DNA of 39,955 bases from a virus: the IMG/VR virus record IMGVR_UViG_3300030617_000031, positions 1 through 39,955 of that record. One strand, written 5' to 3'. Below, one piece after another: positions 1-39,955 of the stretch (the stretch's first letter is position 1; each line of letters starts with the position of its first letter). A program made the translations under genes and the position numbers. The notes beneath the pieces were generated by a model. That model worked only from the letters and a program-made list of their open reading frames with translations, searched no databases and was not told where the DNA came from.

Positions 1-1262
1 TGACCGGCGTATTCCACAGCGACGAGAAGACCTGGGGCACCGCGAAGACCGGCGCTTGGTCTCACCTGTCGATCACGCCTGCCAAGCACCTGCTGCATGA
101 CTCCCGAGCACTGCTACCGCACCAGGCCGAAGCTGAACGCGCCGAAGACTTCAAGACGATGGTGAAGGCGCTGAAGGAATTTGACCTGCAGACAGTAACG
201 ACCGCAGTAACGCTGCTGGAAAGCGAAGCTCTGTATCGTTCAGAAAAGACGCTAGGCGTCGCCAAATGGCTACAGGAGCTGATCACGCGCCGCAACGCTA
301 CCAAGGACAGTCGAAGCCGTGCGAACCAGCTATGGCTCGCTGTAGCCACAGCGCCCGCCGGTTTTGCGCATCCACGGTCGTCAATGATCGGTACGTTACT
401 GGAAGACATTGCAGACGGCCTAGCCTACGAGGACGTGCGCAACAAGTTTTCTGCCAAGATGAACCCGACAAAGTACATGCGACCGCAGTCAGATCCCACA
501 GCAGGTGCGACTGCTTCGGCGGAAAGGCTGGTCGAAAAACTCGGCGTAGCCGCGGCGTTTGAACGCCGGTTCGCTCGCCTGGAAGAGTTACAGACGATTT
601 GGAAGCCTGCGGCAGTCAAGTCGGTTTCAGGTACAGGCGTATTTACGGCTGTCAAGCCGAAGGGTGCCGAGGCACGCGCCTTGGTGAACGGCCGCGCGTC
701 GCAAGCCCTGACCTGGGCAAAGTTCGCCCGTACCATCATGCCGCAGGCCGACAAGATCGAGCTGTACGTGCCCGAAGTCGGCAGCTTCTCAGCGTTCTTG
801 ACCGCTGTGGACGGCGCTGCCCCTCCGATCATCCAATGGGACAGCGAGGAAGCGCGCAATCCTCTGACTTGGTATGTCTATCGCAACGGATCTCCTGCGT
901 CTCGTTGGGGCCTCATTCCGGGCACTTGGACCAACGTTACGGCGCTTAGTGAGCAGCCTAATCTGTGGCAGGCAGGCTTCAAGCATCAAGGTGAAGGCGT
1001 TTTGTTCGTGCTGGACGGCGCAAAGGACGACCGCAGCGTTGGTGCCGGTAATAACCTATTCCCGGAGTTACTGAAGTCGGAGCTACACGGTGCTCGGAAA
1101 GTGATCGAAGCCTTTTCCAAAACGGCGAAGGTCCACGGGTTCACTAACGCGTCGGCGTGCGGATATCTTTTCCAGAAAAATATTTCCAGTTTCAGCAGAA
1201 ACCGGATTCGCGTAACTACTCAAGGCACTGCGATTGAATACAGCCTGGACCGCTGGGATTAA
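1..1262 (+). CDS. Large phage protein of unknown function, 5' end outside window
   Basis: The frame is open from base 3 with no stop before the first Met codon at 159, and the translation ahead of that Met (DEKTWGTAKTGAWSHL and so on) reads as normal protein, so the gene starts upstream of the window; 419 residues are visible. It has no signal peptide, membrane segment or catalytic motif that I recognise. The N-terminal 150 residues look helical. The C-terminal half is rich in aromatics (WYVYRNGSPASRW around the middle) and looks like a mixed alpha/beta domain. It precedes the membrane protein/lipoprotein pair by 48 bases. From memory, similar sequences occur in other tailed phages as hypothetical proteins, but I cannot name a function. 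Confidence 0.8.
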   Translation, partial: TGVFHSDEKTWGTAKTGAWSHLSITPAKHLLHDSRALLPHQAEAERAEDFKTMVKALKEFDLQTVTTAVTLLESEALYRSEKTLGVAKWLQELITRRNATKDSRSRANQLWLAVATAPAGFAHPRSSMIGTLLEDIADGLAYEDVRNKFSAKMNPTKYMRPQSDPTAGATASAERLVEKLGVAAAFERRFARLEELQTIWKPAAVKSVSGTGVFTAVKPKGAEARALVNGRASQALTWAKFARTIMPQADKIELYVPEVGSFSAFLTAVDGAAPPIIQWDSEEARNPLTWYVYRNGSPASRWGLIPGTWTNVTALSEQPNLWQAGFKHQGEGVLFVLDGAKDDRSVGAGNNLFPELLKSELHGARKVIEAFSKTAKVHGFTNASACGYLFQKNISSFSRNRIRVTTQGTAIEYSLDRWD

Positions 1263-1310
1263 AGCGCAACTTAGCAGGTAAGTAGACTCACTAATTCAAG
1301 GAAGTAACTG

Positions 1311-1643
1311 ATGACAAAATTTCAAGTAGTCCTAAGCGTTATAGCCGGTTTGCTCGCGATTGCAGCGCTCGGATTCTACTTCAACGCCCTGGACTTGGCA
1401 CTGCTCGCAACGTTTGCCCCGAGGACCGAAGCTGTACGCCAAAACACGTTCGAGCAGAGCAGGGCTTATAACGACGGCATGATCCGCGATCTGGAGAATA
1501 TCCAGATGGATTATGTCGCGGCGACGACAGACCAGCAGCGCGCAGTGTTGCGTGCGACGGCCCTCCACCGCTTTTCGGTCTACCCAGCTTCAAAGCTGCC
1601 GCCCGACTTACAAGCGTTTTACCAACAATTGAAAAACAACTAA
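1311..1643 (+). CDS. Small N-terminally anchored membrane protein
   Basis: 110 residues. Residues 4-32 form one strongly hydrophobic segment; the rest is a charged, mostly helical domain (motif QSRAYNDGM at about 50) that would lie in the periplasm if the N-terminus is inside. The start is supported by AAGGAAG eight bases upstream. Eleven bases separate it from the lipoprotein gene that follows, so the two are probably co-expressed and may act together at the envelope. The function is unknown; host-envelope modification or superinfection exclusion would fit a membrane protein plus lipoprotein pair, but that is inference. Confidence 0.75.
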   Translation: MTKFQVVLSVIAGLLAIAALGFYFNALDLALLATFAPRTEAVRQNTFEQSRAYNDGMIRDLENIQMDYVAATTDQQRAVLRATALHRFSVYPASKLPPDLQAFYQQLKNN

Positions 1644-1654
1644 GGACCAAAACC

Positions 1655-2167
1655 ATGAAGAAGCTTACTTATGTTCTTATCGCGCTGCTCAGCGCGCTCA
1701 TGCTCGCGGGTTGTCCGGTAGACCTGCCTACATCGGACCAAGTCGCGCACCAGCAACAAGAGCAGATGTCGGCAGAAGGCAACCAATCGGTAGGCATGCC
1801 GGCGATCACGAATTTCGCGCAGAAGCGCGAATTCAAGATGATTCTGGAACTGGCTGACCAGGAGAAGCCGACCATCACATACCAGAAGGACATGAACGGC
1901 CGCTTCCATAAAATTTGCGACTCGATTGGCTTTCCAATTCCGGCCGCGACGCAGTACACGAACCCGCAGTACATTGCGTATAAAGGAAGTCAAGTCGGCG
2001 TGATTACGCTACCGCAAGCCGACCCGAGCGGGCTGTATTCGCCGGCATCGGCCGATGCGACCTGGGTGCTGTGTCTCGATCCGACCACGAAGAAGATCGC
2101 ACCGTTTTACGCAGAAGACCGCGTGGAAGCGTCGCTGTTCCCACTCCCCGGAGCGCTGCCCAATTGA
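1655..2167 (+). CDS. Phage lipoprotein
   Basis: 170 residues beginning with a classical lipoprotein signal: MKKL, a hydrophobic core and the lipobox LAGC with Cys20 as the lipidation site. After cleavage a mature 151-residue protein would be attached to the inner or outer membrane. The mature part contains a conserved-looking stretch (IGFPIPAATQYTNPQ at about 87-101). The start has AAGGA upstream. It follows a single-TM protein and its stop overlaps the probable TTG start of the next gene. The role is unknown; phage lipoproteins outside the lysis cassette often act in superinfection exclusion, which is a guess here. Confidence 0.8.
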   Translation: MKKLTYVLIALLSALMLAGCPVDLPTSDQVAHQQQEQMSAEGNQSVGMPAITNFAQKREFKMILELADQEKPTITYQKDMNGRFHKICDSIGFPIPAATQYTNPQYIAYKGSQVGVITLPQADPSGLYSPASADATWVLCLDPTTKKIAPFYAEDRVEASLFPLPGALPN

Positions 2168-2550
2168 ACCCCAGCGTCTTCGACGGTGATCGTGACGGGC
2201 AGTACGTCATTCCCGCCAACAGTCCCTTAGGGATCAGATTTCCGATGCCTATCTCGAAGGGATACGCGCGAGAGATGAATGGCGATTTCGTCAAAACAGG
2301 GAGAAGCCAGCACTCAAAGGAGGGCAACCTCGTGTGGGTGAATGTTACTCATGCCATAGAGCAGAACATTCCCTACAGAGTGATTACGCATAAGAACCCG
2401 CTCGACGGGCAGGTAATTGGGTATGAGGTGCTTATGATGAGCTTTCACTGCTTGATATGCAGCCGAAAACTCGACCAGCCCGAAGATCCGCTCAGCCTCG
2501 ATTGTGGTGGTGACTGCCTAGGTTGTATGAACAGAATTGAAAAGGAATGA
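2164..2550 (+). CDS. Small protein with C-terminal zinc-ribbon-like cysteines
   Basis: The most likely start is TTG at 2164, overlapping the lipoprotein stop (TTGA) with GGAG 11 bases upstream; a longer reading from 2071 would overlap the lipoprotein by about 97 bases and I do not favour it. The product is 128 residues. The C-terminal 38 residues carry CLIC, then CGGDCLGC, a pattern of five cysteines that should bind zinc. An internal ATG at 2434, preceded by GAGG, could start a separate zinc-ribbon microprotein. The N-terminal part (NVTHAIEQNIPYRVITHKNP) is not recognised. It is followed after one base by the next start at 2552. Confidence 0.6.
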   Translation: MNPSVFDGDRDGQYVIPANSPLGIRFPMPISKGYAREMNGDFVKTGRSQHSKEGNLVWVNVTHAIEQNIPYRVITHKNPLDGQVIGYEVLMMSFHCLICSRKLDQPEDPLSLDCGGDCLGCMNRIEKE

Positions 2551-2551
2551 A

Positions 2552-3769
2552 ATGACACAAGCATGGAACATTAGAAACCCGATCGGTGGCGCAGGTGAGC
2601 CTTATGCGACCGGACCTGCAGGAATCGTCATCAGGCCAGGAGTCACTAACTCCCCTGAGTTTTTCGAGGCGGTGATCGCTACGCTGAACCGCGAGTTTCC
2701 ACAACATTCCGCTGATGCCTCCGTCGAACCGGCGCCAGGCGAGTTTGTATTAGGTTCGCCGGCGATCCCCGTCACGCATTCCGCGCAAATCGGAGATGCA
2801 GTAGTCGTGATCTCCGCGGCGACCGCTGAGGAAGTGCTTGAAGTACTGAACGGCTCGCAGCGTCCCGCAAGCTACGGCGCTCCTGTCGCTATCACGAACA
2901 TCACCACAAGCGCTGAAAACCTTATAGACTTCGCGGCTTTGGGACCTATTTGCGGTCTTGCCTCTGACGGAGTCGATGGTCGCCCCCAGGTCTATATCAC
3001 TCTGCCGAATGTGTTGGATGCTAAGGGCGGTGCTACGACTATCGATTTCACTGGGCATCTTACCAATTTAAGTACCGGCGATCACTGGAGCGTCCGCACC
3101 ATCTTCAAGGGTAAATCGAGGAGTCCGTACAGTCGACGCGTGTTTATGACGGCTGGGTGCGACAACGAAAATGAGATGTTATCCGAGCGCATAAAGCAGC
3201 TGGAAGCCGCTAATCTCGACCAGGACCGCCGCATGCAGGAGTTGGCAGCTGAGCGCGACGACTTTAAGGGTAGGGTCGACCAGCGGACCCGCGACGTAGA
3301 TTATTACCAGGACATTATGGAACGGTGCTGTCAGTATCTCGATATCAAGTATGACGAGAGCGAGGCACTGAACCGCAGATACGAGACGTTGTTCGACAAA
3401 ATCAAGCAAGGAATCGACGTTGGCCCCGGCTTGCAAGTTCACGGGACAGCCGGAGCAGTTTCGGCGGTGTACGAACTGCTCGCGCGTTACGCGAAGGTGC
3501 AACGCAGAGAGGGTTACCTCACCGCGCGCACAGCCAACTCACTGCTCATAGGTAGAGATCACCAGGTGTACGGGAGCGCCGAAGCCTTGAAAGCAACAAG
3601 TGCTTTGATGCGGTGGCCCCGCGTAGACCGCATGTTTCGAGCAGCCGTAAGTACACCGTTCTGGAATAACTCTATTCGTCTCGATTTCGAGAACGAGGAG
3701 CAGCGGCAGCTGGCGCTCCAAGAATGGCGTAACGCAGTCGCTGCACACTACTTGCGAGGCAAATCATGA
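2552..3769 (+). CDS. Unknown protein with central coiled coil
   Basis: 405 residues from ATG 2552, chosen because AAGGA lies 5-6 bases upstream; an upstream in-frame ATG at 2537 lacks that spacing. Residues about 60-180 look like beta-rich sequence with VVVISAATAEEVLEVL. Residues about 205-255 form a charged coiled coil (ERIKQLEAANLDQDRRMQEL). The C-terminal 150 residues are helical and arginine-rich. There is no catalytic motif, membrane segment or signal. The stop overlaps the next start (ATGA at 3766-3769). The modular look suggests a structural or DNA-associated accessory protein, but I cannot assign one. Confidence 0.75.
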   Translation: MTQAWNIRNPIGGAGEPYATGPAGIVIRPGVTNSPEFFEAVIATLNREFPQHSADASVEPAPGEFVLGSPAIPVTHSAQIGDAVVVISAATAEEVLEVLNGSQRPASYGAPVAITNITTSAENLIDFAALGPICGLASDGVDGRPQVYITLPNVLDAKGGATTIDFTGHLTNLSTGDHWSVRTIFKGKSRSPYSRRVFMTAGCDNENEMLSERIKQLEAANLDQDRRMQELAAERDDFKGRVDQRTRDVDYYQDIMERCCQYLDIKYDESEALNRRYETLFDKIKQGIDVGPGLQVHGTAGAVSAVYELLARYAKVQRREGYLTARTANSLLIGRDHQVYGSAEALKATSALMRWPRVDRMFRAAVSTPFWNNSIRLDFENEEQRQLALQEWRNAVAAHYLRGKS

Positions 3770-4209
3770 ACGAAGTCCGCCCACGCCCGGCGGCGGGACA
3801 GCAGTGGAAGCACCGCAAAGGCCACGTCTATACCGTTATCGGCGTCACGAACGAGCCGAGCGAAGAGAAGGCGCACAAGTTCCCAGTAACGGTCTTCTAC
3901 CGCGCGCCGGACGGCCGCGTCTGGTCACGTAAGCTCGATAGCTGGATGCGCAGCTTCACGCTGATTCCTGGAGGCGTTAAGTCGACCTGGGATGGAGACG
4001 GACTGCCTCCGATTGACTGCGATGTGATGGTCAAGACACTGAACGGCAGCGACGCTCAAGGCAGCGTAACCGGTTATCACCTTCTCGGCGCGCTGAGCGG
4101 GGTTGGTGCGGATTACTACCGCGTCTTTGTGGATCTTGTAGACAGAGGTTCCGGGAAGCAGGAAACGCGCCTGCTGCGCGACGTATCCCCGGTAAAGGCA
4201 TCCTCATGA
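3766..4209 (+). CDS. DUF1653-like small protein
   Basis: 147 residues. The first 70 residues match the pattern I associate with DUF1653: GQQWKHRKGHVYTVIGV, then VTVFYRAPDGRVWSRKL, ending in a hydrophobic strand. The family is widespread in bacteria and phages and has no established activity. The C-terminal 70 residues (DVMVKTLNGSDAQGSV) form a second beta-rich unit that I do not recognise. It overlaps its neighbours by four bases at both ends (ATGA), so it is translationally coupled into the small-gene run. Confidence 0.65.
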   Translation: MNEVRPRPAAGQQWKHRKGHVYTVIGVTNEPSEEKAHKFPVTVFYRAPDGRVWSRKLDSWMRSFTLIPGGVKSTWDGDGLPPIDCDVMVKTLNGSDAQGSVTGYHLLGALSGVGADYYRVFVDLVDRGSGKQETRLLRDVSPVKASS

Positions 4210-4421
4210 CCAGAGTCGCTTGCTCAGGAGTCATCAAGCGAATCCTCGCCGGCACGCCAAACAAGGATGGCTGGTCATTCCGTGGTGGCGGCCAAGACGT
4301 GACCTCAGACGTTTTGAAAGCCGTCAAGGAATTCGTGGGAGTCGGATGCACTCAGGTTGTCACTGAGGACGGCAAGCCCGTGTTTGAAATCGAAGTCCGT
4401 GCCATTGGAGTGCCGAAATGA
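4206..4421 (+). CDS. Small unknown protein
   Basis: 71 residues, soluble, with a Gly-rich turn (FRGGGQDVTSDVL) followed by a helix and two probable strands. The ATG overlaps the previous stop and its own stop overlaps the next ATG, both as ATGA. No family is recognised. The tight coupling and protein-like composition support it as a real gene. Confidence 0.6.
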   Translation: MTRVACSGVIKRILAGTPNKDGWSFRGGGQDVTSDVLKAVKEFVGVGCTQVVTEDGKPVFEIEVRAIGVPK

Positions 4422-4669
4422 GTTGTACCTGTGTGTGTGACAACGAAAAACGCCTCGCGGAGCATTACAGCAAACAATTAGGCGTCCCTGCGAGTGCCGA
4501 AGCAAAGAATGTGGCGATAGTGTTTGGCGCAAAAGTAGAAAGCCGCCCCTTCTTGTTCTATGCGATTAAGGCAGACAAGCCGGGCTACCGCAGCGTAAAC
4601 GGAAAAAATATCCACATGTTCTTTAATTTTTGCCCGTTCTGTGGCGTCAAGACTGAGGAAGTCAAATGA
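4418..4669 (+). CDS. Small protein with paired cysteine motifs, probable zinc binder
   Basis: 83 residues. It begins MSCTCVCDNEKR (Cys at 3, 5 and 7) and ends with NFCPFCGVKTEEVK, so CxCxC at one end and CxxCG at the other could close one zinc site. The central 50 residues contain a beta-like stretch (PFLFYAIKADKPGYR). Coupled by ATGA to both neighbours. The function is unknown; small zinc-bound phage proteins often bind host proteins or nucleic acid, which is only a general expectation. Confidence 0.6.
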   Translation: MSCTCVCDNEKRLAEHYSKQLGVPASAEAKNVAIVFGAKVESRPFLFYAIKADKPGYRSVNGKNIHMFFNFCPFCGVKTEEVK

Positions 4670-4884
4670 CCGCCGACACCTACGTTGCAGCCGTCTTAAC
4701 CGGCTGGGTCTATGCCAAGCCCAAGCACGGCAACGCCAAGACCCTACTTCTGACGATTGGAGGTATCGCCATCGTCGGCAGCTGGACCGGAGAAGTCGGC
4801 CAGAGCTTCTTAGCCTGGGCACCGCTGCCCAAGCGGGACAAAGCTCTTGAAGCGGAGCTGTTGGCCAAGGGTCGGGCGGCATGA
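4666..4884 (+). CDS. Small protein with one hydrophobic segment
   Basis: 72 residues. Residues about 25-40 (KTLLLTIGGIAIVGSW) are hydrophobic enough for a short membrane segment or a buried beta hairpin; flanks are charged. The start has GAGGAAG upstream and overlaps the previous stop (ATGA). Not recognised. Confidence 0.55.
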   Translation: MTADTYVAAVLTGWVYAKPKHGNAKTLLLTIGGIAIVGSWTGEVGQSFLAWAPLPKRDKALEAELLAKGRAA

Positions 4885-5225
4885 CACACCAAGCTAATTG
4901 GACGGCCCTGTTTCGATCTGTCGAGCGCAGCGAATTCTTCGCGAGCTTCGCAGAAACCGCTGCGGAGTGCTTGGCGCGCGAGTATTACCACAGCGTTGAG
5001 CGCTACGACCGCAGCGTCTGCACAGGGCGTATCTATGCCGGTTGCATTATGCCGGCGACGCCTGCGGAATCGCGCTTGATCAACCGAAACGCCACAGCGA
5101 CGCTTCGACGGATCGAAGACAAGGGCTTGCAGCTGGGTATCAGCGCGCAGGATCTGTACGACGCGCGGATTCGCTTACTTAAGGCCGGCCGTGAGATGGA
5201 GGGTTTCGAATGCTATACGCCGTGA
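4881..5225 (+). CDS. Unknown helical protein
   Basis: 114 residues, mostly helical and charged (FRSVERSEFFASFAETAAE), with two cysteines in CTGRIYAGC at 47-55. No membrane segment or known motif. The start overlaps the previous stop (ATGA); the end overlaps the next start by 16 bases. Coupled member of the small-gene run; function not assigned. Confidence 0.6.
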   Translation: MTHQANWTALFRSVERSEFFASFAETAAECLAREYYHSVERYDRSVCTGRIYAGCIMPATPAESRLINRNATATLRRIEDKGLQLGISAQDLYDARIRLLKAGREMEGFECYTP

Positions 5226-5521
5226 TTCTCGGGTTGCTTCAAGAGGGTCGGATACGGAGCGCGCGGCCGACTTCCTTTGCTGGCATTTTCGATCAAGGAC
5301 GCGACGCCTGGACCTGGGCTTTCCCCTGGGAGCTTGTGGAGCATGAAGGCGTGCGTTTCCATATACCGGCAACGAGAAAGACCTACGCAGGAGGTCGGAC
5401 TGGCGGAAAGTCTCACTTTGCGAGGCAGATGCAGAAAACGACAGGAAGCCGCCCTGACACGATGATCTGGCTCGACGAGGCGAGTACGTTCACGGCGCGG
5501 CAGTGGGGATTGCTCAAATGA
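5210..5521 (+). CDS. Microprotein with P-loop-like and DE-box-like motifs
   Basis: 103 residues. It carries AGGRTGGKS at 60-68, which fits the Walker A pattern GxxxxGKS, and TMIWLDEAS at 84-92, which fits a Walker B strand ending in Asp-Glu. The two motifs are only about 20 residues apart, much closer than in a normal P-loop ATPase domain, and the protein is too short for a full fold, so enzymatic activity is doubtful; it may be a reduced relative of a terminase- or helicase-type NTPase or a chance match. GGAGGG lies six bases before the ATG. It overlaps both neighbours. Confidence 0.6.
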   Translation: MLYAVILGLLQEGRIRSARPTSFAGIFDQGRDAWTWAFPWELVEHEGVRFHIPATRKTYAGGRTGGKSHFARQMQKTTGSRPDTMIWLDEASTFTARQWGLLK

Positions 5522-5745
5522 TCCACGGCCCTTTCCCCACGTTCAAATCCATGCTCGACGACGCGATCAGCCGGGCAACGTATGTAGCGCCGGCCGTGGA
5601 TCACGCATTGGCGGAAGCTGGCCTGCAGGAGCCTTTCGACGGCGACGTTTTTCTTGACGCGTTGGCTAAGCAGTGCGGGATGGTGATCAGCCTCGACTCT
5701 ATCGCAGACCTGACATTTTCGTATGAATTAACGGAGGAAGAATGA
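5518..5745 (+). CDS. Small acidic unknown protein
   Basis: 75 residues from ATG 5518, which overlaps the previous stop (ATGA); the frame stays open a few codons upstream but that start would lie inside the preceding gene. It ends in an acidic tail (YELTEEE) and looks helical. Its last codons contain GGAGGAAG, the ribosome site of the next gene. No family recognised. Confidence 0.55.
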   Translation: MIHGPFPTFKSMLDDAISRATYVAPAVDHALAEAGLQEPFDGDVFLDALAKQCGMVISLDSIADLTFSYELTEEE

Positions 5746-6023
5746 CAGATCTTGCCGCAGAAAACGTCAAGTTCACGAACGCGCTGCGCTATGCGGCCAA
5801 GATCCTAGGCCATGACAAGCTCGCAGTCGGGCCTAAGCCGGCCAGCGAGGCGCAGCAGCACTTACGGTTGCGCCAGGCGTTGCGTGAAGCGGTGCGGCAG
5901 ATGCGGGCTATCGCTGAGCCTGTTGGGAGCATGCACGGTTACTGGGACGACATAGGCGACTTTGAGGCCCTGTTAAGCGGCGGTCAGCCGCGGCTAGACT
6001 GGTCGGTTGACCATACGAAATAA
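5742..6023 (+). CDS. Small unknown protein, last gene of first + strand unit
   Basis: 93 residues with a strong GGAGGAAG ribosome site and an ATGA overlap with the previous stop. The central part (HLRLRQALREAVRQMR) is a basic amphipathic helix. There is no recognised domain. It is the end of a ten-gene coupled run and is followed 28 bases later by a strong hairpin, so transcription probably ends here. Confidence 0.6.
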   Translation: MTDLAAENVKFTNALRYAAKILGHDKLAVGPKPASEAQQHLRLRQALREAVRQMRAIAEPVGSMHGYWDDIGDFEALLSGGQPRLDWSVDHTK

Positions 6024-6051
6024 GCACAGCAGCTACGGCAACATTTTCAAT

Positions 6052-6083
6052 CGAAAAGCGCTCTATAGAGCGCTTTCGTTTTA
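6052..6083 (+). terminator. Repeated phage terminator hairpin, copy 1
   Basis: A perfect 22-base palindrome at 6055-6076 (half-site AAAGCGCTCTA) is preceded by CGA and followed by CGTTTTATTT, giving an A-rich left flank and a T-rich right flank. It lies in the gap after the gene ending at 6023. Close variants occur at 15514 and 22101, in each case right after the last gene of a cluster. Confidence 0.65.
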
Positions 6084-6108
6084 TTTAAAGCGATAAAAGG
6101 TGTATATT
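6080..6108 (+). promoter_or_regulatory. Possible promoter before 6136 gene
   Basis: An AT-rich stretch after the hairpin contains TATATT at 6103-6108 as a candidate -10, with a TG just upstream and a poor -35 (TTTATT at 6080-6085, 17-base spacing). Its position between a terminator and a new gene cluster is the main support. Confidence 0.3.
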
Positions 6109-6135
6109 TAGCTCCACGGAATCAGGAGTTAGAAA

Positions 6136-6363
6136 ATGTGTTTCACAGTAGTTGTATCGCCGGCTCAGCCTGGCAAGTTCCGCAGCGTTCTGATCCAGGA
6201 CGAGCAGAAGCGGATGGTCGCAGTGATGAACACGCATGACACAGGCTGGGAGCATGCCGTAGCCACCGCCGTTGCGTTTTCGGAAGCGGCGAACACGCGG
6301 GAGAAGCTGGAAGAGGCGGAAGAAACGATCAAGGGCCTGCGCTTGCAGCTGTCCAACATTTAG
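6136..6363 (+). CDS. Small unknown protein with C-terminal coiled coil
   Basis: 75 residues; first gene after the hairpin at 6052, with CAGGAGT ten bases before the ATG. The N-terminal 40 residues look beta-rich (CFTVVVSPAQPGKFRSVLI); residues 50-72 form a charged heptad-like helix (REKLEEAEETIKGLRLQL). This could oligomerise. No family recognised. It is followed after 13 bases by a GTG-start gene. Confidence 0.6.
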   Translation: MCFTVVVSPAQPGKFRSVLIQDEQKRMVAVMNTHDTGWEHAVATAVAFSEAANTREKLEEAEETIKGLRLQLSNI

Positions 6364-6376
6364 ACCAGGAGAACCA

Positions 6377-7000
6377 GTGTCTGATAACGTAATTTTTATG
6401 ATCGAGAGCGGCAAAATGCTTGCTCTGGTCAAAGACCACCTCAAGCAACGCGCGCGAGCGCACCGGGAGGGTATCTCCCTGGTTAAAGAGTTAGGTGCAG
6501 ATCAGTACCGTGTTTTCGACGACGACGGAAAGGTGTTTGAAGTCATATTCAGCAGCTGCCCGCGTCACCCTGACTTTACGGTGCCTAAGAAGTCAGGCTC
6601 ACGTCCCAAGCGAGGGACTGAATGGGCTAAGCGTTTCGCCGCGCAGGTGGGGTTCAAGCCTGTGTCCGGGCTTATTGCCGAAGCGCTTGGAATTCCCCTA
6701 TCGATAGCCTCTAACAGCACTGACGTGGGTATGGGGCGTTGGCGCGTCCTGGGCTACCCGCTGCGGGAGTGCGGTTTCATCTACCCAAGTTTGAAAGGCC
6801 CTTATGCGTTTTACACCCCTAACGTTCCGGCCGAAGTAGCCTGTGAAGTAGCACTAGGCCAGAGCGTCGAAGAGCCAGCCGCATCGTTCAAGCTCGAATT
6901 CGAGGGGTGTCGACGCATTACGGAAGAGGAATGGAACTTCATCGTGGCCCGGCACAAGTTCAAAAAACAGAAAGCATACAAACAGGGAGAAGCGAGTTGA
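6377..7000 (+). CDS. Unknown protein, GTG start
   Basis: 207 residues from GTG 6377, chosen because AGGAG lies six bases upstream and a longer reading would overlap the previous gene in an Arg-rich, non-protein-like stretch. It is basic in the first half (PKKSGSRPKRGTEWAKRF near 75-92) and contains aromatic-rich segments later (GPYAFYTPNVP). No catalytic motif, TM or signal. Its last bases hold the GGGAG ribosome site for the next gene, and its stop overlaps that gene's TTG. Confidence 0.6.
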   Translation: MSDNVIFMIESGKMLALVKDHLKQRARAHREGISLVKELGADQYRVFDDDGKVFEVIFSSCPRHPDFTVPKKSGSRPKRGTEWAKRFAAQVGFKPVSGLIAEALGIPLSIASNSTDVGMGRWRVLGYPLRECGFIYPSLKGPYAFYTPNVPAEVACEVALGQSVEEPAASFKLEFEGCRRITEEEWNFIVARHKFKKQKAYKQGEAS

Positions 7001-7440
7001 GCAAGATACTGCCGTTAGTGTCGACCGATGAGATGCGGCAGGCGATGGAAGGTGAGACGCCTTACTTCTGCAGGAGAGCACTCGACAAGTCATGTTACGT
7101 AGTGGGCATCCGCAAGAACGTCGATTGGGCGGACGTGATTTCTGATGACCAAGAAATTCTGGAAACGTTTCCCCACGAGGATCTAGCTCACGATAAGTAC
7201 GGCGAGCTGGAGTTCCAGTGGCGCTACGCAGAGATGCTGCGTGTAGCCCCGACGCTGCCGAATCCGCTGCTCGCCAATTGCTGGGAGTTCAATACCGAAT
7301 ACGACAAGAACAACGAGCCGAGCCAGATCAAAGCCACGTTCCGCGTCACAACGCTCGTCGACCAAGGATTGCAAGAAAAGGCGCAGGAGCACATTAATGC
7401 GTTTATTGCGAACGCGATCACCAAGGGAAACGCAACGTGA
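6997..7440 (+). CDS. Unknown protein, TTG start
   Basis: 147 residues from TTG 6997, which has GGGAG at 6985-6989 (seven-base spacing) and overlaps the previous stop as TTGA. The longer reading from 6907 lies almost wholly inside the preceding gene. The protein is acidic with DDQEILETFPHED near the middle and a C-terminal helix. Its stop overlaps the next start (GTGA). No family recognised. Confidence 0.6.
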   Translation: MSKILPLVSTDEMRQAMEGETPYFCRRALDKSCYVVGIRKNVDWADVISDDQEILETFPHEDLAHDKYGELEFQWRYAEMLRVAPTLPNPLLANCWEFNTEYDKNNEPSQIKATFRVTTLVDQGLQEKAQEHINAFIANAITKGNAT

Positions 7441-7691
7441 AGAAGCCCTATTTTGTAACTCTCACCACCGTAGCCGTCGTGATGGCGCGGGACGCTGCGG
7501 ACGCCGCACAGGTTGCTCGTGACGTGCGTCGCGATATTTTTTCCGAAACGCCGCCGGAACACATCAGTTTTGAAGTCGGAAATTCCCTGACGCTTCAAGC
7601 GCAGCATGCTTGGCCCGCAGGCTGGAGTCTTGACCTCATTCCCTACGGCGGCGATGGCAATACCCCGCTCTGCGACATCCTGCGCGCCTAA
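7437..7691 (+). CDS. Small unknown protein, GTG start
   Basis: 84 residues; GTG start overlapping the previous stop (GTGA). The N-terminal strand-helix pattern (PYFVTLTTVAVVMARDAADAAQVARDV) split as strand then helix resembles a small alpha/beta fold. No motif or membrane segment that I can name. A 28-base gap follows before the MazG-like gene. Confidence 0.55.
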   Translation: MKKPYFVTLTTVAVVMARDAADAAQVARDVRRDIFSETPPEHISFEVGNSLTLQAQHAWPAGWSLDLIPYGGDGNTPLCDILRA

Positions 7692-7719
7692 GCAATAAGT
7701 ATACCAACCTGAGACAAAA

Positions 7720-8334
7720 ATGAATCATTTCGCTGAAGTAGTACGTTTTAACGAAGCCGCACGCGGCGCGCTGCCGCACCGCCCAACTAAGCTGACACTC
7801 GACGAGACAAAGCTCTGCCTGCGTTTGATCATCGAAGAGTCGTTCGAGACCGTCGAAGCGTGCCTCAGGCCCGAAAGCGCGGCGCTCGTCCTGATGACGA
7901 CTTATAAGAACAAAATTCAGGCGGTCATTGCTCACCTGATCGACCACTCGGATGTAGAACAGGACAGCGCAGCCCTGTTGGACGGTCTGTGCGATACAAT
8001 CGTGGTTACTATGGGGATGGCTGCGCTCGCCGGGTTGCCGCTGAATGAAGGCATGGGTGAGGTCAATGGTAGCAACTTGGCCAAGATCGACCCAGCCACA
8101 GGCCTGTGCATCAAGGATGCCGGCGGAAAGATCCAAAAACCGCCGGGTTGGAAGAAGCCGGACCTCGAATCGATCATCAGCTGGTCTCGGTTGCACGGCA
8201 ACCGCGGCGACGTGCATTACGAGAAGATTAAGCCAGTCTCGGCTGCACTCGAAACCGCGTTAAGCAGCTGCGGTCAGTTCCCCGAGAACTTAGCAGCGCA
8301 CAAGAAAGCTGGGGGTGTAGGTCAGCATGAGTAG
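7720..8334 (+). CDS. MazG-like nucleotide pyrophosphohydrolase
   Basis: 204 residues. The all-alpha NTP pyrophosphohydrolase pattern is visible: IIEESFE with E39, E40 and E43, then LLDGLCDTIVV with D88 and D92, then NGSNLAKID (N119, K122) followed by a Gly/Pro-rich closing segment (GGKIQKPPGWKKPDL). Members of this superfamily hydrolyse NTPs or dNTPs to monophosphate and pyrophosphate at a Mg site made by the two acidic motifs. In phages they adjust the nucleotide pool or counter (p)ppGpp-type starvation signalling. About 50 residues after the core are unassigned. It overlaps the next gene by eight bases. Confidence 0.75.
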   Translation: MNHFAEVVRFNEAARGALPHRPTKLTLDETKLCLRLIIEESFETVEACLRPESAALVLMTTYKNKIQAVIAHLIDHSDVEQDSAALLDGLCDTIVVTMGMAALAGLPLNEGMGEVNGSNLAKIDPATGLCIKDAGGKIQKPPGWKKPDLESIISWSRLHGNRGDVHYEKIKPVSAALETALSSCGQFPENLAAHKKAGGVGQHE

Positions 8335-8497
8335 AGAAGAAGTTGAGGCGCTCCTGAGAGCTAAGAGGGAGTCGGATGGAATCGACACGGGGCTTTACGA
8401 CTGCGGATTACAGTACGTGGTCATGGACGAAGTGGACGGCGTAGGTTTGACGTTCACTTGGTTCTCTCAGATGAATGATTTAGACGATCTGGTTTAA
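8327..8497 (+). CDS. Small acidic unknown protein
   Basis: 56 residues from ATG 8327, overlapping the end of the MazG-like gene by eight bases, with GGGGGTG upstream. The product starts MSREEVEALLRAKRE and ends NDLDDLV; it is strongly acidic and looks like helix-hairpin. It fills the otherwise empty interval before 8508. No family recognised. Confidence 0.6.
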   Translation: MSREEVEALLRAKRESDGIDTGLYDCGLQYVVMDEVDGVGLTFTWFSQMNDLDDLV

Positions 8498-8507
8498 GGA
8501 AAACGTA

Positions 8508-8930
8508 ATGGATTGGTTCAACCTCAAAGACATCTACACCGACAAAGAAATGCGCGATACCTACTCCAGCTACCGCAGCCGTGTAGCTGGTGCTCAGGCG
8601 CGACACGTACGCCATCTGGACATCCCGCGGGAAGCTGGAGCCGGAGCTGGACGGCCCGCGCGTGTCACGCTGATCACGCGGGAAGGTGTAGATGCGCTGT
8701 ACGCGCCGGCCGCCGCGCCTGCAAAGCTGAAGCCTTACGTCTGCCCGATGCGCCTGACCGATAAAGCGCGTCAGCACATAGCGGTTACGGACAAGTACAC
8801 GCTTGGGCTTCGGTTCTCCACGGAAGGGCTTGAGAAGCGTGCCCGAATTCTCGACACGGATCAATTCATCGCGTTCCTTGTGAAGATCGGCAACGTGGAT
8901 TTGATCGAGCCGGATTTTATCAACCTCTAG
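8508..8930 (+). CDS. Unknown protein with Ala/Gly/Pro-rich linker
   Basis: 140 residues, AAGGA ten bases upstream of the ATG. A basic helical N-terminus (RSRVAGAQARHVRHLDIPRE) leads into a low-complexity linker (AGAGAGRPAR and later APAAAPAK), then a compact C-terminal domain. The layout resembles a small regulator with a tethered domain, but there is no recognised motif. A 61-base AT-rich gap follows. Confidence 0.55.
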   Translation: MDWFNLKDIYTDKEMRDTYSSYRSRVAGAQARHVRHLDIPREAGAGAGRPARVTLITREGVDALYAPAAAPAKLKPYVCPMRLTDKARQHIAVTDKYTLGLRFSTEGLEKRARILDTDQFIAFLVKIGNVDLIEPDFINL

Positions 8931-8991
8931 TCTTTACAGCGGGTTAGTGTCATCTTTGGCATTTTATAGATAATAATATTTAGGATTCCTA

Positions 8992-9936
8992 ATGAAACAG
9001 GTCTACGTTGAAAAGAAGCTGAACAAGGCCAACACCGTGTTGGTCGGCATCATGGAATCCATCTCGCGCGAGTACTCTGCAGCGGGATACACCATGACCA
9101 CTCGACAGCTCTATTACCAGCTCGTTGCGCGCGACTACATCCCGAACACGCTGCAGGAATACAAGCGCGTCGCATCGATTATCAACGACGCCAAGCTCGC
9201 CGGCCTGCTCGACTGGGACGCGTTTGAAGATCGCACGCGGGCATTCGAGCGTCGTGGTCACTGGGATAACCCGGAAGACATGGTGCAGGCATGCGCCAAC
9301 CAGTTCTACGTTGATATGTGGGAAGGACAGGACCGTCGCGTGTTCGTGATCGTCGAGAAAGAGGCGCTGGTAGGCGTCCTGAATCGCGTCTGCGAACGAT
9401 TCGACGTTCCGCTGCTCGCAGCTCGTGGCTACCCCTCTGCAACAGTGCTGCGCGAGTTCGCCGTCTCCGACATGCGAAAGGCCGAACAAGCGGGTCAAGA
9501 CTGCTTGATCTTGCACCTGGGCGATCATGATCCGAGTGGTATTGATATGACGCGCGACTTGCAGGAACGCCTGTCCTTGTTCACCAACTCGCACGTCGAC
9601 CTGCGGCGCATCGCTTTGAACATGCAGCAGGTCGAAGCCGAAGACCCGCCGGAAAATCCGGCCAAGATCAGCGACTCGCGCTTTGCAGACTACCAACGCA
9701 ACTTTGGTGACAGTAGCTGGGAACTTGACGCGTTGCCGCCCGAGTTCTTGGACTCGCTGCTAACTGAGCAGATCCGCGAAAACATAGACGAGCCGGTTTG
9801 GCGTGAACGCGAAGATGAAATCATTGACGGCCGCCAGGCGTTGAACGAGGCAGTCGACTACATCGCGAACGGGCTACCTCACTACAAAGACAAGATGACC
9901 GGTCGCACGGGTAAGTTTGAATCGGCGCTGGACTGA
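8992..9936 (+). CDS. Topo VI-A / Spo11-like protein (mini-A type)
   Basis: 314 residues. The N-terminal region has TTRQLYYQLV with R38, Y41 and Y42, matching the RxxYY signature around the catalytic tyrosine of the type IIB topoisomerase A subunit and Spo11. A TOPRIM-like domain follows: VIVEKEAL with E122, then HLGDHDPSGID with D178 and D180. These motifs would place the tyrosine for DNA cleavage and the acids for Mg binding. At 314 residues it is shorter than Topo VI-A and no B subunit (GHKL ATPase) is in the window, which fits the single-subunit 'mini-A' proteins described from mobile elements. The 61 bases upstream are AT-rich and may hold a promoter, but I see no convincing hexamers. Confidence 0.75.
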   Translation: MKQVYVEKKLNKANTVLVGIMESISREYSAAGYTMTTRQLYYQLVARDYIPNTLQEYKRVASIINDAKLAGLLDWDAFEDRTRAFERRGHWDNPEDMVQACANQFYVDMWEGQDRRVFVIVEKEALVGVLNRVCERFDVPLLAARGYPSATVLREFAVSDMRKAEQAGQDCLILHLGDHDPSGIDMTRDLQERLSLFTNSHVDLRRIALNMQQVEAEDPPENPAKISDSRFADYQRNFGDSSWELDALPPEFLDSLLTEQIRENIDEPVWREREDEIIDGRQALNEAVDYIANGLPHYKDKMTGRTGKFESALD

Positions 9937-9939
9937 GCG

Positions 9940-10341
9940 GTGAGCAAGCAGCCGAGGAAACGGACCAAGAAGTATGTCCCGAAGCGCGTCAGCTCACCGG
10001 TCATGCCGGAGCTGCACGACATCATTGCGATGGGCATGCACACGTCGTTCTCAACGCTGAAAAGCCGGCCGGATGAAAATGCGTTCTCAATGCTGGCCAG
10101 GATTGTAGGAATGGTCGGCCGCGCTATCGAGGGCGACCCGAGGTTTGCAGCGGAACGGCTGCAGATCAACTCGGCCGGCGCAGCGCTCAACCAGATCGGG
10201 GCCAAGGTGGGTCCGTTGCGCGCGACGGCGCTGGAGCTGCTGCCTGTCTTGAACGCAGTGCGAATGATCGATGTTATCTTGCCGCGCCTCGATGTCGCGA
10301 AGTTGCATCAGGCTAATTTGGATATGGCCTGCCTCAAATAG
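9940..10341 (+). CDS. Unknown protein with basic N-terminus
   Basis: 133 residues from GTG 9940, three bases after the Topo VI-A-like gene. It starts SKQPRKRTKKYVPKRV, a Lys/Arg/Pro-rich tail likely to bind nucleic acid, then continues as a helical domain (ARIVGMVGRAIEGDPRF; ALELLPVLNAVRMIDVIL). The immediate linkage suggests it may assist the upstream protein or replication; this is inference. A strong hairpin starts at its stop codon. Confidence 0.65.
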   Translation: MSKQPRKRTKKYVPKRVSSPVMPELHDIIAMGMHTSFSTLKSRPDENAFSMLARIVGMVGRAIEGDPRFAAERLQINSAGAALNQIGAKVGPLRATALELLPVLNAVRMIDVILPRLDVAKLHQANLDMACLK

Positions 10342-10343
10342 AA

Positions 10344-10365
10344 AAGCCGGGCTTTCGCCCGGCTT
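10344..10365 (+). terminator. Terminator hairpin after 10341
   Basis: Nine-base perfect stem AAGCCGGGC / GCCCGGCTT with a TTTC loop, directly after the stop codon. The downstream bases are CCCCCTC rather than T-rich, so termination could be weaker or read better from the other strand, where TTTTC follows the stem. Confidence 0.6.
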
Positions 10366-10396
10366 CCCCCTCTACGCACCACCCCTGGATCACCCT

Positions 10397-10444
10397 ATGA
10401 ATCATCGCAGCGCGAAGATATCACAGTTCTATTGGGAACTGTGA
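10397..10444 (+). CDS. Possible 15-residue leader peptide
   Basis: An ATG at 10397 opens a 15-codon frame (MNHRSAKISQFYWEL) whose TGA overlaps the ATG of the next gene (TGATG). Only a weak GGAT precedes it. It runs straight through the inverted repeat at 10420-10445, so ribosomes translating it would open that hairpin. It could equally be a chance frame. Confidence 0.25.
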   Translation: MNHRSAKISQFYWEL

Positions 10445-10445
10445 T
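10420..10445 (+). promoter_or_regulatory. Inverted repeat over a start codon
   Basis: Perfect ten-base arms ATCACAGTTC (10420-10429) and GAACTGTGAT (10436-10445) enclose TATTGG. The second arm includes the first two bases of the ATG at 10444 and the loop/arm border holds its GGGA ribosome site. As RNA it would hide the start; as DNA it has the form of a dimeric operator. Confidence 0.6.
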
Positions 10446-11205
10446 GGAGACCATACTGTTTCCGTACGTTATTGAAGGAAAGTCGAAAAATCTAGCGATC
10501 CGAGTGAGTGGTGAAGTCATTGGCGTCTTACCCATTCTGGCGATTCTTGGCTTGAAATGGCAGTTAGAGCGTGTCCATCTCAAGCCAAAGTACGACATAA
10601 ACGTTGCCGGCCGCGTCGAACCAGCAGTAGGCCTTTCAGCATTGGAAAATTGGTTAGGACTACTTAAGCCATCAGCATCAAAAGAAGGCGTTTTGACGCA
10701 GCATTTCAGGGACCACCTGTGCGCAGCGCTCGTGTCCAAGTCCAGTTCACTTGGCGCTCGGGCGCGTGAGCAAAGCGCTGCAGTCACAGCTGCTAAGGGT
10801 GCGGTCGCTCTCATCGGCGCACCTCTTGAAGCGATTGACCACTTCCGCAGAGACGCCAGTCTAGGTTCCGAACGTATTCAGCCGGATCTGATCGCCAAAG
10901 TGGCCCACAGAGGCGTGCTCGATCTGTTCGTCCGGCCGCCTCCTTCAATGTGGGACGACTCACTTGCCGCAATCCAGCGTGTGACCGTCAGCCTGGCAGA
11001 CGACGCCTACCGGCCGCGCCTGCTTCAAGACTACCGCAGAGCGAATCAAGAGGTCTTGGTCGGGCCGCAGATGCTTGAGAGGTATCCAGACAACCCTCTA
11101 GTCCACCGACGCCTCCTGCCGGCGCGTAACACGGTGGAGACCGTAGGTGGCGAGACGCAGGTGACCACCGTGCCGGAGCACCTACAGAAATTCCCCTGGG
11201 AATAA
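10444..11205 (+). CDS. Unknown protein heading the helicase/primase unit
   Basis: 253 residues from ATG 10444; in-frame GTG 10441 and TTG 10432 are alternatives. No signal, though residues about 20-40 are hydrophobic (VIGVLPILAILGLKW) and may pack in a core. The middle is Ala-rich helix; the C-terminal 70 residues contain Arg/Pro-rich DDAYRPRLLQDYRRANQ. I recognise no family. It directly precedes the helicase (27-base gap), so a replication or recombination role is plausible. Its start lies inside a perfect hairpin, suggesting regulated translation. Confidence 0.6.
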   Translation: METILFPYVIEGKSKNLAIRVSGEVIGVLPILAILGLKWQLERVHLKPKYDINVAGRVEPAVGLSALENWLGLLKPSASKEGVLTQHFRDHLCAALVSKSSSLGARAREQSAAVTAAKGAVALIGAPLEAIDHFRRDASLGSERIQPDLIAKVAHRGVLDLFVRPPPSMWDDSLAAIQRVTVSLADDAYRPRLLQDYRRANQEVLVGPQMLERYPDNPLVHRRLLPARNTVETVGGETQVTTVPEHLQKFPWE

Positions 11206-11232
11206 GCAACTAACGATCTAGGAGTAAAACGG

Positions 11233-12636
11233 ATGTCTGCAGTAGCGAATATTTGCAAAAAAATAAACTTCCCACTTACGCCCCTCGGCTACCAGGTAGA
11301 GAACGTCGACGCGAGCATTGCGGAAAGCATCGATCACCACGGCATGTATTGGGACATGGGCGCAGGCAAGACGTTCGGATCGACACTGCGAAACATGATC
11401 TACCGAGACGAGACTGGAGCGCAAATCATCCAGGTCGTACCCCCCATTCTCATTAGGCAATGGGCGCGATGGCTGGACAGCTGCGGGATATCGAACACGG
11501 TCTACGTCGGAACCAAGAAGCAGCGATCAAAACTCACGCTAGGTCGCGACACGAGCTACCTGCTGATTCCGCTTGGCATCCTCAAGAACGACTACGATCG
11601 AATCTATGAGACCTACAGTGCGCGCAAGATATCCGTGGCTGTCGACGAGGCTACCTGCATCAAAAACTACGACTCAGGCAATTTCAGGGCGATCCTGCAG
11701 CTGCAGTCCGGCCAAGCCATCATGCCCATGACCGGTACTCCCCTCGCAACACCTAGTGACGCCTACGCATACATCAAGCTGATTAGCCCGGAAATTTACC
11801 GAAGCTTCTCCCAGTTCGAGAACATCCACGTCGGGTCGAAGGATTACTTCGACACGGTCACAGAGTGGAAAAATCTTGACGTTTTGAAGAAAAACTTAGG
11901 ACTCCGATCTTCTTTTATATCGACGCCAGAGGTTCATCCTGACATGCCGCGCGCGCGAATCTCGGATATCGAGTACGACTTGGCCAAGTCACATGAGAAG
12001 CTGTACCGGACGCTGGTAGACCAACAGCTGCTCGTGTTCGACAACGGCGGCGCTATCGATGCGTCAACGCCATCTAAACTCTACCATGCGGTCCAGCAGA
12101 TCGTGCTGAACTACGGCTACTTCGCGCAGCAGAACGATCTAGTCCCCGCAGGCTTTGAAGTGCTTGATGAAATGGTCGCAGAGGTCGGCCGAGCAAAGCT
12201 GCTGGTGTTTGCGAACTACAAGATGTCCGTGCGCGCCATCGTGGAGCATTTGCGTAAGACGGGCGTAGCAGCTGTGCAAGTGAACGGCGAGATATCCGCC
12301 AAGGAGAAGTTCGACAACATCGAGATGTTCTTGAAAAACCCGCTGTGTCAGGTTCTCGTTGTCAACACGATATCCGCCGGCAAAGGTCTCGACGGCCTGC
12401 AGCATGTCTGCCACTACATGCTGTTTATGGAGGTGCCAACCGTAGCTCTGACATTTTGGCAGGCTGTCAAGCGTCTTGAGCGACCTGGACAGAAGTTTAT
12501 CACGGACGTACGGATCGCCACGGCGCTCGGAACCGTACAGGTGCGGATGCGCAAAAACCTGATTCAGAACGATGGCCTCGTAAATTCCCTAGTTCCGTCT
12601 GCAAACGATCTCCGAAATGCGCTCTACGGGAAGTAG
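11233..12636 (+). CDS. SNF2-like superfamily 2 helicase/translocase
   Basis: 467 residues; AGGAG nine bases before the ATG. Motif I is MGAGKT at 42-47, motif II DEAT at 138-141, motif III TGTP at 167-170, and in the second RecA-like domain there is SAGKGLDGLQ (motif V) and QAVKRLERPGQ (motif VI). It is an ATP-dependent DNA translocase of the compact phage type (like UvsW/SNF2 relatives), with no accessory domains. Placed just before the primase-helicase, it likely acts in fork remodelling, initiation or recombination. Stop and the following gene's upstream region overlap by one base at 12636. Confidence 0.85.
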   Translation: MSAVANICKKINFPLTPLGYQVENVDASIAESIDHHGMYWDMGAGKTFGSTLRNMIYRDETGAQIIQVVPPILIRQWARWLDSCGISNTVYVGTKKQRSKLTLGRDTSYLLIPLGILKNDYDRIYETYSARKISVAVDEATCIKNYDSGNFRAILQLQSGQAIMPMTGTPLATPSDAYAYIKLISPEIYRSFSQFENIHVGSKDYFDTVTEWKNLDVLKKNLGLRSSFISTPEVHPDMPRARISDIEYDLAKSHEKLYRTLVDQQLLVFDNGGAIDASTPSKLYHAVQQIVLNYGYFAQQNDLVPAGFEVLDEMVAEVGRAKLLVFANYKMSVRAIVEHLRKTGVAAVQVNGEISAKEKFDNIEMFLKNPLCQVLVVNTISAGKGLDGLQHVCHYMLFMEVPTVALTFWQAVKRLERPGQKFITDVRIATALGTVQVRMRKNLIQNDGLVNSLVPSANDLRNALYGK

Positions 12637-12689
12637 TGCGGTTAGAATCCTCCCTTCCCCTTAGCACCCACAACCAAAGACACCACCCC

Positions 12690-15515
12690 ATGTCTGACAC
12701 ATTTTTTTACCACACATCAAATAAGACATCTGGTTGGACAGCAGCGCCGTCGTCGTCGCGCGAAGCCGTCATTGCGGCCAAGAAACCGAAGTACGTCACG
12801 GTCTTAGACCTGGACACACTGGTCAACGACGAAACACCTCTCGAAGACACGTTGAAGATCCGTTACTCCGGTCCGTTCTACGCTGACTGGGATTGCCCGG
12901 ACATTATGGAAGGCGCAGCATCCGTTAATCGTTATCTTGACCTACTTAGTCAGGACTACGATGTAAATGTTGAGTGCGTCGCACTGTACGCCACGGGCGG
13001 CCGGGGATTTCACGCGGAGATTCCGTTCGCTGTGATGTCGGCTTCCAAAGCAGGTGTGATGTACTTGCCGTCGATCTACAAGGAAATCGCAAACGAGACG
13101 TTCGTCGAGTTCTTGGACTTGGCCGTCTACTCAGCCAAGCGCGGCCGGATGTGGCGCACACCGAACGTCGAGCGGGAAACACCCGGTAAGTTTAAAGTGC
13201 CTATCTCGCTCGATCAAATGCGCAACATGACGCAAGCGCTGTACGACGAGCTTTGCAGCGAGCCTCAGCCAACCCCTGAGCGCGCCGAGCCTACCCTAGC
13301 GCCGGCTTTCGCTGCCCTCTTCGCTGACCTGAAAAAGAAGGTCGAGCAGAAGTTCCGTGAGCGCAAGAACAAGAAGGGAGACGACAGCGCCGTCAAGCGC
13401 TTCAAAGGCGAGTGGCCCGAGTCGGTCTTAACGCTGATGCGCGGCGAGAACCTGAGCAAGGACGTAGGCCTGAACAAGGTAGCGCTGCAGATCGGCATCT
13501 TGTCCTGTGCTCTTGGGAAAACGCTCGATCAGCATCTGGAAGCCTGCGAGGGGCTGATATCCACTTATAAGGGCGATGGCCACAACACGCGGTCGTCAGT
13601 ACGCAATGAGCTGAAGCGCATGTACGGGTACGCGAACGGCAACGTCGCCTACGCCTACTCGCCCGCGGCGATGGCACACATCATGGACGTGCCCCAGCTG
13701 GCCAAGGATCTGCGAGGCACAGCTGCTCAAGTGGGCGGCGACTCTAACCCTGACGATTTGAGCGACCTATCGCGCGGCCTGATCAACGGATCGAACGGCA
13801 TCTACAGCATCAAAGAAGACACGCTGTACCGCGAGACCAATTGGCACTTCGATTCCGACTCCGTTCTGGAGATCACGGACGCGGAGACTGGCGTGTCACG
13901 CGGATTCATCCTGCAGAGCCGTGACAGTGGTCGGCCGACCCAGGAAATCAACGTCGACCACGGTACGTTCGTGTCCGGCGACAAGCTAAAGGGCTTTCTG
14001 GCGTCTAAAGGCGCAGTTGCGCCGAACATGGACACTCTCAAGGCCGGCCGCCTGCTGGCCTTGATCATGCAAAGCGCCAAGGCCAACGGCCAGATCAAGG
14101 CTCTTCCCAAGGAAGGATTCAACCTCATAGGCGATCACATGGTGTGGTGCAGCCCGAGTGGATGCTGGGCGCACAATTCGCCCGACAACTATCGCTTCAG
14201 GGCCTGTGCGGGCGGCGAAAGCGGCAATTTCAGGTCCGACGTAATGGCAGCGCCTCAGTTGAAGGATCTGGCGAGCGCGGGCGACGTGATAGACGCCCTG
14301 CTCGCCTTCAACTTGAACGATTTCACTGTGGCCGCGACCCTCGGCTGGTTCGTAGCCTGCTGGCACAAGCCGCTGCACATCGCGCTGGGCCAGTCGTTCC
14401 CAATCCTTCAAGCTTACGGCGAGTCGGGCGCGGGCAAGACCCTGCTCTGTATGCAGCTGCTCCGCATGTTCTATTTCAACGAAGCGCCTAAGGCGATGAA
14501 TGCCTCACAGGGAACGGCTTACGGCCGGCGCGTCATGTTCGGCGGCGCTACCTCGATCCCGATCCTGGTCGACGAGTTCAAGCCTACGCGGATGTCGATT
14601 GAAGCAGCACGTGACTTCCGCATGACAATCCATGAGATGTACACCCCGGCATTTCAGTCGCCGCGGGGCGGTGGTGACGCCAGGTCGAGCGCACCAGGTA
14701 ACTGGGCCGAGCTGTCGCAGGACACCAAAACCACGCCGCTGTGCTTCACAACAGAGACGGCCGAGTCCGAGACCGCGATCCAGGAACGCACGATTTCGGT
14801 GCCGTTCAGCAAGGCAGCGCGCGGCGGCACAGCAGACGCAGCGTTCCAGAAGCTGACCGGCAACCCCGAAGTACTCGCAGCCGTTGGCAAGCTACTTCTG
14901 CAAGGCACAGCAGCTGCGAAGAGAGATACCCTCAAAAGCCTGATCGAGCGCGGACACACAGTTGCTAAGGAGAACTTGAACCGCTCGGGCAACAGCCGGA
15001 TCGTCTACAACGCGGGCGTCGCCATATCGGGCTTGGGCTTCCTCGGTATGGTTCTGCGGCACCAGATGCCTGAAGAGTTTTCCGAGCGCTTTGAGGCGCG
15101 TCTGGAGACCTTGCGCGCGGCGCTTCTTGACGCTACCAACTACACGACCCTACAAGCCGCGCCGGAAATCGTAAAGCTGCTACGTTTCATGATCACTATT
15201 TCGCACCAGGACGAAGCGGATGCGGACCACAACGTGCGTCTTGGCAAAGAGTACGCATACTTCGGCAAGGGTCTAGACCTCGACTTGGACGTGGATGCTT
15301 TCTACCTGCGTTACCGGACAGCGGCGACACGGCGCAGCCAGGTTCCGGCGTTCGCAGACCCGGATACTTTCCTCGCAGCGTTGGGTTCGTCGTCGCTGCT
15401 GAAGGAGAACTCACCGCCCGATTCCGGGCTGATTAACGGCACGAATGCGCCTCGCGTTGTGCGTCTTAGCGCGATTGCACTCGAAGAGTACAAATTAGGA
15501 GCGTTTATGGCATGA
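12690..15515 (+). CDS. AEP-type primase fused to helicase
   Basis: 941 residues from ATG 12690, which lacks a clear ribosome site; an in-frame GTG at 12636 is preceded by GGGAAG at too short a spacing, so the start is uncertain. Residues about 60-180 resemble an archaeo-eukaryotic primase: ADWDCPD gives the DxD metal site (D66, D68), GGRGFHAEIP the nucleotide-binding His (H108), and RMWRTPNVERETPGKFKVP a third motif. Near 577-584 GESGAGKT is a Walker A and ILVDEF near 625 a Walker B, so the C-terminal part is a replicative-type helicase. The two would prime and unwind at the phage fork. A repeated hairpin begins at its stop codon. Confidence 0.8.
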   Translation: MSDTFFYHTSNKTSGWTAAPSSSREAVIAAKKPKYVTVLDLDTLVNDETPLEDTLKIRYSGPFYADWDCPDIMEGAASVNRYLDLLSQDYDVNVECVALYATGGRGFHAEIPFAVMSASKAGVMYLPSIYKEIANETFVEFLDLAVYSAKRGRMWRTPNVERETPGKFKVPISLDQMRNMTQALYDELCSEPQPTPERAEPTLAPAFAALFADLKKKVEQKFRERKNKKGDDSAVKRFKGEWPESVLTLMRGENLSKDVGLNKVALQIGILSCALGKTLDQHLEACEGLISTYKGDGHNTRSSVRNELKRMYGYANGNVAYAYSPAAMAHIMDVPQLAKDLRGTAAQVGGDSNPDDLSDLSRGLINGSNGIYSIKEDTLYRETNWHFDSDSVLEITDAETGVSRGFILQSRDSGRPTQEINVDHGTFVSGDKLKGFLASKGAVAPNMDTLKAGRLLALIMQSAKANGQIKALPKEGFNLIGDHMVWCSPSGCWAHNSPDNYRFRACAGGESGNFRSDVMAAPQLKDLASAGDVIDALLAFNLNDFTVAATLGWFVACWHKPLHIALGQSFPILQAYGESGAGKTLLCMQLLRMFYFNEAPKAMNASQGTAYGRRVMFGGATSIPILVDEFKPTRMSIEAARDFRMTIHEMYTPAFQSPRGGGDARSSAPGNWAELSQDTKTTPLCFTTETAESETAIQERTISVPFSKAARGGTADAAFQKLTGNPEVLAAVGKLLLQGTAAAKRDTLKSLIERGHTVAKENLNRSGNSRIVYNAGVAISGLGFLGMVLRHQMPEEFSERFEARLETLRAALLDATNYTTLQAAPEIVKLLRFMITISHQDEADADHNVRLGKEYAYFGKGLDLDLDVDAFYLRYRTAATRRSQVPAFADPDTFLAALGSSSLLKENSPPDSGLINGTNAPRVVRLSAIALEEYKLGAFMA

Positions 15516-15543
15516 AAAGCGTTGTACAAAGCGTTTTCGTTTA
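15513..15543 (+). terminator. Repeated phage terminator hairpin, copy 2
   Basis: GAAAAGCGTTGTACAA followed by AGCGTTTTCGTTT: arms GAAAA/TTTTC and TTGT/ACAA pair with small bulges, and the run ends in T-rich sequence. It starts within the TGA of the primase-helicase. Same element as at 6052 and 22101. Confidence 0.6.
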
Positions 15544-15611
15544 GTACAGTTCGTCTGCGCTGAGATGAATCAGACACATAAAACACCGTTCATAAAACAG
15601 GAAAATAAATC

Positions 15612-16553
15612 ATGGCCATCGTTAAAAACAAAAATGTCAAAGCAGCCGACGCAGCACCCGTGTTCGAACAAGAAAGCGAAACTGCGGCGGCCGAAACGGT
15701 CGCTGCAGTTACTCGCGCTGATGTGGCCGATCTGAAGCCTGCGGAAACCGCAAAGGCCGAAGTTACGGCAAAAGTCACGTCGGAAGTGGTCGTTGAAGTT
15801 AAGTCTGAACCGGTGATTAATGACGCACAAAATGCTCAGGAGTCCGAAGTAACTGAGCCGGTCGAGGTAAAGAAAACGGCCGTCATTGCGCGCAATCAGA
15901 GCGGTGCGATGAAGACGATCTTGAATAGCAGCTCGGGTGCTCCCAGCCCCCTGGATGACTTGGAAAATGCGTTCGCCAAGGCCGGTATTGAAACCGACTA
16001 CGGCACCTTCCCGCGCCTGCGTCTCGATGCCGGCGTGATCGCTTCGACGGAAGGCAACGAAGCCGGCACGTTCATCGAACTGCAGGTGATCAGCTACAGC
16101 CCGAGTTGGACCGTGGCCACGGGCACCGAAGGCAAGGAGGGCAAAGAGCACGTTCGTTTCTCCGACGACGGCAAGGTTACCAACAGTGCCGGCGAAAAGG
16201 ACGAATACGCCGGTACGCCTTTGGAGGAGTATCGCCAGATCCTTGTCGATAAGGGTTTCGAAAAGGCTTCCATCAAGGAATACACGGCAGTCTTCGGCAT
16301 CGCTTTGGACGCGCAGCTTCCGGACTTTGCGCACATGAACGAAGTCGTTTCCGTGAGCCTTGCGCCTGAGTCGCGGAAGAAGTTCGACAGCTATAAGGTC
16401 AACCGCAAGATCGCTGCTCGTATGGGCAAAGTGCAAGAAACGTCGGGCAATCCGGTTGTGCGTTTCACGTCCGTTCGCGTTACGGGCAAGGAACGCAGCT
16501 ACTTCAACTTGCTTGCCTCACACGGCGTTACCGCACCGGTCGATTTGGCTTAA
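15612..16553 (+). CDS. Unknown two-part protein, possible ssDNA-binding role
   Basis: 313 residues, AGGA ten bases before the ATG. Residues 1-95 are low-complexity, Ala/Val/Glu-rich and probably disordered or helical (ETAAAETVAAVT; KAEVTAKVTSEVVVEVKSE). Residues 95-313 form a globular beta-rich domain (GTFPRLRLDAGVI, GTFIELQVISYSPSW, VVRFTSVRVTGKERSYFNL). It stands alone between two hairpins, so its mRNA may be abundant. Sitting between the primase-helicase and the exonuclease, it could be the phage single-strand-binding protein, but there is no acidic C-terminal tail and I do not recognise an OB-fold signature, so this is only a context guess. Confidence 0.65.
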   Translation: MAIVKNKNVKAADAAPVFEQESETAAAETVAAVTRADVADLKPAETAKAEVTAKVTSEVVVEVKSEPVINDAQNAQESEVTEPVEVKKTAVIARNQSGAMKTILNSSSGAPSPLDDLENAFAKAGIETDYGTFPRLRLDAGVIASTEGNEAGTFIELQVISYSPSWTVATGTEGKEGKEHVRFSDDGKVTNSAGEKDEYAGTPLEEYRQILVDKGFEKASIKEYTAVFGIALDAQLPDFAHMNEVVSVSLAPESRKKFDSYKVNRKIAARMGKVQETSGNPVVRFTSVRVTGKERSYFNLLASHGVTAPVDLA

Positions 16554-16572
16554 TCAGTATCAGTAGAACAAG

Positions 16573-16598
16573 CAGCCGGCCGCGAGGTCGGTTGTTTC
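16573..16598 (+). terminator. GNRA-loop hairpin after 16553 gene
   Basis: CAGCCGGCC and GGTCGGTTG pair over nine positions (two G-U) around a GCGA tetraloop, followed by TTTC. It lies in the 58-base gap before the exonuclease gene and could terminate or stabilise the upstream mRNA. Confidence 0.4.
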
Positions 16599-16611
16599 AC
16601 ATGGAGTCGTA

Positions 16612-17283
16612 ATGACACGAATTTTTGTGGCTGATACCGAAACGACGGGCCTGAAGTCGTCTGACCGCGTTGTCGAGTATGCCCACCTTGAATGCCGACT
16701 GCAGGCTAACCGACTGGTAGTCGTAAAGCAGTTTGAGACACTGACCAACCCAGGCATACCCATTCCCGAAGGGGCGATGAAAGTGCATGGCGTGAACGAC
16801 GCGATGATCGCTAAGGCTCCGTATCTGCGCGATGTACTGCCCGCGGCCCTCGGCGTGGCCAAGAACGAATACGCGAAGATGTTTGGCCATAACTTCACAG
16901 CCTACGATATGCAGTTCCTTGACGGCCTGATCCCGGACAGCTTCGATATTGGATGCACGCTGAAAGCAGCCCGCATGTTTATCGACGCACCCCGACACTC
17001 GCTCGACTTCTTGCGAGAGCATCTTGACCTACCTGAAGCACTGGCACACAGCGCGCTTGGCGACTGCTGCTCGACGTTTCATTTGATCAATCACATGCTC
17101 GCTGCAGGCACCCCTTGGGATGCACTGTCGAGCTGCATGCTGTCAAAGCCTACTGCGATCACGTTCGGCAAGCACAAAGGGACGCTGCTGCAGGATCTGC
17201 CGGACGACTACGTTCGCTGGTTGCTGGAGAAGTGCGACAACACGTCGTGGGAACTGCGCCGCGCGCTGAAGGAGTTGGCATGA
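16612..17283 (+). CDS. DnaQ-type 3'-5' exonuclease with C-terminal DUF3820-like domain
   Basis: 223 residues. DEDDh motifs: ADTETTGL (D8, E10), GHNFTAYDMQF (exo II Asp), and AHSALGDCCS (His and Asp of exo III). Such enzymes remove 3' nucleotides with two metal ions, as proofreading or general DNA/RNA trimming. The last 45 residues contain TFGKHKGTLLQDLPDDYVRWL, which matches the pattern of DUF3820, a small domain often fused to or near DnaQ-like nucleases. GGAG precedes the ATG. Its stop overlaps the next ATG by four bases. The Pol I in this unit has its own 3'-5' domain, so this nuclease probably acts separately. Confidence 0.8.
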   Translation: MTRIFVADTETTGLKSSDRVVEYAHLECRLQANRLVVVKQFETLTNPGIPIPEGAMKVHGVNDAMIAKAPYLRDVLPAALGVAKNEYAKMFGHNFTAYDMQFLDGLIPDSFDIGCTLKAARMFIDAPRHSLDFLREHLDLPEALAHSALGDCCSTFHLINHMLAAGTPWDALSSCMLSKPTAITFGKHKGTLLQDLPDDYVRWLLEKCDNTSWELRRALKELA

Positions 17284-17768
17284 CTACCCGCTGCGGTGCC
17301 CCTGTCACGGGGGAGACCTACTTCACTTCGACATCTGGCGTCAAGAATCCCAACCCGAAAGACTCGATAGGCAGCTCGAAGATCCCGATGCACCTCTGGC
17401 CAGAAGCCGCGACTGTCCTAGGCTCCTTAGCGCTGCTCGACGGGGCGCTGAAGTACGGTCGCAGCAACTTCCGCGCCTCGCCGGTCCGCGCCTCTGTCTA
17501 CTACGACGCAGCGAAGCGCCACCTCAACGCCTGGTTCGAAGGTAGGTCTTGCGACCCTGATTCCGGCCTACCCGATCTGGCGCATGCACTCGCCTGTTTG
17601 GCAATCCTCGTGGATGCAGAAGCGGCCTGCACGCTGATAGACGACCGCATGGTTTCTGGCGGCTACCTAACGTTGCTCGAAGGAATGACGCCGCACGTAA
17701 AACGACTGCAGGAACTGCACGCGGACAAGACCCCGAAACACTACACCATCGCGGACCAGATGCCATGA
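17280..17768 (+). CDS. dATP/dGTP diphosphohydrolase-like protein (DUF5664 type)
   Basis: 162 residues from ATG 17280 (ATGA overlap with the exonuclease); a longer reading from 17115 would lie inside that gene. The family pattern is clear: NPNPKDSIGSSKIPMHLWP, then GALKYGRSNFRASPV, YDAAKRHLNAWFEG, DPDSGLPDLAHALACLAIL. These residues match what I know as the dATP/dGTP diphosphohydrolase N-terminal family, related to MazG, which is common in phages and includes proteins linked to purine dNTP control. GGAG lies in the end of the previous gene. The next gene is also MazG-like. Confidence 0.7.
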   Translation: MTTRCGAPVTGETYFTSTSGVKNPNPKDSIGSSKIPMHLWPEAATVLGSLALLDGALKYGRSNFRASPVRASVYYDAAKRHLNAWFEGRSCDPDSGLPDLAHALACLAILVDAEAACTLIDDRMVSGGYLTLLEGMTPHVKRLQELHADKTPKHYTIADQMP

Positions 17769-18070
17769 GCCAATTCACTCCCCTCACCCCCGCTCAACGA
17801 GAGCGCATGACCAAGCTCGTCCAAGAACTGATGGAGTCTGGCGTAGCGGCCACCAAGATTCTGGAGCATGGCTTCGTGGCCACTGACGGCAACGGTGTGA
17901 CCTATGACAACCGCGCCGACCTACAGCGTGAGCTTGGCGACATCCTTGCAGCTGCCCACCTGATGTTCGCTAACGGCGACATTGACGGAGACGCGGTGCT
18001 CGCGGCCGGCGAAGTAAAGAAGTTGACTGTCACTCGGTACATGCACTTCCAAGGGGAACCTCATGCGTAA
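17765..18070 (+). CDS. Small MazG-like protein, partly degenerate active site
   Basis: 101 residues. The layout matches small phage MazG-like pyrophosphohydrolases: helix LVQELMESGVAATKILEHGF, then DNRADLQRELGDILAAAHLM with E56 and D59, then GDI and a C-terminal TRYMHFQ. In active relatives the first helix has paired Glu (EExxE); here the first is Gln20, followed by E21 and E24, so metal binding may be weaker. Coupled by ATGA to the DUF5664-type gene and overlapping the polymerase start by eight bases, it is part of a pool-control/polymerase operon. Confidence 0.6.
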   Translation: MSQFTPLTPAQRERMTKLVQELMESGVAATKILEHGFVATDGNGVTYDNRADLQRELGDILAAAHLMFANGDIDGDAVLAAGEVKKLTVTRYMHFQGEPHA

Positions 18071-21000
18071 GCGCCGTCACTTGATCATGGACGTGTCGAG
18101 CATCCTTAAAGCCTGCTATTTCGCAGGGAAAGACAAGGAGTTCGGCTTCGAAGTCTTGCACAACGAGAGGCCTGTTTGGGTCAATGGTTGGCAACACGGC
18201 CGTGAGTCCTTCATGAACTACATGCACGCAGCTCTCCGCGACCTCGACGCCCGACCGATGGACGTGATCTTCGTCCTGGAAGGCGCTCACGGCACGACGA
18301 TTCGCCGCAACATGTACTCCGGCTACAAACAGCGCGAGGACCGTCATCCGGACCAGATATCTCAGTACAACCTGTTGGAGTCCTGGCTGCAGGCGTATTT
18401 CTCTCGCATGGGGTCGACGTTCGTTAAACAAGATGGTCTAGAAGCCGATGACGTTTTCGCTTACCTGTGCAAGAACCTGAAGGGCGAAATTGTCGGCTTG
18501 ATCAACGATGGCGACGGTTTAGCCCTGATGGACGGTGAGCGCGTCAAGATCCGCTATCAGTCAAAAATTGCGGCGGCCGACGAAAACCCTCTCGGACCTT
18601 TCCCGTTCGAGTTTAACCGGCTCTACAAGGCTATTGTAGGCGACAAGAGCGACACGCTGCCCGGAGCTAAAGGCGTAGGCGAGGCAGGCTTCCTGGATCT
18701 CTACGTGGCCTGCGAAGAAGATGGATTGCGCGCACTCGAAGACGTGATCAACCGCGGCGCGTGGGTTGAGCTGGAAGACGAAGTGCAGCATCTGAAGGTC
18801 CTGCAGAAGATCCTGGACTCGGCGGACACCGTTCGGCGCTGCTACAAGTGCGCGGGCTTCCTCGACGCCTTAGTCAACGTGCCTGGCAAGAAGCTGATCT
18901 GGATGCCGGGTATGACGCTCGAAAAGCCGGAAGGCGAGCACAAGGATGACCGCTTCGACGGCTACTACCAAACGCGCCGTTTAATTCATTCGGATAACTT
19001 CGCACAACTAATGGCTTCGGACGTTTGGGCGAAGTTTCGTCAGTCGCCCTGGGTGTCGATCGACCTTGAAACGTCGACGCCGCCCGAGTCCGATGATTGG
19101 TTGCGTGAAGTCAACTCGATGGAAGACGAGGAAGATGAAGAAGGCAACCTGAAGAAAGCTCCAGGCGTTGATTTTGTCGCTTCGAAGATATCGGGAATGG
19201 GCGTCACGTTTGGCGACAACCAGCAGTACACACTGTACCTGACGGTCGACCACAAGACGGACAAGAACCTAACGCCAGAGCAGCTGTTGGCGTTCATTAA
19301 CAAGATGCTTGACGCTGACAAGGACATTCGTTTCAACGTCCACAACAGCGCGTTTGAGCTGCCGGTCTTCTTCCTGAATCTAATCGATCTGATCGGCGAC
19401 GATCCGCGCTGGGATTGCGGATTTTTCCCGCGCATCGACGACACCATTTTCATGGCGTCGTATGTAGACGAAAACGTGAAAGTAGGCCTCAAAGCCCAAG
19501 CATCTCTGCGTCTCGGATACGAACAGACCTCATACGATGAAGTGACGCAAGGCCGCAAGATGTGCGAGCTGACGCCCAAGGAAGTGTTCGCGTATGGCAC
19601 CGACGACACGATTGTGACCTCGGCGCTGCGCACGCACTATCAGCACATCCTGGAGATCGAGAACACTTTCGAGATTTACCGTGACGTTGAAGTCGATGCG
19701 GCGTACTTAGTCGCAGCGGGCATGGTCACGGGTATAAATTTCGACCGCGAGGCCATGCGTAAGCAGGAACGCAGCGATGACGTTCGCCGGGAAGCTGCGT
19801 GGCAGATCGTGCGCAAGTATCTGTTCGAGAAGAAGTGGGAAGGCGTAGAGCTACCTGCCGTGACGCTTGAACCGTCGAGCATGAAGGCGATTTTCGAAAT
19901 CGTGACGGGCGAAGAGCTGAAGACGCAGGTACGCAAGCCGGAAAAGGTCGCAGCGTTGATGGCCGATTTTGACGGCGGCGAAACGCTGGCTGAGCTGTAC
20001 ATCCAGGCCATCGCCAACAACGGCGATACAAGCGACGTGGAAGCCTACGCCAGGAAGTATTTCAAGGGCGAGCCGACGCTGAACGTGGACAGTCCGAAGC
20101 AGATGCTGAAGTTGCTCTACGAAACGATGGCATTCCCGATCCGCGTTCGTAATCGCCCGACTGACGCAGCGAGAGAAGAGTTCGGCCGCAACGTGGCCGG
20201 GTCGCCCAAGTCGGACGCCCTCGCCTTCGCCAGCGCCAAGTTCTATGACAAGGAAACGCACCCGGAAGAGGTGGTGGTACTCGATGCACTGCACGCAATG
20301 CGTTCGGTGGCCACGAACCGGAAGATGTTCTACAAGCCGTACCGCACGCTGCGTCATTGGAAGACCGGGATGATTCACGGCAGCGAAGGTCAGTGTATGA
20401 CGGTCACGCGCCGCTTCGCGCCAAAGAAGCCGAACAAGGCGCAGTGGCCCAAAACGAAGGGCGACTTCCGCGCCTGCATCGTCCCGCACCACAAAGATGC
20501 GGTAGTGGTCGCGCTCGACTTCAAGGCGCAAGAGCTGCGTGTGATCGCTGACAGTTCCGGCGATGAAGCCATGACCTCGTGCTTCGTAGGCGAGAACAAG
20601 CGTGACATGCACCACATGACCGGCGTGTCCATCGCTCAGAAGAAGATCGACCCGGAAATCAACTATGACTGGTTCGCCTCGGTGATCGAAGACGAATCGC
20701 ACCCGATGTTCAAGGTGATCAAGGCCACGCGCGGCAAAGCCAAGACGACGAACTTTGCGTCTGAGTACGGCGCGCAGGGTCCGAAGATGGCCGAAACGCT
20801 GATGGTGCCGCTCGAAGAAGCCGAGTCGTATCTGGACGCTAAGCACCAAACGTTCTGGCGTGCGGAAGAGTGGAAGAAGGACGAGGTCATTCCGGCCGCC
20901 AAGCAACGTGGATACGCCCTCACCCGCCTCGGCGCTCGCCGGCATCTGGCCGAAGCTTTCGCTTCGGATAGCTGGGGCACACGCGCACGCGCTGAACGCC

Positions 21001-21356
21001 AGGCAGTGAACTTTGAAATTCAGGGTTCATGCGGAGAAATGACAAAGCTGGCTATGGGCCGTATCTGGCGCGCTCGCCTGCTGGAGCGTTTCGACGCGCA
21101 GCTGATCGCCGTGGTGCATGACGAGCTGGTGTTCTCTGTCGCCCGTGAGGACGTGGAGGCTTTCACCAAAGAGCTGCACGCCTTAATGACGCAGCGTTAT
21201 GCGGACATGACCATTCCCGTCGAGTCGAGCATCGGCATCGGCCACAACTTCAAAGACTTGGTCGAGATTGGCGACCAGCCCTCACACGAAGCGATTTCTA
21301 AGGCACTGCGCGACCTGTTCCCGCAGCTGTACGAAGAAGCCGCTGAACACGCCTAA
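18063..21356 (+). CDS. polA: Family A DNA polymerase with 5' nuclease and 3'-5' exonuclease domains
   Basis: 1097 residues; GGGGA precedes the ATG. Residues 1-300 are a FEN-like 5' nuclease: acidic motif with EADDVFAYL and the helix-3-turn-helix GDKSDTLPGAKGVGE near 193. Near 330 DLETST gives the 3'-5' exonuclease Asp/Glu, with YGTDDTIVT near 511 completing it. Polymerase motif A is VALDFKAQELRV near 816 (canonical DYSQIELR), motif B is KATRGKAKTTNFASEYG near 887, and motif C is VVHDELVF near 1017. So all three Pol I activities appear intact, including primer removal. Many phage Pol A proteins lack the 5' nuclease, so this is a complete version. It is the phage replicative polymerase. Confidence 0.93.
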   Translation: MRKRRHLIMDVSSILKACYFAGKDKEFGFEVLHNERPVWVNGWQHGRESFMNYMHAALRDLDARPMDVIFVLEGAHGTTIRRNMYSGYKQREDRHPDQISQYNLLESWLQAYFSRMGSTFVKQDGLEADDVFAYLCKNLKGEIVGLINDGDGLALMDGERVKIRYQSKIAAADENPLGPFPFEFNRLYKAIVGDKSDTLPGAKGVGEAGFLDLYVACEEDGLRALEDVINRGAWVELEDEVQHLKVLQKILDSADTVRRCYKCAGFLDALVNVPGKKLIWMPGMTLEKPEGEHKDDRFDGYYQTRRLIHSDNFAQLMASDVWAKFRQSPWVSIDLETSTPPESDDWLREVNSMEDEEDEEGNLKKAPGVDFVASKISGMGVTFGDNQQYTLYLTVDHKTDKNLTPEQLLAFINKMLDADKDIRFNVHNSAFELPVFFLNLIDLIGDDPRWDCGFFPRIDDTIFMASYVDENVKVGLKAQASLRLGYEQTSYDEVTQGRKMCELTPKEVFAYGTDDTIVTSALRTHYQHILEIENTFEIYRDVEVDAAYLVAAGMVTGINFDREAMRKQERSDDVRREAAWQIVRKYLFEKKWEGVELPAVTLEPSSMKAIFEIVTGEELKTQVRKPEKVAALMADFDGGETLAELYIQAIANNGDTSDVEAYARKYFKGEPTLNVDSPKQMLKLLYETMAFPIRVRNRPTDAAREEFGRNVAGSPKSDALAFASAKFYDKETHPEEVVVLDALHAMRSVATNRKMFYKPYRTLRHWKTGMIHGSEGQCMTVTRRFAPKKPNKAQWPKTKGDFRACIVPHHKDAVVVALDFKAQELRVIADSSGDEAMTSCFVGENKRDMHHMTGVSIAQKKIDPEINYDWFASVIEDESHPMFKVIKATRGKAKTTNFASEYGAQGPKMAETLMVPLEEAESYLDAKHQTFWRAEEWKKDEVIPAAKQRGYALTRLGARRHLAEAFASDSWGTRARAERQAVNFEIQGSCGEMTKLAMGRIWRARLLERFDAQLIAVVHDELVFSVAREDVEAFTKELHALMTQRYADMTIPVESSIGIGHNFKDLVEIGDQPSHEAISKALRDLFPQLYEEAAEHA

Positions 21357-21376
21357 CACATAACAGGACAAGAACA

Positions 21377-21607
21377 ATGCCCGACCTCGCAGACATGGCA
21401 GACGACAACATCGAGTTGGAGCTGCAATCGAACATTTACCTCGCCCGAAAGCGAGTGATCAAACCGCTGATGCCTAACAAGAAGTGCCACAACTGTGGCG
21501 ACGGGGTCGCTAAAGACGAGCTGTTCTGCCCGAAGGTGGGCGAGAAAGCTTTGATGTCCGAGTGCCAAGCCGATTTCGAACGCAGGTCCACCAAAGGTCA
21601 AAAATGA
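21377..21607 (+). CDS. Small zinc-finger protein, DksA/TraR-like tail
   Basis: 76 residues. CHNCGDGVAKDELFC, then a Cys in SECQADFERR, gives a four-cysteine finger like those in short phage DksA/TraR-like proteins that end with a C...D-[FY]-E-R motif. The N-terminus is acidic and helical (LADMADDNIELELQSN). Such proteins may bind RNA polymerase or DNA; the exact role is unknown. The spacing before the last Cys is longer than usual (KVGEKALMSEC). AGGA precedes the ATG; stop overlaps the next ATG. Confidence 0.65.
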   Translation: MPDLADMADDNIELELQSNIYLARKRVIKPLMPNKKCHNCGDGVAKDELFCPKVGEKALMSECQADFERRSTKGQK

Positions 21608-22092
21608 ACGACGCAACTGCATTTACCGATCACAAAAAGCGCGCTGCAATCTCGAAGCGTGGGAAAGCGGCCGAGAACTCGGTCAAGCTCTACCTGGAGC
21701 GTGTACGCGAGCGTCTTGGCATCGCATTCGACGCTGAGCGGGTTCCTGACGCTCGCGCAGCTGGTGGCCGCTTCACACCCGTGACAGGCGATTTCCGGGC
21801 CTTCTACGCAGGCCGCAGCGCCAACATCGAGGTCAAGGAGGTGGACACGTCCGACCGTCTGCCGAAAAAGAACTTCTCGCGCGACCAGATCGCCCGCTGC
21901 TACACCCGCTCGCTGACCGGCGTCATCACCATCGTGCTGATCCATCACACCAAGACCGGTGCGTGGGTCGTAGCCCCGATCAAAGATTTTTTCGACTACG
22001 ACGGCCCGAGCTGGCTGACCGGTGGCTACCCGAAATTCGTTTCTGCAGAAGCAGCTCTTGACTTTGCATTGAAGCCCCTGTTTAATGCGTGA
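21604..22092 (+). CDS. PD-(D/E)XK nuclease, probable junction resolvase-like
   Basis: 162 residues from ATG 21604 (ATGA with the previous stop). RGKAAENSVKLYLERV is a typical helix with conserved Glu; GDFRAFYAG supplies Asp and NIEVKEVDTS the ExK core, followed by RLPKKNFSRDQIARC. This resembles RecU/VRR-NUC/Holliday-junction-resolvase-like PD-(D/E)XK nucleases and would cut branched or damaged DNA using Mg. Its place at the end of the polymerase unit supports a role in resolving replication or packaging intermediates. The exact subfamily is uncertain. A repeated hairpin follows. Confidence 0.65.
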   Translation: MNDATAFTDHKKRAAISKRGKAAENSVKLYLERVRERLGIAFDAERVPDARAAGGRFTPVTGDFRAFYAGRSANIEVKEVDTSDRLPKKNFSRDQIARCYTRSLTGVITIVLIHHTKTGAWVVAPIKDFFDYDGPSWLTGGYPKFVSAEAALDFALKPLFNA

Positions 22093-22099
22093 CGGATAA

Positions 22100-22130
22100 C
22101 GAAAAGCGCTCTACAAAGCGTTTTCGTTAC
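22100..22130 (+). terminator. Repeated phage terminator hairpin, copy 3
   Basis: GAAAAGCGCTCTACAA followed by AGCGTTTTCGTTA, nine bases after the nuclease stop. Arms GAAAA-CGCT / AGCG-TTTTC pair with one bulged G. Same element as at 6052 and 15513. Confidence 0.6.
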
Positions 22131-22153
22131 GTAAATCCCCAAAATTCACCACG

Positions 22154-22175
22154 AGGGCGTTCCTAGGAACGCCCT
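22154..22175 (+). promoter_or_regulatory. 22-base perfect palindrome upstream of helicase
   Basis: AGGGCGTTCC and GGAACGCCCT flank TA in the 98-base gap before the gene at 22191, just upstream of its GGAG site. It may be an operator for a dimeric protein, or an RNA hairpin controlling the helicase unit. Confidence 0.5.
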
Positions 22176-22190
22176 GGAGATTGCCCCAAA

Positions 22191-23702
22191 ATGACCGAAT
22201 CAATTACCGTCGAACAGGCGGGGGAAGCGCTCGTACTTACGGATGATCAGCAGACCTCGTATGACGAGGTCATGGCCTGGCTTACCGAGCGCGACCCATC
22301 TGTCAAACAGCCTGACGGCATCGACCTACGCTACAGGCGCCCGAAGTTCGCACTGCCCGCGGGCGCTGAGGCTTGGTTCAAGGACAACCAGGACGATTAC
22401 TTCGTTCTCAAAGGCTTCGCCGGCACCGGCAAGAGCACGCTCACGTCGAAGCTGATCAAAGACCTGAGCGCCCAAGACTGGAACATGGCAGTCTGCGCGC
22501 CGACGAACAAGGCCGTAGGCGTTATCCAGGAGAAGGTTCGAGACGCTATGGGTGACAGCGTACTCGCGGCGACCTTCTGCTCGCTGCACTCCGTGTGTGG
22601 TATCCGCATGATCGAGACCGACGACGGCCACCACATCGCGTCGGACAGCGGTCTGTCTAACCTGAATCAGTACGACCTCGTAATCATCGACGAAGCATCT
22701 ATGGTCGACACGGCGATGTTGTTGCGCTCCGTGCAGAGCGGCCGAGGCAGCTGCTTGGTGCTGTTCGTAGGCGACCCAGCGCAGCTGCCGCCGGTCATCG
22801 AGAAGTCTGTCGCCAAGCTGTTCCGGCTTCCTCGGGGCAGCATGCTTTCCGAAATCACGCGCGTGGCCGCCGGCAACCCGCTGATCGCAGCAGCTATGCA
22901 CGTCCGAAAGAAGAATCGTTGTGACGAGCTGCTTTCGGAAGGCGCTGATGAAATCTTCGCCGGCATGGGGCCTGACGACCGCGTGAAGCCATCGGATTTG
23001 ATGGAATGGCTTCCCGACTCGATGGTCCGTGGCAGTAGCGCGCTGGCTCAGATAGGTATTGACCTGCAGCGTGAAGGCCACGACGCACGGGTGATCGCAT
23101 ATCGGAACAGTACCGTCCTGCGGAACAACGAAAACGCCCACTTCGCACTACACCCGAGCAGCGGATACACCTTGTTCTCTGTGGGCGAGCGCGTGATTGT
23201 GCAATCTGCCTGCAAGGCCGAAAGCCTGGACACGGGCAAGACCGTCGATTTGGTAACGAGCGAAGAGCTGGTTGTCGAGTACGTCGAGCTGACCAAGCAC
23301 CCGCTATACCCTACGATCAACGTGTACCAGCTGGCTCTGCGTGACTACCTGGGCAACAGCGTTGTGGTCTACGTGCCGAAGCTGATGACCGCTTTCAAGC
23401 ACCACTGTGCCAAGCTTTTCGACGAAGTACGAGACCTCAGCCAGCAGCTCAAGCGCCGGTACTCCATTCAGGTGTCCGACCAGCTCAGACGAGCGCGGGG
23501 CGAGGCTTGGGGTTTCAAAAACAGCTTCGCTGAGATCCGCCACACCTACTCCATTACGGCCCACAAGTCGCAAGGATCGACGTTTGACATCGTGTTGATC
23601 GACCTGCTGGATCTAATGACCATGCAGTCTGCGTTCGAATTCAACTGTGCGCTGTACGTGGCACTGACCCGCGCACGTCTTCGCGCTTACATTTCTTATT
23701 GA
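22191..23702 (+). CDS. Superfamily 1B helicase, Dda/RecD-like
   Basis: 503 residues. Motifs in order: GFAGTGKST near 75-83 (Walker A), CAPTNKAVGV (Ia), IIDEASMVD (Walker B), GDPAQLPPV (III), YSITAHKSQGSTFD (V) and YVALTRAR near the C-terminus (VI). This is a 5'-3' single-strand translocating helicase like T4 Dda or the RecD core, used to remodel forks, strip proteins and help recombination. The N-terminal 60 residues are extra. GGAG precedes the ATG at 11 bases. It opens the unit that carries ligase and SbcCD-like genes; its stop abuts the ligase upstream region. Confidence 0.88.
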   Translation: MTESITVEQAGEALVLTDDQQTSYDEVMAWLTERDPSVKQPDGIDLRYRRPKFALPAGAEAWFKDNQDDYFVLKGFAGTGKSTLTSKLIKDLSAQDWNMAVCAPTNKAVGVIQEKVRDAMGDSVLAATFCSLHSVCGIRMIETDDGHHIASDSGLSNLNQYDLVIIDEASMVDTAMLLRSVQSGRGSCLVLFVGDPAQLPPVIEKSVAKLFRLPRGSMLSEITRVAAGNPLIAAAMHVRKKNRCDELLSEGADEIFAGMGPDDRVKPSDLMEWLPDSMVRGSSALAQIGIDLQREGHDARVIAYRNSTVLRNNENAHFALHPSSGYTLFSVGERVIVQSACKAESLDTGKTVDLVTSEELVVEYVELTKHPLYPTINVYQLALRDYLGNSVVVYVPKLMTAFKHHCAKLFDEVRDLSQQLKRRYSIQVSDQLRRARGEAWGFKNSFAEIRHTYSITAHKSQGSTFDIVLIDLLDLMTMQSAFEFNCALYVALTRARLRAYISY

Positions 23703-23710
23703 GGACTACT

Positions 23711-25111
23711 ATGAATTCACAACAAGTATTTGATGTGATCGAAGCAATAGCTGAGACCGCAAGCAAGAAGGAAAAGCAGGCGCTGCTCGCAGCCAACATC
23801 GGACAGCCTTTGTTCAAGCGCGTGCTCGTCGCAGCTCTCGACCCGCTCATTAGCTATGGCATCAGCAAGCGCCCTCCGTCTGGAACGAACAGCGCGGGGC
23901 GGGGAGCACTGTTCGACGACGGTACTTGGGCAGTTATTGACGACTTGGCCGCGCGCCGGCTGACCGGCCACAACGCGATTGCCGTCTTGTGCGGCGAGAT
24001 GGAACGCCTCGAACCTAAATCGGCCGAACTGTTCTGGCGCATCGTTAAAAAAGACCTGCGCGCGGGCTTCGGCGCAGAGACGGTCAACAAGGCATCTAAA
24101 GGGCTGATTCAGGCGTCTCCCTATATGCGCTGCGTGCTGCCCGCAGACGCGAAGTTCGATGAATGGGATTGGGTCAAGGGTGCATTCAGCCAGCAAAAGG
24201 CAGACGGCGCATTCACGAACGTCGACCACGACCACGCCGGCATCGTGCGTCTGACCACGCGGCAGGGTAATGAGTTGCCGATTGAGCAGTTTGCCGAAGT
24301 TGTCGACGCTGTTAAGGTGCGCCTGCAGCTTGGCACGCAAACGCATGGAGAAATCCTCGTGCTGGTCGACGGCAAGATCGCGGATCGCGCGACAGGTAAC
24401 GGTATTCTCAACCGAGTGGCGGCAGGCGGCAGCTTTACTGAGCGCGAGGTTCCCCTATTTTTCGCGTGGGACCAGATCCCACTGGAGTGTGTGAAGCCGA
24501 AGGGCGAGTACACGGTGCCGTACCGCGAGCGCTGGTCGTCGCTGGTGGATCAGGTCGTGGGCGAAGGCAACTCGATAATGTCGGTGCGCCTGATCCCTAC
24601 CGAACGTGTGCACTCGCTCAAGGACGGCTACGCCCACTGCACAAGCCTGCAGGTCGAAGGCAAAGAAGGAACCGTCCTCAAGAACGGCAGCGGCTTCTGG
24701 AAAGACACCAAGAGCGGTAACAAGGATGTCGTGAAGCTCAAGCTCGAAGTGGATGTCGACCTGATTACGAGGGAAGTTCTGAACGGTGAAGACGGCACGA
24801 AAAACGACGGGCGCGCGGGCCGCGTACGGATGGAAACGCGCGACGGGTTGCTGAGCGTGAACGTTGCAGTGAAAAACGAGAAGCTGCGCGACGCAATCGA
24901 CGCGAACCGGGCCGACTTCACCGACCGTATATGGACCGTGCGCTTCAATGAAATCACGGAACCGTCCGACAGCAACCCGCTGCACTCGTTGTTTCTGCCG
25001 CGCATGGTGGAAGACTGGTATCGCAGCGATAAAAGTGACGCGGACTCGCTGCCCGAAGTCTACGCACAGCGTGACGCTAAAGTCCAGGGCACGCCCGAGG
25101 TGGTCGCATGA
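23711..25111 (+). CDS. ATP-dependent DNA ligase
   Basis: 466 residues from ATG 23711, with GAGG six bases upstream; TTG 23699 is a poorer alternative. The nucleotidyl-transferase motif I is QKADGAF with K163 as the AMP-accepting lysine; motif III is LFFAWDQIP, motif IV is EGTVLKNG, and motif V lies in VVKLKLEVDVD. The C-terminal 130 residues fit an OB-fold domain. The enzyme seals nicks during phage replication, joining fragments after primer removal by the Pol I 5' nuclease. An N-terminal helical domain of about 150 residues is like T4-type ligases. ATGA overlap with the next gene. Confidence 0.88.
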   Translation: MNSQQVFDVIEAIAETASKKEKQALLAANIGQPLFKRVLVAALDPLISYGISKRPPSGTNSAGRGALFDDGTWAVIDDLAARRLTGHNAIAVLCGEMERLEPKSAELFWRIVKKDLRAGFGAETVNKASKGLIQASPYMRCVLPADAKFDEWDWVKGAFSQQKADGAFTNVDHDHAGIVRLTTRQGNELPIEQFAEVVDAVKVRLQLGTQTHGEILVLVDGKIADRATGNGILNRVAAGGSFTEREVPLFFAWDQIPLECVKPKGEYTVPYRERWSSLVDQVVGEGNSIMSVRLIPTERVHSLKDGYAHCTSLQVEGKEGTVLKNGSGFWKDTKSGNKDVVKLKLEVDVDLITREVLNGEDGTKNDGRAGRVRMETRDGLLSVNVAVKNEKLRDAIDANRADFTDRIWTVRFNEITEPSDSNPLHSLFLPRMVEDWYRSDKSDADSLPEVYAQRDAKVQGTPEVVA

Positions 25112-25662
25112 AGACCGACATCCCCACCTTCAGCGGCAACTACTTCAGCTTCACTGACGTGGTGTCTAACGTCGTCAGCATCGAAGACATTGCGCACGGC
25201 CTATCAAACGTATGCCGGTTCGCCGGCCAGTGCCCGCAATTTTACTCCGTCGCACAGCACAGCGTCATGGTCGCCTACATCCTTGAAGAGTTATACGGGA
25301 TACACGATCCAGAAGTACTTCTTCAAGGTCTTTTCCACGACGCCTCCGAGGCTTTCCTGGGCGACATGACTACACCGCTGAAGAAGCTGATCCCCGAGTA
25401 CATGGTGATCGAGGCACGCGTACAGGCTGACCTTATGCGGCGCTTTGGTTTGCCATCCTCTCTGCATCGAATCGTAAGTCTCGCGGATCTCTCAGCGCTC
25501 CGGATGGAGAAAGAGCAACTGCTTAAGAACCACGACGTGTGGGCGGTTTTAGAGGGCGTCGAGTGCCTTCAAGAATTTTTCGTTTTCTTCTACACCCCTG
25601 AGCAGGCGAAGGCTCAGTTCTTGAATACCTTTTACCGACTAATGAGCGCCCGCAGATGCTGA
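25108..25662 (+). CDS. HD-domain nucleotidase/dNTP hydrolase, YfbR-like
   Basis: 184 residues. The HD signature is intact: HGLSNVCRFAG (H30), VAQHSVMVA (H51), LLQGLFHDASEAFLGD (H77, D78) and SLADLSAL (D127). YfbR-type enzymes convert deoxynucleoside monophosphates to nucleosides; close phage relatives also include dNTP triphosphohydrolases such as DatZ. The substrate cannot be decided from sequence. Coupled to ligase by ATGA and overlapping the SbcD-like gene by seven bases. With the MazG-like and ThyA genes it belongs to the phage's nucleotide-pool set. Confidence 0.78.
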   Translation: MKTDIPTFSGNYFSFTDVVSNVVSIEDIAHGLSNVCRFAGQCPQFYSVAQHSVMVAYILEELYGIHDPEVLLQGLFHDASEAFLGDMTTPLKKLIPEYMVIEARVQADLMRRFGLPSSLHRIVSLADLSALRMEKEQLLKNHDVWAVLEGVECLQEFFVFFYTPEQAKAQFLNTFYRLMSARRC

Positions 25663-26723
25663 TCATAAATGACCTTCACCTCGGCGTGAACCGCTCCGGC
25701 GGCACGACGCCGCTGACCCATGCCACCTTGACCGAATACACGCACGAGAAGTTCGAGTGGCTGCTTGACCAAACCGACCAAGACGGTTGCCTGCTGATTG
25801 ACGGCGATCTATTCGACGGTTTCCTCGTGTCCAACAACGTGCTGTTGCGTACGTTCTCGGGGCTGTCCACACGGCTCTATTCAGGCGTCATCAAGAAGCT
25901 TCTCTTGGCGCGCGGAAACCACGATATAGCGAAAGACTCGACGAAGCTCAGCTCCTTCGATCTGCTCGGCGCGCTGCTGGTCGAGGCGTATCCGCAGCGT
26001 GTGGTGGTGATCACCGAACCTACCGTTATCCGTTGGGGCGCAGAGAATGAATCATCTGCCTGGGTCATTCCCCACGCCGAGAACCAGGACATCTTCGACA
26101 TGTGGATCGGCCAGGTGATCAACGATCCACAAGACATCGTGTTCGTCCACGCCAATTACGACAACGGCTTTGCAGCTGAGTCGGACCACTCTCTGAACTT
26201 GACCAAAGAGTGGTGCAACGCGCTTGAAACAGTCGGCGTTCAAAAGATCATCTTCGGTCACGAGCATCAGCAGGGCATCCGGCCGAACGGCGTGATCATC
26301 ATCGGCAACCAGTTTCCCACATCTATTTCTGACTGCTTGAATAACGACAGCAAGCGCGCGCTGCAGATCAGCGAGACGGGCCACATCACCGAGTTGCAGA
26401 CCTGGACGGACCGCGGTTCGTACTTCGAATGCGACTGGGCGAAACTGGATCAAGTGCCGGAAGACGCCCAATTCGTGCGGATCAAGGGCGAAGCGACCGA
26501 CGAGCAGGCCGCAGCGGTTCTCGACGCTGCGTCTGCCTTGCGCAAGAAGCACGGCGCGTTCGTCATCACCAACTCGGTCGTCGTGAACGGCCGCACGCTG
26601 GACATCTCCGCTCTCGACGCCGTCGAACAGGTCCAGACGTTCGACGTGACTGCCTTCTTATTCGACAACCTGTCGGCCGACCAGGTCGAATACTTGAAGC
26701 CGATGCTGAAGGAGCGCACGTGA
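25656..26723 (+). CDS. sbcD: SbcD/Mre11-like metallophosphoesterase nuclease subunit
   Basis: 355 residues. Calcineurin-type motifs: INDLHLG (D6, H8), DGDLFDG (D51, D54), ARGNHDIA (N88, H89), FVHANYDNG and GHEHQQG. These coordinate two metal ions (usually Mn) for phosphodiester cleavage. Paired with the SbcC/Rad50-like ATPase downstream, it corresponds to T4 gp47 / SbcD and would process DNA ends, hairpins or breaks. The C-terminal 100 residues probably include the ATPase-binding helices. Between it and sbcC lies a 41-residue gene, all three coupled by overlapping codons. Confidence 0.85.
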   Translation: MLIINDLHLGVNRSGGTTPLTHATLTEYTHEKFEWLLDQTDQDGCLLIDGDLFDGFLVSNNVLLRTFSGLSTRLYSGVIKKLLLARGNHDIAKDSTKLSSFDLLGALLVEAYPQRVVVITEPTVIRWGAENESSAWVIPHAENQDIFDMWIGQVINDPQDIVFVHANYDNGFAAESDHSLNLTKEWCNALETVGVQKIIFGHEHQQGIRPNGVIIIGNQFPTSISDCLNNDSKRALQISETGHITELQTWTDRGSYFECDWAKLDQVPEDAQFVRIKGEATDEQAAAVLDAASALRKKHGAFVITNSVVVNGRTLDISALDAVEQVQTFDVTAFLFDNLSADQVEYLKPMLKERT

Positions 26724-26845
26724 AGATACTTGGATGGACCCGTGCGCAGTGGCGTGAAGCGCACAAGCATGCGAGTCGTGCAACCACGCTCGCGGAATAC
26801 CTTGATCGTTTGAAAAACGCATTGGAGCGAAGCGCAAATGCTTAA
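26720..26845 (+). CDS. 41-residue protein between SbcD- and SbcC-like genes
   Basis: GTG start at 26720 overlaps the SbcD-like stop (GTGA) and has GGAG six bases upstream; its end overlaps the SbcC-like start by eight bases. The product (KILGWTRAQWREAHKHASR then TLAEYLDRLKNALE) is a basic, amphipathic helical pair with two Trp. No family recognised. It may be a small subunit or modulator of the SbcCD-like complex, or only a coupling frame. Confidence 0.55.
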   Translation: MKILGWTRAQWREAHKHASRATTLAEYLDRLKNALERSANA

Positions 26846-28976
26846 TGAAATCAGCCTCACCAACTTCCGGCAATTTACCGATCGTACAGTCGTCTTCGGT
26901 GCCGGCAACACGTCGCTGCGCGGTGCAAACGAGGGCGGAAAGAGCACCATCATCGAAGGTTTCCTGTACTTGGTCGGCGGCGTCAAGGCTTGCCGCAACA
27001 ATGACTTCGTTACTTGGGGCGCTAAAGCATCAACCTGCAAAGTCGAAGGCTTGCTCACGCTGCAAGGCACGCAGATCCGCGCCACGCGCGGCAAGTCCGG
27101 CGCTGAAATCTACGTGCCGCACTCGGCTGACAAACCGACCATCGTCGGCCAAAACGAGGTCACGGCCTGGTTCAGTGAGCAGCTGGGCGCATCGTTCGAC
27201 GTGATCAAGAAAATGTGCTTCGCCGGACAGAAGGAAATCGGTGGTTTGCTCGATGAAGGCAATACTAAGGCTGTCGAGTTCATCGAAGACATGTCCGGTC
27301 TAGACATTGTCGAGTTCTTCATTGGTAAGATCCAGGCAACCGGTAAAGTCGGCGTCACCACGGCATTGGTCGAGCGCGCGCACAACGACCGCGACCAGCT
27401 TGAGCTGAGCAAGGGTTACGGCTCCAGCGCCGAGCAAAACATCAAATCCTGCGAAGCGCAGATCGTGCCTCTTGAGAAAACATCGCAACTGCTTACTTCT
27501 CAGGTCGAGGAAGCCGAAGATGTCTTGAAAGCGGATCGCGAGCTACTGCGTATAGCCACGCGGCGTTCGTCCCTGCTCGAATCTGCAAAACAACGCAAAA
27601 CAGCCGCAATTTTGGCTCTTGACAAGGCCACAAACACGCGAGAAGGCACCGCCAGCGCCCTTGCGGAAGCTCGCCTTGATGCTGCCCTTGAGGCAGAGCT
27701 AGAAACGGCACAGGCGAGGCAACAAAATGTGGAAGATTCCACAATTCGCATAAAAATGAAGCAGGCTCTCGACGCGTGGCCAGCGCCCGAGGCGGAATGG
27801 GATGAAGGTCTCCCCGCGCTGCAGAAATTCGTCGCCGACAACCGAAACCTGGAAAACGACGCGAGCCGTCGAATCGCGTCATGCAGGAAAGACATCGCTG
27901 TTGCTGAAGCGAAAAAGGTTAATTCGAGTGCATGCGGTTTGTGCGGGAAGGATGTCAGTGAATTTCCGGAAGTCGCCAAGAAAAACGCAGCGTTGGACGC
28001 TGCGGCCGAAGCACTGCGGGCCGAAGTGGTAATCCTGCTGGCCCATTCGGAAGACTACGTAGCCAACATCGAGGCCGGCGCAGCGATCTTGGCTGCGCCG
28101 AGTTTCCCCCACGCGCACAAGCGCCCCGATCTGTTCGAGATCGACTGCAAGTATGTGCCGTTCCGTGTCAAGTGGGTCGGCGGTGAAGTCGGAGCCGCTG
28201 CGCCGAGTCTGCTGTCACAAATCGCAGCGTTGAAGGCCGAGCGCCAGGCACGCGCAACGCTGGAACGCGCGGCGGCCACTGCGCAGGCCGCGTTCGACGC
28301 CGCTGATGCGGCCTTGACCGCATTGACGGGCGATCTGGTGGCGCTCGAAGCCGGGCCGGCGACGGTTGAGAGCGACATCGCTGAGCGGATCGCGATTGCC
28401 GAAGGTGTGCTGACGCAGCTCCGGGTGGAGCTTTCCCTTGTCGACAGGGAGTTGGCCGGTCTGCGGAGTCAGCTGACCAGTCTGCGGATCAGCTTCAGAG
28501 ATTTGGCGGTGACCCTGGAGCGGCTTAAATCTTCACTCGCCGTCACGGAAGCTGATCTGGCCACCTACGAGTTTCACAACAAGCTGATTGAGGATTTGCG
28601 TAAGGCGCGGCCGGTCGTTGCTAACCGGCTCTGGAACATGGTCTTGAAGGCGGTTTCAACCTATCTCACCCGGATGCGCAACGAGCCGTCCATCGTCGAG
28701 CGCCAGGACAAGACGTTCATTGTGAATGGCAAGCCCTATACCTCGTACTCAGGCAGCGCCATCGACTTGCTGGCGCTCGGCATCCGCATAGCTCTCACCA
28801 AAATCTTCGTGCCCGGCGCGGACATGCTAGTGCTCGACGAGCCGTTCGCAGCTTGCACGCCCGAGCGGACGCTTCAGTGCTTGGCTTTCGCGGTTGCGGC
28901 TGGCTTCTCGCAGACGATCATCATCACGCACGAGGGCGGTACCGAGCAAGTTTTCGATCATATCGTGGAGGTGTGA
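26838..28976 (+). CDS. sbcC: SbcC/Rad50-like ATPase
   Basis: 712 residues. Walker A is GANEGGKST at 29-37; two coiled-coil arms surround a zinc hook CGLCGK near 365; the ABC signature region is SGSAIDLLALGIRIAL near 640; Walker B is MLVLDEPFA near 662 and the H-loop is ITHEGG. It would form a dimer that opens and closes on ATP and controls the SbcD-like nuclease on DNA ends. At 712 residues it is shorter than E. coli SbcC, mainly because its coiled coils are shorter, as in T4 gp46-like phage forms. It starts eight bases before the end of the 41-residue gene. Confidence 0.87.
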   Translation: MLNEISLTNFRQFTDRTVVFGAGNTSLRGANEGGKSTIIEGFLYLVGGVKACRNNDFVTWGAKASTCKVEGLLTLQGTQIRATRGKSGAEIYVPHSADKPTIVGQNEVTAWFSEQLGASFDVIKKMCFAGQKEIGGLLDEGNTKAVEFIEDMSGLDIVEFFIGKIQATGKVGVTTALVERAHNDRDQLELSKGYGSSAEQNIKSCEAQIVPLEKTSQLLTSQVEEAEDVLKADRELLRIATRRSSLLESAKQRKTAAILALDKATNTREGTASALAEARLDAALEAELETAQARQQNVEDSTIRIKMKQALDAWPAPEAEWDEGLPALQKFVADNRNLENDASRRIASCRKDIAVAEAKKVNSSACGLCGKDVSEFPEVAKKNAALDAAAEALRAEVVILLAHSEDYVANIEAGAAILAAPSFPHAHKRPDLFEIDCKYVPFRVKWVGGEVGAAAPSLLSQIAALKAERQARATLERAAATAQAAFDAADAALTALTGDLVALEAGPATVESDIAERIAIAEGVLTQLRVELSLVDRELAGLRSQLTSLRISFRDLAVTLERLKSSLAVTEADLATYEFHNKLIEDLRKARPVVANRLWNMVLKAVSTYLTRMRNEPSIVERQDKTFIVNGKPYTSYSGSAIDLLALGIRIALTKIFVPGADMLVLDEPFAACTPERTLQCLAFAVAAGFSQTIIITHEGGTEQVFDHIVEV

Positions 28977-28977
28977 C

Positions 28978-29127
28978 GTGAGTGGCTACGCCAAGTCGCT
29001 GTTGAGGCTTATCGAAATGTCTAAAAGTCCCTTCGGCGTTGGCGTGTCCACGCGTGGAGATATGCGATTCATGGCCGACTGCATTATCAGCGGCACTTAC
29101 TGTAAACCGTTTAGAGGAGTGTATTAA
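28978..29127 (+). CDS. Small unknown protein between SbcC-like gene and thyA
   Basis: 49 residues from GTG 28978, with GGAGG at 28967-28971 (six-base spacing). The product (SGYAKSLLRLIEMSKSPFG, ending TYCKPFRGVY) is basic with two cysteines. Its stop is immediately followed by the thyA ATG, and its last codons hold the GAGGAG site of thyA. No family recognised; a longer reading from 28894 would lie inside the SbcC-like gene. Confidence 0.5.
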   Translation: MSGYAKSLLRLIEMSKSPFGVGVSTRGDMRFMADCIISGTYCKPFRGVY

Positions 29128-30003
29128 ATGAGCCTTACCTGGGAACACCAATATCTTGACCTCCTGGCCGAGCTGCTGCACAGCGGCAATCAGAAAGGCG
29201 ACCGCACGGGAACGGGCACACGCAGCCTCTTTGGCCGCCAGATCCGCATCGACCTGCAGCGGGAATTTCCGCTGATGACGACCAAGTTTGTCCCGTTCAA
29301 GGCTGTGGACGGCGAACTCCGCTGGATGCTCAGCGGCTCGACGAGCGCCAAGGAGCTGGTCGAGAAGTATGGCACGACCATTTGGAACGAGTGGGCAGAT
29401 GAATACGGCGATCTTGGGCCGGTATATGGCGCGCAGTGGCGCACCTGGTGCGGTGTGAACGTCAACACTGATGCCTGCAGCGACGTGGTGGTAGTCGACC
29501 AGATCGCAGAGGTGATCAAAAGTCTGCGGGAACGCCCGAATAGCCGGCGGCACGTCGTGAGCGCTTGGAACGTAACGGATCTGCCGGACGAGGCATTGAC
29601 CCCACAAGAGAACGTCGCAGCGGGCAAGATGGCGCTATCGCCGTGCCACTGTCTGTTCCAGTTCTACGTGAACGACGGCAAGCTGTCGTGCCTGCTCTAT
29701 CAGCGCAGCTGCGATATCTTCCTTGGCGTACCGTTCAATATCCCGAGCTACGCTCTGCTGACGCATATCATCGCCTCGCTCGTGGGTCTCGACGTGGGCG
29801 AGTTTATCTGGACCGGTGGAGATGTCCATTTGTACAACAATCACGTCGACCAGGCGCGCACACAACTGGCTCGGCAACCCACCGCGGCACCTCAGCTGCA
29901 GTGGAGCCATGCCCCGGTATCGCTCGACCAGCTCGGCGCAGATTGTTTTGAGGTTGTAGACTACACGCCACAGGCGGCTATCAAGGCTGCGGTCTCAGTG
30001 TGA
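29128..30003 (+). CDS. thyA: Thymidylate synthase
   Basis: 291 residues, GAGGAG nine bases upstream. It shows the ThyA core: GDRTGTGTRSLFG near the N-terminus, DLGPVYGAQWRTW, RRHVVSAWN, the catalytic cysteine in SPCHCLFQFY (C173), LLYQRSCDIFLGVPFNI, and WTGGDVHLYNNH. It converts dUMP to dTMP with methylene-tetrahydrofolate. The Asn in PFNI marks a dUMP rather than dCMP substrate, and I see no change that would signal a hydroxymethylase. A loop of about 12 residues after WRTWCG (NVNTDACSDVVV) is longer than in E. coli ThyA. It supplies dTMP for phage DNA synthesis. Confidence 0.93.
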   Translation: MSLTWEHQYLDLLAELLHSGNQKGDRTGTGTRSLFGRQIRIDLQREFPLMTTKFVPFKAVDGELRWMLSGSTSAKELVEKYGTTIWNEWADEYGDLGPVYGAQWRTWCGVNVNTDACSDVVVVDQIAEVIKSLRERPNSRRHVVSAWNVTDLPDEALTPQENVAAGKMALSPCHCLFQFYVNDGKLSCLLYQRSCDIFLGVPFNIPSYALLTHIIASLVGLDVGEFIWTGGDVHLYNNHVDQARTQLARQPTAAPQLQWSHAPVSLDQLGADCFEVVDYTPQAAIKAAVSV

Positions 30004-30009
30004 TATTCT

Positions 30010-30037
30010 GGCGGCTTGGTCTGCACGACGGGCCGCC
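30010..30037 (+). other. Possible hairpin between thyA and lipoprotein gene
   Basis: GGCGGCTTG and CGGGCCGCC pair over nine positions with two G-U pairs around a ten-base loop, in the 51-base gap. There is no T-run after it, so it is not a classic terminator. Confidence 0.3.
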
Positions 30038-30054
30038 TACCTTGAGAACCTAGA

Positions 30055-30444
30055 ATGAAAATAAAATGGCTGCTTCTCGCGATGTCCGCAGCGGTCTTGG
30101 CCTCCGGCTGTGCGCCTACCGTGTATCCGTCAGCTTACGAACCGGTTCCTGATCCAGTCCACTGCAAGGCTGGGCGGCAGTGTGAGGCTGAGTGGGTTGC
30201 AGCGCAAGAGGCGGTCGAAAGCGCAAGCTTCATGAAGTTGCGTATGGTCACCGACACGCGCCTTGAAACATATCCGGAGGCTACATCCGGCCGCATGCAG
30301 GGAACAGTTACCAAGTTCCCTGCGCCGGACGGAAGTTACGTCATAGCCGCACAATTCACCTGCTACACCCTGCCTGGATGTGACTCGGCCCAAGCGCTGA
30401 TCAACTTCACAGCTCACATCAAGTACGCGGGCATGGGGTTCTAG
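30055..30444 (+). CDS. Phage lipoprotein, last + strand gene
   Basis: 129 residues: MKIKW, a hydrophobic core and lipobox ASGC (Cys19) give a type II signal. The mature part has four more cysteines (HCKAGRQC; FTCYTLPGC) that could form disulfides in the periplasm. No family recognised. It ends nine bases before the stop of the opposite-strand lysis gene. As a lipoprotein outside the spanin pair it may modify the host envelope or block superinfection; this is inference. Confidence 0.7.
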   Translation: MKIKWLLLAMSAAVLASGCAPTVYPSAYEPVPDPVHCKAGRQCEAEWVAAQEAVESASFMKLRMVTDTRLETYPEATSGRMQGTVTKFPAPDGSYVIAAQFTCYTLPGCDSAQALINFTAHIKYAGMGF

Positions 30445-30453
30445 GGCTTTCGC

Positions 30454-30774
30454 TCAGTCGCCGTCAGGAATCACTGCTTTTGCGCCCTCGTTGACTTCCA
30501 GCGACAGCCCGCAATGATTGGCCTGGAACCAGTTCAAGATCCGGCACAAGATGCATCCCCACCTTCGGCCGGCCAGCCGTGCCTTGTCAGCCCGCGACGA
30601 AATGGTCTCTCCCGGATCGCCGCCGGTCAGCGCATTGCCGAATTCGTCCAGCGCAACTGCAACGTTAATCAGCCAGGTCTCGCCCGGCCGGGGACAGTAG
30701 AGGTGAACTGGTGCGCCGGCAAGGTGCAGCGCCGCCGAGACCCCGTTCACGATGAACTGAAAAATCAGTTTCAT
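30454..30774 (-). CDS. Small conserved lysis-region protein
   Basis: 106 residues. The central stretch LDEFGNALTGGDPGETISSR followed by RRWGCILCRILNWFQANHC matches a pattern I have seen in many phages and prophages next to lysis genes, without a known function. Two cysteine pairs (CILC and a later HC) may be functional. The N-terminal 20 residues are hydrophobic and could act as an anchor. Its ATG overlaps the Rz stop by four bases, so it is the last gene of the lysis operon. Confidence 0.7.
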   Translation of the reverse strand: MKLIFQFIVNGVSAALHLAGAPVHLYCPRPGETWLINVAVALDEFGNALTGGDPGETISSRADKARLAGRRWGCILCRILNWFQANHCGLSLEVNEGAKAVIPDGD

Positions 30775-31394
30775 TGCGTGGCTCCGGCGGCCGACGTAAT
30801 CCCAGGCAAGCTGCCGTTACACATCAGCCGATCTTGAATAATTAGCTTTTGGGCGGCTGTAAGGTCGATAGCGAGTTGGTCGGCTTCGGAGAATTCGTCA
30901 ATGAAAAAGTTTGAAGATCCGATTGAAAGTGCGGCGTAACCGGTCGCATTATCGACGGGTCCGCTGGTGCCAGACGCGGGCACGACAGCCCCGCCGCTAC
31001 CGGAACTGGCTGTAGCGACGTACAGGCGCTGAGTAAGATTGCGATTGGCAGTAAGCAGAGCGTCACGACGTTTGAGATTTTCACTGGTATCCTCGGCATG
31101 GGTTTGGTTAATCGAGTCAATCGCGGCCTGGTTGACCGCGGCCTGCTTCAAAAGCGCACTCTTGTTCGAGGCGACCTGGGCTTGTGCCTTGGCTGCTTCA
31201 GCCGAGACGAAGGCATTGAATACCAACTCTTCGACGTGCTTTCCGTAAAAGAAACTCGCGCCAATCGCCCCGATAAAGACGGTCAGCGCTGCGAGCAAGA
31301 TCCACGGGAGTAACGAGGTGGTCGCGGCGCTGCCGACTGCGGTCTTGGCGGCACTTTCCGCCACGTCCTCTACTGCGGTTGTAACAATGCTCAT
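30771..31394 (-). CDS. Rz: Rz-like inner-membrane spanin
   Basis: 207 residues. A hydrophobic segment at about 28-50 (LLPWILLAALTVFIGAIG) anchors the protein in the inner membrane; the rest is periplasmic, Ala/Gln-rich and helical (SAEAAKAQAQVASNKSALL) and ends in a helix with AAQKLIIQDRLMCNG. This fits an i-spanin, which joins the o-spanin to fuse the inner and outer membranes after the wall is cut. An Rz1-type lipoprotein is fully embedded in another frame. The start overlaps the upstream gene's stop (ATGA). Confidence 0.75.
   Translation of the reverse strand: MSIVTTAVEDVAESAAKTAVGSAATTSLLPWILLAALTVFIGAIGASFFYGKHVEELVFNAFVSAEAAKAQAQVASNKSALLKQAAVNQAAIDSINQTHAEDTSENLKRRDALLTANRNLTQRLYVATASSGSGGAVVPASGTSGPVDNATGYAALSIGSSNFFIDEFSEADQLAIDLTAAQKLIIQDRLMCNGSLPGITSAAGATQ
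30842..31084 (-). CDS. Rz1: Rz1-like outer-membrane lipoprotein spanin, nested in Rz
   Basis: 80 residues from GTG 31084, chosen because GAGG lies six bases upstream and it gives a compact lipoprotein signal: KISNVVTLCLLPIAILLSAC with Cys21 in an LSAC lipobox. The mature 60 residues are rich in Pro (PVPVAAGLSCPRLAPADP; SPKPTN; QPPKS), as in Rz1 proteins. An upstream TTG/ATG in the same frame has no ribosome site. The gene lies completely inside Rz in a different frame on the same strand, the lambda arrangement. It would be the o-spanin. Confidence 0.75.
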   Translation of the reverse strand: MKISNVVTLCLLPIAILLSACTSLQPVPVAAGLSCPRLAPADPSIMRPVTPHFQSDLQTFSLTNSPKPTNSLSTLQPPKS

Positions 31395-31585
31395 GGGGTA
31401 TCCCTGGGTGGTCCATAACGCAGCTGAATCAACTTATCGGCAGTGACGTGCAGCCCTACCACAGCGAGGTAGGCGAGCCAGATCCCCTCAGGAGCAACGC
31501 TCACCCAATTCGCCTTGACAAAGCACAGGGTCGCCGCCGCATACGCGACGTTCGACCACACTACCGGACTTGGCGGCAGCTTCAC
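31391..31585 (-). CDS. Two-TM small membrane protein, holin candidate
   Basis: 64 residues from GTG 31585, which overlaps the endolysin stop (GTGA); the frame is open further upstream but that part is Arg/Gly-rich and lies inside the endolysin gene. Two hydrophobic segments (VWSNVAYAAATLCFV and IWLAYLAVVGLHV) are joined by a short loop, with a short charged tail. Position between endolysin and spanins and two TM segments make it a holin candidate; the 115-residue protein at 32101 is the other. Confidence 0.65.
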   Translation of the reverse strand: MKLPPSPVVWSNVAYAAATLCFVKANWVSVAPEGIWLAYLAVVGLHVTADKLIQLRYGPPRDTP

Positions 31586-32100
31586 GCTGCCACCGTACCG
31601 CCGGCCGCCACATACGATTCCAGCAGCGATTCCAGCGTGTTCTGATGCTGGCCGTAACCCGCGGCCGGAAAACTGGCCCAAAGGTGAGCAACCAGTGCCA
31701 CAGCTTGCGTGAAATTGCCTGCGTCGATATCCGGCAACGCGTGGCACTCCCTGATCTGCTGCAGCGCCACTTTGTCTTGCGCGAGTGGGCTGAAGTCGGT
31801 CAGATCGAGAGAATTTTTGTAGCCTTGAACCAACTCGCCGTCGACTGTGCGATCAGCCCAAAACAAGTGCAAGAGCTGGTAGCGACCCGCAGCCGTCGAA
31901 TCGAATTCCTTATTCAGGATGTTCGGATGATCCGCATAACTCGGAAACGTCAACGGGTTTTCCAGCGTCGAGCCGACCAAAACGTTGTAACCGTTGTCCG
32001 TTGCGGCCAGCAGCGCCGCGCCGATTTCAGATCCTGCAATGGCGTCGAGGAACGCTACGCGATTCTGACTGCCTGCCACACCCGCTGTGATAACTGCCAT
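31582..32100 (-). CDS. Endolysin, lambda R-like lytic transglycosylase
   Basis: 172 residues. It aligns by eye with lambda R: AFLDAIAGSEIG with the catalytic-type Glu, GYNVLVG, YADHPN, STAAGRYQLL, DFSPLAQDKVALQQI, ALPDIDAG, LWASFPAAGYGQHQN. This family (GH104) cuts murein between MurNAc and GlcNAc, forming anhydro-muramic acid. It lacks a signal peptide, so release depends on a holin. GGAGG lies six bases before the ATG. Upstream is a membrane/coiled-coil protein; downstream a two-TM protein and the spanins. Confidence 0.9.
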   Translation of the reverse strand: MAVITAGVAGSQNRVAFLDAIAGSEIGAALLAATDNGYNVLVGSTLENPLTFPSYADHPNILNKEFDSTAAGRYQLLHLFWADRTVDGELVQGYKNSLDLTDFSPLAQDKVALQQIRECHALPDIDAGNFTQAVALVAHLWASFPAAGYGQHQNTLESLLESYVAAGGTVAA

Positions 32101-32448
32101 TTACGGCCTCCGTACTAAATCGTCAATTCGCTTATTCAGCGCGTTCATCCCTTCTCGGGACTCCTTGGAGTTCCCATCGAGCACGTTCATCATTTGCTGC
32201 AATGTTCGGTCTAGCCCCGACATAACCCGCGTCAGCTCAGGCGACGAGACGAAGAGCTTCAGTGCCTCGATTTTGGAGTCGGACAGCTCCTTCTCCAGCG
32301 CGTCAACCTGCTCCTGCGATGCACACTTCCCGATTGCCCCTGCATTCAATTCAAGGCCCCTAAGAACTCTCCGAATGAAATACCAAACGACGACGGAAAC
32401 GCCACCCACAAGGAACAACCCGATAGTTACCCAGGTGCCTAGATCCAT
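32101..32448 (-). CDS. Single-TM protein with coiled coil, possible holin or lysis regulator
   Basis: 115 residues. Residues 5-28 are a clear TM segment (WVTIGLFLVGGVSVVVWYF) followed by Arg-rich sequence, so the long helical tail (VDALEKELSDSKIEALKL; TLQQMMNVLDG) probably stays in the cytoplasm. GGGGAA precedes the ATG. It abuts the endolysin start. First gene of the lysis cassette; it may be a holin or holin-associated protein, but the single TM plus coiled coil is not diagnostic. Confidence 0.65.
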   Translation of the reverse strand: MDLGTWVTIGLFLVGGVSVVVWYFIRRVLRGLELNAGAIGKCASQEQVDALEKELSDSKIEALKLFVSSPELTRVMSGLDRTLQQMMNVLDGNSKESREGMNALNKRIDDLVRRP

Positions 32449-32463
32449 ATTTCCCCGACAATG

Positions 32464-32478
32464 CTGCCTTTAGGGCAG
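32464..32478 (-). other. Small hairpin upstream of lysis cassette
   Basis: CTGCC and GGCAG pair around TTTAG, just ahead of the first lysis gene's ribosome site (read on the - strand). It may affect mRNA structure; there is no stronger evidence. Confidence 0.25.
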
Positions 32479-32518
32479 ATGAATTAGACGACGCTAAGGC
32501 GCTCCTTACAATGCGCGG

Positions 32519-32546
32519 ATTGTACCTCGTCACATAGGAATGCTAA
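32519..32546 (-). promoter_or_regulatory. Possible sigma70-type promoter for lysis genes
   Basis: On the - strand TTAGCA (32541-32546) and TACAAT (32519-32524) are separated by 16 bases, giving four and five matches to the -35 and -10 consensus. It sits in the 129-base gap between the tail genes and the lysis cassette. The -10 is half of an inverted repeat with 32507-32512 (TACAAT / ATTGTA), which might be an operator. Confidence 0.4.
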
Positions 32547-32577
32547 CTATATTTGGCAACGAAAAACACGAAACTTG

Positions 32578-33621
32578 TTAGAAACGTGCGTCAGCTATGA
32601 CATACGAAACTCCATTGAGTGAATACGCCAAGCCGACAGTTAGCGACGTGCTCGTCCCGGACAAGACAAAGCCGCTTACGGTGCTGGCCATGGCAGCGAG
32701 CGAGGTTATAGTCTGACCGCCGGGTTGCATGGTAACGCCTGCGGGCGCGTAATAAGAGAATGCAGCGCTCGCTCTCTTCGCAGTCTGAAAAGGGACATTG
32801 ACCCCAAGAAATCCTGTCGTCGCGTTGCAGGCTGCTATGCCTACCGCGTCATAAACCTCCTCGTAATACCTCTGAATCCTCGCGAGTTCCGGCTGAGGCC
32901 CGCGGTACTCAAATGCCGTAGGTTCGCCGCCGGCCCCGGTAATTGAGTTAGACGCCTGGGGGCTGCAGTACTCGGCTTGCCACTGGGCATCATTGACTGC
33001 GTATACCGCGCCAGGGGGAAAATCAATACCGAGAGTAGTAAAGCCAGTCGTCGTAGTGCCTATAGTTTTTCCAACAATGCTAGGCACATTCAGCAGGATT
33101 GAGAACCGCTGCGGTGTCGTGGTCAGTGTCCAGTTGATAGGGACGAGCGTCGTCACATTCGCTGAAGGGGCACCGCCCGTACCGAAATTCTGAGTAATAT
33201 GCGCCTGCGTCACGTTAAGTGTCCCGCTCGCTACCCACAGCCACACCGACAGAGTTAAAGGACAGCCCTCTGCCTGGGACACGCTCTCTATCCATCTGGA
33301 GATCCCAGGAGTGGTCAGCGCCGCGAGAGTGCCCGTAGATGCTGTCGTGATAGCCGTTTGCCCGTAGTACTGCGCCGGCCGCCCTAGGCCGTAAGTCGTC
33401 GCCGCGCCTGCGGCGAAGGTCTCTAGGGTATACGTGCCTGCACCTCCCGCTCCGCACTGGGCGAGCTGTAGTACTTCGCATGTGTACGCAGAGAGCGCCG
33501 TGAGCGGCTGGGTCGTCGCGTTCCAGAAGTCCTTATTGCCGCCCGCGAGCAGGTTGCGATGCGCGAACGGCACATTGGTATAGATATCGAGCAGCTTTGC
33601 GAATTTATCTATTGCGGTCAT
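32578..33621 (-). CDS. Fibre-module paralogue 2
   Basis: 347 residues, GAGG upstream of the ATG. It is clearly paralogous to the gene at 33631: shared RNLLAGGNKDFW, QCGAGGAGTY, YYGQ, TASTGTLAAL, LSVWLW, TQNFGTGG, NVPSIVGKTIG, NDAQWQAEYCSP, FEYRG. More distantly it matches the last third of the 1076-residue fibre, including the FE-R...ELARIQRYYE stretch and an ADARF end. The pattern is a carbohydrate-binding-like beta sandwich common in phage receptor-binding proteins. It has no fibre shaft, so it must join the particle through another protein or act free. Confidence 0.7.
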   Translation of the reverse strand: MTAIDKFAKLLDIYTNVPFAHRNLLAGGNKDFWNATTQPLTALSAYTCEVLQLAQCGAGGAGTYTLETFAAGAATTYGLGRPAQYYGQTAITTASTGTLAALTTPGISRWIESVSQAEGCPLTLSVWLWVASGTLNVTQAHITQNFGTGGAPSANVTTLVPINWTLTTTPQRFSILLNVPSIVGKTIGTTTTGFTTLGIDFPPGAVYAVNDAQWQAEYCSPQASNSITGAGGEPTAFEYRGPQPELARIQRYYEEVYDAVGIAACNATTGFLGVNVPFQTAKRASAAFSYYAPAGVTMQPGGQTITSLAAMASTVSGFVLSGTSTSLTVGLAYSLNGVSYVIADARF

Positions 33622-33630
33622 TGCTTGTCC

Positions 33631-34677
33631 TCAAAGGCGCGCGTCAAGTGTCATAAATGAGCCACCCGCGTCAAACATCATGCATCCTTGCCCCGGCGTC
33701 ATGCCCGAGTACGTTACTGCCAACATCCCAGAACTCACGCCAATGTTAAAAACCGAAAGGCCTACCGGATGCGCGGACGATGTTGCGGGCGTAAAAAAAT
33801 AAAATGTGGCTAATGCCGATCCTCCAAACGCAGGACTCGCCGTCCGTTTTGGCTGATAGTCAATCGTGATATAAGCTGTCGCAACCGCGCCGACCACACC
33901 CGACCCATAAGACCCGCCGGTCAGCACCTCATAATGACGCAAAACCCTCTGCAGCTCCTCTGGGATTCCTCGATACTCGAACGTCGTAGGAAGTCCCTGC
34001 GGGCCTGCACCAGGGCTGCACCACTCCACCTGCCACTGCGCATCGTTTATGGTGAAGGTAGCGCCTACGGGATAGCAGACTCCGACCTCAACGAAGTCGT
34101 TTCCTCCTGTGCCAAGCGTCATGCCGGCGATGCTCGGCACTGCGAGTTTCACGGAAAACCGCTGAGGAATGGTTGTTAGATTCCAGACGACCGGGGTTAA
34201 GGTCGTCACAGCGGCCGACGGCGAACCTCCAGTCCCAAAATTCTGAGTCACAAACGCCTGCGTAACTGTGACGGGCGCAGCGGACCACAGCCAGACCGAG
34301 ACTGTCTGAAACCCGTTTTCGGCTCTGGTAACGCTCTCCAGGCGCTGTGATATCTGCGGGCCTGTCAGCGCGGCGAGGCTTCCGGTCGACGCAGCTGTCT
34401 GAACGAATTGCCCGTAATATTTTACCGGCCGAGACATGCCCAACGTGCCCGGCGTCCCGAGCGCAAACAACTGCTGGCCATACGTCGCCGCGCCGGCTGT
34501 TCCGCACTGCCCGCGGTACATGGTGCTGCTCGTGTACGCGGTCGTTGCCGCGAGTGCCAGCGCCGCCGTTGAAGTCCACTGATCCTTGTTTCCGTCAATG
34601 ATGTGGTTTCTGTTCGAAAGCGGTAAGCCCGCGCCGAATAGCTCCCCAAGCCTGGATAGCTGCTGTGCTAACGACAT
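33631..34677 (-). CDS. Fibre-module paralogue 1
   Basis: 348 residues, AAGGGG upstream of the ATG. It is a single copy of the module also seen in the next gene and in the C-terminus of the large fibre: RNHIIDGNKDQW, QCGTAGAATY, KYYGQ, LSV-type WLW, TQNFGTGGSPSA, VPSIAGMTLG, NDAQWQVEWCSP, FEYRGIPEELQRVLRHYE, ending LDARL. It is separated from its paralogue by nine bases and follows the fibre chaperone. It is probably an alternate or accessory receptor-binding protein. Confidence 0.7.
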   Translation of the reverse strand: MSLAQQLSRLGELFGAGLPLSNRNHIIDGNKDQWTSTAALALAATTAYTSSTMYRGQCGTAGAATYGQQLFALGTPGTLGMSRPVKYYGQFVQTAASTGSLAALTGPQISQRLESVTRAENGFQTVSVWLWSAAPVTVTQAFVTQNFGTGGSPSAAVTTLTPVVWNLTTIPQRFSVKLAVPSIAGMTLGTGGNDFVEVGVCYPVGATFTINDAQWQVEWCSPGAGPQGLPTTFEYRGIPEELQRVLRHYEVLTGGSYGSGVVGAVATAYITIDYQPKRTASPAFGGSALATFYFFTPATSSAHPVGLSVFNIGVSSGMLAVTYSGMTPGQGCMMFDAGGSFMTLDARL

Positions 34678-34686
34678 AATTTCCCC

Positions 34687-35370
34687 TTAACTCCAAACCA
34701 CGGCATCGACCGCAGCGACTGTGGTGGCCGCCATAACCTGCGCGGCGAACGCTACGTTCTTCGCCTGCATAGCAAGGACGGCTGCTATGCCGTCTCGACC
34801 CACCTGCTGAATCTGTGATGCTGAGTGGGGAATCCAAGCCCAAACTCCCGCAGCACTTTCGCACCAAAATGGCGTTGACCATATCTGCCACTGCGCCCCG
34901 CCATCAAGCACCGAGGTGCCGACAGCTGTAGGCCACGTAGGTTGCGTGGCACCGCTGGTTCCCAAAACCGTATTGACGAATATCTGGCCGCCGGCCGGCA
35001 CCAGAGACCCTACTGCATACAGCGTGTCCGCCACCCATGTCGTTGCGTCTTGCACACACAGAAGCGCTGATAAGACCGAAGAGGCGAGATTCGTCTGGTC
35101 TTTAGCTTGAGATGGGTACGTGTACTTCGCTCCTAAAGCACTCGACAGGAAACCCGACATAATCGCCTCGGCGCACGCTACTGAAAGCGCCGCTACTTGG
35201 GCGCTTTGAGCATCCGTCAATGACGTCTCAGGAACCGGCGTAGCTGTGCTGCCCGCGTCGACCCACGCTAAGTATGCGATATAGTCCGTGTTGGTTGGGT
35301 CGGGCCAAATCTGAAGTCCGTCCGACCTAATAATTACTTGACTATTAGCGGTTAAAGCGTAGGTGTACAT
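34687..35370 (-). CDS. DUF4376-type tail-fibre chaperone with inserted module
   Basis: 227 residues. The N- and C-terminal parts match the DUF4376-like proteins found beside fibres: YLAWVDAGSTATPVP, AIMSGFLSSALGAKYTYPS, KDQTNLASSVL, then FWCESAAGVWAW, ASQIQQVGRDG, KNVAFAAQVMAATTVAAV. They are thought to help fibre folding or attachment. Between them, residues about 107-165 hold an extra unit (WVADTLYAVGSLV, TSGATQPTWPTAVGTSV, DGGAQWQIW) resembling small carbohydrate-binding repeats in phage tails. Its ATG overlaps the fibre stop (TAATG). Confidence 0.7.
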   Translation of the reverse strand: MYTYALTANSQVIIRSDGLQIWPDPTNTDYIAYLAWVDAGSTATPVPETSLTDAQSAQVAALSVACAEAIMSGFLSSALGAKYTYPSQAKDQTNLASSVLSALLCVQDATTWVADTLYAVGSLVPAGGQIFVNTVLGTSGATQPTWPTAVGTSVLDGGAQWQIWSTPFWCESAAGVWAWIPHSASQIQQVGRDGIAAVLAMQAKNVAFAAQVMAATTVAAVDAVVWS

Positions 35371-38300
35371 TATAGTCTCGCCGAAAACTGCATGCTTGCA
35401 GTGGTGTTGTTGGCCGAGAGGCTAGTCGCATTACCCGCAACAAGGCCCGAGGAAACCGTGGCAGCGATAAACGCACTAGCAGAAGAGCTGGCGCCATAAA
35501 CAATTGAAGTTGCTGCGGCTACAGTCCCATCCGCAGCGACCGCTTGAAAAGTTGTCGCGGCCGACGATGAAAAACTAGGAGTAGCGCGCATCGCGGGTAT
35601 GGGTACGGTGAACTGCCCCGTGGTCGCGTTAATTGCTTGACCTGCGCCGAACCGAGTATCCCCCGACCCCGAAACAACGTAGTAGTAGCGCTGACAATAC
35701 GAAAGCTCTTGCGCATACTGACGCCGCTCGAACGCAGAGGCGTACAACCCTGACTCGAATTGAAAATCAGTAAGCGCGATGTAATTACCGACTGCGGCTC
35801 CCCAGTTTACGAGCCCCGCTACCGTAAGGTAATTGCCCGACTGCCATGCATTCAAAGTCGGAGTTTGGTATGTCGCATTATTTAAGCTACCTACGTTGAG
35901 CCACATACCTCCCGCCGCGCTATTAGGCGTAGTCAGACTTGTCGGAATCGTAGGGATCTGAAGAGGCACCAAAACAGGGACTCCCGCAGTAGCGGAGAAC
36001 GTCGTAACAAATGCGTGGGTCGCTGCGTAGTCTCGCACGGCTACCGCATAAGTCCCGCTCACGTTCGTGCTGAACACGAAACTGAGGGCGGCGGGACCTC
36101 CGAGCAGGTCATAGCAGTTAAATCCCTCAATAGGCTGACAAATTCCGCCCCAGTAGTTAGCAGACGTAAGACTGCTTACCGCAGCGTTTACTGTCTGTAC
36201 TACAGCGTTCAGCGTCATCCCGTTATAGACGATAGTGCCTTGGGACTGAGTGAATTGCCCTCCGGCAGAAGCACCGTTAGTGGCAACATACATATCAGGA
36301 CCGCCGTACCCGCCAATGCCGGCCGAACAGACGATTGAGGGTGCCTGCGCGATGTTGCATGCCCCGTTTATGGCGCGATTTTTGCCGCTAATCGTAGCTG
36401 CTACGGCCAGGGCCAGGGCATTCGCAGCCGCCGTTGTGGCGAGCTTCGTCGATACGTCGCCGGCCGGCGCGGTGACGCCATTCACAGCCCCCGTTAGGGT
36501 TCCGCCCGACAGCGGCAACATATTCGCCGTCGTGACCGGGTTGAAATTCAAAACCTCATACGATTCGCTGCCATCAGCCACGAAGCCGATAAACGCGAAG
36601 CCAGCTGCGGAGTCGGTGTAATCGACGCCTGGAATCAGCTTGTGGCCGTTACTAAACAGCCACGCAAATCCCACAGTGTGAGGGTAAGGAACACTCGTCG
36701 CGCCGGCCGCGGGAGTGAAAGACTGATCATTCGGAACATAGACAGTGGACGGACTATAGACGACGCCAGTCAGTACTTCGATTAGATCCTGCGCGCCAAG
36801 CGGCTCGGTGAAATTGACGGTTACGCCATCCGCGTTCAGCGTGTAATGCACGCCGAAAGTCTGTTTCCCGCCGTTGCGATAGGGTACGGCGAACGGAGCT
36901 GTGAAGCCACTCGTGAGAACCGACGTTGCGCCCGCGACGAATCCTCCGTTAGCAACGGTGTAAACGGTCGAAGTGGGTGCAGTCACGCCATTGGCGGTCA
37001 CCTGTGTTGTTCCGTCCGGGAAAGTAAACCCCCCGGTCAGAGACTTAACGCCTCCATTTACCTGCAGCGAATGTGTGCCATCGTCCACCGTCGTGCCAAT
37101 CAGCCAGCGGCCGGCCGCTGAAACTCGGCCGCTCTCGACCGCATTCACGATAAACGTTATCGGAGCAGTCCCTACAGCCGCCAGTGCCAAGCCAAACGCA
37201 GAGGATACAAGCTGCGCAGCTGCACTGCCCACGGCCCCTATCATGCGCAGGATACCTCCAGTGCCCGTCGCAGAGATAGACCCGATCGCTTGAATCGCAT
37301 CAACCCCATTGTCAACCGTATTGGCAAGCAGCTTGGGCGCGGAAACGCTCGTGGTGTAGCCGGGAGTGCTCTTATTCGAGTACCAAGCCACATGCCATAC
37401 CGACACGCCGTCCGTCGTGTAGTAAAGCGAATCGTTATTGGCCGCCGTGTACGGCATCGCGATGTCACATGTATCAGAGCCTGACAAGGCAAACACCGTA
37501 GTACTTCCGGAGATATTCTTCAGGGCGAAACCTGCACCGGCCGGGTAGGTCGATGCCGGCGGCAGCTGCGTTACAACGCCTGCCGCGGTGATATAGCCTA
37601 TTGTTCCGAGATTTGTGAGCGCAAGCGTTTGGCTGGTCGACAAGATGACCGGCTTAGCAAACTGGACACCAGTCGTCGACGACGTAGCGTAAACGCCGGT
37701 CGCGTCGCTGAAAAGAACGGCCGATGACCCTTGCAAGACCGGAGCGCTCGGCACGACGGAGGCCACGTTGACCGTCAGCGTGTAAGCTCCTGTGGTTCCG
37801 TTCTGCACGACAAAATTGTGCGGTGGCACACCAGCCGGAATCTGCAAGATCGCGTTCCCTGTCAGCGCCCCGCTGATCTTATAAATCGCGTTTGCAGCCT
37901 GTGCAGCGCTCAAGACCGTAGTTCCTGCCGCTACCGTGAGCGAAAGCTCGCCGATGACGCCTGAGACGCTTGTCGCGGCTGCTGCCGCGGAAAGGGCCGC
38001 AGCGGTCTGACTCGTTAGCGCTGCCGCTGCGCTAGTAGCTGCCGAAGTCTGGCTGCTTGACGCAGCTGCTTGGCTCGCAGCTGCGCTGCCTGCGCTGGTC
38101 GCTGCCTGCGCAGCTGAAAGTGTCGCGCTTGCTGACATCGCCTCGGACGTGGCATCTTCGTCCTGCCACCCCGTAGAAACGTAGACGCGGATTTTCGGAG
38201 GAACCGCTGTTATGTTTAAGTACCGGGCACCCACCACCAGCGGGTTACCTTGGTTGTCTACAGTCGGGTCGGTAGCCTGGTCGCCCAGCCACGTCTTTTC

Positions 38301-38600
38301 AAAAGATGCTAAACCGGTCGTGAGGGTTAAAGCCGAAGTCGCCGCGGATACTTGGCTCGCGGACGCTGCCGCCTGGCTGGCCGCTGCAGACGCCTGATCT
38401 AGCGCCGCCGCCGCCTGGCTGGCCGCCGCCGCTACCTGGCTCAGTCCTGCCGCTACCGCATCGGCCGCCGCGGCCGTTACACTACTTGCTGCCTCCGACG
38501 CGTATGCCTGCGCGTTTGCCGCGGCGGTCTGCGCTACCTGCGCTCCGCTCAAGTCAATTGATATGGTAAACGCGTCGTTCGTGATTACTGGAGTTGCCAT
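35370..38600 (-). CDS. Tail fibre / receptor-binding protein
   Basis: 1076 residues. The N-terminal 90 residues and residues 150-215 are Ala/Ser/Gln repeats (ASQAAAALDQASAAASQ) that form a trimeric coiled-coil shaft. Between them is LGDQATDPTVDNQGNPLV...YLN, a unit common in phage fibres. The middle has several short beta modules, including two related segments (YRNGGKQTFGVHYTLN and FSNGHKLIPGVDYTDS). LPLSGGTLTG near 700 is the classic fibre repeat. From about residue 738 to the end is a 340-residue receptor-binding module starting KNRAING and ending FSARL, related to the two downstream proteins. It likely decides host range. Confidence 0.85.
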   Translation of the reverse strand: MATPVITNDAFTISIDLSGAQVAQTAAANAQAYASEAASSVTAAAADAVAAGLSQVAAAASQAAAALDQASAAASQAAASASQVSAATSALTLTTGLASFEKTWLGDQATDPTVDNQGNPLVVGARYLNITAVPPKIRVYVSTGWQDEDATSEAMSASATLSAAQAATSAGSAAASQAAASSSQTSAATSAAAALTSQTAAALSAAAAATSVSGVIGELSLTVAAGTTVLSAAQAANAIYKISGALTGNAILQIPAGVPPHNFVVQNGTTGAYTLTVNVASVVPSAPVLQGSSAVLFSDATGVYATSSTTGVQFAKPVILSTSQTLALTNLGTIGYITAAGVVTQLPPASTYPAGAGFALKNISGSTTVFALSGSDTCDIAMPYTAANNDSLYYTTDGVSVWHVAWYSNKSTPGYTTSVSAPKLLANTVDNGVDAIQAIGSISATGTGGILRMIGAVGSAAAQLVSSAFGLALAAVGTAPITFIVNAVESGRVSAAGRWLIGTTVDDGTHSLQVNGGVKSLTGGFTFPDGTTQVTANGVTAPTSTVYTVANGGFVAGATSVLTSGFTAPFAVPYRNGGKQTFGVHYTLNADGVTVNFTEPLGAQDLIEVLTGVVYSPSTVYVPNDQSFTPAAGATSVPYPHTVGFAWLFSNGHKLIPGVDYTDSAAGFAFIGFVADGSESYEVLNFNPVTTANMLPLSGGTLTGAVNGVTAPAGDVSTKLATTAAANALALAVAATISGKNRAINGACNIAQAPSIVCSAGIGGYGGPDMYVATNGASAGGQFTQSQGTIVYNGMTLNAVVQTVNAAVSSLTSANYWGGICQPIEGFNCYDLLGGPAALSFVFSTNVSGTYAVAVRDYAATHAFVTTFSATAGVPVLVPLQIPTIPTSLTTPNSAAGGMWLNVGSLNNATYQTPTLNAWQSGNYLTVAGLVNWGAAVGNYIALTDFQFESGLYASAFERRQYAQELSYCQRYYYVVSGSGDTRFGAGQAINATTGQFTVPIPAMRATPSFSSSAATTFQAVAADGTVAAATSIVYGASSSASAFIAATVSSGLVAGNATSLSANNTTASMQFSARL

Positions 38601-39005
38601 TTATGTACCGCCTACCGTGACTTGCGGGGTAATCCATACGTTGCCGCCCATGAGGACCGACACGTTACCGAGGGAATCTGTGATCTTTATGTCGTAAACG
38701 CCGAGTAGGGTTACGCGTCTGCCGTTCATGACTTGCGTAACCGTGACCTCACCCGACAGCAGCGCGGCCGACTGCGCCGCGCTCATAACCGGCTGGAGAG
38801 TCCCGGCTGCGCCACCAAGCAAGATGCCTCCAGTGTTGCTGTGCAAATCCAGTAACGTCGTCGTTGCGTAGTAAGTCGAGCGGATCTGCATATGCGCAGA
38901 GTAGCCAGAGAAATTGAGCAACGCACCCGAGGGCCAGCTGAGAGTCAGTAGAGGGCTCCAAGTTTCGCCTTGCTCCAACTGGATGTCATACGCTGCGGCG
39001 GTCAT
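38601..39005 (-). CDS. Tail/baseplate protein, BppU-N-like
   Basis: 134 residues. The pattern YDIQLEQGETWSPLLTLSWP, LNFSGYSAHMQIRS, TGGILLGGAAGTLQ, MSAAQSAALLSGEV, VYDIKITDSLGN resembles a small all-beta tail domain (BppU N-terminal-like) common between tail tip and fibre in siphophages. It may link the fibre to the tail. It abuts the fibre start and overlaps the upstream gene's stop (ATGA). Confidence 0.65.
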   Translation of the reverse strand: MTAAAYDIQLEQGETWSPLLTLSWPSGALLNFSGYSAHMQIRSTYYATTTLLDLHSNTGGILLGGAAGTLQPVMSAAQSAALLSGEVTVTQVMNGRRVTLLGVYDIKITDSLGNVSVLMGGNVWITPQVTVGGT

Positions 39006-39196
39006 CTGTTCCCCTTTGCATACCTGGCCTTCACTGCGTTTATTTTCTCCAACATCGCTACCGTTTCTGGTGGCATCTGCACTTCAGCGCTCAGCGTTTG
39101 CAGCGTCTTCCAGATCGCATCGAGCTGATCCCCTACCGAGGGATAAGCTTTAGCGCGCAGCGGCCCTGGATCAGGGTCGTGTACAATTTTTGTCAT
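39002..39196 (-). CDS. Small tail-region protein
   Basis: 64 residues. The sequence LRAKAYPSVGDQLDAIWKTL and the end EKINAVKARYAKGNR match a short protein I associate with phage tail operons, of unknown role (possibly a chaperone or scaffold for the baseplate/fibre). Overlaps both neighbours by four bases. Confidence 0.65.
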   Translation of the reverse strand: MTKIVHDPDPGPLRAKAYPSVGDQLDAIWKTLQTLSAEVQMPPETVAMLEKINAVKARYAKGNR

Positions 39197-39591
39197 GGCT
39201 GTGTTACTTGGAACGTTGCATCCAGAGCTGGAAACGAGGAAACCAGAACCGTGTAAGTGCCCGGCTGTGTAAAGCTCAAGTCAACCTCACCGTCTGTCAC
39301 GACGCAGGCGTTTTCGCCGTCGATTGTAACCGTTGATGGATTAGGAATGCTAAGTAATCGCATGCCAGAAAGTGTCGTTGTGTTATTTTTCCTCTCCGTT
39401 ATAACTCCATCGGCAATGTGATGCGTCTTTCCGGTTCCGTTGCCTAAGACCCGGCTACCGCCGACTGGTGGTTTCTGAATACTCAACATGCGCGCCGGGA
39501 TATTTCCCGATCCGACGATCTTTCCTGAAGCGTCCGCCATGACAAACGCTGTCATAGTCTCTCCATTAGGCACCAGCATTAAATCGCTCAT
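39193..39591 (-). CDS. Tail-region beta protein of unknown function
   Basis: 132 residues, beta-rich (MTAFVMADASGKIVGSG; DGEVDLSFTQPGTYTVLV; ATFQVTQP). The PGTYTV pattern near the C-terminus resembles Ig-like or carbohydrate-binding folds found in tails. It overlaps the tail-tip gene's stop (ATGA at 39588-39591) and the next ATG, so it is part of the tail operon. Not further assigned. Confidence 0.55.
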   Translation of the reverse strand: MSDLMLVPNGETMTAFVMADASGKIVGSGNIPARMLSIQKPPVGGSRVLGNGTGKTHHIADGVITERKNNTTTLSGMRLLSIPNPSTVTIDGENACVVTDGEVDLSFTQPGTYTVLVSSFPALDATFQVTQP

Positions 39592-39955
39592 CTTTTCGCC
39601 TCAAGCACTGTGATATTCACATCTGCCGATCCACCCGTCACTTCAATCGTCACTAACCCGTTCAAGCCGAGTGCCGTGCAGAAAAATGACAGACTATTCC
39701 ACCCCGTTCCCTGCTCCATAAGCGTTCCGTTGACGTACAAGTATCCTGTTCCTAGCGCAGCGTCCGCTCCATCCCCGCCCTCAGTTACAAGCTCCATGTT
39801 TACGAGGATGATTAAATTTCCCCCGCTCGCCACGTAATTTACCGATACCGCACTTGACGAATTCGGCGTCAAGTTGTTCCATTGCGCCATCGTTGTGACA
39901 GCGTTGCCGGCTATCGTCAGCGTGCTAACCGCAGCGTTTTGTATCTGCGCGTTCA
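39588..39955 (-). CDS. C-terminal end of lambda J-like tail-tip protein, 5' end outside window
   Basis: The frame is open past the first Met (39890) to the window end. The translation ahead of it, NAQIQNAAVSTLTIAGNAVT, is the motif found near the C-terminus of lambda J-type central tip proteins (A..STLKIAGNAVT). So this is the last ~121 residues of a large tail-tip/host-specificity gene, not a separate 100-residue gene. The visible part is beta-rich (NLIILVNMELVTEGG, GYLYVNGTLMEQG, LVTIEVTGGSADVNI) and would form the distal domain of the tail tip. Confidence 0.75.
   Translation of the reverse strand, partial: NAQIQNAAVSTLTIAGNAVTTMAQWNNLTPNSSSAVSVNYVASGGNLIILVNMELVTEGGDGADAALGTGYLYVNGTLMEQGTGWNSLSFFCTALGLNGLVTIEVTGGSADVNITVLEAKR

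Follow-up and report, generated by a model that had tools for sequence, protein, structure and literature searches.

A phage Mini-A protein with the cleavage-site residues of Topo VI-A and no detectable GHKL ATPase partner

What might a topoisomerase A subunit do in a virus that appears to encode no B subunit? The question is raised by the IMG/VR virus record IMGVR_UViG_3300030617_000031 (39,955 bases, analysed over its whole length and hereafter called the window), in which a gene for a 314 aa Topo VI-A/Spo11-like protein is followed, after a gap of 3 bases, by a gene for a 133 aa protein (Table 1). A first-pass annotation had proposed that the two genes form a functional unit beside replication genes, and that the larger product may nick or break DNA to start replication or recombination, or may attack host DNA. 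The window contains an early and replication region together with tail-fibre genes. Its scanned proteins included no recognizable terminase, portal or capsid protein, and the genomes of relatives bearing the topoisomerase-like gene (Achromobacter phage JWF, for example) measure close to 80 kb. The window is therefore probably a fragment, in all likelihood about half of a genome. No Rfam families were found in it. A second contig (IMGVR_UViG_3300029944_000038) carries a polymerase identical to that of the window and probably represents the same phage or a very near one.

Table 1. Features of the window, with the evidence for each
Feature	Position	Strand	Evidence or remark
Weak match to a sigma-70-like promoter, 5' of Mini-A	8947..8974	+	9/12 matches; not above chance
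Mini-A CDS, Topo VI-A/Spo11-like, 314 aa	8992..9936	+	ATG start; phrog_6247, E 1.6e-122; family alignments A1 and A2; AF2 pLDDT 92.4
RQLYY, winged-helix motif, residues 38-42 (R38, clasp arginine; Y42, catalytic tyrosine)	9103..9117	+	M. mazei Top6A R102, Y106 (PMC13040014)
E122, TOPRIM glutamate (Top6A E202)	9355..9357	+	180/180
GDHDPSG, TOPRIM DxD (D178, D180; Top6A D254, D256)	9520..9540	+	D178 180/180, D180 179/180
E244, proposed counterpart of E342 (clasp and fourth acidic residue)	9721..9723	+	180/180; motif and order
133 aa protein, basic tail at its N-terminus; accessory gene	9940..10341	+	GTG start; no Mini-A found in relatives' records
Strong GC hairpin without T tail, directly 3' of the 133 aa gene	10344..10365	+	-18.1 kcal/mol, z -3.6
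SNF2-type helicase	11233-12636	+	phrog_62
Primase-like protein	12636-15515	+	phrog_16345
SbcD-like nuclease subunit	25656-26723	+	phrog_100
SbcC-like nuclease subunit	26838-28976	+	phrog_77

The 314 aa protein proved to be an ordinary member of Mini-A, a widespread family already described by Takahashi et al. 2020 (doi 10.1093/nargab/lqz021), as relayed in PMC7614492, PMC8185306 and PMC11302465. Along its entire length it matched phrog_6247 ('DNA topoisomerase'), and it displayed 48.5 % identity over 94 % (tblastn, E 1e-92) to the protein of Pseudomonas phage NP1 that has been drawn as the Mini-A exemplar (PMC7614492), which together support the assignment. The two proteins are phage-encoded, homologous over most of their length, share the same motifs and occur without a B subunit; the window protein differs from known Mini-A by ordinary divergence and nothing more. 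Its closest named relative was that of phage JWF (58 % identity). Relatives were identified by tblastn in 76 phage records, and also on 43 plasmids, in at least 555 viral stretches and in 226 cellular-genome stretches, indicating carriage by mobile elements (phages, plasmids and viral contigs).

In Parabacteroides phage PDS1 (4914-5800) the Mini-A gene is apparently split into two overlapping frames, one annotated as a DNA topoisomerase and the other as a DNA primase, and that of Roseobacter phage RDJL Phi 1 is likewise in two pieces, for which a frameshift or a sequencing error are both possible. The gene of Clavibacter phage 33 (5001-5990) contains a tandem duplication of ~37 residues across the TOPRIM glutamate, and since the rest of the protein is closely like a Stenotrophomonas phage Mini-A, there may be reason to doubt either the host given for this phage or its assembly. 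Two archaeal genomes (G001 and G002) both carry a Mini-A-like gene and lack a TP6A_N (Topo VI-A) match, possibly due to incomplete assemblies. Domain fusions were considered and rejected, as the long ORFs appeared to reflect only over-extension of start codons.

In M. mazei Topo VI the catalytic tyrosine is Y106, the acidic set comprises E202, D254, D256 and E342, and a salt bridge between R102 and E342 provides restraint (PMC13040014, 2026). All six residues were invariant, at near-constant spacing, in 59 archaeal Top6A sequences. Judged from its sequence, Mini-A keeps the complete set as R38, Y42, E122, D178, D180 and E244, arranged in the same order as in Top6A (arginine, tyrosine four residues later, then glutamate, DxD and glutamate); the pairing of E244 with E342 is proposed from the motif (ELDAL versus EQQAF) and this order rather than from superposition. 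Conservation of the site within the family was far above chance. Y42, E122, D178 and E244 were each present in 180/180 aligned Mini-A sequences and R38 in all 179 that reach its position, whilst D180 was present in 179/180, the sole altered DxD belonging to Haloarcula virus HCIV-1 (GDFNPSG at 7920-8951, with Asn in place of D180). The tyrosine and TOPRIM sites that had been described as intact, RQLYY and GDHDPSGID (residues 177-185), were both present. Of the two tyrosines originally put forward for mutation, Y42 stood as the invariant one, whereas Y41 was replaced by F, H or A in seven sequences.

Structure prediction bore out a Topo VI-A-like fold for the TOPRIM half. The full-length AlphaFold2 model, built from a 90-sequence alignment (Table 1), was predicted to follow the order strand-E-helix-strand-helix-strand-DxD-helix-strand, with E122 and the DxD each directly after a strand. 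When residues 108-314 were modelled separately (pLDDT 90.3), the best two matches among 350,542 PDB chains were 9o0g_A (E 1.1e-4) and 9o0g_C (E 3.8e-4), both the A subunit of M. mazei Topo VI in a cleavage state, at 4.8 Å over 159 columns. Among solved structures, the modelled TOPRIM half is thus closest to Topo VI-A. For the winged-helix half the likeness comprised motif spacing and predicted secondary structure, and a Foldseek search of the PDB with the full-length model returned no Topo VI among the 50 matches listed. The same model had no confident full-length relative in BFVD, where some TOPRIM primases appeared at E 0.05-0.1, and these full-length results are a genuine caveat on the fold. 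In sequence comparisons, a PDB search with Mini-A did not find Topo VI, the window protein had no TP6A_N match, and its relatives displayed sub-threshold Pfam matches to TOP6A-Spo11_Toprim (3/20), TP6A_N (1/20) and also DUF2399. The profile comparison with Topo VI-A envisaged in the first-pass annotation gave a weak hhalign match (score 30.5, E 0.003) of seven columns at TLRQLYY, which nevertheless exceeded the reversed control (21.7) and the best of 30 column shuffles (22.4).

The absence of a GHKL ATPase partner, noted originally for the window, which is probably a fragment, was upheld in the family records searched. At the one search sensitivity used, HATPase_c was found in 0/68 Mini-A records (the window and 21 phage records included, most of the latter deposited as complete genomes) and in 14/14 control genomes; neither HATPase_c nor TP6A_N was matched in the window. 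Mini-A also starts later. A median of 42 residues precede the catalytic tyrosine compared with 111 in Top6A, and because of these ~70 fewer residues the latch segment (R44, V57 and W58 of M. mazei Topo VI-A) is absent. A triple mutant of these latch residues in Topo VI lost relaxation activity (PMC13040014). Set against archaeal Top6A, then, Mini-A shares the R/Y/E/D/D/E set and a predicted TOPRIM fold but lacks Top6B and the N-terminal latch, is shorter (~300 versus ~370 residues) and retains little sequence identity; the A2B2 holoenzyme with a GHKL ATPase that defines Topo VI was not seen. Together, the missing latch and GHKL partner argue against Topo VI-like strand passage.

These absences bear directly on the possibility that Mini-A is an ATP-independent topoisomerase, cutting and resealing phage DNA so as to relax or unlink it by torsion alone and leaving no permanent breaks. 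Topoisomerase VIII contains an ATPase part and Mini-A does not. Even so, this element-borne type IIB relative (PMC7614492, PMC8185306) includes one enzyme that relaxes DNA without ATP (PMC7614492), SPO11 can reseal nicks (PMC11922746), records annotate Mini-A as DNA topoisomerase, and its active site and clasp are conserved as reversible chemistry would require. Against this, key latch residues are required for relaxation by Topo VI (PMC13040014) and are missing here. With no GHKL subunit in the 68 records either, we consider a topoisomerase of this kind unlikely. A GHKL protein of the host or phage, not of Topo VI-B type or very divergent, might alternatively substitute as B subunit, given that hosts have GyrB, ParE and MutL and that a HATPase_c search at one sensitivity can miss divergent GHKL domains. 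Such a substitute appears very unlikely: Mini-A lacks the N-terminal segment preceding the winged helix and has no conserved neighbour, and the same search that was negative in all 68 Mini-A records was positive in every control genome.

For an attack on host DNA we found no positive evidence. The nearest model would be a JetD/Wadjet-like nuclease directed against host, plasmid or rival phage DNA; TOPRIM is common to both, Mini-A gave weak JetD and DUF2399 matches, and TOPRIM dimers act as effectors in Wadjet and Gabija (PMC13040014). However, the CAP tyrosine kept in 180/180 Mini-A sequences is missing from both JetD and MksG (PMC10586767, PMC10123090), which are for this reason less close to Mini-A than the mouse SPO11 precedent. 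JetD moreover works with JetABC, whereas no recurrent SMC or kleisin neighbour system was evident at 156 Mini-A loci, and we attach very little probability to a nuclease of this type.

The explanation we lean towards, with measured confidence, is that Mini-A is a stand-alone type IIB DNA-cleaving subunit, which as a dimer makes ATP-independent, tyrosine-linked breaks or nicks for phage replication or recombination. The precedent is mouse SPO11, an A-subunit homologue that cleaves alone and is limited by dimerization on DNA (PMC11922746). Mini-A resembles it as an A-type subunit with the tyrosine and clasp kept, and presumably in its way of working, but differs in its phage setting, in having no known Top6BL-like partner and in lacking the latch that vertebrate Spo11 retains (PMC13040014). 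No cleavage data for any Mini-A were found in the literature surveyed, where its activity is called uncharacterized, at least in archaea (PMC8185306; cf. PMC11302465). From the family assignment and active site obtained by computation, we infer that two copies would dimerize on DNA, each Y42 attacking one strand with Mg2+ held by the TOPRIM acids of its partner, to yield a 5'-phosphotyrosyl break or nick that can be reversed and that involves neither ATP nor powered strand passage. R38 and E244 would together probably restrain the tyrosine as R102-E342 does in Topo VI, so that cleavage would stay rare unless dimerization were favoured by DNA shape or protein crowding. The resulting breaks may serve replication or recombination by freeing blocked or intertwined DNA, or by priming recombination.

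The 133 aa neighbour does not appear to belong to this activity. Described initially as rich in Lys and Arg, it is basic at its N-terminus only, where 8 K/R fall within the first 17 residues, and the protein as a whole does not fit that description. Two relatives were present in the searched collections, gp15 of Alcaligenes phage CASP1 (32 %) and a protein of the Bordetella phage-like plasmid pA (43.5 %), and Mini-A was found in neither record; conversely, no homologue was found in the other Mini-A loci fetched or in JWF-like genomes. On this distribution the 133 aa protein was rejected as a conserved Mini-A partner, and the proposed two-gene functional unit found no support. At most, the two genes share a short transcription unit. 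A two-gene machine, in which the 133 aa protein loads or regulates Mini-A, could draw on the narrow intergenic gap, the promoter-like match upstream, the strong hairpin downstream (which a terminator scan did not pick up) and a basic tail that could bind DNA, yet it is rendered extremely improbable by relatives that occur where no Mini-A was detected and by the absence of the gene from other Mini-A loci.

Replication genes do lie nearby as originally noted, with the helicase and primase-like genes occupying 11233-15515. Across 156 dereplicated Mini-A loci there was no constant neighbour gene, and the commonest genuine neighbours as judged from sequence (integrases, helicases and primase/polymerase) each occurred in ~10 % of loci or less. 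Individual phages displayed a ligase, ThyX and a Sak4-like annealing protein adjacent to or near Mini-A (NP1), a polymerase (RDJL Phi 2), a polymerase exonuclease subunit (BKO1-3) or ThyX (phage Delta). A replication or recombination setting is therefore frequent but not obligatory. The window additionally encodes nucleotide-pool enzymes at 7720-8334, 17115-17768 and 25108-25662 (MazG-like, dATP/dGTP diphosphohydrolase-like and deoxyribonucleoside monophosphate phosphatase) as well as a thymidylate synthase (29128-30003). The phage could conceivably have a genome with modified bases, but PurZ was not seen among the scanned window proteins.

In eukaryotes, Mre11-Rad50 removes Spo11 adducts, and the SbcD- and SbcC-like subunits in the window were therefore tested as partners of Mini-A. 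SbcD was detected in at least 7/68 Mini-A records, all seven of which also carried SbcC; this is a lower bound, as the divergent SbcD of the window was missed by the genome search and detected by hmmscan. Five complete relatives, recognized by their polymerase (Lana, PMBT3, UAntarctica, SHOU24 and PS14A.1), carried SbcC with no detected Mini-A, so that the link is not general and SbcCD was rejected as a dedicated partner. In one viral contig (IMGVR_UViG_3300034220_000029, 2650-6891), SbcD, SbcC and Mini-A follow one another in the same orientation, the last two separated by 9 bases, an arrangement that offers a lead, and only a lead, towards a clade-specific link. Relatives of the polymerase and the Holliday resolvase of the window lie upstream of this run. 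A more specific form of the cleaving-subunit explanation would cast Mini-A as the Spo11 of phages: a dimer that needs no partner, is held in check by its clasp and initiates recombination-dependent replication through programmed breaks in phage DNA to which it stays linked. Removal of the adduct would fall to a Mre11/Rad50-like SbcCD of the phage itself in those that encode one, such as this phage and its ~80 kb relatives, and to the SbcCD of the host in all others. We put this forward tentatively and regard it as distinctly unlikely in its full form.

Mini-A is widespread in phages and other mobile elements, and the reviews consulted report no characterized activity for it. Every residue of the Topo VI cleavage site, those of the safety clasp included, is near-absolutely conserved in the family, whilst the ATPase partner and latch are gone. 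This combination favours a cutter that works without ATP over a classical topoisomerase. The comparison pinpoints the exact residues to mutate and so makes the question of function testable. If the explanation is true, a phage Spo11-like enzyme would provide a simple model for the separation of break-making from strand passage.
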